DNA of 64,000 nucleotides from Hyphomicrobiales bacterium (GTDB lineage: Bacteria; Pseudomonadota; Alphaproteobacteria; Rhizobiales; Aestuariivirgaceae): NCBI GenBank assembly GCA_016185245.1, contig JACPNZ010000051.1, positions 62,001-126,000 of the forward strand. The letters run 5' to 3'. Positions 1 to 64,000 of the stretch are shown in pieces. Both the position numbers and the translations under genes were made by a program. Below the pieces are notes generated by a model. That model was given only the letters and a program-made list of their open reading frames with translations. It was not told where the DNA came from and ran no database searches. Positions within the stretch are counted from its first letter, which is position 1. Each line of letters starts with the position of its first letter.

Positions 1-233
1 GACTGGACCCTTCGTGGTCCGTAGCGGTCGAGCAGTACGCCAAGCGGCAGCTGGAACAGGGCGAAGGCCCCAAGATAGGCGGCGGTGAGAAGTCCAAGCT
101 CGGCCGGCGAGAGGCCGGCATCGCGAACCAGATCGGGGGCCACCGCAGCATTCACCGCCCGCAGCAGGTAGGACATGAAATAGCCCGAGGCGAAGGGCAG
201 AAGGGCGGTGAAAACGATTCGAATGGGGCTCAT
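1..233 (-). CDS. MFS transporter, N-terminal part only
   Basis: Only the first 77 codons lie in the window; the gene continues beyond base 1. The peptide opens MSPIRIVFTALLPF, with a first membrane helix at about residues 5-25 and a second at about 45-68. It then carries DRYGPRR (69-75), the loop 2-3 signature motif A of the major facilitator superfamily. This identifies an inner-membrane secondary transporter, but the substrate cannot be read from this fragment. It is divergent from the amidotransferase gene at 349, with a 115-base intergenic region that may hold both promoters. Confidence 0.85.
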   Translation of the reverse strand, partial: MSPIRIVFTALLPFASGYFMSYLLRAVNAAVAPDLVRDAGLSPAELGLLTAAYLGAFALFQLPLGVLLDRYGPRRVQ

Positions 234-348
234 GAGGTGAAGCTTTTGTAATGGTCCCCTAACCGATTGCTGCGACAAATGCGACTATTGTGATTCGTAG
301 GGTCCAAACTATCTACGCCCCCTTCTCAGGGTTCAGGGAACGAAGCCG

Positions 349-1080
349 ATGATCAGACGCGCGCTGGCCTTCCAGCACATGGACGACGAGCCACCCGGGC
401 TGTTCGGGGAGTTCCTGCGCGAGCATGGCGCGGCACTCGATATCGTGATGCTGCACCGGGGCGAGGCGATCCCGTCGCTGGCTCCCTACGATCTGCTGCT
501 GGTGCTGGGCGGGGCCATGGATGTGTGGGAGACGGCCGCCCACCCCTGGCTCGTGCCCGAGAAGGCGGCGATCAAGGAATGGGCGATGAAGCGCAACCGG
601 CCGTTTCTCGGCATCTGCCTCGGATTGCAATTGCTGGCCGAAGCGCTCGGCGGCGAGGTGGGCAAGGCCCGCGCCGAGGTGGGGGTCGGCAAGGTGGGGC
701 TCAATGGGCTCGGCTTTCAGCATCCGGCGACGCGGGGCCTCAAGCCATCGTTTAAGGTCATGCAGTGGCACCATGCCGAGGTGACCAGGCTTCCGGCGGG
801 GGCTGAGGTGCTGGCGTCGTCGTCGGTGACGCCGGTGCAGATCATGAGTGTCGGACGCGACATGCTGGCGACCCAGTTCCATGCCGAGCTGACCCCGGCA
901 TTGATCGACCGCTGGGCCCATATCCCGCAATATCTGCATTGGCTCGACCAGGCGCTGGGTGAGAACGCCTATCAGCGGGTCAGGGCCGAGGCCCTGCCGC
1001 TGATGCCGCAGATGGCGCGGATGAGCCGCGCGCTGTTCGACAATCTGGTGGGCGGCCGGGCGATCCGGGCGGCGGCGTAA
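349..1080 (+). CDS. type 1 glutamine amidotransferase-like protein
   Basis: A 243-residue single-domain class I glutamine amidotransferase (GATase1, like the GMP synthase amidotransferase domain). The nucleophile elbow GICLGLQLL places the catalytic cysteine at C90, and QFHAE supplies H178 and E180, so the triad is intact. It would hydrolyse glutamine and pass ammonia to a partner, or act on a gamma-glutamyl compound as PuuD-type hydrolases do. No synthetase domain is fused or adjacent, so the acceptor is unknown. It stands alone, convergent with the AA_synth operon (stop codons 6 bases apart). Family is sure; substrate is not. Confidence 0.85.
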   Translation: MIRRALAFQHMDDEPPGLFGEFLREHGAALDIVMLHRGEAIPSLAPYDLLLVLGGAMDVWETAAHPWLVPEKAAIKEWAMKRNRPFLGICLGLQLLAEALGGEVGKARAEVGVGKVGLNGLGFQHPATRGLKPSFKVMQWHHAEVTRLPAGAEVLASSSVTPVQIMSVGRDMLATQFHAELTPALIDRWAHIPQYLHWLDQALGENAYQRVRAEALPLMPQMARMSRALFDNLVGGRAIRAAA

Positions 1081-1085
1081 GGGCG

Positions 1086-1670
1086 CTACCGCAGGCCGTC
1101 CTCACCCTTGATTTCGCTGGCCTTGAGGCCGCCGACGCGCGGCAAAGGTCGTCCGCCCGAGGTGACGGCGACGGCGACCATGATCTCATTGGCGCGGGGC
1201 GCGTCGTTCACCCGCACTTCCATGCCATCGAAGTGGCTGCGGACGAAGGCGGCGTCCTTGTGGCCCAAGGGAATGTCGAGGGCGACACCGAGGCCGCCAC
1301 GCTTCTTGGACGATGGGATGAGGGCCGCCCCCTTGCCCAGCAGTTTGCGGACGGGGGCGCCGAGCTTGGGGTGGAGAATGGCGGCGGCATGTTCAAGCTC
1401 GCCGTTCTCGCCCACCGCCGCAGCCTTGCCGTAGCTCTGAACCTCGGTGCCGGGAATGCCGAGCGCTGCCACGGCACGCTCGGCCAGAAGACCGCCCAGC
1501 TCCTCGCCCATGTCGATGAGAGCCGAGAGGTCTTCCCGGTAGATGCCGGCGAAGGGATTTTCGATCACCGCCACGGCGGCGGCGCGGCGGATGGGCGGCA
1601 CAACCGGCTGACCCTGCTCGGACAAGGTTTCGTCGACGAAGGTGACGAGTTTGCGGATCTTGGCTTTCAT
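1086..1670 (-). CDS. amino acid synthesis (AA_synth, DUF1185) family protein, second copy
   Basis: A 194-residue protein of the AA_synth family (PF06684). The one structurally studied family that I know of has a chorismate-mutase-like fold and was only suggested to work in amino acid metabolism; no reaction is established. The start is the ATG at 1668-1670, which overlaps the upstream paralogue's stop as ATGA, so translation is coupled. It has exactly the same length as the neighbour and shares NPFAG, VRSHFD, DAPRANEI and the C-terminal IKGEDGLR, so the two arose by tandem duplication. Last gene of the six-gene Mo-hydroxylase/reductase operon; probably a downstream enzyme of that pathway (inference). 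Confidence 0.85.
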   Translation of the reverse strand: MKAKIRKLVTFVDETLSEQGQPVVPPIRRAAAVAVIENPFAGIYREDLSALIDMGEELGGLLAERAVAALGIPGTEVQSYGKAAAVGENGELEHAAAILHPKLGAPVRKLLGKGAALIPSSKKRGGLGVALDIPLGHKDAAFVRSHFDGMEVRVNDAPRANEIMVAVAVTSGGRPLPRVGGLKASEIKGEDGLR

Positions 1671-2251
1671 CTCAACCCATCCTCTCCCTTGATGTCGGCC
1701 GCCGCAAGGCCGCCCATGCGGGCGTGAACCCGGGGCCCGGTGGTCATCACCAGGCCGAACACGATCTCGTTCGCACGAGGTGCATCGGGCACGCCCACTT
1801 CCATGGCGTCGAAGTGGCTGCGCACATAGGAAGCATCGATGTGGGTGATAGGGATATCGAGGCGGGCGCCGGGTCCGCCAACCTTCTTGGCCGAGGGCAC
1901 GATGGCCTTGGCGCCGCCCAGCACTTCGCGCATGGCGTAGCCTCCCGGCACATGCCACAGGGCGCCGTGCTCGATCTCGCCCGTCGCGCCAACGATTGAG
2001 CCCTTGCCGTAGCCTTGGATCGCCTTTGCCTCGCCGCCGAGTGCGGCCACCAGCCTTCGGGCCATGTCGATGCCCAAGGGCTTCAGGTCGTCCATGAAGG
2101 AGGCGATCTCAGCGTGGTAGCTCCCGGCGAAGGGATTGGCGATGACCGCGAGGATCGCCCCGCGCCTGAGGGGGGTTGCCGCCACCGGCCCGCCCTCGTG
2201 GAAAATCTCCTCGATCACCGTCAGAAACTTGCGGATCGTCACGTCAGCCAT
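1667..2251 (-). CDS. amino acid synthesis (AA_synth, DUF1185) family protein, first copy
   Basis: A 194-residue AA_synth (PF06684) protein starting MADVTIRKFL at the ATG 2249-2251. The start lies inside the last codons of the UPF0280 gene (8-base overlap), and the stop overlaps the second copy's ATG. Shared blocks with the second copy are NPFAG near residue 38, a YGK block in the middle, VRSHFD, DAPRANEI and the terminal KGEDGLR. The divergence between copies (for example GYGKGSIVGATGEIEH here against SYGKAAAVGENGELEH) suggests distinct subunits or activities rather than a recent duplication. Function unknown; context places it in N-heterocycle breakdown. Confidence 0.85.
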   Translation of the reverse strand: MADVTIRKFLTVIEEIFHEGGPVAATPLRRGAILAVIANPFAGSYHAEIASFMDDLKPLGIDMARRLVAALGGEAKAIQGYGKGSIVGATGEIEHGALWHVPGGYAMREVLGGAKAIVPSAKKVGGPGARLDIPITHIDASYVRSHFDAMEVGVPDAPRANEIVFGLVMTTGPRVHARMGGLAAADIKGEDGLR

Positions 2252-3113
2252 TGGCGGAAAGCCTTTGCTCGGGGCCCAGGGGAACCTGGCCCACGGTGCG
2301 GGTTTCGCCGGCCAGATGCAAGGCGCAGGCGATGACGAATTCACTTTCAATCATGGCTTCGGCCGCAGCCACGCCATGCTCAAGGGCCGCAGCGATCTCC
2401 GCCGGGGTGAGCGGACCCACGGCCCGCGTCACCAATCTCGCGCCGAGATCGCTATCGGGCTGGATGTCGGAAGCGGCAACCCGTGTCACCGCCGGATGGC
2501 CGGGAAGGTCGACGGCATTGGCGATGAGGGTCGCGGCCGCATCGGCGCCGCTCGCCGTTGCCGCCAGCACGGTGACGGCATCGGCGATGCCGAAGGAGAA
2601 GCTTCGCCCGCGCCAGCCGCTGGTGGCGATGCCGCGCACCGGATCGGTCCAGTGGATTAACGCATGGGTGAACAGGCAGGGCTCGTCCGGCCGGTCGACC
2701 ACGCCGACGCGATATTCCTGCCAGGGGGTCAAATGAATGGCGATATCGCCGCCGTCATTGACATGGGCGCGCTCGACCTCGGCGACGGTGACCATGGCAT
2801 AGAGGACTTCCTCGGCGACGGCGCCCGCCACCGCCGCCATCGGCGTAATGAAGGTGTGGCGAGAAAGATCGTAAGTCGCCCGCCACATGCGCCGGGCGAC
2901 GGACCCTTGCGGCAGAATATCGGTGGGAGCGCGCAACAGCGGCAGCTCGGTGCATAACTCGTCGAGGATGGTGGAGAAGCGGACGCGGGCTGCCTCATAG
3001 GCGCGGGCGACCTCGGCCTCCGGCCCGTCGGCGCCGACAATGAGATCGATGGGGCCGTCGTGCAGGTGCATCCGGCGACCGCCGGGCAGCATGGCGACCT
3101 GCAGGCGATTCAC
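2244..3113 (-). CDS. UPF0280 family (ApbE-like) protein
   Basis: A 289-residue member of UPF0280, a branch of the ApbE (FAD:protein FMN transferase) superfamily. The start is a GTG at 3111-3113 sharing bases with the TGA of the preceding reductase gene (GTGA), so the two are translationally coupled. No ATG is available near this point. ApbE enzymes attach FMN to threonine or serine of target flavoproteins. The clostridial 6-hydroxynicotinate reductase is known to carry covalent flavin, and the gene directly upstream encodes its homologue, so this protein is a good candidate for that modification. That role is inferred; UPF0280 has no assigned activity. Confidence 0.8.
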   Translation of the reverse strand: MNRLQVAMLPGGRRMHLHDGPIDLIVGADGPEAEVARAYEAARVRFSTILDELCTELPLLRAPTDILPQGSVARRMWRATYDLSRHTFITPMAAVAGAVAEEVLYAMVTVAEVERAHVNDGGDIAIHLTPWQEYRVGVVDRPDEPCLFTHALIHWTDPVRGIATSGWRGRSFSFGIADAVTVLAATASGADAAATLIANAVDLPGHPAVTRVAASDIQPDSDLGARLVTRAVGPLTPAEIAAALEHGVAAAEAMIESEFVIACALHLAGETRTVGQVPLGPEQRLSANG

Positions 3114-4561
3114 GGCGCGGCCTTGAGGGGCCAGGGATTGTCGGGGTGCGGACCGATCAGCCGGCGGCCATCGCCGGCCATTTCGCGCACGCTGCGGATA
3201 TTCTCCATGTGGCCGCCGAGGACCGCGTAATCGTCGCGGCGCAGGGTGAATTCGATGGGTGCGACAAGGGCCGGGGTGGGCACATAGCCGAAGGCATTGG
3301 CGGGAAGCCGGGTGACATCGACCATGAAGGTGATGCCGCCGCCCGGCCAGACATAGACGGGGGCGCCGCCGCAGGTGACGCGGGTGCGCTCGTCCTTGAC
3401 CGAGCGGGTGAGGCGCACCGGATTTTCGGTGACGCCGGCGCGCAGCGATCCGCCGGCACCGCCCATGAACAAGACCGTGGTCAGCGCCGGCTCGCAGTTC
3501 TCGGCGATGCGCTCGACGGATAGCTTGAGGGGCGCCGGCATTTCCCTTTCGACCGGCCGGAGCTCGCCATCCAGTTCGAAATAGGCGAAATGCTCGCCGG
3601 TGGTCGAGACCATCAGCATACGCAAGCCGGGCCAGGCTTCCTTCGAATCGAAGGGCCTGAGGATGGTCAGGGGATCGGAGAGATCGGTGCCGCCCCAGCC
3701 GGTGCCGGGCTGGGCCACCTTGAAATAGCGCCCCGGCGTGGACCGGTGTCCCTTCATGCGGATGCCGGTTTCGGGCACGCCGAGAAACTTGCCGGCCTGA
3801 TGCTCCGACAGCACTCCGGTGATGTGATCGTCGACCACCACCACCTCGTCGACATGGCCCTGCCATTGCCTGGCGAAAAGGCCGATGGTGGCGGAGCCGC
3901 AGCCCACCCGCATGCGCTCCTCCAGCACGCCATTGATGATTGGCGGCTTGCCCGCCTCGATCGTCACCCTGGCGCCGCCATCGACGCTGGCATCGACCGG
4001 CTTGCCGTTGCACAGATCGAGGAGCGCCTCGCAAGTGACGCGGCCCTCCTTCTTGGAACCGCCGGTCAGATGGCGGACCCCACCCAAGGACAGCATCTGG
4101 GAGCCATACTCGGCGGTCGTCACATGGCCCACCTGCTCGCCGGCAACGCGCACGGCAGCGCATTCGGGCCCCAGATGCCGGTCGGTGTCGATCTTCACCT
4201 TGACGCCGCAATAGCTGAAAATGCCTTCGGTGACGACGGTCACCATGTCGACGCCGTCGACTTCGGCGGCGACGATGAAGGGGGCGGGCTTGTAGTCGGG
4301 ATAGGTGGTGCCGGCGCCGATAGCGGTCACAAAGGTCGAGCCCGGCTCGATCATGCGGCCATCCCAGTCGCGGCTGCGCTCGAGGAAGGAGACGACCTTG
4401 CCGCCGCCCGCGATGGTCTTCTCGAGCAGCACATGGGGATCGACGCGCACCAGATTGCCGCCGATATTGGCATAGCGGTCGCAGGCGCCGCGCAGTCCAT
4501 CGCGGATGTAGCACAGCACCGGACAGGCATCGCAGCGGATCTTGCCGTCGGTGTCGCTCAT
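3110..4561 (-). CDS. 6-hydroxynicotinate reductase-like flavo-iron-sulfur protein
   Basis: A 483-residue protein resembling 6-hydroxynicotinate reductase, which in Eubacterium barkeri reduces 6-hydroxynicotinate to tetrahydro-6-oxonicotinate with ferredoxin and contains covalent flavin plus Fe-S clusters. The N-terminus has C10, C13, C17 and C27 (CxxC-x3-C-x9-C), suited to a 4Fe-4S cluster. Other cysteines lie near 118, 134, 177, 184 and 221. VGCGSATIG at 219-227 contains GSAT (222-225), loosely like an ApbE flavinylation site. ATG at 4559-4561 overlaps the hydroxylase stop. The pairing with a molybdenum hydroxylase matches the nicotinate pathway order, but the true substrate is not proven and no enamidase gene is present. 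Confidence 0.75.
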   Translation of the reverse strand: MSDTDGKIRCDACPVLCYIRDGLRGACDRYANIGGNLVRVDPHVLLEKTIAGGGKVVSFLERSRDWDGRMIEPGSTFVTAIGAGTTYPDYKPAPFIVAAEVDGVDMVTVVTEGIFSYCGVKVKIDTDRHLGPECAAVRVAGEQVGHVTTAEYGSQMLSLGGVRHLTGGSKKEGRVTCEALLDLCNGKPVDASVDGGARVTIEAGKPPIINGVLEERMRVGCGSATIGLFARQWQGHVDEVVVVDDHITGVLSEHQAGKFLGVPETGIRMKGHRSTPGRYFKVAQPGTGWGGTDLSDPLTILRPFDSKEAWPGLRMLMVSTTGEHFAYFELDGELRPVEREMPAPLKLSVERIAENCEPALTTVLFMGGAGGSLRAGVTENPVRLTRSVKDERTRVTCGGAPVYVWPGGGITFMVDVTRLPANAFGYVPTPALVAPIEFTLRRDDYAVLGGHMENIRSVREMAGDGRRLIGPHPDNPWPLKAAP

Positions 4562-7305
4562 GCTGAACCTCCCCTGGCCTTGATGGCGGCGAGCACCCGG
4601 TCGGGCGTTGCCGGGGTTCTGGTCATACGCGCTCCGCTAGCTCGAGCAATGGCGTTGAGAATGGCGGGGGCGGTGGGGATCAAGGCCTGCTCGCCCACCC
4701 CCTTGGCGCCGAAGGGTCCGACCGAGGAGGCGCATTCGATCAAGATCGAGCGGACCGGCGGTACGTCGCCGATTGTCGGTATCAGGTAGTCGTGCAGGTT
4801 CTCGCCGCCGCCGGGGATGAATTCCTCCATCAGTGCCATGCCGATGCCTTGTGCGACACCACCCTCGATCTGGCCTTCGACAAGCACCGGATTGATGGCG
4901 CGGCCGACGTCATGGGCGGCGGTGACTGAAAGCACTTTCACCGTGCCGAGGCGCATGTCGACCTCGACCTCGGCCAGATGGGCGCCGAAGCCATAGACGG
5001 CATAGGGCGAGCCCTGGCCGTCGGCGTCGAGCGGCGTGGTCGGGGGATCGAAGCTTTCCTCCGCACACAGAACATAGCCGAAGCGGTCGGTGGCCAGGCT
5101 GGCGAGGGCCACAGCCCTGAGCAGATGCTGGTCGCGCACCAGGATCGAGCCCGCTGCGATCTCGATGGCGGCATCGGGCCCGGCATTGGCCAGCCGCAGC
5201 ATGGCATGGCGGAGTGCGCGGCCCGCCCGTTCCGCCGCCTTTCCCGAAACGAAGGTCTGGCGCGAGGCCGAGGTCTTGCCGCAGTCGGGTGTGAGATCGG
5301 TATCGGCGGAGACGAGATCGACGAGCCCCAAAGGCAGGCCTACGGCATCGGCGGCGATCTGGGCGATCACCGTGTTGGAGCCCTGGCCGATGTCGACGGC
5401 CCCCTGGTGCAGCGCCAGCCTTCCATCGGCTTTGAGGCCGAGGCGGATGGTCGAAGGATTGGGCAGCGAAGTGTTGCCGCAGCCATAGAGCATGCCGGCG
5501 ACGCCGGCGCCGCACCGGCGCATGGGGTTTGCCGCGTTGTGGGCGGTGGCGGCGCGGTTTGCCTCCGTCCAATGGGGGCGGAGTGCCTCGAAGCACTGGC
5601 GAATGCCGACGCCGTCGCCCAAAACCTGGCCGGTCACCGTCGGCGTATCATTGCCGAGGGCGTTGGCGATACGGAATTCCAAGGGATCGATGCCGAGCCT
5701 GTCGGCCAGCATGTCGAGGAGCTGTTCCTGAGCGATCACCGTCTGGGGCACGCCGAAGCCGCGGAAGGCGCCGGCCGGCACGCAGTGGGTGAGCACGGCG
5801 CGGGAGATTGCGCGATAGTTCGGCACCACATAGGGGCCGGCCGCATGGACCGGCACCCGGTTGGCGACGGTGGGGCCCCAGGAGGCATAGGCGCCAGTGT
5901 TGAACTCGCCCGAAAAATCCATGGCGAGGAGGCGGCCATCGCGGCCGGCGGCGATCGCCGAACGCATGCGGGCGGGATGGCGCTTGGTGGTCGCGGCAAT
6001 CGATTCCGGCCGCGTATAGACCATGGCGCAGGGCTTTTCCGTCGCCCATGCGGCAAGGGCGACAAAGGGCTGCACCGAAAGATCGAGCTTGGAGCCGAAG
6101 CCGCCACCGCAGGCCGAGGGGACGATGCGCACGTCTTCGGGGGCAATACCGAGGATCGCCGCCGTATCGTTGCGGTCGAGATAGGGCGACTGGGTGGAGA
6201 CGGTCATTTCCAGGCGATTGCCGATACGCCTGGCCCAGCCTGCCTCGGGCTCGACATAGGCATGTTCGACAAAGCCCGTTTCGAAGGTGCCCTCGACGCG
6301 GCAGGGCGCGGCGGCCATGGCTTTCTCGACATCGCCCCTCGACACGCGGCCCTCGATCAGCACGTTGCCGGGACGGCTTGGATGCAGAAGCGGCGCATCG
6401 GGGCTGAGTGCATCGTCGATGGAGAGGTGCTCCGGCAGCTCGTTCCAGGCGACCGGAAAGCCCGCGAGATCGAGGTGGGCGACGGCCTCCCTCTCGCCCA
6501 CCACGGCGGCGATGGCCTCGCCCTTGAAGCGGGTTTCGGCGGTGGCGAAGACCGGCTGGTCGGCGAAGGCCGGTATGACGCCGAAGAGATTGCGGCCGGG
6601 CACGTCCAAGGCCGTCAGCACACGGACGATGCCGGGATGGGATTTGAGCCATGGGCCGATCTCGCCGAGCACGAAGCCGGCACGGTGATGGGGGGCGCGG
6701 ATCGCCCTGACGTAGAGCGCATCGGCGGGAATGGCATCGGCACCGAAGGACTCGCGGCCGTTAATCTTCGCTTCGCCGTCGAGGCGCTCGATGCGGCTGC
6801 CGACGGCGCGGCCGGCGGCGGGCATCGGAGTTTTCGCCACGGTGCCGTCGCAGGCGGCTTCGACGCCAGCGATGATCTTGCGGTAGCCGGTGCAGCGGCA
6901 GAGAACGCCACCCAGCGCCTCGGCGATTTCGCCAGCGGCGGGACGCGGCAAAGTTTCGAGAAGAGCGGCGGCGGCGACCAGCATTCCGGGCGTGCAGATG
7001 CCGCACTGGGCGGCACCGTGGGCGAGGAAGGCGGCCTGCAGGTCGGCCCCTTTGCGCGTCTCACCGGCAAGGCCCTCGATGGTGACGACGCGGGCGCCTG
7101 CGACCTGAGCTGCCGCAACGAGGCAGGCGCAGACGGGGGCGCCATCGAGCAGCACGGTGCAGGCGCCGCAATCGCCGGCATCGCAGCCCACCTTGGTACC
7201 GGTGAGGCCGAAGCCGTCACGCAGCAGCACGGTGAGGCGCGTCGCCGGGGCTACCGTCGTTTGCGCCAGCTCGCCATTGAGGGTGAAGCGGATGGGCTCA
7301 CCCAA
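4558..7305 (-). CDS. molybdenum hydroxylase: fused 2Fe-2S and molybdopterin subunits
   Basis: A 915-residue xanthine oxidase-family protein in which the usual small Fe-S and large Mo subunits are one chain. Cluster ligands are C41, C46, C49, C61 (plant-type) and C101, C104, C136, C138. The molybdopterin domain (about 165-915) has CGGGFGSK, GAFRGFGVPQ and a C-terminal FGAKGVGEQ with the catalytic glutamate. The FAD subunit is the gene just upstream. No ATG fits the N-terminus. I chose the TTG at 7303-7305, 9 bases after GGAG and 4 bases after the upstream stop; an ATG at 7392 would force an 83-base overlap. It would hydroxylate an N-heterocycle or aldehyde; nicotinate or a relative is likely from context. 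Confidence 0.85.
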   Translation of the reverse strand: MGEPIRFTLNGELAQTTVAPATRLTVLLRDGFGLTGTKVGCDAGDCGACTVLLDGAPVCACLVAAAQVAGARVVTIEGLAGETRKGADLQAAFLAHGAAQCGICTPGMLVAAAALLETLPRPAAGEIAEALGGVLCRCTGYRKIIAGVEAACDGTVAKTPMPAAGRAVGSRIERLDGEAKINGRESFGADAIPADALYVRAIRAPHHRAGFVLGEIGPWLKSHPGIVRVLTALDVPGRNLFGVIPAFADQPVFATAETRFKGEAIAAVVGEREAVAHLDLAGFPVAWNELPEHLSIDDALSPDAPLLHPSRPGNVLIEGRVSRGDVEKAMAAAPCRVEGTFETGFVEHAYVEPEAGWARRIGNRLEMTVSTQSPYLDRNDTAAILGIAPEDVRIVPSACGGGFGSKLDLSVQPFVALAAWATEKPCAMVYTRPESIAATTKRHPARMRSAIAAGRDGRLLAMDFSGEFNTGAYASWGPTVANRVPVHAAGPYVVPNYRAISRAVLTHCVPAGAFRGFGVPQTVIAQEQLLDMLADRLGIDPLEFRIANALGNDTPTVTGQVLGDGVGIRQCFEALRPHWTEANRAATAHNAANPMRRCGAGVAGMLYGCGNTSLPNPSTIRLGLKADGRLALHQGAVDIGQGSNTVIAQIAADAVGLPLGLVDLVSADTDLTPDCGKTSASRQTFVSGKAAERAGRALRHAMLRLANAGPDAAIEIAAGSILVRDQHLLRAVALASLATDRFGYVLCAEESFDPPTTPLDADGQGSPYAVYGFGAHLAEVEVDMRLGTVKVLSVTAAHDVGRAINPVLVEGQIEGGVAQGIGMALMEEFIPGGGENLHDYLIPTIGDVPPVRSILIECASSVGPFGAKGVGEQALIPTAPAILNAIARASGARMTRTPATPDRVLAAIKARGGSA

Positions 7306-7309
7306 GGGG

Positions 7310-8143
7310 TTATGCTCCCGCGGCGCGGTCGAGCGCCCGGCCGATGAGTTCAAGTGCTGCACCCTTCCGGTAGGCGGCCGTGGCGCGGACATCGTCGATC
7401 GGGGTGAGCGAGGAAATGTGTTTTGGTTTCACTTGTGTCGATGGCCTGATGCCCGGGGCGAGGTCTTCGAGATCGCGTTCGAGACCTGGAAGCCGCTGGG
7501 CCACGGCCGAGGCCGAGCCGACAGCCACCCGGACATCGGTGAGTTGTCCCTTGCCGTCGCGCCCGACGCTGGCCGCCACCATGACGATGGAGATGACCAG
7601 ATAGCGCCGGGCACCAAGCTTGACGAAGGCCGAGCGTTGGGTTTCCACCGGACGCGGCACCAGGATGCTCGCCAGAATTTCGCCGGGCTGAAGGGCGGTG
7701 CGGCGATAGCCGGTGATGAAGGATGACAGCGGCAGGCGGCGAAAGCCGCTGGGGCCGGCCAGTTCCACCTCGGCATCAAGGGTGAGAAGCGGCGGCACGC
7801 CGTCGGCGGCGGGCGAGGCGTTGCACAGATTGCCGGCGACGGTGCCTCGGTTCTGGATCTGCAGCGAGCCCACTTCGCGGGCGGCCTCTTTCAGGCAATC
7901 GAAGGCGGGCGGCAGGCGGGCCGCGATCACCTCGCTCCAAGTGGTGGCGCCGCCGATCCTGATCCAGTCACGCTCGATGACGATGCCGCGCATCTCGGTG
8001 ACGCCCGAGAGATCGACGATCGCCTCCGGCAGGGGCTGGCCGACATGGGCCGGATAGACATCGGTGCCGCCGGCAAGGAGAAGGGCATGGCCTTGGGATA
8101 GGGCCGCGACCGCCTCCTGCAATGTCCGGGGCCGCGCGTACAC
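7310..8143 (-). CDS. FAD-binding subunit of the molybdenum hydroxylase (CoxM/XdhB-like)
   Basis: A 277-residue FAD domain protein of the CO dehydrogenase medium-subunit type. LLAGGTDVYP (about 22-31) and QNRGTVAGNLCNASPAAD (about 100-117) are the two pyrophosphate-binding motifs; TPIDDVRATAAYR is the typical C-terminal block. The start is the GTG at 8141-8143, 7 bases after a strong GGAGGAAG ribosome site; longer reading to 8266 has no such support. First gene of the operon. It transfers electrons from the Fe-S domain of the next gene product to an acceptor. Confidence 0.88.
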   Translation of the reverse strand: MYARPRTLQEAVAALSQGHALLLAGGTDVYPAHVGQPLPEAIVDLSGVTEMRGIVIERDWIRIGGATTWSEVIAARLPPAFDCLKEAAREVGSLQIQNRGTVAGNLCNASPAADGVPPLLTLDAEVELAGPSGFRRLPLSSFITGYRRTALQPGEILASILVPRPVETQRSAFVKLGARRYLVISIVMVAASVGRDGKGQLTDVRVAVGSASAVAQRLPGLERDLEDLAPGIRPSTQVKPKHISSLTPIDDVRATAAYRKGAALELIGRALDRAAGA

Positions 8144-8326
8144 TTGTCTTCCTCCGTGGCGGTGGAGCGAAACGCTCCCCCGGCCGGTAAAAGTGTCGCG
8201 CGCAGGCCTGGGCCTGTCAAGCGCCAGGAACCGCCACCCCGCATGCGGAAATGCCAGCCGATTCAAATTGCTAACGGCGGGGACTGATCTTATTCTCGGG
8301 CCGGCGGAATTCCGGGGGGAAGCCTG

Positions 8327-10183
8327 GTGGAACGACGGTTAACGACCATCCTGTCGGCCGATATCGCAGGCTATTCGCGCCTGATGGAAGAAGACGAGAG
8401 CGGAACGCTGGCCGAACTCAAGGGGAGGCTCGGTCAACTGGTCGAGCCGATGCTGCAGAAATCCGGGGCCCGGCTGATCAAGCTCCTGGGCGACGGCTTT
8501 CTCGCCGAGTTCGCCAGCGTAGTGAATGCCGTGCACTTCGCCATCGACCTGCAGACGGCGAACGAAGCCCGCAACACCGAAATGCCGGACGACCGGCGCA
8601 TGCGCTTCCGCATCGGCATCAATCTCTCCGACATCATCGCCGACGCCAACGACGTCTATGGCGACGGGGTCAATGTCGCCTCCAGGCTGGAAGGCCTGGC
8701 GGAACCGGGCGGCATCTGTATTTCCGATACGGTCTACCAGCATGTGCGGCGGCACCTCTCGTGCACCTTCGAGGATATCGGCAAGCGCCAGCTCAAAAAC
8801 ATTTCCGGCGCCGTTCAAGTCTATCGCGTGTCGCCCGGCCAGCCGGCGGCGGCGGGACCACGGCGGCGGGCCCAGTCAAGCCACCAGGCCTCGATCGTCG
8901 TCCTGCCCTTCACCAACATGAGCGGCGATCCGGAGCAGGACTATTTCAGCGACGGGATGACCGAGGACATCATCACCGACCTTTCGAAGATTTCCTCGCT
9001 GTTCGTGGTGGCGCGCAATTCCGCCTTCACCTTCAAGGGCCAGAACGTCGAGGCCGACCAGGTGGCGCAAAGGCTGGGCGTGCAATATGTGCTGGAAGGC
9101 AGCGTGCGCAAGTCGAACCAGCGGCTGCGCATCACCGCCCAGCTGATCGACGGGCGCAGCAACGGGCACTTGTGGGCCGAGCGCTATGACCGCAACTTCG
9201 AGGACATTTTCGACCTGCAGGACGAGATTTCCCGCAATATCGTCGAGGCCCTGCGCCTCAGGCTGCTGCCGGGCGAGCGCGAGACCCTGGCGCAGCGCCC
9301 GACCGGAAATCCGGAAGCCTACCGCTACTATCTGATGGGGCGGAGCTTCTTCAACCGCGGCCACACCCGGCGCATGCTCCGGCTCGCCCGCCAGCTCTTC
9401 GCCAAGGCGCTCGAATACGATCCCGACTATGCCCGGGCCCATGCCGGCACCGCCGACTGCAATTCGCATCTGCTCGATGCCGGCGACACGGAGATTTCTG
9501 TGGACGACATTATGGCCCAGAGCGAGCGGGCCCTGGGGCTCGATCCGAGCCTGGCCGAGGCGCATGCCTCGCGCGGGCTCGCCCTTTATACCGCCGGCCG
9601 CTACGACGAGGCCGATGCCTCGTTCGTGAAATCCCTGAGCCTCAACCCGGAGCTGTTCGAGGCCAATCTGTTCTATGGGCGCAACTGCTTCAACCGCGGC
9701 TGGTTCGACAAGGCGGCCGAGCTGTTCGGCAAGGCGGCCGAGGTCAACCCGCAGGATTTCCGCAGCGCCGGCCTGCAGTCCATGTGCCAGGAATCCCTCG
9801 GCGAGCACGCCGAGGCGGTGGCCATCGCCAGGCAGGCGCTCGGCCGAGCCGAGCGGGCGGTGGCGGAACGGCCCGACGACGCCGACGCGCTGGCCTTCGG
9901 TGCGGGTCTCCTCGCCTTCATCGGCGAGGCCGAACGCACCCAGGACTGGGCCGAGCGTGCGGCGATCATGGAGCCCGACGATCGCTACATGCAGTACAAC
10001 CTCGCCTGCGCCTATGCGGTCTTGGGCAAGCGCGAACTGGCGCTCGACCGGTTGGAACAGGCGCTGCGACCGGGGGCGTTGCGCTCGCTCAAGGAATTCA
10101 TGATGAAGGACAGCGACCTCAACATCCTGCGCGACCACCCGCGCTATGCAGCGCTCCTTGCACAAGAAACGGACCGGCCATGA
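8327..10183 (+). CDS. class III adenylate/guanylate cyclase with TolB-like and TPR domains
   Basis: A 618-residue signalling protein. The cyclase domain (about 1-175) has the metal aspartates D12 (SADIAGYSRLM) and D56 (GDGFLAEF) and the transition-state Asn/Arg in GDGVNVASRLEG, so it should be active. A TolB-like segment (about 188-305) with VLPFTNMSGDPEQDYF and GMTEDIITDLS follows, then several TPR-type repeats (about 330-600). No membrane helix or signal peptide is evident. This layout is common, often in many copies, in rhizobial genomes. Start is the GTG at 8327 after a GGGGGGAAG purine tract. Its stop overlaps the following hydratase ATG. Confidence 0.88.
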   Translation: MERRLTTILSADIAGYSRLMEEDESGTLAELKGRLGQLVEPMLQKSGARLIKLLGDGFLAEFASVVNAVHFAIDLQTANEARNTEMPDDRRMRFRIGINLSDIIADANDVYGDGVNVASRLEGLAEPGGICISDTVYQHVRRHLSCTFEDIGKRQLKNISGAVQVYRVSPGQPAAAGPRRRAQSSHQASIVVLPFTNMSGDPEQDYFSDGMTEDIITDLSKISSLFVVARNSAFTFKGQNVEADQVAQRLGVQYVLEGSVRKSNQRLRITAQLIDGRSNGHLWAERYDRNFEDIFDLQDEISRNIVEALRLRLLPGERETLAQRPTGNPEAYRYYLMGRSFFNRGHTRRMLRLARQLFAKALEYDPDYARAHAGTADCNSHLLDAGDTEISVDDIMAQSERALGLDPSLAEAHASRGLALYTAGRYDEADASFVKSLSLNPELFEANLFYGRNCFNRGWFDKAAELFGKAAEVNPQDFRSAGLQSMCQESLGEHAEAVAIARQALGRAERAVAERPDDADALAFGAGLLAFIGEAERTQDWAERAAIMEPDDRYMQYNLACAYAVLGKRELALDRLEQALRPGALRSLKEFMMKDSDLNILRDHPRYAALLAQETDRP

Positions 10184-10965
10184 CCGACGAGCAAATTTCC
10201 AGCGCTGCCCACACCCTGCTGGCGAACTGGACCCGGCAGACACGGATCGAAGGACTAGCCAGCGGCGAGCGGCCACCGACCCGCGCCGACGGCTATGCCA
10301 TCGCCACGAAGTTGGGCGAACTTTCCGGCGACAGGGTGGCGGGCTGGAAGATCGCCGCCACCAGCGAGGCGGGCCAGCGCCACATCAATGTCGAGGGCCC
10401 CCTGGCGGGGCGCATCTATGGGCGGCGGCTCTACGGCCCCGACGCACAAATGCGGCTCGGCGACAACATCATGAAAGTGGCGGAGGCCGAATTCGCCTTC
10501 CGCTTTGCCAGGGACCTGCCGGCGCGGGGAGCACCCTACAGCCGCGAGGAAGCGCTGGCGGCGGTGGGCTCCCTGCATCTCTCGATCGAAGTGCCCGACA
10601 GCCGCTACCGGGACTTCACCAAGGTGGGGGCGGCGCAACTCATTGCCGACACGGCCTGCGCCTCCTGGCTGGCGCTCGGGCCGGCGGTCGAAGCCGACTG
10701 GCGCTCGCTCGATCTGGCGGCCCATGAAGTAACCGGCCACAAGAACGGCGAGGCGGTGGCCCGCGGCAGCGGCAAGGCGGTGCTGGGCGATCCGCGCCTG
10801 GCGCTCACCTGGTTCGTCAACGAGGCACGTCAGTTCTGCGGCGGGGTGCGGGCCGGAGAATTCGTCACCACCGGCACCTGCATCGTGCCCATCGCCATCA
10901 AGGCGGGTGATGCGTTGCACATGGACTACGGCGTGCTGGGCAGCCTTTCGGCGCAGATCGTCTAG
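10180..10965 (+). CDS. 2-keto-4-pentenoate hydratase-like protein
   Basis: A 261-residue member of the fumarylacetoacetase/2-keto-4-pentenoate hydratase group (MhpD-like). GWKIAATSEAGQRHINVEGP near the N-terminus, VAEAEFAFRF with the metal-binding acidic residues, LHLSIEVPDSRY and the C-terminal GDALHMDYGVLGSLS follow the family pattern. Members add water to, or decarboxylate, 2-oxo-enoic acids in ring-cleavage pathways. ATG 10180-10182 overlaps the cyclase stop (ATGA), so the two are co-translated. Substrate unknown; it could serve a ring-fission product of the nearby N-heterocycle operon, but it lies on the opposite strand. Confidence 0.8.
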   Translation: MTDEQISSAAHTLLANWTRQTRIEGLASGERPPTRADGYAIATKLGELSGDRVAGWKIAATSEAGQRHINVEGPLAGRIYGRRLYGPDAQMRLGDNIMKVAEAEFAFRFARDLPARGAPYSREEALAAVGSLHLSIEVPDSRYRDFTKVGAAQLIADTACASWLALGPAVEADWRSLDLAAHEVTGHKNGEAVARGSGKAVLGDPRLALTWFVNEARQFCGGVRAGEFVTTGTCIVPIAIKAGDALHMDYGVLGSLSAQIV

Positions 10966-10967
10966 GT

Positions 10968-11429
10968 TCAGGCCCTGACCGCCATGATGACGGTGATCTC
11001 GACCGAGATTCGCATCGGCAGCGAGCCCATGCCGACGGCGGCGCGGGCATGGCGCCCGGCCTCGCCGAAGACCTCGACCATCAGGTCGGAAAAGCCGTTG
11101 ATGACCTTCGGCTGATCGATGAAATCGGGCGCCGCATTGACCATGCCGAAGACGTTCAGCACGCGCTCGATCCGGTCGAGGCTGCCCAGCATATCGCGGG
11201 CGGTTGCCAACAACGCCAGGCCGGTGAGGCGGGCGTGGCTGTAGGCCTGGTCGAGGCTGACATCGCGGCCGACGATGCCGGTGGCATAGCCACCTTCGGG
11301 CAGGACCGGCCCCTGCCCCGAGAGATAGAGAAGTCCGTTGTGGATGACGCCGGGCACATAATTGCCCTTGGGCGTGGGGGCGGTCGGCAGGATGATGCCG
11401 CGCTCGCGCAGTCGCTGTTCGGCTGACAT
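10968..11429 (-). CDS. RidA/YjgF/YER057c/UK114 family protein
   Basis: A 153-residue RidA-superfamily protein, longer than the 128-residue archetype and of the subgroup with an N-terminal LRERGIILP extension. Motifs include GLLYLSGQGPVLPEG and the C-terminal GMGSLPMRISVEI. The usual catalytic arginine region of RidA (xCxRxxV..A) is replaced by PMRISVEI, which keeps an arginine. Canonical RidA deaminates reactive enamines/imines. Convergent with the hydratase (2-base gap) and divergent from allantoicase, so it may relieve imine by-products of purine breakdown (inference). GGGAG lies upstream of the ATG. Confidence 0.82.
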   Translation of the reverse strand: MSAEQRLRERGIILPTAPTPKGNYVPGVIHNGLLYLSGQGPVLPEGGYATGIVGRDVSLDQAYSHARLTGLALLATARDMLGSLDRIERVLNVFGMVNAAPDFIDQPKVINGFSDLMVEVFGEAGRHARAAVGMGSLPMRISVEITVIMAVRA

Positions 11430-11551
11430 GGTTCAACTCCCTTTGCCCGAGACTAGCGCGCTTGTGCCAGATTGTGAAATAGCGCCGTAGTTGCGGTTTT
11501 TCACAAGGCACCCGCCGTGCTATGGCTCGGGCCTTCACCAGAAGGCTTCCC

Positions 11552-12556
11552 ATGTCAGCGACCGCTTCCGATCTTCCCTCCTTCGCCCAGAACGCCATCA
11601 ACCTGGCCTCGCCCCGACTCGGCGCCAAGGTGCCGTTCGCCACCGACGATTTCTTCGCCGACAAGTCCCGCCTGCTGGCCGACGCCGTCCCGACCTTCGA
11701 TCCCGACAAGTACGACAACAACGGCAAATACATGGACGGCTGGGAATCGCGGCGGCGGCGCAACGGCGGGCATGACTACTGCATCGTCAGGCTCGGCGCC
11801 CGCGGCGTGATCAGGGGCGTCGACATCGACACCAGCTTCTTCACCGGCAATTATCCGCCGGCTGCCTCGCTCGAGGCCTGTTCGGTCGCCAACGACCCGG
11901 ATGCCAAGACCAAATGGACCGAGATCCTGCCCGCCGTTTCACTGGGGCCCTCGGCCCATCACTTCCATGCAATCGCCAGCAGCGAGGCCTGGACCCATCT
12001 GCGGCTTCACATCTATCCCGACGGCGGGGTGGCGAGGCTCAGGGTCTATGGCGAGCCCGTACCTTCCTGGGACGGCAAGGACCGCAAGGTAGCGCAAGAA
12101 CTGTCGCTCGCCACCAATGGCGGGCGGATCGTCGCCTACAACAACGCCCATTATGGCTCGGTGTGGACGCTCCTTACGACGGGCCGCGGCATCAACATGG
12201 GCGACGGCTGGGAAACCCGGCGCCGGCGCGAACCGGGAAACGACTGGATCATTGTGCAGCTTGGGGCAGCCGGAGCGATCGAGCGGGTCGAGCTCGATAC
12301 CTGCCATTACAAGGGTAATTACCCGGATCGCTGCTCGCTGCAGGCGGCGCTGGTCACCTCGGCCACCGACAAATCCATCGTCACCGAGGCGATGTTCTGG
12401 CCGACGCTCATGGGCGAGCAGAAGCTGAAGATGGACCACATCCACAAATTCGGCGGCGACCGGCTGGAAAAGCTCGGGCCGGTCAATCACGTGAAGCTCA
12501 ACATCTTCCCGGATGGCGGGGTGTCGCGGCTGCGCATCTTCGGCAAACTGGCGTGA
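11552..12556 (+). CDS. alc: allantoicase
   Basis: A 334-residue allantoicase (allantoate amidinohydrolase), which converts allantoate to ureidoglycolate and urea. It shows the family's two homologous jelly-roll halves: DGWESRRRRN...DYCIVRLG with FFTGNYP in the first, and DGWETRRRRE...DWIIVQLG with HYKGNYPDRCS in the second. The ATG at 11552 is preceded by AGAAGG at 6 bases; an upstream ATG at 11522 lacks this. The stop overlaps the ureidoglycolate lyase GTG, so the two consecutive pathway steps are translationally coupled. Confidence 0.93.
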   Translation: MSATASDLPSFAQNAINLASPRLGAKVPFATDDFFADKSRLLADAVPTFDPDKYDNNGKYMDGWESRRRRNGGHDYCIVRLGARGVIRGVDIDTSFFTGNYPPAASLEACSVANDPDAKTKWTEILPAVSLGPSAHHFHAIASSEAWTHLRLHIYPDGGVARLRVYGEPVPSWDGKDRKVAQELSLATNGGRIVAYNNAHYGSVWTLLTTGRGINMGDGWETRRRREPGNDWIIVQLGAAGAIERVELDTCHYKGNYPDRCSLQAALVTSATDKSIVTEAMFWPTLMGEQKLKMDHIHKFGGDRLEKLGPVNHVKLNIFPDGGVSRLRIFGKLA

Positions 12557-13044
12557 AGCTCGCCCGGCCCATTCCACTGAGCAAGGACGCCTTCGCGCCC
12601 TTTGGCGATGTGGTGGAGGTGGAGGGCGCGGCGCGCATTCCGATCAACCAGGGCTTTGCCGAGCGCTTCAACGATCTGGCCCGGGTCGATGTGGCAAGTG
12701 AGGGGGGCGCGGTCAACATCAGCATCGTGACGGCGAGCCCGCGGCCGCAGCCTATCGCCATCACGCTGATGGAGCGCCATCCGCTGGGCAGCCAGATTTT
12801 CTTTCCGCTGCAGGATCGGCCGTGGTTGGTGCTGGTGTGCGGCGATCCGCTCGATGCCGGGAGCTATCGTGCCTTCGTGGCGACCGGGCGGCAGGGCGTC
12901 AACTACGCCCGCAACATTTGGCATCATCCGTTGCTGGTGTTCGATGCCGGAAGCCGCTTTATGGTGGCCGACCGCAAGGGGCCTGGCTTTAATCTCGAGG
13001 AAATGTTGCTGCCGGCGGGGAAGAAGCTGTCGCTCACGGCGTGA
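12553..13044 (+). CDS. allA: ureidoglycolate lyase
   Basis: A 163-residue AllA-type ureidoglycolate lyase, cleaving ureidoglycolate to glyoxylate and urea. Typical features are LSKDAFAPFGDVVE at the N-terminus, ERHPLGSQIFFPL with the metal-site histidine and glutamine region, and GRQGVNYARNIWHHPLL. The start is a GTG (12553-12555) overlapping the allantoicase stop (GTGA). Its 3' end overlaps the convergent guaD gene by 11 bases. The glyoxylate it makes feeds the gcl/hyi/glxR genes near 30 kb. Confidence 0.93.
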   Translation: MKLARPIPLSKDAFAPFGDVVEVEGAARIPINQGFAERFNDLARVDVASEGGAVNISIVTASPRPQPIAITLMERHPLGSQIFFPLQDRPWLVLVCGDPLDAGSYRAFVATGRQGVNYARNIWHHPLLVFDAGSRFMVADRKGPGFNLEEMLLPAGKKLSLTA

Positions 13045-14329
13045 CCGGTAAACGTTCGTGCACTTTCTTGCCGGCGATGTAGGTGGCCCGCACGGCGCGG
13101 TCGTCGCCGAGGATGGCAAGCGAGAACAGCACGTCTTCCAAGGATTTCGACACTTCCTGGCGGCTGGCCAGAACCGGCGTGGCGGCAGGATCGAGAACTA
13201 TGAGGTCGGCGAACTTGGTCGTCTCGAGGGAGCCCACATCGGCGAGGCCCAGGCGCTCGGCATTGCCGCGGGTTGCCAGATGGAAGAGCTCGAAGGCGGT
13301 GGGCTTGTAGCCCGCCAGCATCTGCACCTTGTAGGTTTCGCCGAGTGTTGCCAGCATCGAATAGCTGGTGCCGCCGCCAACGTCGGTGGCAACCCCGATG
13401 CCGACCGGCCGCCCCTCCTTGCGCAAATGGGTGAGGCGCATGAGCCCCGAGCCCAGGAAGGTGTTCGAGGTCGGGCAATGGACGACGGTCGAGCCCGACT
13501 CGGAAAGCCTCTGGCATTCGCGATCCGAAAGATGAATGCCGTGGGCGAAGAAACTGCGCGGACCCAGGAGGCCGAAGCGATCGTAGACGTCGGTGTAATC
13601 GACAGCCTGCGGGAACAGTTGTTTGACCAAGGCAATCTCGCCGGGGCTTTCCGAGAGATGGGTCTGCATCAGCGCGCCATCGAGAGAGGCGAGCAGTTCG
13701 CCGGAAAGCTTGAGCTGGGCTTCGCTGGAAGTAACGGCAAAGCGCGGCGTCACGGCATAGCGGAGCCGGCCTTTGCCGTGCCAGGCGCGGTAGAGTTCTT
13801 CCGACTCGCGGGCTCCCGTCTCGGGCGTGTCTTGCACTGTGGGGATGGCATTGCGGTCCATCATGGTCTTGCCAGTGACCAGCGCCATGTTGCGGCGGTG
13901 GGCGGCGGCGAAGAGAGCCTCGGCGCAAGGTTTGTGCACCGAACAGAAGGCCAGAGCCGATGTGGTCCCATGACTGGCGAGACGATCGAGGAAGGTTTCG
14001 GCGGCGCTGGCGGCGTAGGGTCGATCCGCATACTGACTTTCTTCCGGAAAAGTGAAGCGGGCGAGCCAGTCGAGCAGATCCTTTCCGGGGGCGGCCAACA
14101 TACGGTATTGGGGAAAATGGATGTGGGCGTCGATCAACCCCGGCATGATCAGCATATCGCCATGATCGTCGACCGGGTGGGTGCTGTGGGCGGCGGGGAG
14201 GTTTGCGGCGGAGCCCGCCCACAGGATGCGGCCGTCGTCGCCCACCACAATGGCACCCTTCTCTTCATGGCGCACGTCAGCGTGGGAGGCGCCGAAACTG
14301 ACGGTCTGACCCTTGATCACCCGGCTCAT
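13034..14329 (-). CDS. guaD: guanine deaminase
   Basis: A 431-residue amidohydrolase converting guanine to xanthine and ammonia. PGLIDAHIHFPQ carries the first metal histidines, QTHLSESPGE the guanine deaminase-specific segment, FAHGIHLSD a further ligand histidine, and ATDVGGGTSYSML the catalytic aspartate. Length is normal. The ATG at 14327-14329 overlaps the uraD stop, so it is the last gene of the uraH-xdh-transporter-puuD-uraD-guaD run. Its product xanthine is the substrate of the upstream xdhAB. Confidence 0.95.
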   Translation of the reverse strand: MSRVIKGQTVSFGASHADVRHEEKGAIVVGDDGRILWAGSAANLPAAHSTHPVDDHGDMLIMPGLIDAHIHFPQYRMLAAPGKDLLDWLARFTFPEESQYADRPYAASAAETFLDRLASHGTTSALAFCSVHKPCAEALFAAAHRRNMALVTGKTMMDRNAIPTVQDTPETGARESEELYRAWHGKGRLRYAVTPRFAVTSSEAQLKLSGELLASLDGALMQTHLSESPGEIALVKQLFPQAVDYTDVYDRFGLLGPRSFFAHGIHLSDRECQRLSESGSTVVHCPTSNTFLGSGLMRLTHLRKEGRPVGIGVATDVGGGTSYSMLATLGETYKVQMLAGYKPTAFELFHLATRGNAERLGLADVGSLETTKFADLIVLDPAATPVLASRQEVSKSLEDVLFSLAILGDDRAVRATYIAGKKVHERLPVTP

Positions 14330-14823
14330 GGCGACACCCGGTCTTCGAGGCGGAAGCGGAAGATGCGGGCAACCTGCGACAGCGCCATGGCGAATTCCTC
14401 GGCCTCGCCGTTGCTGAGGCGTTCCTCGAAGCTCGCCAGAATCCGGTGCTTGGTTGCACCCTTGACGGCGAAGATGAAGGGAAAGCCGAACCTCGCCTTG
14501 TAGGCGTCGTTCAGCGCCGTAAAGCGGGCGAATTCCTCGGGGCTGAGGCTGGCAAGGCCGGCGCCCGCCTGCTCGCGGGTCGAATCCTCGGTGAGCCTCG
14601 CCCTGGTTGCGAGATCGGGATGGGCGCGGATCAGGGCGAGCTGGCGCTCGCGGCTGGCGGAGTTGAGCGCCATTTCGAAGGCCCGCACCATGGCCTCGCG
14701 CGAAGCGAAAGGCCGGGCCGCCGCCGCGGCGCGGGCGACCCAGGGCGAATGTTCGGCCACATCGCCATATTCGGTCTCGAAGGCGGCAGGAGACAGGGCG
14801 TTCGCTTCGGCCAGGGTCTTCAT
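14326..14823 (-). CDS. uraD: OHCU decarboxylase
   Basis: A 165-residue 2-oxo-4-hydroxy-4-carboxy-5-ureidoimidazoline decarboxylase, the last step from urate to (S)-allantoin. Motifs are YGDVAEHSPWVA with the catalytic histidine, IRAHPDLA, LSPEEFARFTALNDAYKARF and FPFIFAVKG. The start ATG (14821-14823) overlaps the puuD stop and the stop overlaps guaD's ATG, so three genes are coupled. Soluble, cytoplasmic. Confidence 0.93.
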   Translation of the reverse strand: MKTLAEANALSPAAFETEYGDVAEHSPWVARAAAAARPFASREAMVRAFEMALNSASRERQLALIRAHPDLATRARLTEDSTREQAGAGLASLSPEEFARFTALNDAYKARFGFPFIFAVKGATKHRILASFEERLSNGEAEEFAMALSQVARIFRFRLEDRVSP

Positions 14824-16895
14824 TGCCTGGCGATCCAGGCGCCGAGCTTGGCGCGCTCTTCTACCGTCATGCCGGTCTTGTTGGCAAACGGCATGGCGCG
14901 GTTCTTCACCGCCTGGGTCTCGACCTGCCCGGCATAGCGGCGAAGCTCGTCGATGGTCTCGAGCATCACCCCCTTGGGGGCCTGCTTGAAGGCCGGATCG
15001 GTGGGCTTTGCCGCATGGCAGGCGGCACAGCGCGACTGGATGATGGTTAGGGCCTCGGCGTCGCTCACCTCGCCCTGATAGGCGGGCAAGGCGGTGGGCG
15101 TGGTCAGGATCATGGCGAAGGCCAGGGCCGAGCCGATGATCGGCAGGGCCCAGGCGATGTCGGACTGGGCGTCGCCCACCTCGGTGCGTACCAGGAAATG
15201 ACGGAGAAGCGCGCCGGCCACCAGTATGAGACCGATGAGCAGCCAGGCATTGGCGTTGCCGGTCACCATCGGGAAGTGGTTGGAGACCATTGTCAGCAGA
15301 ACCGGCAAAGTGAGATAGGTATTGTGCAGGGAACGCTGCTTGCCGATGACGCCGTATTTCGGATCGGGTGCGGTCCCGGCGATGAGTGCCGCGGTGATCT
15401 TGCGCTGGTTTGGGATGATGACCATGAAGACATTGGCGGCCATGATGGTGCCGACGAAGGCGCCGACATGGATGAAAGCGCCGCGGCCGGAAAACACGTG
15501 GGTATAACCATAGGCGGCGGCCAGGATCAGCACGAAGACGGCGAGCGCCAACCCGCCGGTGTTGCGGCCGATGGGCGAGCGGCACAGGAGATCATAGGCG
15601 ATCCAGCCGGCGATGAGGCTTGCCACCGAAATGGCGATGGCCTGCCACTGGCTGAGCGCCAGCACCCCGGGATCGATGAGATAGTCCGCGCCATTGAGAT
15701 AATACTGCACGATCATCAGCGCGAAGCCGGTGACCCAGGTGAGGTAGGCCTCCCATTTGAACCAGATGAGATCGTCGGGGAGCTTTTCGGGTGCGGTCAG
15801 ATATTTGCGCACATTGTAGAAGCCGCCGCCATGGACCTCCCAGGCCTCGCCGGCAACGCCCGCCGGGAGCCCGCCGCGATTTTTCAGCGAGAAATCGAGG
15901 GCGACGAAATAGAGCGACGTGCCGATCCACGAGATGCCGGCGATCATGTGGCCCCAGCGGAGGAACAGGTTGGGCCAGTCCCAGTCGAGGCCCGAGTTCG
16001 ACAGGAGCCAGGCAAGGCCGAGGCTCGCGAAAATGACCGGCAGCGTCCAGCCGATCTTGCCCAGGGGATCGCCCACTTCATGGCGCACCAGGAAATGGCG
16101 GAGTGTGGCGCCACCCACGACGATGAGACCGACCAGCAGCCAGCCGTTGGCGGCACCGGTCAGCATGCCATAGTGATTGCTGACCATCATCAGGAGCGCG
16201 GGAAGCGTCAGATAGGTATTGTGCAGCGAGCGTTGCTTGCCGATGACGCCGTACTTCGGATCGGGAGCCACGCCAGCCATCAGCGCTTCGGTGATCTTGC
16301 GCTGATTGGGGATAATGACCATGAAGACATTGGCGGCCATGATGGTGCCGATGAACACGCCCAGGTGGATGAAGGCGCCGCGGCCGGAGAACACGTGGGT
16401 GAAGACGAAGGCGGCGACTAGGATCAGCACCAGGACCAGGCCGGCGAGAACGCCAGTGTTCTGCCCGAGGGCCGAGCGGCAGAGAAAATCATAGACCAGC
16501 CAGCCGCCGACAATGCCGGCCAGCGAGATGACGATCGCCGCCCAGGGCTTGAGGTCGAGTACGGCGGGATCGATGAGGGTGGCAGAAGGTGCCAGATAGT
16601 AGACGACGGCGAGCAGCAGGAAGCCGGTGACCCAGGTGAGATAGGCCTCCCACTTGAACCAGATGAGATCGTCGGGAAGGCTCGCCGGCGCCGAGAGGTA
16701 CTTCTGCACATTGTAGAAGCCGCCACCGTGGACCTCCCAGGCCTCGCCGGCCACGCCAGCCGGGAGACTCTCGCGCCGCTTCAGCGAGAAATCGAGGGCG
16801 ACGAAATAGAACGACGTGCCGATCCAGGCGATGCCGGCGATCATGTGGCCCCAGCGCAGCGCGAGGTTCAACCAGTCGGCGAGGAAAGGATCCAT
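14820..16895 (-). CDS. puuD: urate hydroxylase PuuD with a duplicated membrane domain and C-terminal cytochrome c
   Basis: A 691-residue inner-membrane protein of the PuuD urate hydroxylase family, which oxidises urate to 5-hydroxyisourate through a cytochrome c domain. Ordinary PuuD is about 400 residues: one multi-helix membrane domain plus haem domain. Here residues 10-289 and 309-588 are two collinear copies with a constant 299-residue offset and no gap that I can find; residues 14-92 against 313-391 match at 70 of 79 positions by hand count. Both keep RWGHMIAGI, EVHGGGFYN, FTHVFSGRG-type and SLHNTYLTLP blocks. A single haem c site follows: CAACH at 623-627 with M668 a likely axial ligand. 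Confidence 0.92.
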   Translation of the reverse strand: MDPFLADWLNLALRWGHMIAGIAWIGTSFYFVALDFSLKRRESLPAGVAGEAWEVHGGGFYNVQKYLSAPASLPDDLIWFKWEAYLTWVTGFLLLAVVYYLAPSATLIDPAVLDLKPWAAIVISLAGIVGGWLVYDFLCRSALGQNTGVLAGLVLVLILVAAFVFTHVFSGRGAFIHLGVFIGTIMAANVFMVIIPNQRKITEALMAGVAPDPKYGVIGKQRSLHNTYLTLPALLMMVSNHYGMLTGAANGWLLVGLIVVGGATLRHFLVRHEVGDPLGKIGWTLPVIFASLGLAWLLSNSGLDWDWPNLFLRWGHMIAGISWIGTSLYFVALDFSLKNRGGLPAGVAGEAWEVHGGGFYNVRKYLTAPEKLPDDLIWFKWEAYLTWVTGFALMIVQYYLNGADYLIDPGVLALSQWQAIAISVASLIAGWIAYDLLCRSPIGRNTGGLALAVFVLILAAAYGYTHVFSGRGAFIHVGAFVGTIMAANVFMVIIPNQRKITAALIAGTAPDPKYGVIGKQRSLHNTYLTLPVLLTMVSNHFPMVTGNANAWLLIGLILVAGALLRHFLVRTEVGDAQSDIAWALPIIGSALAFAMILTTPTALPAYQGEVSDAEALTIIQSRCAACHAAKPTDPAFKQAPKGVMLETIDELRRYAGQVETQAVKNRAMPFANKTGMTVEERAKLGAWIARQ
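15129..15971 (-). repeat. puuD internal repeat, second copy (residues 309-589)
   Basis: The second PuuD membrane domain, directly joined to the cytochrome c domain as in ordinary single-domain PuuD. It starts NLFLRWGHMIAG and ends before the haem linker. The family's normal architecture therefore equals this copy plus the C-terminus, which suggests the other copy (16026-16868) is the added one. Confidence 0.88.
16026..16868 (-). repeat. puuD internal repeat, first copy (residues 10-290)
   Basis: The DNA coding the first PuuD membrane domain. It aligns with 15129-15971 at a constant 897-base offset, and long identical stretches remain visible on the DNA, for example around 16210-16260 against 15313-15363. 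The conserved spacing without indels indicates in-frame tandem duplication of the domain followed by divergence. Confidence 0.88.
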
Positions 16896-16898
16896 TTT

Positions 16899-16990
16899 CA
16901 GGTGCCAAGTATCAGAGGTCAGATGTCGGGTGCCAGGTTTCAGGTGTCAGAAAAATGCCAGGTGTCAGGGTCTGACACCTGGCACCCGAC
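16899..16990. repeat. intercistronic inverted and direct repeats between bmp and puuD
   Basis: The 107-base gap between the BMP gene and puuD is nearly all repeats of the words GGTGCCA and CAGGTGTCAG. A perfect inverted repeat with 13-base arms (16956-16968 and 16972-16984, loop GGT) sits near its end. A second pairing is possible, because GTCGGGTGCCA (16925-16935) complements 16980-16990. Such a block can act as an mRNA-stabilising or partially terminating hairpin between a highly needed binding protein and the enzymes downstream. No T-tract follows, so it is not a clear terminator. It also resembles dispersed REP-type sequence. Confidence 0.65.
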
Positions 16991-17002
16991 ACTTGGCGCT
17001 TG

Positions 17003-18073
17003 TTACTGGGGCAGCTTGTCGTCGATGCCCTTGACGTACCAGTTCATGCTGTTGAGGTCCTTGTCGGAGAGCGACTTGCCCTTCTCGCCGACCACCGTGC
17101 CGTCCTGCTTGGTGATCGGACCGGCAAACGGCAGCAGCGTGCCGGCCTTGATGTCGGCCACCGATTTCTCGGCCATGGCCTTCACGGCATCGGGCATATT
17201 GGTAAAGGGCGACAGCACCACCATGCCCTGGGCCATGCCGCCCCAGGTGTCCTGCGACTTCCAGGTTCCAGCGAGAACCTTTTTCACCTCTTGCACGTAA
17301 TAGCCGCCCCAACTGTCGGTGTTAGCGGTGAGCTGTGCTTTGGGAGCGAACTTGATCATGTCGGAGGACTGGCCGAAGCCAAGTTTCCCCTGCTCCTGGG
17401 CGATCTGCAGAGGTGCGGTCGAGTCGGTGTGCTGGACCATGATGTCGGCACCCTGGCCGAACAGCACCTTGGCGGCATCCGACTCCTTGCCCGGATCGTA
17501 CCAGGAATTGACCCAGACAATCTTGACCTTGAAGTTCGGATTGACCGACTGGGCCCCGAGCATGAAGGAGTTGATGCCCATCACCACTTCCGGAATGGGG
17601 AAGGAGACGATGTAGCCGGCAACGCCGGTCTTCGACATCTTGGCGGCGATCTCGCCCATCACGTAGCGGCCCTCGTAGAAGCGGGCGTTGTAAGTGGCAA
17701 CGTTCTTGGCCTGCTTGTAGCCGGTGGCGTGTTCGAAGAAGACCTTCGGGTACTTCTTGGCGACCTTGATGGTGGCGTCCATGAAGCCGAAGGAGGTGGT
17801 GAACACGATCTTGCAGCCTTCCCGGGCAAAACGCTCGATGGCGCGCTCGGCGTCGGGACCTTCGGCGACGTTCTCGAGATATTTGGTCTCGACCTTGTCG
17901 CCCAGTTCCTTCTCGACTTCCTTGCGGCCGAGATCGTGCTGATAGGTATAGCCGCCGTCACCGACGGGGCCGACATAGAGCCAGCAGGCCTTGAGCTTGG
18001 CCGCCGACGCCGAGGCGGTCAAAAGCCCAACTCCGACCGCGAGTGCTGCCGCGGCCACAATCCATTTCTTCAT
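17003..18073 (-). CDS. BMP family ABC transporter substrate-binding protein
   Basis: A 356-residue periplasmic binding protein of the Bmp (basic membrane protein/PnrA) family, which binds purines or nucleosides. Residues 1-25 form a signal peptide (MKKWIVAAAALAVGVG...ASAAK). The next block is ACWLYVGPVGDGGYTYQHD, and TTSFGFMD and HTDSTAPL follow in the ligand lobes. The start is the ATG at 18071-18073, 6 bases after GAAGGAG; an earlier ATG reads MEKEF and would mask the signal peptide. The transporter subunits are upstream (18162-21734). Lying between xdhC and puuD, it probably imports xanthine, urate or a nucleoside. Confidence 0.92.
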   Translation of the reverse strand: MKKWIVAAAALAVGVGLLTASASAAKLKACWLYVGPVGDGGYTYQHDLGRKEVEKELGDKVETKYLENVAEGPDAERAIERFAREGCKIVFTTSFGFMDATIKVAKKYPKVFFEHATGYKQAKNVATYNARFYEGRYVMGEIAAKMSKTGVAGYIVSFPIPEVVMGINSFMLGAQSVNPNFKVKIVWVNSWYDPGKESDAAKVLFGQGADIMVQHTDSTAPLQIAQEQGKLGFGQSSDMIKFAPKAQLTANTDSWGGYYVQEVKKVLAGTWKSQDTWGGMAQGMVVLSPFTNMPDAVKAMAEKSVADIKAGTLLPFAGPITKQDGTVVGEKGKSLSDKDLNSMNWYVKGIDDKLPQ

Positions 18074-18120
18074 CTTGAACTCCTTCTCCATTGCCCATTC
18101 CTGCGGCCGGTCATTGTTAT

Positions 18121-18153
18121 TGCTCCGCCCTCGGCCGCATGCCCGGCGGAGCA
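18121..18153 (-). promoter_or_regulatory. intercistronic hairpin before the BMP gene
   Basis: A perfect 9-base inverted repeat, TGCTCCGCC (18121-18129) and GGCGGAGCA (18145-18153) with a 15-base loop, lies in the 88-base gap between the permease stop and the binding-protein ribosome site. No U-tract follows. Hairpins here often protect a processed, more abundant binding-protein mRNA; that role is inferred. Confidence 0.55.
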
Positions 18154-18161
18154 CGAAATGC

Positions 18162-19088
18162 CTAGCGATCAGGCACGAACGGCTGACCGAGGCAAGCGGG
18201 TGTATTGGCCCTGGTCAGGGCGCGATTGCCCGATATGATGACCAGTGCGACGATGGTCACGATATAGGGCAGCGAGGTCAAGAGCTGGGACGGAATGCCC
18301 AGGCCCTTGGTCTGCACGGCGAGCCCCAGGATGCTGACCATGCCGAACAGATAGGCGCCGATCGCCACGCGCTTCGGCAGCCAAGAGGCGAAGACGACCA
18401 GCGCCAGGGCGATCCAGCCGCGGCCGGCCGTCATGTTCTCGACCCACTGGGGCGTATAGGCCATCGACAGGTAGCCGCCGGCCAGTCCGGCGCAGCCGCC
18501 ACCGAAAGCGACACAGGCATAGCGTACCGGGATCACGCCATAGCCCAGGGCGTGGGCGGACTGGTGACTGTCGCCGACGGCGCGGATGACGAGACCGAGC
18601 TTGGTACGAAATAGCACGTAGCCGACGGCGGCAGTGAGCGCCAGCGAGAAATAGACCAGCACGTCCTGGCCGAAAAAGATCGGCCCGAGCCATGGAATGT
18701 CGGAGAGCAGCGGAATGTAGATATGCGCCAGCTTGGCGCCGGGCTGACCGACATAGCCCACGCCGATGAGGCCGGAGATGCCAAGCCCCAGAAGGGTGAG
18801 CGCCAGGCCGGTTGCCACCTGGTTCGACACCAGGCTGAGAGTCAGGAAGGCGAAGAGCAGCGACAGCAGGACGCCGGCGGCAATCGCCGCGAAGATGCCG
18901 ACATAGGGCCCGAAGATCAAGGCGGTGCCGAAGCCGCACACCGCCCCCACCGCCATCATGCCCTCGACACCGAGGTTGAGGACGCCGGAGCGCTCGACCA
19001 CCAGTTCGCCGATCGCCGCCAGCAGCAAGGGCGTCGACGCCGTGATGATGGTGAGGATGATCGACAGGAGTTCGCCGTGATCTTGCAT
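18162..19088 (-). CDS. BMP-type ABC transporter permease (second subunit)
   Basis: A 308-residue inner-membrane permease of the BPD_transp_2 type (YufQ/NupQ-like), with about eight hydrophobic segments. The family block LAAIGELVVERSGVLNLGVEGMM is at the N-terminus and GLVIRAVGDSHQSAHALGYGV holds the ATPase contact region. ATG 19086-19088; 5 bases separate it from the preceding permease stop. Pairs with the 19094-20200 product to form the channel for purine import. Confidence 0.92.
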   Translation of the reverse strand: MQDHGELLSIILTIITASTPLLLAAIGELVVERSGVLNLGVEGMMAVGAVCGFGTALIFGPYVGIFAAIAAGVLLSLLFAFLTLSLVSNQVATGLALTLLGLGISGLIGVGYVGQPGAKLAHIYIPLLSDIPWLGPIFFGQDVLVYFSLALTAAVGYVLFRTKLGLVIRAVGDSHQSAHALGYGVIPVRYACVAFGGGCAGLAGGYLSMAYTPQWVENMTAGRGWIALALVVFASWLPKRVAIGAYLFGMVSILGLAVQTKGLGIPSQLLTSLPYIVTIVALVIISGNRALTRANTPACLGQPFVPDR

Positions 19089-19093
19089 TGCTG

Positions 19094-20200
19094 TCACTCC
19101 GCCGGTACGGCCGCCGGGGCCCGATTGAATATGAGGCGGGGGCGATAGAGGATCATGCTGTCGCAGGCCAGGATGTAGAAGAGCAGGATACCCTGGAATA
19201 CCTTGGCGATCTTGTCGGAAATCTGCAGCGACACCTGGGCCGCCTCGCCGCCGAGATAGCTGATGGCGAGGGCGAGGGCGGCGACGAGAGCGCCGATGGG
19301 ATTGAGCCGGCCGAGGAAGGCGACGATGATGGCGGTGAAGCCGTAGCCCGGCGAGATCGAGGGCTGCAGTTGACCGACCGTGCTCATCACCTCGCTGATG
19401 CCGGCGAGACCGGCCAGGCCCCCCGACAGCATGAAGCAGAACCACACCGCCCCCTTCCGCGAGAAGCCGGCGAAGCGCCCGGCGCGTGGGCTGGCGCCGA
19501 GCACGCGGATCTCAAAGCCCTTGAGGCTGCGGCCCATCAACACGGTCAGCGCCGCGGCGGCGATGACGGCGAACAGGGTGCCGATGTGCAGCGTGCCATC
19601 GAAGCTCGGCAGGAGCTGCCAGTCGCTGAAGGCGATGGTCTGGGGAAAGTTATGGCCTCCGGGATCGCGCCAGGGGCCGCGCACCAGCCAGTCGAGCAGC
19701 AATCCCGCCACATAGACGAGCATCAGGCTGGTGAGGATTTCGCTGGCGCCGAAACGGTTCTTGAGAAAAGCCGGGATCGAAGCCCAGGCCATGCCGCCGA
19801 GCACGCCGAAAACCAGCATCAGCACGAGCGTCAGCGGCGACTGCCATTCGGGGAACATCACCGGGATGGCGCTGCCGAAGATGGCGCCGGCGGTGAGCTG
19901 GCCTTCGGCGCCGATATTCCAGACATTGGCGAGATAGGAAACCGAAAGCCCGGCGCCGATGAGGGCGAGAGGGGCGGCTTTCACCGCGAGCTGTTCCAGC
20001 GACCACAAGTCGTCGGGTGCGAAGGTCCACAGATACTTCAGCGGCTCGAGGAAATAGACGTAAAGCGCTTCGAGGGGATTGAGACCGTCGAAGGCAAAGA
20101 TGATGGCGCCGGTGACCAGGGTCAAGCCGATGGCGATGACCGGCGACAGGTAGACCATCGTGTGCGAGTGTTCGGAGCGCTTCTCAAGCAGTAGCCGCAT
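19094..20200 (-). CDS. BMP-type ABC transporter permease (first subunit)
   Basis: A 368-residue BPD_transp_2 permease (YufP/NupP-like). The family motif PLALIGAGLSVSYLANVWNIGAEGQL lies at about 75-100, and LGASPRAGRFAGFS is the ATPase-coupling loop. About nine membrane segments can be counted. It overlaps the 3' end of the ATPase gene by 17 bases, and is followed closely by the second permease. Part of the purine uptake system embedded in the xdh-puuD operon. Confidence 0.92.
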   Translation of the reverse strand: MRLLLEKRSEHSHTMVYLSPVIAIGLTLVTGAIIFAFDGLNPLEALYVYFLEPLKYLWTFAPDDLWSLEQLAVKAAPLALIGAGLSVSYLANVWNIGAEGQLTAGAIFGSAIPVMFPEWQSPLTLVLMLVFGVLGGMAWASIPAFLKNRFGASEILTSLMLVYVAGLLLDWLVRGPWRDPGGHNFPQTIAFSDWQLLPSFDGTLHIGTLFAVIAAAALTVLMGRSLKGFEIRVLGASPRAGRFAGFSRKGAVWFCFMLSGGLAGLAGISEVMSTVGQLQPSISPGYGFTAIIVAFLGRLNPIGALVAALALAISYLGGEAAQVSLQISDKIAKVFQGILLFYILACDSMILYRPRLIFNRAPAAVPAE

Positions 20201-21734
20201 GGCGGGCCTCCTTCACTTCGTGGGCGCCGGCCATCAGGAGGCCGATCTGCTGCAGGCTGATCTCGTTGGCCCGGTAGGTCTCCGACAGCTGGCCGCGGGA
20301 AATGACGGCGATGCGGTCGGCGACTTCGTAGATCTCGTCGAGGTCCTGGCTGATGACCAAGACCGCCGAACCGTCGCGCGACAAATCGATGATGGCCTGG
20401 CGGATTGTGGCGGAAGCGCCGGCATCGACGCCCCAGGTGGGCTGGTTGACGACCAGGATGCCGGGCTTGCGGTCGAGTTCGCGGCCGATCACGAATTTCT
20501 GTAAATTGCCGCCGGACAAGGCGCGGGCTTCGGGGTCGGGCTTGCCTTTGCGCACGTCGAAAGCCTTGATGACGCGCTCGCTCACCACGGTGGCACCGCC
20601 CGATTGCAGCATGCCCATCTTCACCAGCGAACGGTCGGAAGAATGGCGGGTGAGCACGACATTTTCCGAGAGCTTGAAGCCCGGCACGGCGCCATGGCCG
20701 AGGCGCTCTTCCGGCACAAAGGCCGCCCCGACGTTGCGCCTGGCATTGACGCCAAGGCGGCCCGAGGGCCTGCCGTCGAAGGATATCATGGCGTCGCGGG
20801 CCAGCGGGCGCTCGCCGGAAATGGCGTCGAAGAGTTCCGACTGGCCGTTGCCGGCAACCCCGGCGATGGCGATCACTTCGCCGGCCTTCACCTCAAGGGA
20901 AATGTTCTTGAGTTCGACCACGAAGGGGCCGTCGGCGGGAAGGTTCAGATTGTCGAGCTTGAGGCGGGCGGCACCTTCACTTTGTTCGCGTACCGTATGC
21001 ACCACATGGATATCGGCGCCGACCATGAGCCGGGCGAGGCTCGCCGCCGTCTCAAGGGTGGGATCGACATTGGCGACGACCTTGCCGTGCCGCAGGATGG
21101 TGGCGTTGTGGCAGATGCGCTTTACCTCCTCGAGGCGGTGGCTGATGTAGAGGACGGCGCAACCTTCGCGGCTCAGCCGGTTAAGCACCACGAATAGCTG
21201 GTCGGCTTCCTGCGGCGTCAAAACCGCCGTGGGCTCGTCCATGATCAGAAGCCGCGGTTCCTGGAGGAGGCAGCGCACGATCTCGATCCGCTGGCGCTCG
21301 CCGACCGAGAGATCGGCGACGATTGCCGTGGGTTCGAGGGGCAGGCCGTATTCCTTGGAGACGCGCGCGATCTTCTCGGAGAGCTTGGCCATATCGAAGT
21401 CACCGGGCATGGCAAGGGCGATGTTTTCGGCCACCGTCAAAGCCTCGAACAGGGAAAAGTGCTGGAACACCATGCCGATGCCGAGCTTGCGGGCCGCCGC
21501 CGGATTGCCGACATTCACGCTCTTGCCTTTCCAGCGGAATTCGCCGGAGGTGGGCTGGAGCGCTCCGTAGATCATCTTGACCAGGGTCGACTTGCCGGCC
21601 CCGTTCTCGCCCAGGAAGGCGTGGATTTCGCCGGGCTTGACCCTGAGCGTCACGTCGTCGTTGGCCCGTAAGGTGCCGAACACCTTGACGACATGGAGCG
21701 CCTCCAGCAGATATTCTGGGTTTTCAGTCACCAT
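20184..21734 (-). CDS. BMP-type ABC transporter ATP-binding protein (two ATPase domains)
   Basis: A 516-residue double ABC ATPase of the sugar/nucleoside (RbsA/NupO) type. Domain 1 has Walker A GENGAGKST at 42-50, signature LSVGERQRIEI and Walker B LLIMDEPTAVLT. Domain 2 (from about 255) has a degenerate Walker A (GVAGNGQSE) but a good LSGGNLQKFVIGRE signature, as usual for this family. The start ATG overlaps the xdhC stop by 7 bases and the end overlaps the permease, giving a continuous transcript. Energises purine import. Confidence 0.93.
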   Translation of the reverse strand: MVTENPEYLLEALHVVKVFGTLRANDDVTLRVKPGEIHAFLGENGAGKSTLVKMIYGALQPTSGEFRWKGKSVNVGNPAAARKLGIGMVFQHFSLFEALTVAENIALAMPGDFDMAKLSEKIARVSKEYGLPLEPTAIVADLSVGERQRIEIVRCLLQEPRLLIMDEPTAVLTPQEADQLFVVLNRLSREGCAVLYISHRLEEVKRICHNATILRHGKVVANVDPTLETAASLARLMVGADIHVVHTVREQSEGAARLKLDNLNLPADGPFVVELKNISLEVKAGEVIAIAGVAGNGQSELFDAISGERPLARDAMISFDGRPSGRLGVNARRNVGAAFVPEERLGHGAVPGFKLSENVVLTRHSSDRSLVKMGMLQSGGATVVSERVIKAFDVRKGKPDPEARALSGGNLQKFVIGRELDRKPGILVVNQPTWGVDAGASATIRQAIIDLSRDGSAVLVISQDLDEIYEVADRIAVISRGQLSETYRANEISLQQIGLLMAGAHEVKEARHAATA

Positions 21735-22642
21735 CCGCTCCCCACCTTCTGGCCGTCATGGTGCGGCTGTTCCTCGGCCGTTGCAAGCCGCAGGGCCTCG
21801 TCAAGCACAACAATCTGCGCCGCCGTGGCGGCGGCGATCACGGCAGGCTCCTTGCCGCGGATGGCGGAAATGCCGATCGGGCAGATCAGGGTGCCGATGC
21901 GGTCGGCGGCCACCCCCGCTTCTCTCAGTCGCTTCTCGAAGCGGGCCCGCTTGGTGGCACTGCCGATCAGACCCACATGGGCGACGTTCGGATTACGGAG
22001 TGCCGCATCGGCGATGGCGAGATCAAGCGCATGGCTGTGGCTCATAATGAAAACGAAGCTGCCGGTAGGCGCGAGCCCCAGTTCGGCGACCGGATCCTCG
22101 GGTGCGAGCTTGGCCACGTTCTGCGGCGCTGCGGCCGGAAAGGCCTGGGGCCGGGGATCGATCCAGCGCACCGCGACCGGCAAAGGTGCCAGCGCCAGCA
22201 CCAGGGCGCGGCCCACATGGCCGGCGCCAAAGAGATAGATGGGCCGCAGCGCGGCACCGAATTGCAGCAGGCGGCCGTGGCGGATTATGGCGAAGGAGCC
22301 TTCGGCCTCGCGGGCGGCGAGTTCGCCGACGCCGACAAGGCTTGCCGCATCGAAGATCTCGATCGCCAGTTCGACGCGTCCGCCGCAGCACTGGCCGAGA
22401 TCGGGGCCAAGGGCGTAGGAGGCATGGCGCACGACGGCGCCGCGGCCGAGCATGGCCTGGGCCTCGGCGATGGCGCGCCATTCGAGCGTGCCGCCGCCGA
22501 TGGTGCCGTGATAGCCTTCGGCCGTCACCACCATGTGGGCGCCGGCATCGCGCGGAGCCGACCCTTGCGTTGCGGTGACCGAGACGAGCGCGCAGGGCTT
22601 GCCAGCCGCAACCGCCCGCGCCATGGTGGCCCACACCTTCAT
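21728..22642 (-). CDS. xdhC: xanthine dehydrogenase accessory protein XdhC
   Basis: A 304-residue XdhC protein, which sulfurates and inserts the molybdenum cofactor into xanthine dehydrogenase. The N-terminal XdhC/CoxI domain has VSVTATQGSAPRDAGAHMVV, TIGGGTLEWRAI and GQCCGGRVELAIE; the C-terminal Rossmann domain has LFGAGHVGRALV and ends IGSATKRARFEKRL. The ATG at 22640-22642 overlaps the xdhB stop (ATGA), which fits a chaperone made with its client. Confidence 0.94.
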   Translation of the reverse strand: MKVWATMARAVAAGKPCALVSVTATQGSAPRDAGAHMVVTAEGYHGTIGGGTLEWRAIAEAQAMLGRGAVVRHASYALGPDLGQCCGGRVELAIEIFDAASLVGVGELAAREAEGSFAIIRHGRLLQFGAALRPIYLFGAGHVGRALVLALAPLPVAVRWIDPRPQAFPAAAPQNVAKLAPEDPVAELGLAPTGSFVFIMSHSHALDLAIADAALRNPNVAHVGLIGSATKRARFEKRLREAGVAADRIGTLICPIGISAIRGKEPAVIAAATAAQIVVLDEALRLATAEEQPHHDGQKVGSGW

Positions 22643-24954
22643 CGCCGCATCGCCTTCACCGCCCGCAGTATGGCTTCGGCCGTGGCGGGAGCATCAAGGG
22701 GCGGCACCTTGCCGGGATTGAGCCCGGCGATGGCGTTGAAGATCGCCGACCAGACGGCGATGCCGAGCATCAAGGGCGGCTCACCCACCGCCTTGGAGCG
22801 GTAGATGGTGTTCTCGCGGTTGCCCTTCGAGTCATAGAGATTGACCCGGAAGTCGGCGGGAACGTCGGAGGCGCAGGGAATCTTGTAGGTCGACGGCGCA
22901 TGGGTGGCGAGCCGGCCCTTGGCGTCGTAAACGAGCTCCTCGGTGGTGAGCCAGCCCATGCCCTGGACGAAGCCGCCCTCGATCTGGCCAATGTCGATGG
23001 CCGGATTGAGCGAACGCCCGACATCATGCAGGATGTCGACGCGATCGATCCGCATCTCGCCGGTCAAGGTGTCGATCGTCACCTCGGCGCAAGCCGCACC
23101 ATAGGCGAAATAGTAGAACGGCCGGCCCTTGGCCTTGGCCCGGTCCCAGGCGACCTTGGGCGTGGCGTAATAGCCGGTTGAAGACAGCGAAATGCGGGCC
23201 TGATGGGCCTTCCTGGCAAGCTCGCCGAAGCCGATGCTCTGGTTGCCGACGATCACCTGGCCCTTTTCGAAGCGGATGCGCGACTTCGCCACCTTCCACG
23301 TCTTCGCGGCAAAGTCGGTGAGCCGCCCGCGGATGGTGCCGGCGGCGGCCCTGGCGGCCATGCCGTTCATGTCGGCACCCGAGGAGGCAGCGGTCGGCGA
23401 GGTGTTGGGAACCTTGGCCGTCGTGGTGGCGGTGATGCGCACCCGGTCGGGGGACAGGCCGAATTCCTCGGCCACCACCTGAGCCACCTTGGTGTAGAGC
23501 CCCTGCCCCATCTCGGTGCCGCCGTGATTGAGGTGCACCGAGCCGTCGGTATAGACGTGCACCAAGGCGCCCGCCTGGTTGAGATGGGTGAGCGTGAAGG
23601 AAATGCCGAACTTGACCGGGGTGAGCGCCAGACCCTTGCGCAGGACGGTAGTCTTGCCATTGAATTTGGCGACCTGCTCGCGGCGGGCGCGGTAATCGGA
23701 GGTCTTCTCGAGCTGTTCGATCAGGTCGAGGGCGATGTTGTCCTCGACCTTCATGCCATAGGGGGTTATGTCGCGGCCGGCGGCGTAGAGGTTGCGCTTT
23801 CTGATATCGAGAGGATCGACGGCGAGCTTGATGGCGATGGCGTCCATCATGCGCTCGGCGAACACCATGCCCTGGGGGCCGCCGAAGCCGCGGAAAGCGG
23901 TGTTCGACACAGTATGGGTCTTGAGCCGGCGGGTGCGGATCGAGGTCGCCGGATAGAAATAGGCGTTGTCGGCATGGAACATGGTGCGGTCGCAGATGGC
24001 GCCCGAGAGATCGGCGGAATAGCCGCAACGCCCCCAGAATTCGACATCGACGGCGGTGACGCGGCCGGTCTTGTCGAAGCCCGCCTCATAGGTTGCCCGG
24101 AAGTCGTGGCGCTTGCCGGTCATCATCATGTCGTCGTCGCGGTCGAGCCGGCATTTGGCCGGATGACCGGTCACATGCGCGGCGAGGGCCGCGAGGCAGC
24201 CCCACTGGGTCGCCTGGCTTTCCTTGCCGCCGAAGCCGCCGCCCATGCGCCGGCATTCGCAGGTGACCTGGGCATCGGCGAGACCCAGCATCTTGGCGAC
24301 GATGTGCTGCACTTCGGTCGGATGCTGGGTCGAGGAGAAGACGGTCATGGCGCCGCCCTCCTCCGGATAGGCCATGGCGATCTGGCCTTCGAGATAGAAC
24401 TGCTCCTGGCCGCCGATCAGGAAGCTTTCGCCGATACGGTGGACGGATGCCTTGAGAGCCGCCGTCACGTCGTGGCGCTTGAATTCGTAGGGCGGCAGGA
24501 TGTCCTTGACCTTCATCGCCACGGCGTCATCGACGGTGACAGCGGGCTTCTCCACGGCGATCTCGATCTTGGCCAGCCGGGCGGCGCGGCGGGCGGCGTC
24601 GCGGGTAATGGCTACGACGGCAAAGATCACCTGGCCGTGGAATTCGATGGCGCCGTCGGCGAGGATGGGATCGCCGCCGATCGTCGGGCTGCTGTCGTTG
24701 AGGCCGGGAATGTCCTTGCAGGTCAGGACCGCCACCACGCCGGGATATTTGCGCACGGCGTCGAGATCGACCGACTTGATCTTGCCGCGGGCGGCGTCCC
24801 TGGCATAGCCCGGCACCACGTGCACCAGGCCGTCGGGCTCGCGCATGTCGTCGATATAGACGGCGCGGCCCGACACATGGAGGGCGGCACTGTCATGGGC
24901 CAAGGCCAGGCCAACGGTATCGGTGGCGATGGTCTTGCGATGGGTGACGGCCAT
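22639..24954 (-). CDS. xdhB: xanthine dehydrogenase molybdopterin-binding subunit
   Basis: A 771-residue large subunit of xanthine dehydrogenase. The start MAVTHRKTIATD is the ATG at 24952-24954, one base after the xdhA stop. Molybdopterin motifs include GGQEQFYLEGQ with the substrate-orienting glutamine/glutamate region, RRMGGGFGGKESQ, NTAFRGFGGPQG with the catalytic arginine, and SKAVGEPPLMLG with the base glutamate. It oxidises hypoxanthine and xanthine to urate together with XdhA. Confidence 0.95.
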   Translation of the reverse strand: MAVTHRKTIATDTVGLALAHDSAALHVSGRAVYIDDMREPDGLVHVVPGYARDAARGKIKSVDLDAVRKYPGVVAVLTCKDIPGLNDSSPTIGGDPILADGAIEFHGQVIFAVVAITRDAARRAARLAKIEIAVEKPAVTVDDAVAMKVKDILPPYEFKRHDVTAALKASVHRIGESFLIGGQEQFYLEGQIAMAYPEEGGAMTVFSSTQHPTEVQHIVAKMLGLADAQVTCECRRMGGGFGGKESQATQWGCLAALAAHVTGHPAKCRLDRDDDMMMTGKRHDFRATYEAGFDKTGRVTAVDVEFWGRCGYSADLSGAICDRTMFHADNAYFYPATSIRTRRLKTHTVSNTAFRGFGGPQGMVFAERMMDAIAIKLAVDPLDIRKRNLYAAGRDITPYGMKVEDNIALDLIEQLEKTSDYRARREQVAKFNGKTTVLRKGLALTPVKFGISFTLTHLNQAGALVHVYTDGSVHLNHGGTEMGQGLYTKVAQVVAEEFGLSPDRVRITATTTAKVPNTSPTAASSGADMNGMAARAAAGTIRGRLTDFAAKTWKVAKSRIRFEKGQVIVGNQSIGFGELARKAHQARISLSSTGYYATPKVAWDRAKAKGRPFYYFAYGAACAEVTIDTLTGEMRIDRVDILHDVGRSLNPAIDIGQIEGGFVQGMGWLTTEELVYDAKGRLATHAPSTYKIPCASDVPADFRVNLYDSKGNRENTIYRSKAVGEPPLMLGIAVWSAIFNAIAGLNPGKVPPLDAPATAEAILRAVKAMRR

Positions 24955-24955
24955 G

Positions 24956-26422
24956 TCAGGCGGCCTTTCCGCGAGCGCCGACGACACGGGTCTGGCTGGC
25001 GCCAGCAAGTTCGATGAGGGCCTTGCGCAGCAGCGCCTGGGCCACCTCGGCGCGATAGGCGGCAGACGCCCGCATGTCGTCGATAGGCTGGAAATCCTCG
25101 GCCAGCGCCAGGATGGCCCGGCCCCACGACGCGGCATCGTCGAGGGAAACGCCGGCGAGCGCTACCTCGGCGCGGGTTGCACGCTTGGGCGTTGCCGCCA
25201 TGCCGCCGAAGGCTGCGCGGGCCGACTGGACGCGGCGACCGGCGAGGGTGAACTTGAAGGCGGCCATCACCGCCGAAATGTCCTGGTCGAAACGCTTGGA
25301 AATCTTGTAGCTACGGAAACGCTCGTTGGGCTTGAGCCTGGGCACGTCGATTTGCCAGACCAATTCGCCGGCCTTGCGGTCCTGCTTGCCATAGGCGAGG
25401 AAGTAGTTCTCCAGCGGCAGGGTGCGGGTTGCCTCGCCATGGCGGAGGTGCAGGGTTGCCGCAAGCGCGATCAGCATGGGCGGCATATCGCCGATGGGCG
25501 AGCCGTTGGCAACGTTGCCGCCGACAGTCCCTGAGGCCCGCACCTGCTTCGACCCGATGCGGCGGACGACTTCGCCGACATCGGGATCGATGGCGGCAAG
25601 ATAGGGCTCGGCCTCGGCATAGGTGACGGCAGCGCCGAGCGAGAGAATGTCCTTGCCGTTGTCGATGGCGTGCAGCGCCTTGACGCCGCCGACATGGATG
25701 ATCTTTGGCAAGGTGCGAAGCTGCTTGGTGATCCATAGTCCCACATCGGTGGCGCCGGCGACAATGGTCGCATCGGGGTGTGCCGCGGCAAGGGAGGCAA
25801 GGGTTTCGGCCTGCGCCGGAACCGCCGTGAAGCCTTGGCCGTTGCCGATGAACAGGTCGGAGCCATCGGCGAGGGCCGCAAGCTGTTCGGCCGCCCGCCT
25901 GGCGCCCTTGGCCCAGGCATCGATGGCCCGGCCGGTACAAGAAGAGACTGCGGCATCGACGATCGGCCGATAGCCGGTGCAACGGCACAGGTTTCCGGCG
26001 ATCTGGTCGACGATCTGCTGGCGAGTCGGGCGGACACCCGCATGATAGAGGGTGAACAGCGACATGACGAAACCGGGCGTGCAGAAGCCGCACTGGGAGC
26101 CATGGCTGTCGACCAGGGCCTGCTGCACCGGATGGAGCCGGTCGCTGTCGCCCAGATCGTCGACGGCCACCAGTTCCTTGCCGTCGAGCTGGGCCATGAG
26201 CAGGATGCAGGCGTTGACCGGCTCGTAGACAACGCCGCCGTCACGGAGCGTTCCCACTGCCACGGTGCAGGCGCCACAGTCGCCCTCGTTGCAGCCTTCC
26301 TTGGTGCCGGGCGATTTCTCCTCGAGGCGAAGGTAGTCGAGCACGGTGAGCATCGGATCGAGGCGCTCGATCTCGACCACCTTGCCGCGCCGGAGGAACC
26401 GCAGACTGGTTCGCTGGCTCAT
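24956..26422 (-). CDS. xdhA: xanthine dehydrogenase small subunit (2Fe-2S and FAD)
   Basis: A 488-residue subunit carrying both Fe-S domains and the FAD domain, as in Rhodobacter-type XdhA. Plant-type ligands are C44, C49, C52, C72; the second cluster uses C111, C114, C146, C148. FAD-binding motifs are ATDVGLW-like residues near 220 and SGTVGGNVANGSPIGD near 295-310. Electrons pass from the XdhB molybdenum site to NAD. The gene follows uraH with a 3-base gap. Confidence 0.95.
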   Translation of the reverse strand: MSQRTSLRFLRRGKVVEIERLDPMLTVLDYLRLEEKSPGTKEGCNEGDCGACTVAVGTLRDGGVVYEPVNACILLMAQLDGKELVAVDDLGDSDRLHPVQQALVDSHGSQCGFCTPGFVMSLFTLYHAGVRPTRQQIVDQIAGNLCRCTGYRPIVDAAVSSCTGRAIDAWAKGARRAAEQLAALADGSDLFIGNGQGFTAVPAQAETLASLAAAHPDATIVAGATDVGLWITKQLRTLPKIIHVGGVKALHAIDNGKDILSLGAAVTYAEAEPYLAAIDPDVGEVVRRIGSKQVRASGTVGGNVANGSPIGDMPPMLIALAATLHLRHGEATRTLPLENYFLAYGKQDRKAGELVWQIDVPRLKPNERFRSYKISKRFDQDISAVMAAFKFTLAGRRVQSARAAFGGMAATPKRATRAEVALAGVSLDDAASWGRAILALAEDFQPIDDMRASAAYRAEVAQALLRKALIELAGASQTRVVGARGKAA

Positions 26423-26425
26423 CGA

Positions 26426-26776
26426 TCAGCTCCCGCGATAGGTGGAATAGCCGTAGGGCGATAGCAGCAACGGCACGTGATAGTGTTGACCCGGATCGGC
26501 GATGCCGAAGCGGAGTGGAATGACATCGAGAAAGGCCGGATCGGTCAGCTTCGCGCCGCTCGCCTTGAGATAATCGCCGGCGTGGAAGCGCAGCTCGTAA
26601 TGGCCGCGCAGAAAGGCAGCGCCCTCGAGGATCGGGCCATCGGCGCGGCCGTCGGCATTAGTCACGATGGTCTTGAGATGGACGGTGCCGCCGTCGAGCA
26701 GATAGAGCTCGATCTTCAGGCCCGCTGCCGGATGCCCGGTCGCCGTATCCAAGACATGCGTGGTCAGCCGTCCCAT
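26426..26776 (-). CDS. uraH: 5-hydroxyisourate hydrolase
   Basis: A 116-residue transthyretin-like HIU hydrolase, acting between PuuD and UraD. It begins [17 protein letters not shown] with the active-site histidine, has [16 protein letters not shown] and ends in the family's diagnostic YRGS. First gene of the long purine operon; the 116-base gap before it, below the LysR gene, should hold the operon promoter, though I see no convincing -35/-10 pair there. Confidence 0.95.
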
Positions 26777-26892
26777 GCCGTTCCCCGTTGCCAGTCCCTG
26801 TCGCTTGCGGTTCTTGTTCCCTGCCGCAATGGTTGAGTTTCTAACATGACTGCATCGTTCGAAAAAGAAGATTAAAGTCTACAGAACGTACA

Positions 26893-27813
26893 CTATTTTC
26901 GCACGATCCGCTCGGGCGGGAGATGCTTCATGGCAACCGCCAAAAAGGCATCGGGGGCAAGCCGGCCCTTCTGGCCCTGCCGGCGCACCACCATCAGCCG
27001 ATCGGCGGGCAGGCGTTTGTCGGAAAGCGGCACAAAGACCAAGGTCCCGGCGGCAATGTCCTGCTCGATGCCGATCACCGTCTGGAAGGCGATGCAGCTG
27101 CCGCGCCGGGCGAGCGAGGCCATGAGGCGGAGGGAATTGCATTCGAAGGCGGGCGCCACACCACGGCCGGCGGGAACGCTTTCCAACACCGCCCTGAGAC
27201 TGAAGCCGGCGGCGGGCCAGGCGACCGGGAAGTTCAGGCATTCCGCCAGGCCGAGGCGCCCCGCCGCGGCAAGGGCGTGGCCCGGCGCCATGATGGCGCC
27301 GAGCTGCATGGCGCGCGCGGCGGCGATGTCGAGGCCTTCGAGCGAGGTCGGATTGAAGGTGAAGCCAATATCGGCATGGTGATCGCGCACTAGGGCGGTG
27401 ACGGCGTCGGAGCCCGCCACGGTCACCGTCACCTGTACGCCCGGATAAAGCCCGGCGAATTCGAGGAGCACGTCGGGCAAGACCGAAACGGAAATGCTTT
27501 CGACGGTGGCGACCCGCACCCGGCCGCGCTTGAGACCACGCAGCGCGCTTAAGTGGTCGAGGGTTTCCTCATGCCCCTGGGCGGCTGCGCGCAGGCCCCG
27601 GAGCAGTACATCGCCCGCCGGCGAAAGCTTGAGATTGCGCCCGGAACGGTCGAACAGCGCGATGCCGAGCTGGTCTTCGAGCAGAAGGAGTTGGCGGCTG
27701 ATAGCGGAGGCCGCGACATTGAGATCGCGCGCCGCGGCCCGGACCGAGCCGCCGGCGGCGACAGCAAGGAAGTAGCGGTAGGCGATAGCGATGAAGGAGG
27801 TCTGGGACTTCAT
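26893..27813 (-). CDS. LysR family transcriptional regulator
   Basis: A 306-residue LysR-type regulator. Helix-turn-helix at about 15-75: FLAVAAGGSVRAAARDLNVAASAISRQLLLLEDQLG. An effector-binding domain of two lobes follows (about 98-300) with RVRVATVESISVSVLPDVL. It is encoded immediately upstream of and co-oriented with the uraH-xdh operon and downstream of the glycerate kinase gene, so it likely controls purine use with a purine intermediate as effector. Family certain, target inferred. Confidence 0.88.
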   Translation of the reverse strand: MKSQTSFIAIAYRYFLAVAAGGSVRAAARDLNVAASAISRQLLLLEDQLGIALFDRSGRNLKLSPAGDVLLRGLRAAAQGHEETLDHLSALRGLKRGRVRVATVESISVSVLPDVLLEFAGLYPGVQVTVTVAGSDAVTALVRDHHADIGFTFNPTSLEGLDIAAARAMQLGAIMAPGHALAAAGRLGLAECLNFPVAWPAAGFSLRAVLESVPAGRGVAPAFECNSLRLMASLARRGSCIAFQTVIGIEQDIAAGTLVFVPLSDKRLPADRLMVVRRQGQKGRLAPDAFLAVAMKHLPPERIVRK

Positions 27814-27825
27814 CGCCTGGCTCCG

Positions 27826-29079
27826 TCAGTCGATCAGAATGGCGCGGAAATCGTTGACGTTGGTCTGGGTGGGGCCGGTCACCACCTGGTCGCCCAAGGC
27901 CTCGAAGAAGCTGTGGGCATCGTTATCTTCGAGTCTGGCGACGGGATCAAGGCCGAGGTTTCTGGCCCTTGCCAGGGTGTCGGGGGTAACGATGGCGCCG
28001 GCGATCTCTTCCATGCCATCGACACCATCGGTATCGGCGGCAAGGGCGTGGATGTTTCCTTCGCCGGCCAACGTCACCGCCAGCGCCAGGGAGAATTCGA
28101 CGTTGCGGCCGCCACGGCCGTGGCCTCTGACGGTGACGCCCGTCTCGCCGCCCGATAAGAGCAGGCAGGGCTTGGCGACGGGTTCGTCGTACTGCTTGAT
28201 TTCCTGGGCGATTGCCCCATGGACTTTGGCCACATCGCGGGCTTCGCCCTCGATGCGGTCGCCAAGATAGAGAACGTTGAGGCCAAGCACCTTGGCCTTG
28301 GCGCGGGCGGCGCGGAAGGATTCGTGCGGCGAGACGATGACGCGGGTTTCATTGTCGGGGCGCAAGGGGCCGCGCGCCACGTCGGGCTCGGCCAGCCAGC
28401 GGGCCACCGAGACGGGGATTTCGAGCTTGTAGCGCTTGAGGATTTCGAGAGCGTCGGCCTTGCGGGTCGGGTCGGCGACGGTGGGGCCGGAGGCGACGAT
28501 CGCCGGGTCATCGCCCGGCACATCGGAGATGATGAGGGTATGGATGCGGGCTTCGCCGGCGGCCTGGGCGAGCAACCCGCCCTTGACCCGCGAGATATGT
28601 TTGCGCACGCAATTGAGCTCGGCGATGTTAGAACCGCTCTTGAGCAGCGACTTGAGGAGTGCAATCTTTTCGGCCGGCGCAATGCCTTGTGCCGGCGCCG
28701 ACATGAGCGAGGAGCCGCCGCCCGAGATGAGGGCGATGAGGAGATCATCCTTGCCGAGAGTCTTTGCGAGCGCCAGGGCCTTGTCGGCGGCGGCAAGGCT
28801 TGCCGCATCGGGAACGGGGTGGCTGGCGTAGACCGTCTCGATTTGCCTGAGGGGCGAGGCATAGCCGTGCGGCGCCACGACGAAGCCTTCAAGCGGGCCC
28901 GGCCAGTTGGCCTCGACGGCGGCGGCCATGGGGATCGCACCCTTGCCGGCGCCGATCACCACGGCGCGGCCCTTGGGTCTTTCCGGCAGATTGGCAGCAA
29001 CGGCACGGCCGGGATTGGCGGCCTCGACGGCGGCATCGAAGAGTGCCCGCAGAATGGCGCGGTGATCGCGTGCCGTCAT
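27826..29079 (-). CDS. glycerate 2-kinase (DUF4147/MOFRL family)
   Basis: A 417-residue type II glycerate kinase, phosphorylating glycerate at C2. The N-terminal DUF4147 domain has VVIGAGKGAIPMA and SGGGSSLMSAPAQGI; the C-terminal MOFRL domain has LLSGGETGVTVRGHGRGGRNVEFSLA and ADTDGVDG. It completes the glyoxylate-to-2-phosphoglycerate route with Gcl and GlxR encoded upstream; 9 bases separate it from glxR. Confidence 0.93.
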   Translation of the reverse strand: MTARDHRAILRALFDAAVEAANPGRAVAANLPERPKGRAVVIGAGKGAIPMAAAVEANWPGPLEGFVVAPHGYASPLRQIETVYASHPVPDAASLAAADKALALAKTLGKDDLLIALISGGGSSLMSAPAQGIAPAEKIALLKSLLKSGSNIAELNCVRKHISRVKGGLLAQAAGEARIHTLIISDVPGDDPAIVASGPTVADPTRKADALEILKRYKLEIPVSVARWLAEPDVARGPLRPDNETRVIVSPHESFRAARAKAKVLGLNVLYLGDRIEGEARDVAKVHGAIAQEIKQYDEPVAKPCLLLSGGETGVTVRGHGRGGRNVEFSLALAVTLAGEGNIHALAADTDGVDGMEEIAGAIVTPDTLARARNLGLDPVARLEDNDAHSFFEALGDQVVTGPTQTNVNDFRAILID

Positions 29080-29088
29080 GTCGCTACC

Positions 29089-29979
29089 TTATTCCGCCGC
29101 CCCGCCGATCTTGTGGTTTGCCATGAGTTCGAGCGCCTTGACCAGAGCCGAGTGATCCCAGGCCGCCCCACCATTGGCGACACAGGCACTGAACATCTGC
29201 TGGGCCACGGCGGTGTTGGGCAGCGACAGGCCAAAAGCCTTGGCGCTGTCGAGGGCGAGGTTCAGATCCTTCTGGTGCAGGGCGATGCGGAAACCGGGAG
29301 CGAAGGAGCGCTTCACCATGCGCTCGCCGTGGACTTCGAGAATCTTGGAAGAGGCAAAGCCGCCCATCAGCGCCTGACGCACCTTGGCGGGATCGGCACC
29401 GGCCCTGGAGGCAAAGAGCAGGGCCTCGCCCACCGCCTGGATGGTCAGCGCCACGATGATCTGGTTGGCGACCTTGGTGGTCTGGCCGTCGCCGGCGGCA
29501 CCGACGAGGGTGATATTCTTGCCCATCAGGTCGAATAGCGGCTTGACGCGGGCAAAAGCCGCTTCGCTGCCGCCGCACATGATGGTCAGTGTTGCCGCCT
29601 TGGCGCCGACCTCGCCGCCGGAGACGGGTGCATCTACATAATCGCAGCCGAGCTTGCCGATCTGTTCGGCAAAGCGTTTGGTGGCGATAGGCGAGATCGA
29701 ACTCATGTCGACCACCGTCTTGCCCTTGGAGAGCCCCTCGGCCACGCCGCCCTTGCCGAACAGCACGGTTTCGACATCGGGCGTATCGGGCACCATGGTG
29801 ATGATGACATCGGCCTGGCGCGTCACCTCGGCGCCATTGGCGCAAGGCTTGCCGCCGGCCGTGGTGAGCTCGGCCGGAATATCTCCGTGGGTGTGGAGAA
29901 AGAGCGTATGGCCGCCCTTGATGAGATGGCCGGCCATGGGGGCGCCCATGATGCCGAGACCGATAAATCCGACGTTCAT
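29089..29979 (-). CDS. glxR: 2-hydroxy-3-oxopropionate (tartronate semialdehyde) reductase
   Basis: A 296-residue beta-hydroxyacid dehydrogenase reducing tartronate semialdehyde to glycerate. NAD(P) site GFIGLGIMGAPMAGHL at residues 4-19, substrate motif DAPVSGGEVGA near 118, catalytic-lysine segment TTKVANQIIVA near 168 and C-terminal HQKDLNLAL. Neighbours gcl, hyi and glycerate kinase fix its role within the glyoxylate pathway rather than general 3-hydroxyisobutyrate metabolism. Confidence 0.93.
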   Translation of the reverse strand: MNVGFIGLGIMGAPMAGHLIKGGHTLFLHTHGDIPAELTTAGGKPCANGAEVTRQADVIITMVPDTPDVETVLFGKGGVAEGLSKGKTVVDMSSISPIATKRFAEQIGKLGCDYVDAPVSGGEVGAKAATLTIMCGGSEAAFARVKPLFDLMGKNITLVGAAGDGQTTKVANQIIVALTIQAVGEALLFASRAGADPAKVRQALMGGFASSKILEVHGERMVKRSFAPGFRIALHQKDLNLALDSAKAFGLSLPNTAVAQQMFSACVANGGAAWDHSALVKALELMANHKIGGAAE

Positions 29980-30020
29980 TGCGATGCCTCCAACGAGATC
30001 AATTGCGGATGTCTAAGATT

Positions 30021-30160
30021 CTCCTCTCCCACAGGGAGAGGAAGGGGGCCAAGCGTAGCTTGGGAAGGTGAGGGGACAAGGCGCCAAGCGACGTGCATCG
30101 TATCCCCTCATCCTCCCACCGCTTCGCGGCGGGCCCCTCCTTCTCCCTTCGGGAGAAGGG
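30021..30160 (-). repeat. palindromic intergenic repeat, copy 1 (inverted relative to copy 2)
   Basis: This fills most of the 203-base glxR-hyi gap. It has a hairpin at each end (CCTCTCCC-ACAG-GGGAGAGG-type at 30023-30041 and CCTTCTCCC-TTC-GGGAGAAGG at 30138-30159). Inside, GGTGAGGGGA (30066-30075) faces TCCCCTCATC (30103-30112). Its reverse complement matches 54145-54286 block by block. Palindromic repeats of this kind are dispersed between genes in many Hyphomicrobiales. No coding potential. Confidence 0.8.
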
Positions 30161-30182
30161 AAATAGATGGTCCAATCCAGGC

Positions 30183-30962
30183 TCACGAACCAAACCGCTT
30201 CAGCCAGCCGAGACCTTCGGCAGTGGTCGCACGCGGCTTGTATTCGGCACCGATCCAGCCGGTGTAGCCGAGGTGATCAAGCAGCGTGAAGAGATAAGCG
30301 TAGTTGATCTCGCCCTCGTCGGGCTCGGTGCGGTTGGGATTGCCGGCGATCTGGATGTGGGCAATCGACAGGAAGAGCCGCTCGATGGTCTTGGCGAGTT
30401 CTCCTTCCATGCGCTGCATGTGATAGATGTCGTATTGCAGCTTGAGGTTATCGGAGCCGACCCGGTCGAAGATCGCCATGGCCTGGGCCGAGCGATTGAG
30501 AAAGAAGCCGGGAATGTCATAGGTGTTGATCGGCTCGGCGATGAGCAGCAGCCCGGCCTTTTTGAGTTCGCCTGCGGCGAAACGCAGGTTCGAGATCAAC
30601 GTCGCTTCGGCCTTCTCGGGCGCCACAGCCTTGGGCAGAATGCCGGCGAGGCAGTTGATCTGACGGTTGCCGAGCACCTTTGCGTAGGCGATGGCCTTGG
30701 CCACGCCCTCCTGGAATTCGCCGACCCGGTCCGGGTGACAGCCGATGCCACGTTCGCCCGCCGCCCAGTTGCCGGCCGGCAGATTGAACAGCACCTGGGT
30801 GAGGCCGTTGTTGCGCAAGGTTTCGGCCACCTGCTCGGCGGGAAAATCATAGGGACTCACGTATTCCACGCCCTTGAAGCCCGCCTTGGCCGCCGCGGCG
30901 AAGCGGTCGAGGAAAGGAAGCTCAGTGAACAGCATCGACAGGTTGGCGGCGAATTTCGGCAT
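30183..30962 (-). CDS. hyi: hydroxypyruvate isomerase
   Basis: A 259-residue TIM-barrel (xylose isomerase-like) protein interconverting tartronate semialdehyde and hydroxypyruvate. The true start is MPKFAANLSMLF at the ATG 30960-30962; a longer frame runs into the gcl coding region. Motifs include FKGVEYVSPYDFPA, IAEPINTYDIPGFFLN with the metal glutamate, LQYDIYHMQRMEG and GYTGWIGAEYKPR. It follows gcl by 8 bases. Confidence 0.93.
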   Translation of the reverse strand: MPKFAANLSMLFTELPFLDRFAAAAKAGFKGVEYVSPYDFPAEQVAETLRNNGLTQVLFNLPAGNWAAGERGIGCHPDRVGEFQEGVAKAIAYAKVLGNRQINCLAGILPKAVAPEKAEATLISNLRFAAGELKKAGLLLIAEPINTYDIPGFFLNRSAQAMAIFDRVGSDNLKLQYDIYHMQRMEGELAKTIERLFLSIAHIQIAGNPNRTEPDEGEINYAYLFTLLDHLGYTGWIGAEYKPRATTAEGLGWLKRFGS

Positions 30963-30970
30963 GGGCGTTC

Positions 30971-32746
30971 TCAATCCAATAGAGCAATGGCGGTCGGCGC
31001 GTCGGCGGCGTCCTTGGCAAGGTCCTCGAATTCGGTGACGTTCGCAAGCTCGGTTCCCATCGAGATGTTGGTGACGCGCTCGAGGATCACTTCGACCACG
31101 ATGGGCACGCGGAACTCGTCTTTCCACTTCTGCGCCTGCTTGAGTGCCGGCAGGATCTGTTCGGGATCGGTGACGCGGATCGCCTTGCAGCCCAGCCCTT
31201 CCACCACCTTCACGTGGTCGACGCCATAGCCCTTCATCTCGGAGGCGTTGATGTTGTCGAAGGCGAGCTGCACGCAATAGTCCATCTGGAAGCCGCGCTG
31301 GGACTGGCGAATGAGGCCGAGATAGGCGTTGTTCACCAGCACATGGACATAAGGCAGATTGAACTGGGCGCCGACGGCGAGCTCCTCGATCAGGAACTGG
31401 AAGTCGTAGTCGCCGGAGATCGCCACCACTTCCTTCATTTCGCCGGAAGCGACGACGCCGAGGGCCGCCGGAATGGTCCAGCCGAGGGGACCGGCCTGGC
31501 CGCAATTGATCCAGTGGCGCGGATGATAGACATGGAGGAACTGGGCGGCGGCGATCTGCGACAGGCCGATCGTCGCCACATAGCAGGTGTCGCGGCCGAA
31601 GGCCTTGTTCATCTCCTCATAGACACGCTGCGGCTTGATCGGCGTCTGGTCGAAATGGGTGCGGCGCAAGAGTGTCCGCTTCCTGTCGCGGCATTCGGCC
31701 AGCCACTTGGAGCGGTCCTTGAGCTTGTCCTTCTTCTTCCACTCCCTAGCCACCTCGACCAGGAGATCGAGAGCGGCACCGGCATCGGAGACGATGGCGT
31801 AGTCGGGCATCAGCACGCGGCCGATCTGGGTCGGCTCGATGTCGATATGGACGAATTTGCGGCCCTCCATGTATTTATCGATGGAGCCGGTATGGCGGTT
31901 GGCCCAGCGGTTGCCGATGCCGAAGACGAAATCGGAAGCCAGCAGGGTGGCGTTGCCATAGCGGTGGCTGGTCTGCAGCCCGGCCATGCCGACCATCAGG
32001 GGATGATCGTCGGGAATGGTGCCCCAGCCCATCAGCGTCGGGACGACCGGCACGCCGGTCAGCTCGGCGAATTCGACCAGGCGCACGCTGGCGTTGGCGT
32101 TGATGATGCCGCCGCCGGCGACGATCAGCGGGCGCTCGGAGTCATTGAACAGGGCGAAGGCTTTCTCGATCTGGGCCCTGGTGGCCTTCGGCTTGTGGAC
32201 GGCAAGCGGCTCGTAGGTCTCGGGATCGAAGTTGATCTCGGCCATCTGCACATCGAAGGGGAGATCGATCAGCACCGGCCCGGGCCTCCCTGAGCGCATG
32301 ATGTGGAAGGCCTGCTGGAAGACGAAGGGCACCTGGGCCGGCTCGCGCACGGTCACCGCCCATTTGCACACAGGGCGGGCAATCGATTCGATGTCGACCG
32401 CCTGGAAATCCTCTTTGTACAGACGAGCCCGCGGCGCCTGGCCGGTGATGCACAGGATGGGGATCGAGTCAGCCGAAGCCGAATAGAGGCCGGTGATCAT
32501 GTCGGTGCCGGCGGGGCCGGAAGTGCCGATGCAGACGCCGATGTTGCCGGGAGCGGCACGGGTGAAGCCTTCGGCCATGTGGGACGCGGCCTCGACGTGG
32601 CGGGCGAGAATGTGGCGGATCTGGTTTTTCGGGCGCAGCCCCGCATAGACCGGATTGATCGCGGCACCGGGCACGCCGAACACGGTGCGCACCCCTTCCA
32701 GTTCAAGCACGGCAACGGCGGCGGCGGCGGCGGTCATGCGGGCCAT
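30971..32746 (-). CDS. gcl: glyoxylate carboligase
   Basis: A 591-residue thiamine diphosphate enzyme condensing two glyoxylates to tartronate semialdehyde and CO2. It opens with the usual block ending [16 protein letters not shown]. This has a valine where most ThDP enzymes have the catalytic glutamate, the hallmark of Gcl. The central cofactor domain and the C-terminal [17 protein letters not shown]...[10 protein letters not shown] (ThDP motif) are intact. First gene of the gcl-hyi-glxR-kinase run; IclR-type sites lie upstream. Confidence 0.95.
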
Positions 32747-32814
32747 GGCGATCTCCCGGGGCGGTGAATTGAGTGACTGACCATTAGCAGAGCGGCGGCC
32801 TCCAATCTATATTG

Positions 32815-32829
32815 TGGAACGGTATTTCA
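32815..32829 (-). promoter_or_regulatory. possible IclR-family operator upstream of gcl
   Basis: TGGAACGGTATTTCA (minus strand TGAAATACCGTTCCA) is a near-palindrome. Its outer arms match the E. coli IclR consensus TGGAAATNATTTCCA apart from one arm position and the centre. It lies 69 bases before the gcl ATG, between gcl and the IclR-family gene, where a glyoxylate-pathway repressor would bind. Inference from pattern only. Confidence 0.4.
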
Positions 32830-32858
32830 ACTTCTGGGACTGTTCAAAATAATACTTC

Positions 32859-32875
32859 CATAACAATATGTTATG
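32859..32875. promoter_or_regulatory. perfect 17-base palindrome between the IclR gene and gcl
   Basis: CATAACA-ATA-TGTTATG is a perfect inverted repeat in AT-rich sequence only 3 bases past the IclR stop codon. Its base composition contrasts sharply with the surrounding genes. It may be an operator for the gcl operon or a short weak terminator stem for the regulator gene; no U-run follows, so an operator is preferred. Confidence 0.4.
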
Positions 32876-32878
32876 AAA

Positions 32879-33703
32879 CTACGCTTGTGGTACACCGGCG
32901 ATCGATCGGGTGAGCGCCAGAGCCGCGGCGCGGACCCTCTCGCCGAGGGCTGGAATGCGGGCATCGACGATGCGCGAGGCCGGCCCCGAAATCGACACGG
33001 CGGCGATCACTTCGCTGGCATGGTCGAAGACCGGGGCCGCCACGCAGCGGATACCGAGCGAGTTCTCCTCGTCGTCGATGGCGAAACCCTGGCGCCGGGC
33101 CCGGTCGAGATGGCCGCGCAAGCCTTGCGGGGTGTTGATGGTCTTCTCGGTGGCGGCGACCAGGCCATGGCGCTCCAAGACATCGGCCAGGCGCTCGGGC
33201 GTAAAGTAGGCGAGCATCGCCTTGCCGGAGCCCGAAGTATGCATCTTGGCGCGGCCGCCCGGCCTGGCGATCACCCGCATGGTCTGGCGGCATTCGACCT
33301 GGCTGATGCAGACGATCTCGCCCTCGTCCTCGACATAGAGGCTGGCCGTCTCGCCGCTGTCGTTGACCAGGGCCTGCATGACCGGCCGGGCGAAGGCGGC
33401 GATGTCGCGATTGCGCAAGAATGCGCTGCCAACGACGAAGGCCTCGACGCCGATCTTCCACAGGCGGGTGTCGGGCTCGTAGCGGACGAAGCGGCGGCCT
33501 TCGAGGGCGGTCAGGAGCCGGTGCATGGTGGATTTTGGCTGGCCGACCATCAGCGAGATATCGGGCAGGCTCATGCCTTCCGGCACCTGGCCGAGATGCA
33601 CCAGGATGTCGATCGCCTTGTTGAGCGACTTGGCCGAGGAACCGGCATCCTCGCCCGCGGGCTTGCCCGGCCGAACCGGTCTTCGCCGTATGGTCTTCGC
33701 CAT
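32879..33703 (-). CDS. IclR family transcriptional regulator
   Basis: A 274-residue regulator with an N-terminal winged helix (about 25-85: LNKAIDILVHLGQVPEGMSLPDISLMVGQPKSTMHRLLTALE in outline) and a C-terminal IclR effector domain (GGRAKMHTSGSGKAMLA, ...). The start MAKTIRRRP is the ATG 33701-33703 with GGGAGGG 6 bases upstream; the frame extends further but without a ribosome site. As in AllR or GclR systems it probably controls the downstream gcl operon in response to glyoxylate or an allantoin product (inference from position). Confidence 0.9.
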   Translation of the reverse strand: MAKTIRRRPVRPGKPAGEDAGSSAKSLNKAIDILVHLGQVPEGMSLPDISLMVGQPKSTMHRLLTALEGRRFVRYEPDTRLWKIGVEAFVVGSAFLRNRDIAAFARPVMQALVNDSGETASLYVEDEGEIVCISQVECRQTMRVIARPGGRAKMHTSGSGKAMLAYFTPERLADVLERHGLVAATEKTINTPQGLRGHLDRARRQGFAIDDEENSLGIRCVAAPVFDHASEVIAAVSISGPASRIVDARIPALGERVRAAALALTRSIAGVPQA

Positions 33704-33901
33704 TTCCGGCCCTCCCCGGCGCGAAGATAGACCGGCCGGCGGGCCCAGAGAAGTGCCGGCGAATTTGGCGCAAATCCTCCGGCCGCCATTAACCCGCCGG
33801 AAAGCGTAACGAAGGATTAACCTCAACCGTTCGTCGCCGCGGCAGTAGAAACGAAGCAGCGTCGAGAGCTTCCGTTAACGATGCAGGATGGAGGGATGAC
33901 G

Positions 33902-34150
33902 ATGTATGTGACGACGAACTCAGCCCAGGTCTGGAAGCGCATGGCCGATGAAAACCGGCAGTCGGCGCAGCTTTTCGGCAAGATCAGCGCCGGCCTGGCG
34001 GTGCTGGTCCTGGCAACCGGCGCCTATGCCTTTTCCACCCGGGCCAAGTACAACGACCTGTGCACCACCATCGAGGCGAAAGCCGAGAAGTCGACGACGC
34101 TTGCCAGCCGCGAGCTGGCCAAGAGCCTGACCAGCAGTTTCTGCGGCTGA
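33902..34150 (+). CDS. small single-pass membrane protein, unknown function
   Basis: An 82-residue protein, not recognised. One membrane helix (about 24-44: ISAGLAVLVLATGAYAF) separates a short N-terminal segment from a likely periplasmic tail that contains two cysteines (in DLCTT and SSFCG). Three in-frame ATGs exist (33881, 33896, 33902); the last has GGAGGG at an ideal 6-base spacing and is chosen. Monocistronic, convergent with the universal stress gene. The 198 bases before it hold several TTAAC words but no site I can name. Confidence 0.6.
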   Translation: MYVTTNSAQVWKRMADENRQSAQLFGKISAGLAVLVLATGAYAFSTRAKYNDLCTTIEAKAEKSTTLASRELAKSLTSSFCG

Positions 34151-34163
34151 AGCCGGGCCGGCT

Positions 34164-34577
34164 TCAGCGGGCGACCGTCACCGTGCAGTGGGCCCGGCTG
34201 GCGACATCGGCGGCAACCGATCCCAGCACCAGCCGCGAGACGCCGTGCTTGTCGCCGGTGCCGGTGACGATGTGATCGAAACCGTTTTCCTCGGCATACT
34301 GAACGATCGCCGCGGCCGCCTCGCGGCTGCGCAGGGCAATCTCGGTAACCTTCTTGGCGCCGGCAGCTCGGGCCGTGGCGGCGGCCTTGTCGAGCAGCTT
34401 TTTGACGTCGCCATCGTCCATCGAATAGATGAGCGGCGCCCGCGGGCCGCCCCGGGCCACGTTGACCACGCACACGGCAAGTTCGATGCCGAGCTTTCCG
34501 GCCAGTTCGCCGGCCAGCTGGACGGCATGTTCCGAATGACCGGTTCCGTCGGTCGCGCACAGGATTTTCTTGGTCAT
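34164..34577 (-). CDS. universal stress protein (UspA family)
   Basis: A 137-residue single-domain Usp. It begins KKILCATDGTGHSEHAV, where the ATP-binding aspartate follows the first strand, and has the ATP-type G-2X-G-9X-G(S/T) motif as GTGDKHGVSRLVLGS near 107-121, so nucleotide binding is expected. GAGAAAGAG lies just upstream of the ATG. Convergent with the small membrane-protein gene; no operon partner. Confidence 0.9.
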   Translation of the reverse strand: MTKKILCATDGTGHSEHAVQLAGELAGKLGIELAVCVVNVARGGPRAPLIYSMDDGDVKKLLDKAAATARAAGAKKVTEIALRSREAAAAIVQYAEENGFDHIVTGTGDKHGVSRLVLGSVAADVASRAHCTVTVAR

Positions 34578-34784
34578 CTCTTTCTCCCTCGCGGCGCCAG
34601 CGCCGCTTGATGCGATTACCCGCTCTCAATGGCCCCGCCCGGCCGGCGGCGCATTGACATTAATCAACCCGCTTGGCCACTAGGACCGGCCGGTAAGGAT
34701 ATAGTAACCATTCGCCGCGTTTGTTAGCCTGGTGAGGCCCGAACCCGAATCGGGCGGCCATGGACCCAATGGGGGAAGATCGGA

Positions 34785-35078
34785 ATGAACACCTTGCTAC
34801 CTCTGGTAATTCAACTGATCGCCGGCGCCATCGGCGGCAATGCCGCGGGCTCCGTGCTCAAGGACAAGAGCCTCGGGGCTCTCGGCAACACCATTGCCGG
34901 CATCATCGGCGGCGCGGTTGGCGGCAAGCTTCTGACCAGCCTCCTGGGCGGGGCCGCGGCCGAAGTGGCAGGCACATTCGACGTGACCACGCTGATCGAG
35001 CAGATCGTCGGCGGCGGTGCCGGCGGCGCCATCGTCACGGCCCTGGTCGGCATCATCAAGAACATGAACAAGGGCTGA
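34785..35078 (+). CDS. glycine-rich small membrane protein, unknown function
   Basis: A 97-residue protein almost wholly composed of glycine/alanine-rich hydrophobic stretches (IAGAIGGNAAG, IAGIIGGAVGGK, IVGGGAGGAIVTALVGII) ending in KNMNKG. It resembles glycine-zipper or DNA/RNA endonuclease-type annotations seen on small rhizobial proteins, but I do not recognise a characterised family. Two or three membrane-associated helices are likely. A good GGGGGAAGATCGGA purine stretch precedes the ATG. The 207 bases upstream (34578-34784) contain only AT-richer promoter-like sequence. Confidence 0.6.
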   Translation: MNTLLPLVIQLIAGAIGGNAAGSVLKDKSLGALGNTIAGIIGGAVGGKLLTSLLGGAAAEVAGTFDVTTLIEQIVGGGAGGAIVTALVGIIKNMNKG

Positions 35079-35087
35079 TCAGCCCTT
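35070..35087. terminator. 18-base perfect palindrome at the end of the glycine-rich gene
   Basis: AAGGGCTGATCAGCCCTT is perfectly self-complementary and includes the stop codon of the gene at 34785, with TCTCG after it. It could serve as a bidirectional stop for that gene and for the convergent metallopeptidase transcript. The T-tract is weak and the palindrome has no loop bases, so confidence is low. Confidence 0.35.
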
Positions 35088-35108
35088 CTCGATCTTGGCC
35101 GGTAGCGG

Positions 35109-36092
35109 CTACAGATTGCCGGTATTGAAGGTATCGCAGGCGTTCGGGTCGCTGGCCGCGAGGCCCGTATTGAACCACCGGACCCGTTGCTCCGACGTGC
35201 CGTGGGTGAAGGTTTCCGGCACAACGTAGCCCTGCGAGCGCTTCTGCAGGCGGTCATCGCCGATCTGGGCGGCGGCGTTGAGGGCCGACTCGACGTCGCC
35301 CTGCTCGAGGATATGGGTGCTGGCATCGGCCCGCCTGGCCCACACGCCGGCATAGCAATCGGCCTGCAGTTCCATGCGCACCGACAGGACGTTGCTGGCG
35401 GTCTCGGACACCCGGGCGCGCTGGGCCTGCACCTTGGCGGCGATGCCGAAGAGATTCTGCACATGGTGGCCGACCTCGTGGGCCACCACATAGGCCTGAG
35501 CGAAGTCGCCGGGGGCGCCGAGCTTGGTCTTCATGTCCTGATAGAACGACAGGTCGATGTAGACCTTGCGATCACCCGGACAATAGAACGGCCCCATGGC
35601 GGACTGGGCCTGGCCGCAGGCCGACTGCACGAAGCCGCTGAACAGCACCAGCTTGGGGTTCTCGTAGGTCTTGCCGATGTCCTTGAAGATCGCGCCCCAC
35701 ACCTGCTCGGTCGACCACAGAACCTTCTTGACGAAGACCACCTTGTCGTCACCGCTGCTGTCGGCGGGGGCCGTCTGGCCGCTGCCGCCGGCATTGCCGG
35801 CACCGGTCGAACCGCCCGGCACCACGATCTGGCTGTCGCCGCCGCCCGGCACCGGCACGCCGCCGTTGTTGATCGCCTGGATCAAGTCGACGCCGAAGAC
35901 GAATTTCACCACGAAGTAGACGATGATCAGCACGATGATGGTGCGGATGCTGAAGCCGCCGCCCCGCCCGCCAACCGGAATATTGAGACCGCCGCCGCCG
36001 CCACCGCGCGGGAAGCCGAAGCCGCCGCCCATGCCGCCCTGGCCGCGCCTGTCCTCGACATTGTCGCTCTGCTTCAGGTCATCGAGACGCAT
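35109..36092 (-). CDS. neutral zinc metallopeptidase (YpfJ family)
   Basis: A 327-residue YpfJ/PF04228 membrane-anchored zinc peptidase. The N-terminal 45 residues are glycine-rich and disordered (GGMGGGFGFPRGGGGG). One membrane helix follows (about 52-70, TIIVLIIVYFVVKFVFGV), then a linker and the catalytic domain with the HEVGHHVQ zinc motif and downstream ELQADCYAGVWA carrying the third ligand. Last gene of a minus-strand run with the ketopantoate reductase-like gene (3-base gap). Confidence 0.9.
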   Translation of the reverse strand: MRLDDLKQSDNVEDRRGQGGMGGGFGFPRGGGGGGLNIPVGGRGGGFSIRTIIVLIIVYFVVKFVFGVDLIQAINNGGVPVPGGGDSQIVVPGGSTGAGNAGGSGQTAPADSSGDDKVVFVKKVLWSTEQVWGAIFKDIGKTYENPKLVLFSGFVQSACGQAQSAMGPFYCPGDRKVYIDLSFYQDMKTKLGAPGDFAQAYVVAHEVGHHVQNLFGIAAKVQAQRARVSETASNVLSVRMELQADCYAGVWARRADASTHILEQGDVESALNAAAQIGDDRLQKRSQGYVVPETFTHGTSEQRVRWFNTGLAASDPNACDTFNTGNL

Positions 36093-36095
36093 GGG

Positions 36096-37082
36096 CTAGC
36101 CTCCTGGCTGGATCGCGGTCCGGCTGCGGAACCTTACGAGATCATAGACGATTTTCAAGCTCGGTACCGGAATGGCGGCGATGCCGGCAAGCTCGATGAC
36201 CGAGCCCAGGAGAGCATCGAGTTCGGTGGCGCGGCCCGCTTCGACATCCTGCAGCATCGAGGTGCGATGGCGGCCCACCTTCGCCGCCATGGCGATGCGC
36301 TCGTCGGCGGAGACGGCGAAGCCGGCGCCGAAGGCTTCGGCGACGGCACGGGCCTCGTCCATCATGGCCCGCACGACGCGGCGGGTGCCGGGATCGGCGG
36401 CGAGCTCGGCCAGCGTTCCGACCGTCAGTACACTGACCGTATTGAAGCTGAGATTGCCCCACAGCTTCAGCCAGATCTCGTTGCGCAGATTGTTGCGCAC
36501 CGGGCTCTTGAGGCCGGCGGCGGTGAGGAGATTGCCGAGGCGGACGATACGATCGGTTTTTTCGCCCGAGGGCTCGCCGACCGGCATGCGGTCGCCATAG
36601 CGATGGGCGATGATGCCGGGAGCTTCCATCTCGGCGGCCTGCCAGACGACGGTGCCCAGGGCGCGTTCGGGACCGAGCCGGTCCCAGATCGTTCCGCCCG
36701 GATCGACCGATTGCAGGCGGCGGCCTTCGTGCGGGCCGCCGATCCCATGAAAATACCACCAGGGCAGGCCGTTCTGAGCGAATAGGATCGCCGTCTCGGG
36801 CCCGAGGAGCGGCATCAGCCCGTCGATGGCGCCGGCTATGGCATGGGCCTTGAGGGTGAGGATGATGAAATCCTGAGGGCCGAGGTCGGCCGGCCGGTCG
36901 GTGGCGCGCGGATTGACCGTCAATGTTTCGCCGGCCTGCTTGAGGATGAGGCCATTGGCCCTGATCGCCGCCAGATGGGCCCCGCGCGCCACCAACGCGA
37001 CTTCGGCCTCGCCCTTCAGCGCCAGCCTGGCGCCGATATAGCCGCCGATGGCGCCGGCGCCGAAGATGCAGATCTTGGTCAT
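36096..37082 (-). CDS. panE: 2-dehydropantoate 2-reductase family protein
   Basis: A 328-residue ApbA/PanE-type NADPH reductase with CIFGAGAIGGYIGARL at residues 4-19, the conserved KAHAIAGAIDGL segment and the C-terminal GRATELDALLGSVIELA. Canonical PanE makes pantoate for coenzyme A, but genomes like this carry several paralogues of uncertain substrate. Its start overlaps the stop of the CoA ligase gene (ATGA), which suggests a catabolic 2-oxoacid role rather than pantothenate synthesis. Symbol given for family. Confidence 0.75.
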   Translation of the reverse strand: MTKICIFGAGAIGGYIGARLALKGEAEVALVARGAHLAAIRANGLILKQAGETLTVNPRATDRPADLGPQDFIILTLKAHAIAGAIDGLMPLLGPETAILFAQNGLPWWYFHGIGGPHEGRRLQSVDPGGTIWDRLGPERALGTVVWQAAEMEAPGIIAHRYGDRMPVGEPSGEKTDRIVRLGNLLTAAGLKSPVRNNLRNEIWLKLWGNLSFNTVSVLTVGTLAELAADPGTRRVVRAMMDEARAVAEAFGAGFAVSADERIAMAAKVGRHRTSMLQDVEAGRATELDALLGSVIELAGIAAIPVPSLKIVYDLVRFRSRTAIQPGG

Positions 37083-38581
37083 GGCAGCCCGAGCTTTTGG
37101 GCCAGCCCGATGCGCTGCAGCTTGCCGGTCGGGCCCTTGGGGATTTCAGCGACGATCACGACGCGGCGCGGCACTTTGAAAGCGGCAAGACGTTCGCCGG
37201 CGAAATCCCGCAGCTGGCGCTCGTCGGCCATGGCATCTTCGCGCAGCACCACCGCGGCGGCCACCTCCTCGCCCAGCTTGTCGTGCGGCATGGCGAAGGT
37301 GACGGCCTGATGCACGGCAGGATGCTGCATCAGCACCGCGTCGACTTCGGCGGGGGCTACTTTCTCGCCGCCGCGATTGATGATCTCCTTGAGCCGCCCG
37401 GTGATCTTTAGATAGCCGTCCTCGTCCATCAAACCCTGGTCGCCGGTGTGGAACCAGCCATAGGCGAACCCTTCGGCATTGGCCTTGGGGTTGTTATCAT
37501 AGCCCGCGGTGACATTGGGCCCGCGGGTGACCACCTCGCCTTCGGCTCCCGTCCCCAGCAGACGGCCATCGGCGGCCATGATGGCGACCTCAGGCCCCGC
37601 CGCACAGCCGACCCAGCCCGGTTTGCGCTTTCCCGGCGGCAACCGGTTCGACGTCATCTGATGGGCGTTCTCGGTCATGGCATAGGCTTCGATCACCGGA
37701 CAGCCGAAGGCCTTTTCAAGCGCATGGAAAACCGCAACCGGCAGGGAGGCCGAGCTCGAGCGGATGAAGCGCAAGGGGTGCGCCTTGATGGTCGAGGCAT
37801 TGCGTTCGGCCCGCTGCAAGATCGCCTGATGCATGGTGGGGACGGCGGTGTACCAGGTGGGCCGAGCCTCCTCCATCCAGGCAAAGAATTTCAGCGCGTT
37901 GAAGCCGGGCGTGCAGAACACCGAGCCACCGGATGCGAGGCTCGCGAGGATCGCCGCAACGAGGCCGTGGATATGAAACAGCGGCATGATGTTGAGGCAG
38001 CGGTCTTGCTCGGTGAGCCCAAGGGTGTGGGCGATGTTGTTGGCGGAGGCCAGGAGATTGGCGTGGGTGAGCGGCACGATCTTGGGGCGGGACGTGGTGC
38101 CCGAGGTGTGCAGAACCAGGGCCACGTCCTGGGCTTCGGCGATCCTTCGCGAAGAAGAGGCGGCCACTGCCTCGCCCGAAACGGTGAAGCATCCAGCCTC
38201 TCGCGCCGGATGCAGCGTCAGTACGGCAAGGCCGAGGCGCCGTGCCGCGGCGACCGCCGGCGAATTGCTGCCCGCCTCGACCAGGAGGGCGCGAGCTTTC
38301 AAATCTTCCATGTAGAAATGAAATTCGTCCTCGCGGTAGGCGGGATTGAGCGGCGCTACGGTCACCGTTCCGGAACAGGCCACGAAGGCTGCCGCCATTT
38401 CCGGCCCGTTGGGAAGGACGATGGCGAGCCGGTCGTTGCGGCCGAAGCCGAGGCGATTGAGAGCGTCGGCGGTTGCCGCACAAAGTTCGGCGAAAATGCC
38501 ATAGGTCAGCGCCACGCAGTCGGGGGCAGCGAGTGCCACGGCTTCGGACGGCTGGTTTTCGACGAGCTTCGCAAGGATCAT
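37079..38581 (-). CDS. AMP-forming acyl-CoA synthetase, oxalate-CoA ligase-like
   Basis: A 500-residue ANL-superfamily ligase. The AMP-binding P-loop is LHTSGTTSRPKIVPLTH, followed by YAMTENAHQM and the C-terminal hinge GDQGLMDEDGYLKITGRLKEIINRGGEKV with the catalytic lysine near the end (GPTGKLQRI). MAAAFVACSGTVTVAPLNPAYREDEFHFYMED resembles AAE3-type oxalyl-CoA synthetases. The ATG at 38579-38581 is chosen over an upstream TTG. Coupled to the panE-like gene. Substrate is a guess from similarity. Confidence 0.78.
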   Translation of the reverse strand: MILAKLVENQPSEAVALAAPDCVALTYGIFAELCAATADALNRLGFGRNDRLAIVLPNGPEMAAAFVACSGTVTVAPLNPAYREDEFHFYMEDLKARALLVEAGSNSPAVAAARRLGLAVLTLHPAREAGCFTVSGEAVAASSSRRIAEAQDVALVLHTSGTTSRPKIVPLTHANLLASANNIAHTLGLTEQDRCLNIMPLFHIHGLVAAILASLASGGSVFCTPGFNALKFFAWMEEARPTWYTAVPTMHQAILQRAERNASTIKAHPLRFIRSSSASLPVAVFHALEKAFGCPVIEAYAMTENAHQMTSNRLPPGKRKPGWVGCAAGPEVAIMAADGRLLGTGAEGEVVTRGPNVTAGYDNNPKANAEGFAYGWFHTGDQGLMDEDGYLKITGRLKEIINRGGEKVAPAEVDAVLMQHPAVHQAVTFAMPHDKLGEEVAAAVVLREDAMADERQLRDFAGERLAAFKVPRRVVIVAEIPKGPTGKLQRIGLAQKLGLP

Positions 38582-38663
38582 GGGGCAGTCATGGGCAAGT
38601 TTCGACAGGGCGTCAACGCCCGGCAATTGAAGCGCCGATGCCTATCCGCTAAGAGCCTCGCCA

Positions 38664-40295
38664 ATGACCGACAGACTTGTCATAGCCCTCGCCCAGCTCA
38701 ATCCGACGGTGGGGGCCATCGCCGGCAATCTGGCCATGGCGCGCGCGGCCCGCGCGGCCGCCGGGAGCGCCGACCTGGTGCTGTTTCCGGAACTCTTCAT
38801 CTGCGGCTACCCGCCGGAAGACCTGGTGCTCAGGCCCTCCTTCGTCGAGGAGTGCCGCATGGCGGTCGAGGCGCTGGCGGCGGAGACCAAGGAAGGGCCA
38901 GCGGTACTGATCGGCACGCCGTGGCGCCAAGGGGGCAAACTGCACAATGCCGTGGCACTCCTTGCCAATGGCCGGGTCGAGACCCTGCGGTTCAAGCACG
39001 ATCTGCCGAATTACGGCGTGTTTGACGAGAAACGGGTGTTCGAGGCGGGTCCTGCTCCCGGGCCTATCGCCTTCAAGGGGGTGCGCCTCGGCGTGCCGAT
39101 CTGCGAAGACATCTGGACGAGCGAGACCTGCGAGACCCTGGCCGAGACGGGAGCCGAGCTGCTCTTGGTTCCCAACGGTTCGCCCTTCGAACAGAACAAG
39201 GACGACATGCGGCTCAATCTGGCCGTGGCGCGGGTGACCGAGACGGGCCTGCCGCTCGCCTATCTCAATCAGGTGGGGGGCCAGGATGAGCTCGTGTTCG
39301 ACGGCGCGTCGTTCGTTTTGAACGGCGATCGGTCGCTTGCCGTACAGATGCCGATGTTCGAAGAGCGGGTGACGCTGACCGAATGGACGAGGGCGGCGAA
39401 TGGCGAATGGCGCGTGGCGAGTGGGGAGATTTGCAGGCTTCCCGAAAGAGAAGAAGAGACCTGGAAGGCCTGCGTGCTGGGGCTTCGCGACTATGTGCTG
39501 AAGAACCGCTTTCCCGGCGTGGTGCTCGGCCTTTCGGGCGGCATCGATTCGGCCGTGGTGGCGGCCATGGCGGCGGATGCCTTGGGCCCGGCGCGGGTCC
39601 ATTGCGTGATGCTGCCCTATGCCTATACGAGCCGCGACAGTCTGGTCGATGCCGAAGAATGCGCCAAGCTCTTGGGCGTGCGTTACGATGTGGTGCCAAT
39701 CAAGGAGCCGGTCGAGGGGTTTCTCTCGGCCCTCAAGCCGATGTTCGCCGGCCGCAATCGCGACATCACCGAGGAGAATATCCAGTCGCGCTCGCGCGGG
39801 GTGATCCTCATGGCGATCTCCAACAAGCTGGGCGCGATGGTGCTGACCACCGGCAACAAGTCGGAGATGTCGGTGGGCTATGCAACGCTTTATGGCGACA
39901 TGAACGGCGGCTTCAATCCGATCAAGGACGTCTACAAAACGCAAGTCTACCGGCTGGCCCATTGGCGCAATGGGCAGTCCTTCGTCATCCCCGGGCGCAT
40001 CATTACCAAAGCGCCAACGGCGGAATTGCGCGAGAACCAGAAGGACCAGGATTCCTTGCCGCCCTACGACGTGCTCGACGACATTCTTTCGTGTCTGGTG
40101 GAAAACGAGACGCCGCTGGCCGAGATCGTCAAGCGCGGCCACGACGAGGCGCTGGTGCGCCGCGTCCAGCACATGCTCTATGTCGCCGAGTACAAGCGCC
40201 GGCAGGCGGCCCCCGGCGTCAAGATCACGAGGCGCAATTTCGGCCGCGACCGGCGCTATCCGATCACCAACGGATTCCGGGACGGGGCTGAATGA
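38664..40295 (+). CDS. nadE: glutamine-dependent NAD+ synthetase
   Basis: A 543-residue two-domain NadE. The N-terminal nitrilase-type glutaminase domain has catalytic E43 (FPELF), K111 (FKHDLPN) and C147 (VPICEDIW). The C-terminal synthetase domain has the ATP loop [21 protein letters not shown] and [17 protein letters not shown]. It amidates nicotinate adenine dinucleotide using glutamine. Its stop overlaps gltX (ATGA). Confidence 0.95.
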
Positions 40296-41608
40296 CCACC
40301 GTCCGCTTCGCCCCCTCGCCCACCGGCCGCATCCATATCGGCAATGCCCGCACCGCCATTCTCAACTGGCTGTTCGCCAGGAAGTCCGGCGGCGCCTTCA
40401 TCCTGCGCTACGACGACACCGATGCGGCACGGTCGACGGACGAATTTGCCAGGGGGATCGCCGAGGACCTGGCCTGGCTGGGGATCGTGCCGGATCGCAT
40501 CGAGTACCAGTCGAAGCGCTTTGCACGCTATGACGAGCTTGTGGCGAAGCTGAAGGCCGCGGGCCGGCTCTATCCCTGCTATGAGACGGCGGATGAGCTG
40601 GAGCGCCGCCGCAAGCGCCAGGAAGCGCGGGGCGGGCCCCGCATCTACGATCGCGCCGCGCTGAAACTTAGCGATGCCGACCGGGCGGGGCTCGAAGCCG
40701 AGGGGCGCAAGCCCCATTGGCGCTTCAAACTCGAACACCGCATCGTCGACTGGATCGACCTGATCCGCGGCCCACAGCACACCGACCTCGCCAGCCAGTC
40801 CGATCCGGTTCTGGTGCGCCAGGACGGCAGCTACCTCTACACCCTGCCCTCGGTGATCGACGATATCGATTTCGCGGTGACCCATGTCATTCGCGGCGAG
40901 GACCATGTGACCAATGCCGCGGTGCAGATCGAGATCACCGAGGCACTCGGCGGCGCCGCGCCGCAGTATGCCCATCACAGTCTGCTCACCGGCGTGGACG
41001 GCAAGGGGCTGTCGAAACGCCTGGGTTCGCTGTCCATCGCGGCGCTGCGCCAAGCGGGCCTTGAAGCCATGGCGGTGGTCAGCCACGCGGCGCTGCTCGG
41101 AACTTCCGACACTATTCATCCGTGCAAGGACTATTCCGCGCTGGTCACCGGCTTCGACCTGGCCAAGCTGTCGCGGGCGCCGGCCCGCTTCGACGAGGCG
41201 GAGCTGCGCCATCTCAATGCCAGGCTGCTGCATATGACCGAATGGGGCGCGGTGAAGGATCGCCTGGGCTACGGTTCGCCGGAGTTCTGGATGGCCATTC
41301 GCGGAAACATCGAGACCCTGGCCGAGGCGCGGACCTGGCATGAGGTGGTGGCCGGCAGAGTGAGCCCGGTGGTGAACGTCGAGGATCGCGATTTCATCGC
41401 CGAAGCGGCGCGGCTGCTGCCGCCGGAACCGTGGAACGGCTCGACCTGGAAGACCTGGACCGAGGCGGTGAAGGCCGCCACCGACCGCAAGGGCAAGGCC
41501 CTGTTCATGCCGCTGCGGCTTGCCCTTACCGGTCTCGACCACGGGCCGGAACTGGCGCAGCTCCTGCCGCTGATCGGCCGCGACAAGGCGCTTGAGCGGC
41601 TCACATAG
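40292..41608 (+). CDS. gltX: glutamyl-tRNA synthetase
   Basis: A 438-residue class I synthetase. The HIGH motif appears as [17 protein letters not shown] and the KMSKR equivalent as [23 protein letters not shown] is present. It is shorter than the usual 465-490 residues, mainly through a compact C-terminal anticodon domain. Alphaproteobacteria often have two GluRS copies, one charging tRNA-Gln; which type this is cannot be decided from the window. Coupled to nadE by ATGA. Confidence 0.93.
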
Positions 41609-41609
41609 T

Positions 41610-41652
41610 TGTCAACATTTTTGTTGACACCGACTGTGCGCGTGAATAGAGT
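41610..41652 (+). promoter_or_regulatory. hicAB promoter with overlapping operator palindrome
   Basis: TGTCAACA-TTTT-TGTTGACA (41610-41629) is a perfect 8-base-arm palindrome. Its right arm contains a consensus -35 TTGACA (41624-41629); 17 bases on lies TAGAGT (41647-41652), a fair -10. The HicB antitoxin has a DNA-binding C-terminus and typically represses such a promoter, so this palindrome is its probable operator. It begins two bases after the gltX stop. Confidence 0.65.
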
Positions 41653-41736
41653 TTGACCGGTCGTCGATGAATATCGGCGACTCCATAGATGAACTGGAGA
41701 TACGTGAAATGGCAAGCGTTCTTAGGAGAGCCTCCT

Positions 41737-41924
41737 TTGACATATTCGGAATTGCGCCGTTGGCTGGCCAAACATGGTTGCACCTTCGAAACCCATAGGG
41801 GCGGTAGTGGACACATTACCGTGCGGCGCGGGAACAACAGATCACAATTGCCTGCCATGGAAGTGGGAAGGAGCTTGGCAAAGGCCTGATCGAGAAGATC
41901 AAGAAAGATCTTGGATTGAAATGA
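41737..41924 (+). pseudogene. hicA: hicA toxin gene with an apparent one-base frameshift
   Basis: From a TTG at 41737 (AGGAGAG 6 bases upstream) the frame reads LTYSELRRWLAKHGCTFETH, then GGSGHITVRRGNNRSQLP with the HicA catalytic histidine, and then stops early as AMEVGRSLAKA. Shifting frame near 41851-41855 restores the normal HicA ending, CHGSGKELGKGLIEKIKKDLGLK in outline, whose stop overlaps hicB's ATG. One base is therefore missing in the conserved LPxHG region. The toxin, an mRNA interferase, would lose its C-terminal part; a sequencing error is the alternative. An ATG at 41689 would extend the N-terminus. Confidence 0.75.
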
Positions 41925-42403
41925 TTTCATATCGCGTACATTTGACTTCCGATTCAAACGGCACGATTCTTGTGACTTCGCCCGATTTTCCTGAGTTGGT
42001 GACGTTTGGAGACGATGAAGCCGACGCGCTCTTATATGCGGTGGGAGCGTTCGAGGAAGCGATCACAGCTCGGATTTCCAATCGAGAGGAAGTTCCTCTG
42101 CCGTCTAACAAGCCACGTTCGGGAAGACGGATCGATCTAGGCGATGACGCTACCAGTCCGCCAGCCAAATCATCGGATCGTTGGGTCTCTCTGCCTCTCG
42201 GAGCGTCGGTAAAGATTCTACTCTATCAGCAGATGTGGAAGGACGGCGTCCGCAAGGCCGATCTCGCCAGGAAAATGGATTTGCACCGCCAGGAAATCGA
42301 CCGGTTGCTCGACCTCAATCACGCCACGAGTCTTGCAAAGATCGAAAAGGCGTTTGCCGCCCTCGGCAAGACACTCGACATTGCGGTGGCCAACGCGGCA
42401 TAA
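41921..42403 (+). CDS. hicB: HicB family antitoxin
   Basis: A 160-residue HicB. The N-terminal partial RNase H-like fold has YRVHLTSDSNGTILVTSPDFPELVTFGD and AVGAFEEAITARI; the C-terminal helix-turn-helix is at about 110-155 (MWKDGVRKADLARKMDLHRQEIDRLLDLNH in outline). The start MISYRVHL at 41921 overlaps the restored hicA stop (ATGA), the usual hicA-hicB coupling. It neutralises HicA and represses the operon. The stretch is visibly less GC-rich than its neighbours, consistent with acquisition. Confidence 0.88.
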   Translation: MISYRVHLTSDSNGTILVTSPDFPELVTFGDDEADALLYAVGAFEEAITARISNREEVPLPSNKPRSGRRIDLGDDATSPPAKSSDRWVSLPLGASVKILLYQQMWKDGVRKADLARKMDLHRQEIDRLLDLNHATSLAKIEKAFAALGKTLDIAVANAA

Positions 42404-42411
42404 TCCCGCGC

Positions 42412-43056
42412 ATGATCCTGGTCGGCCAGTATGACTCGCCTTTCGTGCGCCGCGTAGCGGTGACGTTGCATCACTATCACATGCCGTTCACCCGCGACAC
42501 CAAATCGGTGTTCGGCGACGCCAAGGCGATGCAGAAGATCAATCCGCTGATCCGCGTGCCCTCGCTCATTCTCGAGGGCGGCGAGACGCTGGTCGATTCG
42601 GCCGCCATCATCGACTGTCTCGACGAGATGGCGGGACCGGCCCGGGCGCTGACGCCGGCCCATGGGCCGGAGCGGCGCAAGGTGTTGCAGGCCGTGGCGA
42701 TCGCCACCGGAGCCATGGACAAGGCGGTGCAGATTTTCCTCGAACGGCATTTTCATCCCGGCAAGATGCTGAGCAGGGAGTGGGAAAGCCGCTGCCTCAA
42801 GCAGCTTGCCGGGGCGCTCGATCATCTCGAACGCGGCTGCGGGGCGCCGTGGTTCATCGATAGCCAGATGAGTCAGGCGGATGTCACCATCGGCTGCCTC
42901 ATCGGCTACCTGAAGCTCCGGGTCGCCGACGCCTTTCCCGCCAACAGATACCCGCGGATTCATTCCCTGGCGGTGCATTGCGAACTGCGCGAGGAATTCG
43001 TGAAATCGCGGCCCGGCGCCAACGAGACCATGCCTGCCGCCAAGGGCCGATCATAG
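42412..43056 (+). CDS. glutathione S-transferase family protein
   Basis: A 214-residue GST. The thioredoxin-like N-domain reads MILVGQYDSPFVRRVAVTL, with serine in the active-site position as in zeta/beta-like groups, and VPSLILEGGETLVDSAAIIDCLDE carries the cis-proline and glutathione-binding SxAI. An all-helical C-domain follows. It begins 8 bases after hicB and its end overlaps the convergent second GST gene by 6 bases. Substrate unknown. Confidence 0.88.
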   Translation: MILVGQYDSPFVRRVAVTLHHYHMPFTRDTKSVFGDAKAMQKINPLIRVPSLILEGGETLVDSAAIIDCLDEMAGPARALTPAHGPERRKVLQAVAIATGAMDKAVQIFLERHFHPGKMLSREWESRCLKQLAGALDHLERGCGAPWFIDSQMSQADVTIGCLIGYLKLRVADAFPANRYPRIHSLAVHCELREEFVKSRPGANETMPAAKGRS

Positions 43057-43683
43057 CGGCACGGGCAGGACCGACTTGGGATCGGGGACGACGTAGCCGC
43101 GCTGCACCGCCGGGCGGGTGGCGATCGAAAGATACCAGCGCAGCACGTGGCGGTAGTCGCGCAAGGCGATGCGATGCCTTTCATGGCGAGCGATCCACGG
43201 GAAGGTCGCGATATCGGCAATCGAATAGGCATCGCAGATGAAGTCGCGGCCGGCGAGACGCCGGTCGAGGGTCGCATAGATGCGTTTGGCCTCTTCGGCA
43301 TACCAGACCTCGGCGAACGGCGCCTTGCCGGGGTGGCTCGCGAGAAAATAGTGGGCCCGGCCGAGGAACGGGCCGACCGTCGACATCTGCCACATCAGCC
43401 ATTCATGGACGCGGAGCCGCAGCACCGGTTCGCTGGGGTAGAGGAGCCCGGTCTTGTCGCCAAGATACATGAGGATGGCGCCCGATTCGAATACGCTGAG
43501 CCCGGTGTCGCGATCGACGATTGCCGGAATGCGGTTATAGGGCGAGATCGCCTCGAAGGCGGGGGTGAACTGTTCGCCCTTGTTGATGTCGATATGATGG
43601 ACTTGGTAAGCAAGCCCCATCTCCTCCAGGGCGATCGAGATCTTGCGGCCGTTGGGCGTGGCGAAGGTATAGAGTTCGATCAT
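43051..43683 (-). CDS. glutathione S-transferase, YfcG/Nu-type
   Basis: A 210-residue GST resembling disulfide-reductase Nu-class members (YfcG/YghU). The N-terminus is YTFATPNGRKISIALEEMGL, with TPNG in the active-site loop; SPYNRIPAIVD and VFESGAILMYLG form the glutathione site; YSIADIATFPWIARH is the C-domain hallmark. Its ATG overlaps the stop of the PhnD-like gene, so it is the last gene of an XRE regulator/binding protein/GST operon. Confidence 0.9.
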   Translation of the reverse strand: MIELYTFATPNGRKISIALEEMGLAYQVHHIDINKGEQFTPAFEAISPYNRIPAIVDRDTGLSVFESGAILMYLGDKTGLLYPSEPVLRLRVHEWLMWQMSTVGPFLGRAHYFLASHPGKAPFAEVWYAEEAKRIYATLDRRLAGRDFICDAYSIADIATFPWIARHERHRIALRDYRHVLRWYLSIATRPAVQRGYVVPDPKSVLPVPL

Positions 43684-44444
43684 AGAAGCTCCAATCCGCC
43701 GGCCCGCCGCATGGCGGATTCGAGAACGATGATGCGGTCATAGGCTTGGGGGCTGAGGGTGGAATAGCCCGTCAACAGAAGTTGCTGGCGTGTTTCGATC
43801 AGATCAGGGTCGGCAAAGGCGCGGGCGAGGGCTGTCTGCAACGCCGCCAACTCGCCGGCGATGGTGACATAGGGCAGGGCCGGCACGGCCGGCGAGCGGG
43901 CGATTTCAACCAGGCCTTCGAGATAATCGGGGCGATAGCGCCTGGCCAGCGCCACACAGACGGCATCGGTGGCGCAGACATCGGCGGAACCTTCTCGCAC
44001 GGCGCGCAGCGAGGCGATGTGGCCGCCGGTCCTGATGGTGCTGCCGAAGAACCGGCCGTGCCGGCCAAGCGGCGCGAAGACCAGTTGCAGGGCGAGCATT
44101 CCCGACATCGAATCGGGCGCGTTGACGGCGGCGGTCCGCCCACGGAAATCAGCGAGCGGCCGCATCTCCCGGGCAAAGACCAGGCTGCAATAGTTCGGTC
44201 CCTCGCAGCCGTCGGCGCCATAGTGGGGGGTGGCCACCAGCTTCAGCCGGCCTTTGAATTCGTGGGTGAAGGGATAGCCGCAAGTCTGGCTGAACAGCAG
44301 TCGCGGATCGCGCCAGGCGGCGGTGTGATCGGCCGGACGCGCCAGCGGTGGTACGCTTTCGAGATGACGGGCGATGCCGGCCCACCAGCTATCGGTGGCG
44401 GCGCGAAACTCGGGCCAGTCGTACATCGGCAGGGTGGCGATCAT
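43680..44444 (-). CDS. PhnD/SsuA-like substrate-binding protein without signal peptide
   Basis: A 254-residue protein of the phosphonate/transferrin-like periplasmic-binding superfamily. Features are SQTCGYPFTHEF, GPNYCSLVFAR, DFRGRTAAVNAPDSMSGMLAL and GSADVCATDAVCVALARRYRP. No N-terminal signal peptide is visible (MIATLPMYDWPEFRAATDSW), so it is probably cytoplasmic or exported otherwise, and no ABC permease or ATPase is adjacent. ATGA overlaps join it to the regulator before it and the GST after it. A sensor role is possible. Confidence 0.78.
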   Translation of the reverse strand: MIATLPMYDWPEFRAATDSWWAGIARHLESVPPLARPADHTAAWRDPRLLFSQTCGYPFTHEFKGRLKLVATPHYGADGCEGPNYCSLVFAREMRPLADFRGRTAAVNAPDSMSGMLALQLVFAPLGRHGRFFGSTIRTGGHIASLRAVREGSADVCATDAVCVALARRYRPDYLEGLVEIARSPAVPALPYVTIAGELAALQTALARAFADPDLIETRQQLLLTGYSTLSPQAYDRIIVLESAMRRAGGLELL

Positions 44445-45304
44445 GTCAGGTCTTTCATCAGCCGACGGATGAAGCCCGCCGTCTCGTTGGGCTGCACCAC
44501 GGCATGGCGAATGAGATCGTCGAAATGCTGGGTAAGCTGGCGGATGTGTTCGGTCGAGGTGAAGACGAAGTAGAAGCCCCCCATATAGACGGCGGCGCGG
44601 GCCTGGCCGAAGACGGTATAGGGGGCGGCGAAGCGCTCGCGCCCGTCGAACAGGAACCAGCGATAGGCAGGATAGAGGTTTTCGACCAGACCCGCCATGT
44701 GCTCCAACTGGCGGCGGCGCTCGCGCAGCGGCAGGTGGCGCCACAGGCCCTCGCCGCGGGCAAGGGCTTCGACCGACTGGCGGGTCGAGCACACCTCGAT
44801 CTCGCTGGCCGCCGCCCGGGCGTGGTCGATGCGGCGGCGGGCCTCGGCCGCCGCGGCGGCCGCCTCGCCGAGCGAGGACTTGCCGTTCTCATGGACGATC
44901 ACCGCCTCGGTCTTGACCTGATCGGGCAGCGAGGACGGCACATAGCGGAGCTTGGAACCGCGCGCCTCCTCATGCCAGTGCTTCAGGTGCTCGTTGGCGG
45001 GATAGTCGGCGCCGGGCGAGACGGCGGTCTGCGATACCACGTCGGGCGTGACCTCACGCATTTCGGAAATGCCGAGCAGCCAGTCGACCGAGGCGCCGTG
45101 GCGCTGGGCGATGCGGGCGATGGTCTCGGCCCGCGGCAGGCGGACGTTTTGCTCGGCGAGAAGCTGCGACAGGGTCGAGCGGTCGAGCCCGGCGCGGGCG
45201 GCAAAGCGGGCCTGCGACCGGCCGGTTCCGGCAATAAGTTCGGCCAGGCGTCGCTGAAAGACCGCAACGGTCTGCCGTTTACTAATGTCAGGTTCTGTTG
45301 ACAA
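44441..45304 (-). CDS. XRE family regulator with an uncharacterised C-terminal domain
   Basis: A 287-residue protein with an HTH_3 domain at about 15-80 (RLAELIAGTGRSQARFAARAG, LDRSTLSQLLAEQ, ASVDWLLGISE). A C-terminal region of about 200 residues that I do not recognise follows, rich in alanine and arginine at 150-180 and ending in a compact alpha/beta-looking stretch (YTVFGQARAAVYMGGFYFVFTS in outline). No ATG or GTG fits; the TTG at 45302-45304 is the first start after an in-frame stop. That TTG sits inside a palindrome, suggesting autoregulation. Coupled to the PhnD-like gene. Confidence 0.8.
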   Translation of the reverse strand: MSTEPDISKRQTVAVFQRRLAELIAGTGRSQARFAARAGLDRSTLSQLLAEQNVRLPRAETIARIAQRHGASVDWLLGISEMREVTPDVVSQTAVSPGADYPANEHLKHWHEEARGSKLRYVPSSLPDQVKTEAVIVHENGKSSLGEAAAAAAEARRRIDHARAAASEIEVCSTRQSVEALARGEGLWRHLPLRERRRQLEHMAGLVENLYPAYRWFLFDGRERFAAPYTVFGQARAAVYMGGFYFVFTSTEHIRQLTQHFDDLIRHAVVQPNETAGFIRRLMKDLT

Positions 45305-45340
45305 TCGTCAACACTATACATGCTTGTGTTACATGATCAA
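45296..45340 (-). promoter_or_regulatory. XRE gene promoter and overlapping operator
   Basis: On the minus strand TTGATC (45335-45340), a 16-base spacer and TATAGT (45313-45318, five of six consensus bases) make a good promoter whose transcript would begin within a few bases of the TTG start codon at 45304. The palindrome TGTTGAC-AATC-GTCAACA (45296-45313) covers the start point and start codon. Reading: near-leaderless, self-repressed regulator mRNA. Confidence 0.5.
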
Positions 45341-45410
45341 CAGGCGGCGGTGGGGTTCGCCTGTATACTCGCACGGATTCAATCGGTTTCCGAACGAGGG
45401 GCTTCGGCAC

Positions 45411-46322
45411 GTGACGGCGCGACGGCATGAACTGGAATGGCCGACATTCCTGCTGATCTTTCTGGTCTATGCCGGACTGGCGGCGCTGATCTGGCTCAAC
45501 GCCGTGCTGGCGTGGTGGATCATCCTGCCGGCCGGCGCCTATCTGGCGGCCCTGCATGTCTCGTTGCAGCACGAGGTTCTGCACGGCCACCCGACCGGCA
45601 GCCGGCGGCTGAACGAAGCCCTGGTCTTCCTCACCCCGCATTTCTGGCTGCCCTACCCGCGCTACCGGGATAGCCACCTCAAGCACCACAACGATGCCGA
45701 CCTGACCGATCCGCGGCGCGATCCCGAATCCTACTACATGCTGCCGGAAGACTGGGCGGGCCTCGGCGGCGTCAGGCAAGCGCTTTATCGCCTGAACCAC
45801 ACGCTCGCCGGCCGCATGATCATGGGTCCGGCCATCAGCATCGTCCGCATGTGGTCGACCGATTTCGCGGCGATTGGCAAAGGTGACGGGGAGATTGCCG
45901 GGGCCTGGGTCTATCATGTGGCGGCCTGCGGCCTCACCATCTGGCTGGTGGCATTCGTCGCCGGCATGCCCTTATGGCAATATATGCTGCTCATTTCCTA
46001 TCCGGGAATATCCCTGGCACTGGTGCGCTCCTACTGCGAGCACCGGGCGGCGGATGCGCCGGAACATCGCACCATCATCGTCGAGGCCTCGCCGTTCTGG
46101 GCGCTGCTGTTCCTTAACAACAACCTGCACGTCGCCCATCACGACCGCCCGGCGCTGGCCTGGTACAAGATTCCGGCCCATTACCGGGCCGAGCGCGACC
46201 GCATGCTGGCCGAGAACGACGGCTACACCATGAACGGCTATGGCGAAATCTTCCGGCGCTATCTGTTCAGCGCCAAGGAACCCATCGCCTATCCGCGCAT
46301 GGACTGGCTGCGGCCCGATTGA
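45411..46322 (+). CDS. fatty acid desaturase family membrane protein
   Basis: A 303-residue di-iron membrane desaturase/hydroxylase. Histidine boxes are HEVLHGH (54-60), HLKHH (89-93) and HVAHH near 245, with four or more membrane helices between. The start is uncertain. I chose the GTG at 45411, 9 bases after GAGGGG; an ATG at 45333 without a ribosome site would add 26 residues. The substrate could be fatty acyl, sphingolipid or carotenoid. The GT2 gene follows closely, which may mean a lipid-modification pair. Confidence 0.82.
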   Translation: MTARRHELEWPTFLLIFLVYAGLAALIWLNAVLAWWIILPAGAYLAALHVSLQHEVLHGHPTGSRRLNEALVFLTPHFWLPYPRYRDSHLKHHNDADLTDPRRDPESYYMLPEDWAGLGGVRQALYRLNHTLAGRMIMGPAISIVRMWSTDFAAIGKGDGEIAGAWVYHVAACGLTIWLVAFVAGMPLWQYMLLISYPGISLALVRSYCEHRAADAPEHRTIIVEASPFWALLFLNNNLHVAHHDRPALAWYKIPAHYRAERDRMLAENDGYTMNGYGEIFRRYLFSAKEPIAYPRMDWLRPD

Positions 46323-46354
46323 CGGGCCGCCGGGCCGCGTGCCAAGCCGCTCCT

Positions 46355-47098
46355 GTGACCAGCTTCTCGGTGATCATCCCAACCCGTGACCGGCCGCACT
46401 ATCTGCGCCAGGCGCTGCGGAGTGTTCTTGCCCAGGCTCACGCCGACATCGAGACGATCGTCGTCAACGACGGCACGGGTGGCGCCGAAATCGCCAATTC
46501 GGTTTCATCGGCCATAAGGGTTCTCGACAGCCGCGGCCAAGGCCCGGTGGCGGCCCGCATCGCCGGGGTTGCGGCAGCACGGGGCGAGGCGATCGCCTTT
46601 CTCGACGATGACGACCGGTTCACCGATGAAATGTATCTGGCGCGGGCGGCGCGGCATTTCGCCGAGGGCGCCGATTTCTGTTTCGCCGACGGCACGCTGG
46701 TGTTCGATGACGGCCGGGCCGACCTTCCCTTCTCATACACGGCCGATGCGTCCTCGCTTGCCCGCGACAACACCATCCTGATCTCGGCGGTGAGCTATCG
46801 CCGCAACCTGCATGACCGGCTGGGACGGTTCGACGAAACGCTGCCCTATTACTGGGATTGGGACTGGTACCTGCGGGTGGCGGGTTCGGGGGCCAGACTG
46901 TGGCACGATCAAAACCCCGTCGTGGCGATTCGCCTGCACGCCGAGAACATGTCGGGCGAGAGCCTCGCTACGGCGCGGCGCGCCAATCTCGACCGCCTGG
47001 CGGAGAAGCACAAGCTGGCGCCACTCGCCCTCAAGAACCACCTCGACTTGGCGCGCGAGGCCCAGAAGCCTCGTCCAACACCTGGTGCAACTATTTGA
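46355..47098 (+). CDS. glycosyltransferase family 2 protein
   Basis: A 247-residue GT-A fold glycosyltransferase. FSVIIPTRDRPHYLRQAL at the N-terminus, VVNDGTGG and the nucleotide-sugar/metal motif FLDDDDRF near 95, then YYWDWDWYLRVA in place of the usual acceptor-side motif. No membrane segment. The start is ambiguous: the GTG at 46355 (chosen) or a TTG at 46319 that overlaps the desaturase stop as TTGA. Acceptor unknown. Confidence 0.83.
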   Translation: MTSFSVIIPTRDRPHYLRQALRSVLAQAHADIETIVVNDGTGGAEIANSVSSAIRVLDSRGQGPVAARIAGVAAARGEAIAFLDDDDRFTDEMYLARAARHFAEGADFCFADGTLVFDDGRADLPFSYTADASSLARDNTILISAVSYRRNLHDRLGRFDETLPYYWDWDWYLRVAGSGARLWHDQNPVVAIRLHAENMSGESLATARRANLDRLAEKHKLAPLALKNHLDLAREAQKPRPTPGATI

Positions 47099-47155
47099 TA
47101 ATGAAAGACTTTTTGTGGCTGCCGGAAGAGACCGAAGATTCACGGCGATTTGTCG

Positions 47156-47203
47156 GGGTTTTTCCACAGGCAGCGCGAAAAAACCCTGCAAAATAAGGGT
47201 TTT
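47156..47203 (+). promoter_or_regulatory. mutually exclusive hairpins in the HU leader region
   Basis: Three complementary segments: GGGTTTTT (47156-47163), AAAACCC (within 47178-47187) and AGGGTTTT (47196-47203). The middle one can pair with the first or perfectly over 8 bases with the last, giving alternative stems 60 bases before the HU start. This could be a terminator for the glycosyltransferase gene or an attenuator-like element for HU; sequence pattern only. Confidence 0.4.
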
Positions 47204-47261
47204 CACGAATCAGTCGTTGCGCTAACGCTGCGGTCGGCCCTAGGTGGCAAAGGAGAGAAAC

Positions 47262-47561
47262 ATGGCTGATGAAAAAGAGAAAATTGCAACCATCGCGCTG
47301 TCGAAGATCACCGCCGAACTGGCCGACAAGCACGATATGTCGAAGAAGGCCGTGGGCGATCTCCTCGGCGCCTTCGTCGACCTGACGGTCAAGCACCTGA
47401 AGAAGGGCAACAAGGTGCGGGTGACCGGACTTGGCATTTTCCAGGTGCGCAAGCGCCCCGCCCGCATGGGCCGCAATCCGGCGACCGGCGAAGCGATCAA
47501 GATCAAGGCCTCGAAGAAGCTGGCCTTCCGCGCCGCCAAGGAAGTGAAGGACGCAATCTGA
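47262..47561 (+). CDS. HU family DNA-binding protein
   Basis: A 99-residue HU/IHF-type nucleoid protein, with GLGIFQVRKRPARMGRNPATGEAIKI forming the DNA-binding beta arm and KLAFRAAKEVKDAI at the end. The N-terminal MADEKEKIATIALSKI extension is longer than in E. coli HU and is usual for some alphaproteobacteria. ATG at 47262 with AAGGAG upstream; an earlier ATG at 47244 lies before this ribosome site. A strong terminator follows, so it is monocistronic. Confidence 0.93.
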   Translation: MADEKEKIATIALSKITAELADKHDMSKKAVGDLLGAFVDLTVKHLKKGNKVRVTGLGIFQVRKRPARMGRNPATGEAIKIKASKKLAFRAAKEVKDAI

Positions 47562-47582
47562 TTTCCGACGGTTGTTACTACC

Positions 47583-47618
47583 AACAGCCCCGCCCCTCGC
47601 GCGGGGCTGTTTGTTTTT
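47583..47618 (+). terminator. rho-independent terminator after the HU gene
   Basis: A perfect 11-base stem AACAGCCCCGC (47583-47593) / GCGGGGCTGTT (47601-47611), a 7-base loop and a TGTTTTT tract. It is 21 bases after the HU stop. The clearest intrinsic terminator in the window. Confidence 0.92.
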
Positions 47619-47734
47619 CGGCACCCGCGCCGGCCTGCGGCGGTTGAGATATTCTCACTGCCAAGCCGATTGCGGTACCCCCGCCGGCTCGTCTATCAAG
47701 CTGGTGAATTCTTCGGCTCCACAAGGAACATCCC

Positions 47735-50170
47735 ATGAAAGCCCAGGCTCGTGTTGTGGTCGTCGGCGGCGGCGTCGTCGGCTGTTCGGTGCTCTATCAT
47801 CTCACCAAGGCGGGCTGGAAGGACGTGGTGCTGGTGGAGCGCGACCGGCTCACCTCGGGTTCGACCTGGCATGCAGCCGGCGGCTTCCACACGCTGAACG
47901 GCGATCCCAATGTGGCCAAGCTGCAGGGTTACACCATCGCCCTCTACGACGAACTCGAAAAACTCTCGGGGCAAGCCTGCGGCCTGCACCGATCGGGCGG
48001 CATCCTTCTCGCCGACAGCCCGGAGCGCCTCGAGTGGTTGAAAATGGCCCATGCCCGGGCCCGCTACCTGGGGCTTGAGACCGAAATCATCTCGACCGCC
48101 GAAGCCAAGAAGATGCATCCCTATCTGGAGGAGAAATACTTCGTCGGCGCCATGATCGACGCCGCCGACGGCAATCTCGATCCCGAAGGCACGACCCACG
48201 CCTATGCCAAGTCGGCGCGGATCAATGGCGCCGAGATCTACCAGAACTGCCGGGTGACCGATCTCAAACCGCGCAAGGACGGCACCTGGGATGTGATCAC
48301 GGCGAACGGCAACATCCATGCCGAGCATGTGGTGAACTGCGGCGGACTATGGGCCCGGGAAGTGGGGCGCATGGTCGGGCTCGAGTTGCCGGTGCTCGCC
48401 ATGGAGCACATGTATCTGGTCACCGACGACATGCCGGAAGTCATTGCCTACAACAAGGAACGTGGCCGGGAACTTCCCCACATCATCGACTTCAAGTCGG
48501 AAATCTACATGCGCCAGGAGCGCTCCGGCATCGTGCTTGGCACCTACGAGAAGGCCTGCAAGCCGTGGAGCCCCAAGCAGACGCCATGGGACTTCGGCAC
48601 CGAACTGCTGCCGCCCGACCTCGATCGCATCGGGCCATCCTTGGAAATGGGCTACAGGCATTTCCCCTTCCTGGCCAAGGCCGGCATCAAGCGGGTGATC
48701 AACGGCCCCTTCACCTTTTCGCCCGACGGCAACCCGCTGGTCGGGCCGGTGCAGGGATTGAGGAATTTCTGGTGCGCTTGCGCGGTGATGGCGGGCTTCA
48801 GCCAGGGCGGCGGCGTCGGCCTGGCGCTGTCGCAATGGATGGTGAACGGCGATCCGGGCTTCGATGTCTGGGCCATGGACATCTCGCGCTTCGGCGAATG
48901 GGCAACCCGCACCTATACCAACGAGAAGGTGCGCGAGAACTATTCGCGGCGCTTCTCCATCAAGTTCCCCAATGAGGAACTGCCCGGAGCCCGTCCGCAG
49001 CAGACCACCGCCCTCTATGACACGATGCTGGCGCAAGGTGCGGTGATGGGCGATAGCTGGGGCCTCGAGACGCCCTTGTGGTTCGCGCCCCAGGGGGTCG
49101 CGCCCAAGGACGTGTTTTCCTTCCACCGCTCCAATGATTTCCCCCATGTCAAGGCCGAGGTGATGGGAACGCGCAACGGCGTCGGCGTCACCGAGATCGC
49201 CAATTTCGCCAAGTACCGCTTCACCGGAGCGGGTGCGGAAGCCTTCCTGTCGCGGCTGATGACCAACCGGATGCCGAAGCCGGGCCGGCTGATCCTGACG
49301 CCGATGCTGAACCCGCAAGGCCGGCTGATCGGCGACTTCACCATCGCCAAGGCGGCGGAGGATTGCTTCTACATGTGGGGCTCGAGCCAGGCGCAGAAGT
49401 ATCACCTGCGCTGGTTCGAGCAGCACCTGCCCACGGACGGCTCGGTGGCGATCCACCGCTACGACATGGGCCTCGTCGGACTGTCGATCGCCGGGCCCAA
49501 ATCGCGCGAGGTGCTGCAGGCGCTCACCGACGAGGACGTTTCCAACGCCGCATTCAAGTTCATGGACCATCGCGCCATGGATGTGGGCCACTGCCCGGCG
49601 CTGGTCAACCGCGTCACCTATACGGGCGATCTGGGCTATGAAATCTGGGTGAGACCCGAATACCAGCGCCGCCTGTATGCTGAGATCATGAAGGCGGGGA
49701 CGCCGCATGCAATCATCAATTTCGGCATGCGGGCGCTGCTGTCCATGCGGCTCGAGAAGAACTTCCCCACCTGGTACCGGGAGCTGCGCCCGATCTATGG
49801 CGGCTTCGAAGCGGGTCTCGACCGTTTCATCGACCTGACCAAGAACGATTTCATCGGCCGCGACGCGGCGATGGAGGAAAAACGCACCGGCGGCAAGCTG
49901 CGGCGGGTTTCCATGGTGGTCGATGCCAGCGACGCCGATGTGCTGGGCGACGAGCCCATCTGGCATACGGGCAAGGTGGTGGGCTGGGTGACTTCGGGCG
50001 GCTTTGCCCACTACGTCAACAAGTCGATAGCCCAGGGCTATGTGCCGAAGGAACTGGCAGGCAATATTTCGGCCGGGGCCTTCGAGATCGAGATCATCGG
50101 CGAGAACCGCAAGGCGACGATCACACCCACGCCGCTGTTCGATCCGGACGGCAAGCGGATGCGCTCGTAA
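47735..50170 (+). CDS. FAD-dependent oxidoreductase, dimethylglycine/sarcosine dehydrogenase-like (GcvT-fused)
   Basis: An 811-residue flavoprotein oxidising N-methyl groups and passing the C1 unit to tetrahydrofolate. The N-terminal DAO domain has VVVGGGVVGCSVLYHL (8-23) and SGSTWHAAGGFHT, where H46 is the position of covalent FAD attachment in the family. The C-terminal GcvT/aminomethyltransferase half (from about 430) has LSIAGPKSREVLQAL and GYEIWVRPEY. Substrate may be dimethylglycine, sarcosine or a related methylamine; the soxBDAG and MttB genes nearby support methylamine catabolism. Confidence 0.9.
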   Translation: MKAQARVVVVGGGVVGCSVLYHLTKAGWKDVVLVERDRLTSGSTWHAAGGFHTLNGDPNVAKLQGYTIALYDELEKLSGQACGLHRSGGILLADSPERLEWLKMAHARARYLGLETEIISTAEAKKMHPYLEEKYFVGAMIDAADGNLDPEGTTHAYAKSARINGAEIYQNCRVTDLKPRKDGTWDVITANGNIHAEHVVNCGGLWAREVGRMVGLELPVLAMEHMYLVTDDMPEVIAYNKERGRELPHIIDFKSEIYMRQERSGIVLGTYEKACKPWSPKQTPWDFGTELLPPDLDRIGPSLEMGYRHFPFLAKAGIKRVINGPFTFSPDGNPLVGPVQGLRNFWCACAVMAGFSQGGGVGLALSQWMVNGDPGFDVWAMDISRFGEWATRTYTNEKVRENYSRRFSIKFPNEELPGARPQQTTALYDTMLAQGAVMGDSWGLETPLWFAPQGVAPKDVFSFHRSNDFPHVKAEVMGTRNGVGVTEIANFAKYRFTGAGAEAFLSRLMTNRMPKPGRLILTPMLNPQGRLIGDFTIAKAAEDCFYMWGSSQAQKYHLRWFEQHLPTDGSVAIHRYDMGLVGLSIAGPKSREVLQALTDEDVSNAAFKFMDHRAMDVGHCPALVNRVTYTGDLGYEIWVRPEYQRRLYAEIMKAGTPHAIINFGMRALLSMRLEKNFPTWYRELRPIYGGFEAGLDRFIDLTKNDFIGRDAAMEEKRTGGKLRRVSMVVDASDADVLGDEPIWHTGKVVGWVTSGGFAHYVNKSIAQGYVPKELAGNISAGAFEIEIIGENRKATITPTPLFDPDGKRMRS

Positions 50171-50178
50171 ACGAGGCG

Positions 50179-50658
50179 ATGAAGCCCGCAACCCATCCCA
50201 GCGCACTTCGCGTTCAGGCGGCGCTGGGGCCGCGCTTCGAAGTGCTGGAATTCGACGCGAGCACCAGGACCGCGGCCGATGCGGCGGCGGCGGTTGGCTG
50301 CGAGGTTGCGCAGATCGCCAAGTCGATCATCTTCAGGGTCGAAGCGAGCGGCCGCGCCGTGCTGGTCATTGCCTCGGGCAGCAACCGGGTGGACGAAAGC
50401 AAGATCGCCGCGCTGCTGGGCGAGAAGATCGGCCGGGCCGATGCGGATTTCGTGCGGACCCAAACCGGCTTCGCCATCGGCGGCGTGCCGCCGGTCGCAC
50501 ACCAGACGCCATCGGTCATCTTCATCGACGAGGATCTGCGGGCCTTCGAGCGGATATGGGCGGCGGGCGGGACGGCCAATGCCGTGTTTGCCCTGACCTG
50601 GGACGATCTGGTGGCCCTCACCGGCGGCAATGTGGCCGAGGTGGCGAAGCGGGTCTAA
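50179..50658 (+). CDS. YbaK/EbsC-type aminoacyl-tRNA deacylase
   Basis: A 159-residue YbaK/ProX-superfamily protein that hydrolyses mischarged tRNA. VAQIAKSIIFRVEASGRAVLVIASG holds the conserved K-S-(I/L)-(V/I)-F element, and TGFAIGGVPPVAHQ the G-x-x-x-P-x-G loop. It starts 8 bases after the dehydrogenase gene, with GAGGCG upstream of the ATG, and its stop overlaps the convergent soxG end by 4 bases. Amino acid specificity is not evident. Confidence 0.88.
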   Translation: MKPATHPSALRVQAALGPRFEVLEFDASTRTAADAAAAVGCEVAQIAKSIIFRVEASGRAVLVIASGSNRVDESKIAALLGEKIGRADADFVRTQTGFAIGGVPPVAHQTPSVIFIDEDLRAFERIWAAGGTANAVFALTWDDLVALTGGNVAEVAKRV

Positions 50659-51188
50659 CCCGCAAACTCCAGCGCCGCATCGGCGAGCCAGTCCCAGACG
50701 CTCATGGCGAAGGTGCGCATGGCATAGAGATCGAAACGGTCAGCGCTCACGCAGTGGACGAGGAGCGGCATGTGGTGGACGCCGGTCATGGCGAAACCGC
50801 CCGGCGTGAAGGCGCTTTCATGGAAATCGAGGGCCATGCCCTTGGCGAGGACGGCGCGGGCGGGTGCGCCTTCGAGGAAGATGCGGGTGCGGCTGTGGGA
50901 GAGCGGCGTTGCGGCGCAGACGCCCATGAGCTTCGTGGCGAGGTCGTCGGTCTCGGGTCCCACCAACCAGAACTGCCGGGGCCCGACGCGCAGGACGGTG
51001 CGGCCTTTGCTTGCAACCGCCACGCCGACCTTGGCCGGAAGCTCGCCGGCCACGGCCGCCAGGCGCTTCTCGAAATCGGGTGAGAGCCCCGCCGCCTGGG
51101 TCAGGGTGAAGCCGCGGGCCTCGCCCATCCGCAGGACGGGGCTCGTGTAGGGCCTGGCGGTCGCCAGGGCGGAGCGGCGCTCAAGCAT
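50655..51188 (-). CDS. soxG: sarcosine oxidase gamma subunit
   Basis: A 177-residue SoxG, the smallest folding partner of the heterotetrameric sarcosine oxidase in the GcvT-like superfamily. It has LRVGPRQFWLVG, SRTRIFLEGAPARAVLAKG and FAMTGVHHMPLLVH. Its start overlaps the soxA stop by 8 bases, completing the soxB-D-A-G order. Confidence 0.92.
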   Translation of the reverse strand: MLERRSALATARPYTSPVLRMGEARGFTLTQAAGLSPDFEKRLAAVAGELPAKVGVAVASKGRTVLRVGPRQFWLVGPETDDLATKLMGVCAATPLSHSRTRIFLEGAPARAVLAKGMALDFHESAFTPGGFAMTGVHHMPLLVHCVSADRFDLYAMRTFAMSVWDWLADAALEFAG

Positions 51189-54135
51189 TGAGGCGGGCTC
51201 CTTCCTTGTCGATGAAATGGGGCGAGACGATCCTTGCTTTCACCTGCTCGTTCTTGAGCGGGAAGGCGCAGACGATCTCCTCGCCCTCGTGCCTGAGACC
51301 ACCCTGGTAGAGACCGAGGGCGATGAACTTGCCGAGCTCCGTCGACCAGGTGATGGAAGTGATGTAGCCGCGGCCATGGCCCTTGATCTCGTCGTTCGCG
51401 GCAAAGAGGATCGAGCCGCCGCGCAGCTTCTTGCCGGCCTCCAGCAACTCGAGGCCGACCAGGCTCCAGCGCTCCGGCGCCTGCAGGTTTTCGCGGAAGC
51501 GGAGCGCCTTGCCGACATAGGCCTTGTCCTTGCCGGCCATGCGGCCGAGACCCAGATCGTCGAGGGTGTTGCGGTGATCGAGCTCGAGGCCCGCCACGTG
51601 ACCCTTCTCGATGCGGAGCGAAGCGAGCGCCTCAAGCCCGTAGGGCTTGATGCCGAGGGGAGCGGCAGCCTTGAGGATGTGCTCCCACAAAGGAATGGCA
51701 TGGTCGGCCGGCACATGCACTTCGTAGGCGAGTTCACCCGAGAAGGAGAGGCGCAGCAGGCGCACCCGCACGCCCTCATGCAGGATGTCGAGGCAGCCCA
51801 TGTAGGGCAAGTTTTCGTTAGAGACATCGGCCGCCGGGAAGGCAAGCTTGAGGGCCTCGCGCGACTTGGGGCCCGACACCGCCATGCCGCCCCATTCGTC
51901 GGTAAGCGATGCCACCTGGACGTTGAGATCGGTCCAGTGGCATTGCAGCAGGTATTCGAGCCACGACATGACCTCGGCGCCTTGCGCGGTCGTTGTGGTC
52001 ATGTAGAAATGATCGTCGGCGAGCCTCGTCGTGGTGCCGTCATCGAGCACCACGCCGTCGTCGTTGAGCATAACGCCATAGCGCGACTTGCCCACGGGCA
52101 ATTTGGCGAAGCCGTTAACATAGATGCGGTTGAGGAGTTCCGCCGCATCGGGACCCTGGATATCGATCTTGCCGAGGGTCGAGACATCGGCAAGGCCGAC
52201 ATTGCTGCGGACGAGCTCCATTTCCTTGACATAGGCCGCTTCGGGCGTGGCGCCGGCCCAGCCATAGTACCAGGCGCGAAGCCACGGCCCCGCCTCGCTG
52301 AAAGTGGCACCATTGGCGGCGTTCCAATCATGGAGCGGCGACAGGCGGATGGGGCGGAAATGGTGGCCGACGCTGCGGCCGGCAATGGCACCCATGGTCA
52401 TGCCTGAATAGGGCGGGCGGAAGGTGGTGGTGCCGGCCTGTTGGATGGTCGTGTCGCTGTGGCCGGCCATCAGGGCAAGCGCATTGATATTCGAGGTCTT
52501 GCCCTGGTCGGTGCCCATGCCGAGGGTGGTATAGCGCTTCAGGTGCTCGACCGAGCGGTAGCCCTCGTCATGGGCGATGGCCACGTCCTTCGACGTGACA
52601 TCGTTCTGGAAATCGACGAAGGCCTTGCCTTTGCTCCCGCTCGGCGGCGCCCAGACAGGGAGAATGGAATAGGCGCGGTCGGCGGTCGCTTCGAGAGCCA
52701 GCACCGGCCGGGTCCTGGCAAATCCCGCTTCGGAAGCGGCGCGCGTCCCGACCGACGAACCTTCGGCAATCGCCGCCGCCAGTCCGAAGGTTCCCATCAT
52801 GGCGCCGGCGCCGAAATGGCTGGGAGGAAAGCCGCCGGGCAGGAAAGCGGCGATGGCGTCATCGTAGCGCGGTCGAATGCCGCCGTGAGATGACAGATGC
52901 ACCGCCGGCGACCAGCCGCCCGACATCGCCAGCGCATCGCATTCGACGGCGGCGGCATGGGTGCCCACCAGCCGGGCGCGGGTCACCGCCTTGGCGCCCT
53001 CGACATCGCCTACGCCGGTCCCGGGGAAGATGGCCATGCCGGCGGCCGTGGCGCGAGCCGCCAGATCGGTGGCGATGGTTGGGCGGTGATCGGCAACCGT
53101 CACGGCAACGCCTGCCGCGGCAAGATCGAATGCGGTCGCATAGGCCGTGTCGTTGTTGGTGACGATGACGGCGCGCTTTGCCGGCGCCACGGCAAAGCGG
53201 TTGAGATAGGTCCTGACGGCGGAAGCCAGCATGACGCCGGGGCGGTCGTTGTTGGCAAAGACCAGGGGCCGTTCGATGGCGCCGGTGGCCAGCACAATGG
53301 TCCGTGTCCGGAGCAATATGGCGATCTGCCGGGGCTCACCCTTCGCCGGATCGGGCCTCAGGTGGTCGCGGCGCTCGACCAACACGACGAGATTGCCGTC
53401 ATAGAGGCCTTGCGCCGTGGTGCGGCTCAGGAGTTTTGCGTTGGAAAGCGATTGCAGCTCCGCGACGACGGTCGCCCGCCACGACTCATTCGAAGAGTCC
53501 GAATCGGAGAGGAGACTGCCGCCCAACAGCGCATCCTGCTCGGCCAGAACGACGCGGGCGCCGCTGCGGCCCGCGGTCAGGGCGGCGGAAAGCCCGGCGG
53601 GACCAGCACCCACCACCAGCACGTCGCAGAATTCGTGGCGCATCTCATAGCGGTCGGGATCGGGCTCATAGGTTCCGGCCCCCAGCCCCGCCGCCCTGCG
53701 GATGAAGGGCTCGTAGAACATCCAGGAGCCTTTCCAGGGCCCCATGAAGGTTTTGTAGTAGAAGCCCGACTGGAACAGGGGAGCGGCGAGCGAATTGATC
53801 GCCATCAGGTCGAAATCGGGCGAGGGCCAGGCATTCTGCGAGCGCGCCGTGAGACCGTCGGCCAGGTCGGTCATGGTGGCCGGAATATTGGGCTCGGTGC
53901 GGCCGCCCTCGCCGAGAGTGAAGAGCCCGTTCGGTTCCTCGATGCCGGCGGACAGAAACCCGCGCGGCCGGTGATACTTGAAGCTGCGGCCGATCAGCAA
54001 GCGGCCTGCCGCGAGCAAGGCCGAGGCCAGGGTGTCGCCTTGGAAACCCACCAGTGGCTTGCCGTCGAAGCGGGCGCTAACCGGCTTGGCCCGATCGATG
54101 CGGCCGCCGGAGGCGAGGCGCCGGAAGCCGGTCAT
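51181..54135 (-). CDS. soxA: sarcosine oxidase alpha subunit
   Basis: A 984-residue SoxA. The N-terminal 2Fe-2S-like/Fer2_4 segment includes YHRPRGFLSAGIEEPN, then a pyridine nucleotide-disulfide domain with VVGAGPAGLSAALTAGRSG near 170, and from about 600 a GcvT domain with YGVMLNDDGVVLDDG and GPKSREALKLAFPA. With SoxB it binds FAD, FMN and NAD, and makes glycine, H2O2 and methylene-tetrahydrofolate. The ATG at 54133-54135 is chosen. The repeat element immediately upstream supplies the GGGAGAAGGGAG ribosome-site-like stretch. Confidence 0.94.
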   Translation of the reverse strand: MTGFRRLASGGRIDRAKPVSARFDGKPLVGFQGDTLASALLAAGRLLIGRSFKYHRPRGFLSAGIEEPNGLFTLGEGGRTEPNIPATMTDLADGLTARSQNAWPSPDFDLMAINSLAAPLFQSGFYYKTFMGPWKGSWMFYEPFIRRAAGLGAGTYEPDPDRYEMRHEFCDVLVVGAGPAGLSAALTAGRSGARVVLAEQDALLGGSLLSDSDSSNESWRATVVAELQSLSNAKLLSRTTAQGLYDGNLVVLVERRDHLRPDPAKGEPRQIAILLRTRTIVLATGAIERPLVFANNDRPGVMLASAVRTYLNRFAVAPAKRAVIVTNNDTAYATAFDLAAAGVAVTVADHRPTIATDLAARATAAGMAIFPGTGVGDVEGAKAVTRARLVGTHAAAVECDALAMSGGWSPAVHLSSHGGIRPRYDDAIAAFLPGGFPPSHFGAGAMMGTFGLAAAIAEGSSVGTRAASEAGFARTRPVLALEATADRAYSILPVWAPPSGSKGKAFVDFQNDVTSKDVAIAHDEGYRSVEHLKRYTTLGMGTDQGKTSNINALALMAGHSDTTIQQAGTTTFRPPYSGMTMGAIAGRSVGHHFRPIRLSPLHDWNAANGATFSEAGPWLRAWYYGWAGATPEAAYVKEMELVRSNVGLADVSTLGKIDIQGPDAAELLNRIYVNGFAKLPVGKSRYGVMLNDDGVVLDDGTTTRLADDHFYMTTTTAQGAEVMSWLEYLLQCHWTDLNVQVASLTDEWGGMAVSGPKSREALKLAFPAADVSNENLPYMGCLDILHEGVRVRLLRLSFSGELAYEVHVPADHAIPLWEHILKAAAPLGIKPYGLEALASLRIEKGHVAGLELDHRNTLDDLGLGRMAGKDKAYVGKALRFRENLQAPERWSLVGLELLEAGKKLRGGSILFAANDEIKGHGRGYITSITWSTELGKFIALGLYQGGLRHEGEEIVCAFPLKNEQVKARIVSPHFIDKEGARLNA

Positions 54136-54144
54136 GGCCTGACT

Positions 54145-54286
54145 CCCTTCTCCCATAGGGAGAAGGTGGGGCCCGTCGCGGCACGCGATGGGAGGATGAG
54201 GGGACCGGATACTTGAGTGCGATAGTCGATCCCCTCACCTTCCCATTGCTGCGCAATGGGCCCCTTCCTCTCCCCCGGGAGAGGAG
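54145..54286 (+). repeat. palindromic intergenic repeat, copy 2, inside the sox operon
   Basis: This occupies most of the soxD-soxA gap. The outer hairpins are CCTTCTCCC-ATA-GGGAGAAGG (54146-54166) and CCTCTCCC-C-GGGAGAGG-type (54267-54284). Inner blocks are GGGAGGATGAGGGGA (from 54190) and TCCCCTCACCTTCCC (from 54230). It matches the reverse complement of 30021-30160 in block order. Its soxA-proximal end reads GGGAGAAGGGAG on the minus strand. Confidence 0.8.
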
Positions 54287-54298
54287 AAATTCGCGCAC

Positions 54299-54541
54299 TC
54301 ATGGCACCTCTCCAATCTCGTTGGTGGCGGTGTCGCGGGCGAGCTTGAACCATTGCCGGCAGCCCAGCACGTGCTGCCAGTATTCGTCATGGGGGCCCTT
54401 GGGATTGTCGAACAGGAAATAATAGTCGTGCCAGACCTTGGCATCGGTTTCGCCGTGGACCGGACGCTGCTTCGCCGCATCGCCGCCGTAGCGAAATTCG
54501 CTGTAGTCACGCGGGCCGCACCAGGGACAGGGAATTCTCAT
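54299..54541 (-). CDS. soxD: sarcosine oxidase delta subunit
   Basis: An 80-residue SoxD. IPCPWCGPRDYSEF gives two zinc-ligand cysteines (C5, C8), and the conserved EYWQHVLGCRQWF carries a third cysteine and histidine; typical members bind one structural zinc. Overlaps the soxB stop (ATGA). Length normal. Confidence 0.93.
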   Translation of the reverse strand: MRIPCPWCGPRDYSEFRYGGDAAKQRPVHGETDAKVWHDYYFLFDNPKGPHDEYWQHVLGCRQWFKLARDTATNEIGEVP

Positions 54542-55797
54542 TGCTTGTAGGTCCAGTTGCCGAGGCCAAATTCGTCGAGTTCGGCCCCCTTCTCGAAACG
54601 GTCGAGGGCATAGCAGCGGTTGAGTTCGTGCTCCTCATCATGGGCGATGGTGTGGGCGAAGGTCCAGCCGCTCGCCGGTGTCGCCTTGAAGCCCTGATAG
54701 CACCAGCCGCCGTTGAGATAGAGATTGCGCACCGGGGTGCGGCAGATGAAGGGGCTGCCGTCGGGCGTCATGTCCTGGATGCCGCCCCAGTGGCGCAACA
54801 GCCTGAGCCTGGAAATGAACGGCATCAGCGACACGGCGCATTCGGCCACCTCGCGGATTTTTCCGAACTGGCCGCGCTGGGTATAGGTGTTGAAGCCGTC
54901 GATGTGGCCACCGAAGACCAGGCCGCCCTTGTCGGACTGCGACAGGTAGAAGAGCTCGGCCCCCCAGGAGACGACATGATGAACCAGCGGCTTCACCGGC
55001 TCGGTGACGAAGGCTTGGAGCACGTGGCTCTCGACCGGCAGTCTCAATCCGGCAAGACGGGCCACATGGGAGGTATGGCCGGCGACCGCGATCGCGACCT
55101 TGCCGGCATTGATGCGGCCGCGCGTCGTGTCGACGCCGGTCACCCTGCCCTCCGCCATGGTGAAGCCGGTGACTTCGCAGTTCTCGATGATGTCGATGCC
55201 GTGGCGGTCGGCGGCGCGGGTATAGGCCCAGGCCACCGCATCGTGGCGGGCCGTGCCGGCGCGGCGCTGCAAGATGCCGCCGCAGATCGGCCAGCGTGCC
55301 TCCTTCGAATAGTCGAGATAGGGCAGAAGCTTCATCACCTCGCCGCGGTCGAGCAACTCGGCGTCGATGCCGTTGAGCCGCATGATGTTGCCGCGCCGGG
55401 CGAAAGTGTCGAGCTGCACCGGATTGACGGCGAGCACGATCTGGCCGCGATGCGAAACCATGCAGTTGAAGTTGAGTTCGTGCGACAGGCCCTCCCACAG
55501 TTTCAGCGAATGCTCGAAGAAGGCCGTGTTGCCGCCGATCATGTAGTTGGAGCGGATGATCGTGGTGTTGCGGCCGACATTGCCGGAGCCGATGTAATTG
55601 CGCTCGATCACCGCCACATTGCGGATGCCGTGGTTCTCGGCCAGGTAGTAGGCGGTGGCAAGGCCGTGGCCGCCGCCGCCGACGATCACCACATCATAGG
55701 AGGTCTTGGGCTCCGGCGACCTCCAGGCCCGCGGCCAGGGAAGGTCGGGCTGCAAAGCATGGCGGGCAAGGGCTAAGGCTGAGTAACGGTCTGACAC
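54538..55797 (-). CDS. soxB: sarcosine oxidase beta subunit
   Basis: A 419-residue FAD-dependent SoxB subunit, which carries the sarcosine-oxidising site and covalent FMN. The start is taken as the GTG at 55795-55797, giving VSDRYSALALARHALQ like the conserved RYSAL N-terminus of the family; reading to 55893 adds an unsupported leader. Nucleotide-binding VVIVGGGGHGLATAYYLA, GRNTTIIRSNYM and the C-terminal GGIQDMTPDGSPFICRTP are present. First gene of soxBDAG. Confidence 0.93.
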   Translation of the reverse strand: MSDRYSALALARHALQPDLPWPRAWRSPEPKTSYDVVIVGGGGHGLATAYYLAENHGIRNVAVIERNYIGSGNVGRNTTIIRSNYMIGGNTAFFEHSLKLWEGLSHELNFNCMVSHRGQIVLAVNPVQLDTFARRGNIMRLNGIDAELLDRGEVMKLLPYLDYSKEARWPICGGILQRRAGTARHDAVAWAYTRAADRHGIDIIENCEVTGFTMAEGRVTGVDTTRGRINAGKVAIAVAGHTSHVARLAGLRLPVESHVLQAFVTEPVKPLVHHVVSWGAELFYLSQSDKGGLVFGGHIDGFNTYTQRGQFGKIREVAECAVSLMPFISRLRLLRHWGGIQDMTPDGSPFICRTPVRNLYLNGGWCYQGFKATPASGWTFAHTIAHDEEHELNRCYALDRFEKGAELDEFGLGNWTYKQ

Positions 55798-55912
55798 GGA
55801 GTCGTTGCTATCAGAGTCGGCGCCTGCCGGGCAAGGAGCGGAAAATTCACGGCCTTTGGCGCCGGACAGGGTAGCGAGAGCGAAGTTTCCCAAGCCCGAC
55901 GACGTCAGGCAT

Positions 55913-56064
55913 TCATGTCACGCAATTGAAGAAGCGCAGCACATCGAAATACCGCGCCGTTTCGAAGCGGATGGTGCGGCCGCCCGCATGCGAGGCGCCC
56001 GGATACCAAGAATGGCGGTAGTGGGATTGCCGTAGGTCACTTCGGTCACCCAATAGTCGGGCAT
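55913..56064 (-). pseudogene. possible small frameshifted gene upstream of soxB
   Basis: From the ATG at 56062-56064 the frame reads MPDYWVTEVTYGNP, then loses sense. The adjacent frame continues HYRHSWYPGASHAGG and RTIRFETARYFDVLRFFNCVT to a TGA at 55913-55915. Joining them needs one extra base in the C-run at 56023-56025, giving a plausible 50-residue protein. I do not recognise it. It may be a decayed or mis-sequenced small sox-operon leader protein. The rest of 55798-56135 shows nothing else clear. Confidence 0.35.
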
Positions 56065-56135
56065 GGGCAACAGGCAGCGCTTTACCTCGCCCCTCGATTA
56101 CCCGCTCTTGCCGCTCGAAACGACTTCGTTACAAG

Positions 56136-57350
56136 ATGGCTGCCATGCGCATCGATATCATTGCAAGGTCCGTCAACCTCGACCCCTGCGATCCGGAATT
56201 CTACCAGAACCCCTATCCCGCCTACCACGCGGTGCGCCAGTGCTGCCCCATGTTCAAGTGGGAACAATATGGCATGTGGTGCTTCAGCCGGCACGCGGAC
56301 GTGAATGCGCTGTTGCGCGACCGCCGTTTCGGCCGGCAGATACTGCATGTGGCAACCGCTGAGGAGCTGGGCTGGGCGGAGACGCCCTTCCATCTCAAGC
56401 CGTTCTACGCTTTCGAGCGGCATTCGCTCCTCGAACTCGAGCCGCCGGTTCACACCCGGCTCCGGGGCCTGGTCAACCGCTCGTTCCTGGCCCGCCAGGT
56501 AGAGCGGCTCCGGCCGGCAATCACGAATCTTTGCAATGGCTTGATCGACCGGTTTGCAGCTCAGCATGAAGTTGAGCTTCTCGGCGCATTTGCAACAGCC
56601 ATTCCGGTGATCGTGATCTGCGATCTCCTGGGCGTGCCGAGCGACATGGCGCAGCAATTGCTCGCCTGGTCCCATGACATGGTGGCGATGTACCAGGCGC
56701 GGCGCGACCGGGCGATCGAGGATGCGGCGGTAAGGGCGACGGTGGACTTCAGTAACTTCATGCGTGGCTACATCAACGAGCGGCGGCGGAGCCCAGGCGG
56801 CGATCTTCTCTCGGAGCTCATCCGGGCCGAGGAGCAGGGACAGAAGCTGAGCGAAGACGAACTCGTTACCACCGCGATCCTGCTGCTCAATGCCGGCCAC
56901 GAGGCCACGGTACATGGGATCGGCAATGGGGTGAAGGCGCTGCTCGAACATGGGGTGCGCGACGGGATCGACGAGGGCCATATCGAGGAAACCTTGCGCT
57001 TCGATGCGCCACTCCACCTGTTCACCCGCTATGCCCTCGAGGACCTCGACTATGGTGGGCTGCGCCTGAGGAAGGGCGAAGAGGTGGGGCTGATGCTGGG
57101 GGCGGCCAACCGCGATCCCGCCCGCTTCGTCGATCCCGACCGCTTCGATCCGAGCCGCGATCCCAACCCCCATGTGAGCTTCGGGGCGGGCATTCATTTC
57201 TGCATCGGAGCACCCTTGGCCCGGCTCGAAATGCAGGTCGCCATTCCCCTGCTGTTCGAGCGCCTGCCGAAGCTTGTCCTCGCCGAACCCCCGCGCTACC
57301 GCGACACCTATCATTTCCACGGGCTGGAGGAGCTGCGGGTGTCGTTCTGA
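56136..57350 (+). CDS. cytochrome P450
   Basis: A 404-residue soluble bacterial P450. The haem loop is VSFGAGIHFCIGAPLARLE with C356 as ligand, the I-helix oxygen motif is AGHEAT (253-258), and the ExxR pair is E285/R288, so it is catalytically complete. Redox partners are not encoded in the window. The ATG at 56136 is used; a second ATG at 56145 would shorten it by three residues. Divergent from soxB, tandem with mttB. Substrate unknown; similar P450s act on small hydrophobic compounds. Confidence 0.92.
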   Translation: MAAMRIDIIARSVNLDPCDPEFYQNPYPAYHAVRQCCPMFKWEQYGMWCFSRHADVNALLRDRRFGRQILHVATAEELGWAETPFHLKPFYAFERHSLLELEPPVHTRLRGLVNRSFLARQVERLRPAITNLCNGLIDRFAAQHEVELLGAFATAIPVIVICDLLGVPSDMAQQLLAWSHDMVAMYQARRDRAIEDAAVRATVDFSNFMRGYINERRRSPGGDLLSELIRAEEQGQKLSEDELVTTAILLLNAGHEATVHGIGNGVKALLEHGVRDGIDEGHIEETLRFDAPLHLFTRYALEDLDYGGLRLRKGEEVGLMLGAANRDPARFVDPDRFDPSRDPNPHVSFGAGIHFCIGAPLARLEMQVAIPLLFERLPKLVLAEPPRYRDTYHFHGLEELRVSF

Positions 57351-57398
57351 TACGTCGTTTCCGGGCCACCGGCTGACGTTTCCTCCCCTGCCCGCGGG

Positions 57399-57445
57399 AC
57401 CTGTTGAGCGTAAAGACACCCTCACGTGAAACTTTCTCAACAGGT
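57399..57445 (+). promoter_or_regulatory. hairpin covering the mttB ribosome-binding region
   Basis: A perfect 10-base inverted repeat ACCTGTTGAG (57399-57408) / CTCAACAGGT (57436-57445) with a 27-base loop ends 6 bases before the mttB ATG. The 3' arm contains the only Shine-Dalgarno-like AGG, so folding would hide it. A translational switch or riboswitch-like element is possible; no known class was matched. Confidence 0.5.
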
Positions 57446-57451
57446 TCGCCC

Positions 57452-59002
57452 ATGACCGACGTCCAGCCCGCCACCTCCGGCCGCCGCGCCCGCGGGGGTG
57501 CCGATGCGCGCCGCGCCGCCCGCACCGCCGTCACCATCCGCCAGGCGGGATACATCCGCCGCAAGGTGAAGCTGTACGAGCCGTTCTCCGACGACCAGCT
57601 GGAATTGATCGAAAACAATGCCCAGTGGGTGCTGCAGGAAATCGGCATCGATTTCCGCGACGATCCCGAGGCGCTGGCCATGTGGAAGGCAGCCGGCGCT
57701 GACGTGAAGGGCGAGCGGGTGCGCTTTCCCAAGGGGCTGGTGCGCAGTCTGATCAAGACCGCACCGCGCGAATTCACCCAGTTCGCCCGCAATCCCGCCA
57801 ACAACGTGACGGTCGGCGGCAACAATACGGTTTTCGCCCCCGTCTATGGCCCGCCCTTCGTGCGCGATCTCGACGGTGGCCGGCGCTATGCGACGATCGA
57901 GGACTTCCGCAATTTCGTCAAGCTCGTCTACATGTCGCCGAGCCTGCACCATTCGGGCGGCACGGTGTGCGAGCCGGTCGACATCCCCGTCGCCAAGCGC
58001 CATCTCGACATGGTCTATTCACACATCAAATATTCCGACAAGCCGTTCATGGGTTCGGTTACCGCACCCGAGCGCGCCGAGGATTCGGTCGCCATGGCCA
58101 AAATGGTGTTCGGCGTCGACTTCGTCGACAACAACTGCGTGCTGATCAACCTGATCAACGCCAATTCGCCGATGGTGTTCGATGGCACCATGGTGGGGGC
58201 GCTGAAGGTCTATGCCAGGGCCGGCCAGGCGACGGTCATTTCGCCGTTCATCGTGGCAGGCGCCATGTCGGCGGTTACCACGGTCGGAACGCTGACCCAA
58301 ATTCTTGCCGAAGCCTCGGCTGGCATGGCCTTCGCCCAGCTTTGCCGGCCGGGCGCGCCGGTGGTGTTCGGTACCTTCGCCTCCTCCATGTCGATGCAGT
58401 CGGGAGCGCCCACCTTCGGCACGCCGGAACCGGCGCATGTTCTGTTCGGCGCCGCCCAGCTCGCCCGGCGCATGGGGGTTCCCTTCCGCTCGGGCGGCGG
58501 CCTGTGCGGCTCCAAGATTCCGGACGGGCAGGCGGCCTATGAAAGCGCCAACACGCTCTGGCCGACGTTGCTGGGGGGCGTGAACTTCTGCCTGCACGCG
58601 GCCGGCTGGCTGGAAGGCGGGCTAGCGAGTTCCTACGAGAAGCTGATCATGGATGCCGACCAACTCACCATGTTCCAGAAATTCGCCGAAGGCCTCGATT
58701 TCTCGGAAAATGGCCAGGCCCTCGATGCCATGCGCGAGGTGGGACCGGGCTCCCACTTCCTCGGCTGCGCCCACACCCAGGCCAATTTCGAAACCGCCTT
58801 CTGGCGCTCGCAGCTCGCCGACAACAACTCCTTCGAGCAATGGCGCGACGACGGCGGCAAGGACATCGTGGCGCGGGCCAATGCCCAGTGGAAGAAGCTG
58901 CTGGCGGATTACGAAGCGCCGGGGCTCGATCCGAGCCTGGATGAAGAGCTCCAGGCCTTCATGGCCAAGCGCAAGGAAACCCTGCCCGACACCGTATCGT
59001 GA
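57452..59002 (+). CDS. trimethylamine methyltransferase (MttB) family protein, non-pyrrolysine
   Basis: A 516-residue MttB-superfamily TIM-barrel methyltransferase. The N-terminus is arginine-rich (GRRARGGADARRAARTA), followed by the barrel (SGGTVCEPVDIPVAK, SVTAPERAEDSVAM, MSMQSGAPTFGTPE). No in-frame UAG exists, so it belongs to the pyrrolysine-free branch, which in MtgB uses glycine betaine and in others proline betaine or carnitine. These normally transfer methyl groups to a corrinoid protein, yet no MttC-like gene lies nearby. Substrate unknown. Confidence 0.88.
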   Translation: MTDVQPATSGRRARGGADARRAARTAVTIRQAGYIRRKVKLYEPFSDDQLELIENNAQWVLQEIGIDFRDDPEALAMWKAAGADVKGERVRFPKGLVRSLIKTAPREFTQFARNPANNVTVGGNNTVFAPVYGPPFVRDLDGGRRYATIEDFRNFVKLVYMSPSLHHSGGTVCEPVDIPVAKRHLDMVYSHIKYSDKPFMGSVTAPERAEDSVAMAKMVFGVDFVDNNCVLINLINANSPMVFDGTMVGALKVYARAGQATVISPFIVAGAMSAVTTVGTLTQILAEASAGMAFAQLCRPGAPVVFGTFASSMSMQSGAPTFGTPEPAHVLFGAAQLARRMGVPFRSGGGLCGSKIPDGQAAYESANTLWPTLLGGVNFCLHAAGWLEGGLASSYEKLIMDADQLTMFQKFAEGLDFSENGQALDAMREVGPGSHFLGCAHTQANFETAFWRSQLADNNSFEQWRDDGGKDIVARANAQWKKLLADYEAPGLDPSLDEELQAFMAKRKETLPDTVS

Positions 59003-59003
59003 T

Positions 59004-59912
59004 CTACCTCTTCAGGTCGCGCCAGGTGTGATAGCCCACACCACCTACCACCAGGGCGGTGCCGAAGGCGTCGACCAAGGCAAAGCGTTCGCCCAGCACC
59101 GCCACGGCCAACGCGATGGTGAGAAGCGGCGAAAGGGTCGAGATCATCGCCGTCGACTGGGCTCCGATGCGCCCCATGCCGGCATTGACCAGGAAGGACG
59201 GCACCACCGTGGCGACGAGACCGGTCGCCGCCGCCAGCCACAAATAGTGGGGGCTGACCACCAGATGGCCTGGCTGGCGCAGCAGGAAGAAGTGGACGAG
59301 GCTGGCAATGGCCGCGCCCGAAAGCGCCACCGAAGTGAACAGCACACTGCCCAGTTCGCCGATAAGCCTGGTGGCGAGGAGCTGATAGACGGCGAAGGCC
59401 AAGGCCGAGGCCAGCACCAACGCGATGCCAAGCGTAAGGTTCTCACCACCGCCTCCGAAGTCGGCAAGAAACACCAGGGCGAGGCCGGCGTAGCTTACGC
59501 CGACGGCGACGAAATCGGCGGGCTTGAGCGGTGATCCGAAGAAGGCGGCAGCGATGAACAAGAGAAACATCGGATAGGTAAAGAGCGCCAGACGCTCGAG
59601 GGAGGCGGTGACATAGACCAGGCCCTCGAAGTCGAGGATCATGGCGATGTAGTAGCCGACCACGCCGACGGCGAGCGCCCGGAACAGGGTCGACCCACGG
59701 GGCCGCGGCTTGCCCTGGCGCCGGTCACGGACCAGGACGGCAATCCCGACGGCGGCAAAGAACGGCAGAGAAAAGATCATCCGCCAGGCGAGGATCAGCA
59801 GGGCATCGGAATTCTCGACATAGGCGAGCTTGACAAAGATCGCCTTGGACGAGAACAGTGCTGCCCCGGCCAACGCCATTGCATAACCTGTGGTGAGCCC
59901 CCTGCGATCCAT
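59004..59912 (-). CDS. EamA (DMT) family transporter
   Basis: A 302-residue drug/metabolite transporter with ten predicted helices in two EamA halves (about 9-140 and 150-295). It begins MDRRGLTTGYAMALAGAALFSSKAIFVKLAY, the usual TM1, and the second half has SAVLFTS...MISTLSPLLTIALAVAVLGE. Inner membrane; probably an exporter of amino acids or metabolites. Its stop lies 1 base after the mttB stop (convergent). Confidence 0.9.
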   Translation of the reverse strand: MDRRGLTTGYAMALAGAALFSSKAIFVKLAYVENSDALLILAWRMIFSLPFFAAVGIAVLVRDRRQGKPRPRGSTLFRALAVGVVGYYIAMILDFEGLVYVTASLERLALFTYPMFLLFIAAAFFGSPLKPADFVAVGVSYAGLALVFLADFGGGGENLTLGIALVLASALAFAVYQLLATRLIGELGSVLFTSVALSGAAIASLVHFFLLRQPGHLVVSPHYLWLAAATGLVATVVPSFLVNAGMGRIGAQSTAMISTLSPLLTIALAVAVLGERFALVDAFGTALVVGGVGYHTWRDLKR

Positions 59913-59974
59913 GGATTTCCCCTATATCGCAAAGTCGCCAGCCTCTGATAGGCTCATCGCCACAGGAGAGAGTC

Positions 59975-61435
59975 ATGGCCCCATTGCCCATCCCATTCCG
60001 TCCCGCCGTCGAACTTGCCCGGCTCTTGCGCAGCCGCAAGATCGGGGCTCCGGAGCTCCTGGACCTTTGCCTCGAACAATATGAACGGCACAATGGCGCC
60101 CTCAATGCGGTGGTCGTGACCGACATCGCACGGGCGAAAAAGGCGGCGGCGGCGGCCGACCGGCGACTGAAGGCGGGAAAGCCCCTCGGCATTTTCGACG
60201 GCGTGCCGATGACGGCGAAGGAAAGCTTCGACTGGGCGGGTAAGCCCTCGACCCACGGGGCTCCCCTCTTCCGCGACAATATCGCCAAGAGCGATGCCGT
60301 AGCACTGTCGCGGCTCACCGCGGCGGGTGCCATCATGTACGGCAAGACCAACGTGCCGCTGATGCTGGCCGACTGGCAGAGCTACAATGACATCTATGGC
60401 ACCACCAACAATCCCTGGGACCTGACGCGGTCGCCCGGCGGGTCGTCGGGCGGCAGTGCGGTGGCACTCGCAACCGGCATGAGTGCCCTTGAAATCGGCT
60501 CCGACATCGGCGCCTCGATCCGCAATCCGGCGCATTATTGCGGCGTCTATGGCCACAAGCCGACGTGGAATGTGGTGCCCTATCGCGGGCATTATCTCCC
60601 CGGCATGGTGCAGACCTCCGACATCACCGTGGCGGGACCGCTGGCCCGATCGGCCCGCGATCTTGCCGCCATGCTGGGACTTCTCGCCGGGGCCGATGGG
60701 TTGGAGGCGCGGGGCACGGTCATCAGGCTGCCCAAATCCACACAAACGTCGCTGAAGGAATTCCGGGTGACGGTGATGACGACCGATCCGGTGAGCGAGG
60801 TCGACCAGCCGGTGCAGGAGATGATCGGCAAGCTCGCCCAGTTCCTGGGCCGACGCGTGAAGAAGCTGTCGCTGACGGCGCGGCCCAATTTTTCGACGCA
60901 GGAGGCGATGGGCGTCTATGTCGCGCTGTTGCGTTCGGCCACCAGCCGGCGGCAGTCGAACAAGGAATTCGCCGACAACCAAGCCAAGGTTGCCACGCTC
61001 CCGGCCAGCGACGACAGCTACTATGCCCAGATGCTGCGGGCCTATGTCATGCCGCATCGGACCTGGCTCATGGTCAGCGAGCGGCGTCACCAGATGCGGC
61101 TCCTGTGGGAGCAGTTCTTCGCGGACTGGGACGTATTGCTGTGCCCCGCCGCTGCCTCCGCCGCTTTCTCCCACGACCATGTGGGCGAACGCCATGAGCG
61201 CACCATTCCGGTCAACGGCCATCGCGTGCCGACCACCGATCAGCTATTCTGGGCGGGCTATTCGGGATGTTTCCTGCTGCCCTCCACCGTGGCGCCGCTC
61301 GGCCTCACGCCGCAGGGCCTGCCATCGGGCGTGCAGATCGTCACCCGTCAATATGGCGACTTGACCTCGATCCGCTTCGCCGAACTGCTCGAGAAGGAAT
61401 ACGCCGGTTTCGTGCCGCCGCCGGGCTATGCCTGA
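59975..61435 (+). CDS. amidase (amidase signature family)
   Basis: A 486-residue Ser-cisSer-Lys hydrolase. K82 in TAKESFDW, cis-serine at 157 in SPGGSSGGSAVA and nucleophile S181 in GSDIGASIRNPA are all present. Related enzymes hydrolyse simple or aryl amides, or act as GatA-like subunits; no gatB/C neighbours, so a catabolic amidase. Convergent with the DMSP lyase-like gene (10-base overlap) and divergent from the EamA gene. Confidence 0.92.
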   Translation: MAPLPIPFRPAVELARLLRSRKIGAPELLDLCLEQYERHNGALNAVVVTDIARAKKAAAAADRRLKAGKPLGIFDGVPMTAKESFDWAGKPSTHGAPLFRDNIAKSDAVALSRLTAAGAIMYGKTNVPLMLADWQSYNDIYGTTNNPWDLTRSPGGSSGGSAVALATGMSALEIGSDIGASIRNPAHYCGVYGHKPTWNVVPYRGHYLPGMVQTSDITVAGPLARSARDLAAMLGLLAGADGLEARGTVIRLPKSTQTSLKEFRVTVMTTDPVSEVDQPVQEMIGKLAQFLGRRVKKLSLTARPNFSTQEAMGVYVALLRSATSRRQSNKEFADNQAKVATLPASDDSYYAQMLRAYVMPHRTWLMVSERRHQMRLLWEQFFADWDVLLCPAAASAAFSHDHVGERHERTIPVNGHRVPTTDQLFWAGYSGCFLLPSTVAPLGLTPQGLPSGVQIVTRQYGDLTSIRFAELLEKEYAGFVPPPGYA

Positions 61436-62052
61436 GCGACGAGCTTCGCCGGCGTCGCCGTGTCGCTGGTCCAGCACCACAGCGCAAGCAGCGGCTTGTC
61501 TTGGGTTCTGGTGGCGTGCACGACGTTGGGAGCGTGCCAGATGGTGCTGCCGGCGGACTTTGGCGTGAGATCCTCGGAACCCTTGCGCCATTCGGCACCT
61601 GAGGTCAGCGGCCAGTAGAGTTCCGGTGCCGGATGATAGTGGTCGCGGTAGTGACGGCCGGGACCCAGCATCAGAAGGCCGAGCAGGAAATCCTCGCCGG
61701 GGAAGAAGCCGCGCGGGCCCACCAGCTCGCACCAGCCGTAGTTGGCGACAAAACCTTCGCCCAACAGTGCGTCGGTATAGTGGATGCTCCGGCACCATTG
61801 CAGATGGGGCTCGACCGCCGCCAGCGCCGCGGCCAACCTCGCATCGAGCAGCATGGTTTCGGCGATGCACTGGGACAGATAGTGGGTGACCGGCAAGGAC
61901 CGCGCCACCGGGTGGACCAGAGCGGCCGCATCGCGGCGCTGGCCGGCGAGCCGGGCGAGCACGGTGTCGACGCCTTCGCCCTTACTTTTCGCGAGGCCGC
62001 CGATGATGGCGTCGATCAGCCAGTTCAAGTTTTCAAGCAACAGGTAGGGCAT
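61426..62052 (-). CDS. dimethylsulfoniopropionate lyase family cupin
   Basis: A 208-residue protein of the DddL/DddQ/DddW cupin group. The metal motif reads GPGRHYRDHYHPAPELYWPLTSGAEW in outline, with candidate ligands H134, H138, Y139, H140 and E144, and a later H179 in NVVHATR. DddQ-like enzymes split DMSP into dimethyl sulfide and acrylate. Many family members in soil bacteria have no shown DMSP activity, so substrate is open. Ends convergent with the amidase; the alcohol dehydrogenase gene lies upstream on the same strand with a 72-base gap. Confidence 0.78.
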   Translation of the reverse strand: MPYLLLENLNWLIDAIIGGLAKSKGEGVDTVLARLAGQRRDAAALVHPVARSLPVTHYLSQCIAETMLLDARLAAALAAVEPHLQWCRSIHYTDALLGEGFVANYGWCELVGPRGFFPGEDFLLGLLMLGPGRHYRDHYHPAPELYWPLTSGAEWRKGSEDLTPKSAGSTIWHAPNVVHATRTQDKPLLALWCWTSDTATPAKLVAQA

Positions 62053-62124
62053 GGCCGGGTCTTAGCATGCCGGGAAAAACTGGGAAGAGGTGCGACTTCC
62101 GGTAGGCTTAACGGTCCACGGCCA

Positions 62125-63267
62125 TCATGCCAGCGCGTAAACTTTCTCGGCCAGCATCAGGAGGTCGGCATCGCTCGGGTAGCGTAGGGTCGACTTGCGC
62201 ATCGGCTGGTTGGCCGGCAGGGCCATGTGCGCGGCGAGAAGCTCGGGCCGATTCAGTTCGAGCCCGTCGCCCGCCAGAGACACCTTGATGCCGGTCGAGC
62301 GCAGAAGCCGGTCGAACCCCGAAACCGCATCGGCAACGCCCATGGCGGCGGCAACCCTGGCGAAGGCTTGCGGGTTGCCTTCCGCCGCCCAGCCGATAGT
62401 GGCGAGCATGGCAAGGCCGGTGGCCCGGCCATGGGGAATGGGAGCGAGATCGGCGAGGGCATGGGAGATATTGTGGGCAAGTGCCGTGCCGCAATTATCG
62501 ATGCCGATGCCGCCGTAGCAGGAGCCCAACAGCATGGCGCCGCGGGCTTCGATGTCGGCGGGGTTCTTCACGGCGCGCTCGAGATTGGCGGCGATAAGCG
62601 AAACAGCCTTGTGGCAATAGAGATCGCTGCCCGGCGTTGCGTGCTTGTTGGTGCAGGCCTCGATGGCGTGGACCAGGGCATCAAGCCCGGTCGCCGCCGT
62701 AACCTGGGGCGGAACCGCAACCGACAATTCCGGATCGAGGATCGCAACGTCGGGCTTCAGTTCCTCGCCCCAGGCCCAGACCTTGGCCTTGGCGGCATTG
62801 GCAAAGACCGAGACGCGGGTGACCTCGGAACCGGTTCCCGCCGTGGTCGGGATGGCGATGATGGGCAGGCGATTGGCGGGGAGCGGTGTTGCACATAGCT
62901 CGTAGGCCGAGGCGGGCAGGCCGGTGACGGTACAACAGGCGACGAGCTTGGCCGTATCGAGAGCCGAGCCGCCGCCCAGTCCGACGATGGCCATGGCCTT
63001 CAAGTCGCCAGCGATCGCCGCGGCGGCATCGATGTCGGTGGCCTTGGGCTCGCCCTTGAAGCCATCATAGACGGTCGCCGGGTGGCCGGCCTCGGCAAGG
63101 ATGGCGAGGGCCCTGGCGGTGATGCCGAGCCCCGCAAGCGCCGGATCGGCGACCAGGAGGATGGGGGCTCCACGACCCGCCAGCGCGGTCGCCTTGGGGC
63201 CGAGCTCAGTGAGCCTGCCGGCGCCGAAGATGATTTCGGGGACACGGCTCAGGACGAAGGGCTTCAT
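62125..63267 (-). CDS. iron-containing alcohol dehydrogenase
   Basis: A 380-residue group III (Fe-ADH) dehydrogenase. NAD-binding GLGGGSALDTAKL near 100, PTTAGTGSEVTR near 140, and iron ligands in the stretch TGLDALVHAIEAC through NISHALADLAPIPHG near 190-275. Start MKPFVLSRVPEIIFG at the ATG 63265-63267. It resembles DddB-type enzymes, which oxidise 3-hydroxypropionate during DMSP use. Its position before the DMSP lyase-like gene makes that attractive, but many Fe-ADHs have other substrates. Confidence 0.9.
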   Translation of the reverse strand: MKPFVLSRVPEIIFGAGRLTELGPKATALAGRGAPILLVADPALAGLGITARALAILAEAGHPATVYDGFKGEPKATDIDAAAAIAGDLKAMAIVGLGGGSALDTAKLVACCTVTGLPASAYELCATPLPANRLPIIAIPTTAGTGSEVTRVSVFANAAKAKVWAWGEELKPDVAILDPELSVAVPPQVTAATGLDALVHAIEACTNKHATPGSDLYCHKAVSLIAANLERAVKNPADIEARGAMLLGSCYGGIGIDNCGTALAHNISHALADLAPIPHGRATGLAMLATIGWAAEGNPQAFARVAAAMGVADAVSGFDRLLRSTGIKVSLAGDGLELNRPELLAAHMALPANQPMRKSTLRYPSDADLLMLAEKVYALA

Positions 63268-63352
63268 GGGAATTCCCGGATTGGCGTTACGCCCCGCAAT
63301 ATGGTCGACCCGCCGGCCGGTCAAGCGTGAGGGTTTCTCACCTAGACATGCT

Positions 63353-64000
63353 CTAGGCTATTCCCGGCCCGGTGATCTCCTTCAGAAGCTTGCGGTAGAT
63401 CGCCTCGCCATAGTCCCGGTAGTCGTTGACCGACACGACAAAGTGGCCGTCGCCGCCGACCACCTGGTTCTCGAAGTAGATATCGAGCGTCGGCCATTCG
63501 TTGAGGATGACGAGGCCGTTGATGGAGATGCCCTGCGCCACCACCCGGTCGCGCACCTGCCACACCGGCGGGCCGACATTGTTGCGGCCGTCGGAGGAGA
63601 TATCGATCACCCGGCGGCTGGCCGACGGGCCCGAGGCGAAGAGGCCGGCGGAAAAGAGCAGCGCGCTGGCAATCGAGGTGCCGCCTTCGGCGAGACGGCG
63701 CGGCGTGCGTGACAAGATACCGCCGAGTTCGTCGGCGTCGGCATCGCCTGCCAGCACGGCCCACGGCACGACGACCCTCTGGCTGTTGAGATCGGACCAT
63801 TGCAGGGCCGCGACCGCAATGCGCTGCCGGGGTCCGGTGCGGACCGCCCGCTTGATCTCAGGCCGCCGGAAGGCTTCGCCGAGACCCTGCATCTGCAGGC
63901 GGAATTCACCTGCGTCGACGCTGAAGGAGCAGTCGATGGCCAAGACCAGAGCCAGGTCGACTTCGGCTAAAGCAGCCCTGGCCTGAGTCAAATAGGCGCC
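63353..64000 (-). CDS. DUF1194 (von Willebrand A-like) protein, N-terminus outside window
   Basis: A 3' part of at least 215 residues of a DUF1194 protein with a vWA fold. The MIDAS motif is LAIDCSFSVDAGEF (DxSxS), followed by QWSDLNSQRVVVPWAVL, GGTSIASALLFSA and RRVIDISSDGRNNVG. The frame stays open to base 64000 with no good start (only a TTG at 63989), and members usually begin with a signal peptide, so the gene most likely starts beyond the window. Probably periplasmic; function unknown. Confidence 0.82.
   Translation of the reverse strand, partial: GAYLTQARAALAEVDLALVLAIDCSFSVDAGEFRLQMQGLGEAFRRPEIKRAVRTGPRQRIAVAALQWSDLNSQRVVVPWAVLAGDADADELGGILSRTPRRLAEGGTSIASALLFSAGLFASGPSASRRVIDISSDGRNNVGPPVWQVRDRVVAQGISINGLVILNEWPTLDIYFENQVVGGDGHFVVSVNDYRDYGEAIYRKLLKEITGPGIA

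Follow-up and report, generated by a model that had tools for sequence, protein, structure and literature searches.

A probable upper pathway for reductive nicotinate breakdown, encoded by a six-gene operon of a Hyphomicrobiales-type alphaproteobacterium

Introduction

Which ring compound is attacked by an operon that joins a molybdenum hydroxylase to a 6-hydroxynicotinate reductase-like protein, and what might the UPF0280 and AA_synth proteins encoded with them do? We addressed this question in the window, that is, the whole 64,000-nucleotide stretch of DNA analysed here, and by comparison with other genomes. Judging from sequence, the operon very probably specifies the upper pathway for the reductive breakdown of nicotinate in an uncultured-looking alphaproteobacterium of Hyphomicrobiales type, with its substrate and activities predicted rather than observed.

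Results

All six open reading frames are uninterrupted and lie on the minus strand (window positions 1086-8143):

7310..8143, minus strand: FAD subunit of a molybdenum hydroxylase, FAD_binding_5 and CO_deh_flav_C (Pfam, 5e-42 and 1.5e-08)
4558..7392, minus strand: fused [2Fe-2S]/molybdopterin hydroxylase, fMO (Pfam MoCoBD_1/2, Fer2_2, Fer2 and Ald_Xan_dh_C)
3110..4561, minus strand: 6-hydroxynicotinate reductase-like protein, HNR (named relatives; CxxCx3Cx9C)
2244..3113, minus strand: UPF0280 protein, ApbE superfamily (NF003322; annotated relatives)
1667..2251, minus strand: AA_synth paralogue 1, AAS1 (PF06684, 4.5e-70)
1086..1670, minus strand: AA_synth paralogue 2, AAS2 (PF06684, 1.6e-72; 2qtp, E 6.1e-83)

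The original prediction described a coupled six-gene operon, and we found all four of its overlaps in the sequence: ATGA at 4558-4561, GTGA at 3110-3113, eight bases at 2244-2251 and ATGA at 1667-1670. Pfam agreed with the families proposed for four of the six proteins: FAD subunit, fused hydroxylase, AAS1 and AAS2. The start of the UPF0280 protein was refined to GTG 3113 (289 aa). That of fMO is probably TTG 7305, just past the stop of the FAD subunit (7312-7310), rather than 7392.

No Pfam or NCBIfam model matched HNR at E<=0.001, and we named it as we did because its relatives carry the name. Among 26 matching plasmid records, 17 are named 6-hydroxynicotinate reductase (60.8-69.4% identity); the other nine are called hypothetical or have no annotation at that place. 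With 79% to the nearest row of the HNR tree, the window protein supplies the 6-hydroxynicotinate reductase homologue of an Azorhizobium/SG-6C-type system. Near its N-terminus, the four cysteines of the CxxCx3Cx9C motif (Cys10, 13, 17 and 27) were invariant in alignments of 10 and 37 rows. The predicted HNR structure was poor (pLDDT 66.6) and had no PDB match at E<=0.001, and a search for HNR in phages gave no match. For the SG-6C HNR, not the window protein, PMC3511419 gives 42% identity to the Eubacterium barkeri reductase.

The FAD subunit accompanied fMO in related loci, and from their sequences the two form the proposed nicotinate 6-hydroxylase. The best solved-structure matches of fMO were aldehyde oxidoreductases, while 3hrd_A, the nicotinate dehydrogenase of E. 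barkeri, matched at 5.8e-73; among NCBIfam models, the top score went to Se-dependent xanthine dehydrogenase, every NCBIfam match being below its cut-off. These top matches count against the nicotinate reading. A molybdenum hydroxylase is present and may be the nicotinate-hydroxylating enzyme of the Azorhizobium/SG-6C type. Beside HNR, fMO alternated with NicAB, with four changes on the HNR tree. NicAB, for which there is an annotation as nicotinate dehydrogenase, occurred in loci of the same core. In congeners G017 and G028, HNR adjoined other NicA/NicB-like genes, 29% like rhizobial NicB, and fMO in these two genomes could act on another substrate.

We looked for co-occurrence of the families, as proposed with the original prediction, in 37 congeners. 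Twelve of these genomes carried an enamidase, and the same 12 had UPF0280 and the AAS pair. HNR was present in 11 of the 12, with one broken copy elsewhere (G031), and fMO likewise in 11, being matched over part of its length in G034. HNR lay apart from the FAD subunit, fMO, UPF0280 and AAS genes in G017, G025 and G028. Presence counts came from tblastn or genome searches, not from our own gene caller, because shadow ORFs occurred at many UPF0280 places. That caller supplied the neighbours described as NAPRT-like, MarR, transporter and ferredoxin-NADP reductase. Loci with the same core also held an enamidase, ferredoxin-NADP reductase, MarR and a LIV transporter, and a gene read as nicotinate phosphoribosyltransferase (NAPRT-like) was found in 16 of 80 loci, a set biased to near relatives because it comprises the best 80 of 589. 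Fisher values for co-occurrence overstate significance, since related genomes are non-independent, and we did not take them as proof.

The original prediction held that no amidohydrolase is present. The operon indeed lacks one, but an orthologue of the enamidase is encoded elsewhere in the genome, on a different contig (G000:C33:55492-56652). Its sole solved match at E<=1e-10 was 2VUN (E 2.2e-105 over 383 residues), and an enamidase that would open tetrahydro-6-oxonicotinate (THON), as in the Azorhizobium/SG-6C type, is thus found in the genome. A substrate-binding protein and a permease, 77-79% like pathway-linked ones, adjoin it; they are the components identified there of a pathway-linked ABC importer as in that type. 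The enamidase gene is unlinked to the operon, which counts against the nicotinate reading. A further amidohydrolase gene lies in the window at 13034-14329, outside the six-gene operon; we rejected it as the pathway enamidase, its best matches being guanine deaminases.

Across 299 Pseudomonadota genomes, 21 carried HNR; nine of these had the enamidase only, ten HyuA only, two both and none neither. HyuA-type HNR lineages made up 5 of the 9 HNR genera in this phylum draw. The 22 HNR-free controls were mostly the first HNR-free genomes listed and not a random sample. On this sequence distribution, HyuA/HyuB is a candidate replacement for the enamidase where the latter is absent. We found no paper linking HyuAB to nicotinate or 6-hydroxynicotinate among the titles and abstract starts listed, a coverage that excluded most subscription literature.

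Both AA_synth proteins matched PF06684 far above its cut-off of 27 bits (235.1 for AAS1 and 243 for AAS2), with 3byq and 2qtp as solved relatives. AAS2 is close to SPO0826 (2qtp). In the fold search with AAS1, 3byq and 2qtp were the only matches at E<=0.001, and a Rid protein was discarded as a fold relative (E 0.13, too weak). The AA_synth fold is BCM-like, and the label "amino acid synthesis" of PF06684 derives partly from adjoining branched-chain amino-acid transporters (PMC2954203); in a nicotinate setting, these transporters more likely serve nicotinate import. AAS2 was present in all 49 HNR loci that have an enamidase within the compared stretch, and AAS1 is the subtype retained in HyuAB-type loci. 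All four divergent (~42%) enamidases likewise had AA_synth genes as neighbours, and two of the four lie in HNR-free genomes. In the stretches compared from the window's genus, the enamidase had no AA_synth neighbour.

Our leading guess for AAS2, and a speculative one, is that it decarboxylates or tautomerises 2-formylglutarate after the enamidase, committing carbon to glutarate. Its tracking of the enamidase is consistent with such a role, as are three statements in the literature: that the homologue TgnF, of trigonelline degradation, stimulates the oxidation of succinic semialdehyde (PMC7913881), that 2-formylglutarate is the product of the E. barkeri enamidase (PMC7356986) and that the Azorhizobium route passes through glutarate (PMC3511419). 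However, AAS1 is present in HyuAB loci too, and the PF06684 member HcdD adjoins a coumarin reductase, where no formyl acid is apparent, and itself showed no effect. We regard this activity as improbable.

With 373.5 bits, the UPF0280 protein exceeded the cut-off (290) of NF003322, whose description reads simply "hypothetical protein"; we use the name UPF0280 because relatives in the same position are so annotated, and we take the family to be COG2122. HNR and UPF0280 were present in the identical 21 of 299 Pseudomonadota genomes, with no discordant case. In six of 114 HNR loci, no UPF0280 gene was found next to HNR; four of these six belong to congeners with UPF0280 elsewhere or end at a contig end, and one other locus without it beside HNR is that of Acidisphaera. 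From this co-occurrence, UPF0280 is most likely an obligate partner of HNR, concerned with maturation or cofactor handling. A COG2122 protein acts with DUF39 in homocysteine synthesis according to PMC5764234, which likewise ties a COG2122-type protein to a single partner enzyme; the partner there is DUF39 (PF01837), whereas here it is HNR. DUF39 was rejected as a UPF0280 partner in Pseudomonadota, being found in none of the 299 genomes, and HNR had no PF01837 match.

Could UPF0280 be an ApbE-like flavin transferase that places FMN on HNR at VGCGSA[T/S/A]? Its ApbE superfamily membership (with a weak Pfam ApbE match, E 0.16), its pairing with HNR and the occurrence of VGCGSA in 90 of 90 HNR proteins would fit. 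The residue that follows is T in 84 and S in 2, but it is A, which is unable to take FMN, in 4 of the 90. The ApbE target motif is SGA[T/S], and the order of the HNR motif is unlike it. Flavin transfer seems unlikely.

A third alternative is that the substrate of HNR and of the hydroxylase has changed and that the operon degrades a purine, a pyrimidine or another pyridine. Genes for guanine deaminase, urate oxidase, xanthine dehydrogenase and allantoicase adjoin the block in the window, similar purine genes do so in congeners, and the sub-threshold top NCBIfam score of fMO points the same way. Against this, the enamidase orthologue co-occurs genus-wide, the same core elsewhere adjoins annotated nicotinate dehydrogenase and NAPRT-like genes, and purine genes are absent within 14 kb of HNR in the Sulfitobacter and Neorhizobium loci; we consider another substrate unlikely, with roughly one chance in its favour for every nine against. 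Highly improbable is the proposal in the original prediction that the AA_synth pair substitutes for the enamidase: an operon lacking its own amidohydrolase, a BCM-like fold (PMC2954203) and the separation of enamidase and AA_synth genes in the window's genus favour it, but it is contradicted by the enamidase orthologue in the window genome, by the 12 congeners that share the enamidase and both AA_synth genes, by the constant company of AAS2 and enamidase in HNR loci, by the AA_synth genes beside divergent enamidases, half of them in HNR-free genomes, and by the presence of HyuA in each of the ten enamidase-free HNR genomes among the 299.

Discussion

Under the nicotinate reading, the FAD subunit and fMO would hydroxylate nicotinate at C6 to 6-hydroxynicotinate, and HNR, to judge by its relatives, would be an Fe-S reductase yielding 1,4,5,6-tetrahydro-6-oxonicotinate, probably with electrons from ferredoxin via ferredoxin-NADP reductase. 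The C33 enamidase, encoded beside LIV-type importer genes, would open the lactam and release ammonia to give 2-formylglutarate, as the E. barkeri enamidase suggests. UPF0280 would most likely serve in the maturation of HNR or in cofactor handling, and AAS1 and AAS2 would act at or just past ring opening. The hydroxylate-then-reduce strategy on a pyridine that was first proposed is supported in this form by analogy with E. barkeri.

More broadly, we give even chances to the view that aerobic reductive nicotinate catabolism is modular and built around an invariant set of HNR, UPF0280 and AA_synth. On this view, UPF0280 would serve specifically in the maturation of HNR, AAS2 would be a new enzyme that cooperates with the enamidase, and a HyuAB-type ATP-dependent lactamase would stand in for the enamidase in about half of the lineages. 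Two families of unknown function, UPF0280 and AA_synth, would then acquire definite roles. New from the genome comparison are the HNR/UPF0280 pairing, the fMO/NicAB and enamidase/HyuAB swaps and the association of AAS2 with the enamidase. The comparison offers testable roles for UPF0280 and PF06684 and predicts a second, ATP-dependent opening of the reduced pyridine ring.

The pathway was initially called unassigned, yet PMC3511419 described in 2012 a conserved HNR-containing nicotinate cluster in aerobic rhizobia. Reductive nicotinate catabolism in an aerobe was reported in Azorhizobium, and the same was proposed of the Bradyrhizobiaceae strain SG-6C (PMC3511419). The reductive pathway in rhizobia has thus been reported before, and the window operon extends it. 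Like the window organism, the bearers of the Azorhizobium caulinodans/Bradyrhizobium/SG-6C cluster are aerobic hosts; by contrast, the genome of the window has the genes for enamidase and importer on a contig separate from the operon. Compared with Bradyrhizobium loci, the window has an FAD subunit and fused fMO instead of NicAB, and two AA_synth genes where Bradyrhizobium mostly has one.

The E. barkeri fermentation shares the hydroxylase, 6-hydroxynicotinate reductase and enamidase. The E. barkeri hydroxylase has four subunits (the four 3hrd chains) and contains selenium, and the organism is an anaerobe in which the later steps of nicotinate fermentation are reductive. On a Sulfitobacter pontiacus plasmid (NZ_CP084962.1), the gene order is that of the window: FAD subunit, fMO, HNR, UPF0280, AA_synth, AA_synth. 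There, however, ferredoxin-NADP reductase, amidohydrolase and MarR genes, absent from the window operon, are adjacent, and the amidohydrolase matches the Chelatococcus enamidase at 73%.

Identity of the operon

Direct reading of the sequence bore out the six open reading frames, strand and overlaps originally predicted for the minus-strand operon (1086..8143), which encodes an FAD subunit, a fused 2Fe-2S/molybdopterin hydroxylase (fMO), a 6-hydroxynicotinate-reductase-like protein (HNR), UPF0280 and two AA_synth proteins (PF06684), AAS1 and AAS2, that are 49.7% identical (96/193). GC3 was 0.79-0.85 in all six genes. UPF0280 starts with GTG at 3113, and fMO more likely starts at TTG 7305 than at 7392. 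HNR (3110-4561) is strongly conserved, and Pfam and NCBIfam searches at E<=0.001 gave no model.

Our preferred reading is that the operon serves reductive nicotinate catabolism of the kind reported in rhizobia (PMC3511419); here the hydroxylase is fused and the enamidase gene is unlinked. As judged from sequence, the hydroxylate-then-reduce chemistry of the original prediction appears right in outline; the pathway, called unassigned, matches this rhizobial kind. The suggestion that the AA_synth pair replaces the enamidase was contradicted by an enamidase orthologue in the window's own genome (3.5 Mb, 97.2% complete) at C33:55492-56652, on a different contig from the window, which spans C45:62001-126000. 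This protein is 74% identical to that of Chelatococcus, matches the Eubacterium barkeri enamidase structure 2VUN (E 2.2e-105) and is adjoined by a substrate-binding protein and a permease resembling those of pathway loci.

An extensive purine-to-glyoxylate/glycerate island (window 11522-32746) lies beside the operon:
Nearer the operon: allantoicase, guanine deaminase, urate oxidase, xanthine dehydrogenase, XdhC
Farther along: TPP enzyme, hydroxyacid dehydrogenase and DUF4147/MOFRL gene, read as glyoxylate carboligase, tartronate semialdehyde reductase and glycerate kinase, respectively

Co-occurrence in genus, order and phylum

UPF0280, the AAS1/AAS2 pair and enamidase occurred in the same 12 of 37 congeneric genomes. 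HNR was found in 11 of these, the gap being G035 (74% complete), and as broken pieces in a further congener, G031. fMO was likewise present in 11 of the 12 and absent from G035, the G034 match covering residues 12-694 of 944. HNR lies apart from FAD-fMO-UPF0280-AAS in G017, G025 and G028, so the co-occurrence does not reflect linkage alone. G031 has only the HNR pieces (loci L016, L017 and L018); at the thresholds applied, no match to UPF0280, to the AAS pair, to enamidase or to fMO was obtained there, as though the pathway had been lost in its entirety. Four genomes of the order (G040, G046, G055 and G056) all carried HNR, UPF0280 and AA_synth, with HyuA (59-77%) adjoining HNR; enamidase was not found in G046 or G055 at E<=1e-30 and was 41-42% identical in G040 and G056.

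Among 299 Pseudomonadota genomes, HNR (E<=1e-20) and UPF0280 (E<=1e-10) occurred in the same 21. Enamidase (E<=1e-60) was present in 13, 11 with HNR and two without, the latter two enamidases being only 42% identical. We searched for HyuA in 49 chosen genomes (HNR-positive: 21 from the draw, four from the order and two congeners; HNR-negative: 22); at E<=1e-150, it was found in 16, every one HNR-positive. The 21 HNR genomes of the draw had enamidase only (9), HyuA only (10) or both (2; G182 and G253), and none had neither. By genus code, five of the nine HNR genera had HyuA and four had enamidase alone. Of the 10 genomes lacking enamidase, six had HyuA inside the 20 kb around HNR (three of them with HyuB there too), and the remaining four had it elsewhere. 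Across 93 stretches, we observed enamidase in 47 (two without HNR, their enamidases at 41-42%), HyuAB in 12, neither within the stretch in 34 and both in none.

A constant core with variable modules

The core is constant, and the hydroxylase and presumed ring opener vary around it; the latter is either enamidase or HyuAB, which may open tetrahydro-6-oxonicotinate. Within the core, UPF0280 presumably serves HNR, and AA_synth presumably acts at ring opening. On an HNR tree of 91 rows, built by a quick method and with several long branches, hydroxylase and ring opener required four label changes each, and at least two of those in the ring opener are forced by starred branches. All four combinations occurred.

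Hydroxylase and ring-opener combinations on the HNR tree (rows)
NicAB + enamidase: 32
fMO + enamidase: 13 (including the window, whose enamidase is unlinked)
fMO + HyuAB: 6
NicAB + HyuAB: 4
HyuAB, hydroxylase not seen: 2
No ring-opener label: 34

AAS subtype follows the ring opener. Among 114 HNR loci, enamidase (>=55% identity) was in the stretch at 49, HyuA at 18, neither at 47 and both at none. Many of the loci are closely related, and their counts therefore do not represent independent events; one identical HNR pair per class (L064/L200, L129/L131) leaves 48 distinct enamidase loci and 17 distinct HyuA loci. AAS2 accompanied enamidase in 49/49 loci, with AAS1 as well in 21. The 18 HyuA loci had AAS1 only (11), both (5) or none within the stretch (2), and never AAS2 only. 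Two loci below the enamidase threshold, Roseovarius L085 (50%) and Pelagibius L097 (enamidase cut short), each had AAS1 and AAS2. In G182 and G253, both AAS genes lie beside enamidase, distant from HNR. In the window's genus, no AA_synth was found beside enamidase in stretches L099-L110, L113, L116, L120, L121, L123 and L126, which counts against a tight AAS-enamidase link. A role for AA_synth as enamidase substitute is also contradicted by the presence of AAS2 at all 49 HNR loci with enamidase in the stretch.

Divergent enamidases (about 42%) had an AA_synth neighbour in 4/4 loci (L133, L135, L194 and L195), even in the two HNR-free genomes (L194 in G347, L195 in G297), hinting at a second pathway with enamidase and AA_synth, for another lactam.

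Comparison with known loci

The HNR-UPF0280-AA_synth core recurred across the best 80 of 589 loci, some with a contig end or a member beyond the stretch. Clustering of neighbours in these 80 gave groups that we read, from sequence likeness, as a MarR regulator, a LIV-type transporter, an amidohydrolase, a ferredoxin-NADP reductase and an NAPRT-like gene. The sole solved-sequence match of the Chelatococcus amidohydrolase at E<=1e-10 was 2VUN (E 3.8e-110).

Marine relatives carry a Rieske/VanA-type oxygenase gene between AA_synth and the importer, on the downstream side of AA_synth; as a guess, it could demethylate trigonelline to nicotinate:
L127:18058-19125, Rieske/VanA-type oxygenase
L139:17526-18596, Rieske/VanA-type oxygenase
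L097:14982-16019, Rieske/VanA-type oxygenase

PMC2954203 describes the AA_synth structures 3byq and 2qtp with branched-chain amino-acid transporter neighbours, and SPO0826 of Ruegeria pomeroyi (2qtp) is reported to adjoin a branched-chain amino-acid ABC transporter. SPO0826 is AAS2-like (E 6.1e-83), which together with this neighbour suggests that it may be part of a nicotinate cluster and not of amino-acid metabolism.

Annotated records showed this core arrangement too. Sulfitobacter pontiacus has the window's arrangement (FAD subunit, fMO, HNR, UPF0280 and two AA_synth genes), with additional amidohydrolase and ferredoxin-NADP reductase genes. Neorhizobium carries nicA-nicB, hnr and hyuA-hyuB, and a Comamonadaceae record combines a two-gene hydroxylase with an amidohydrolase 69% identical to that of Chelatococcus.
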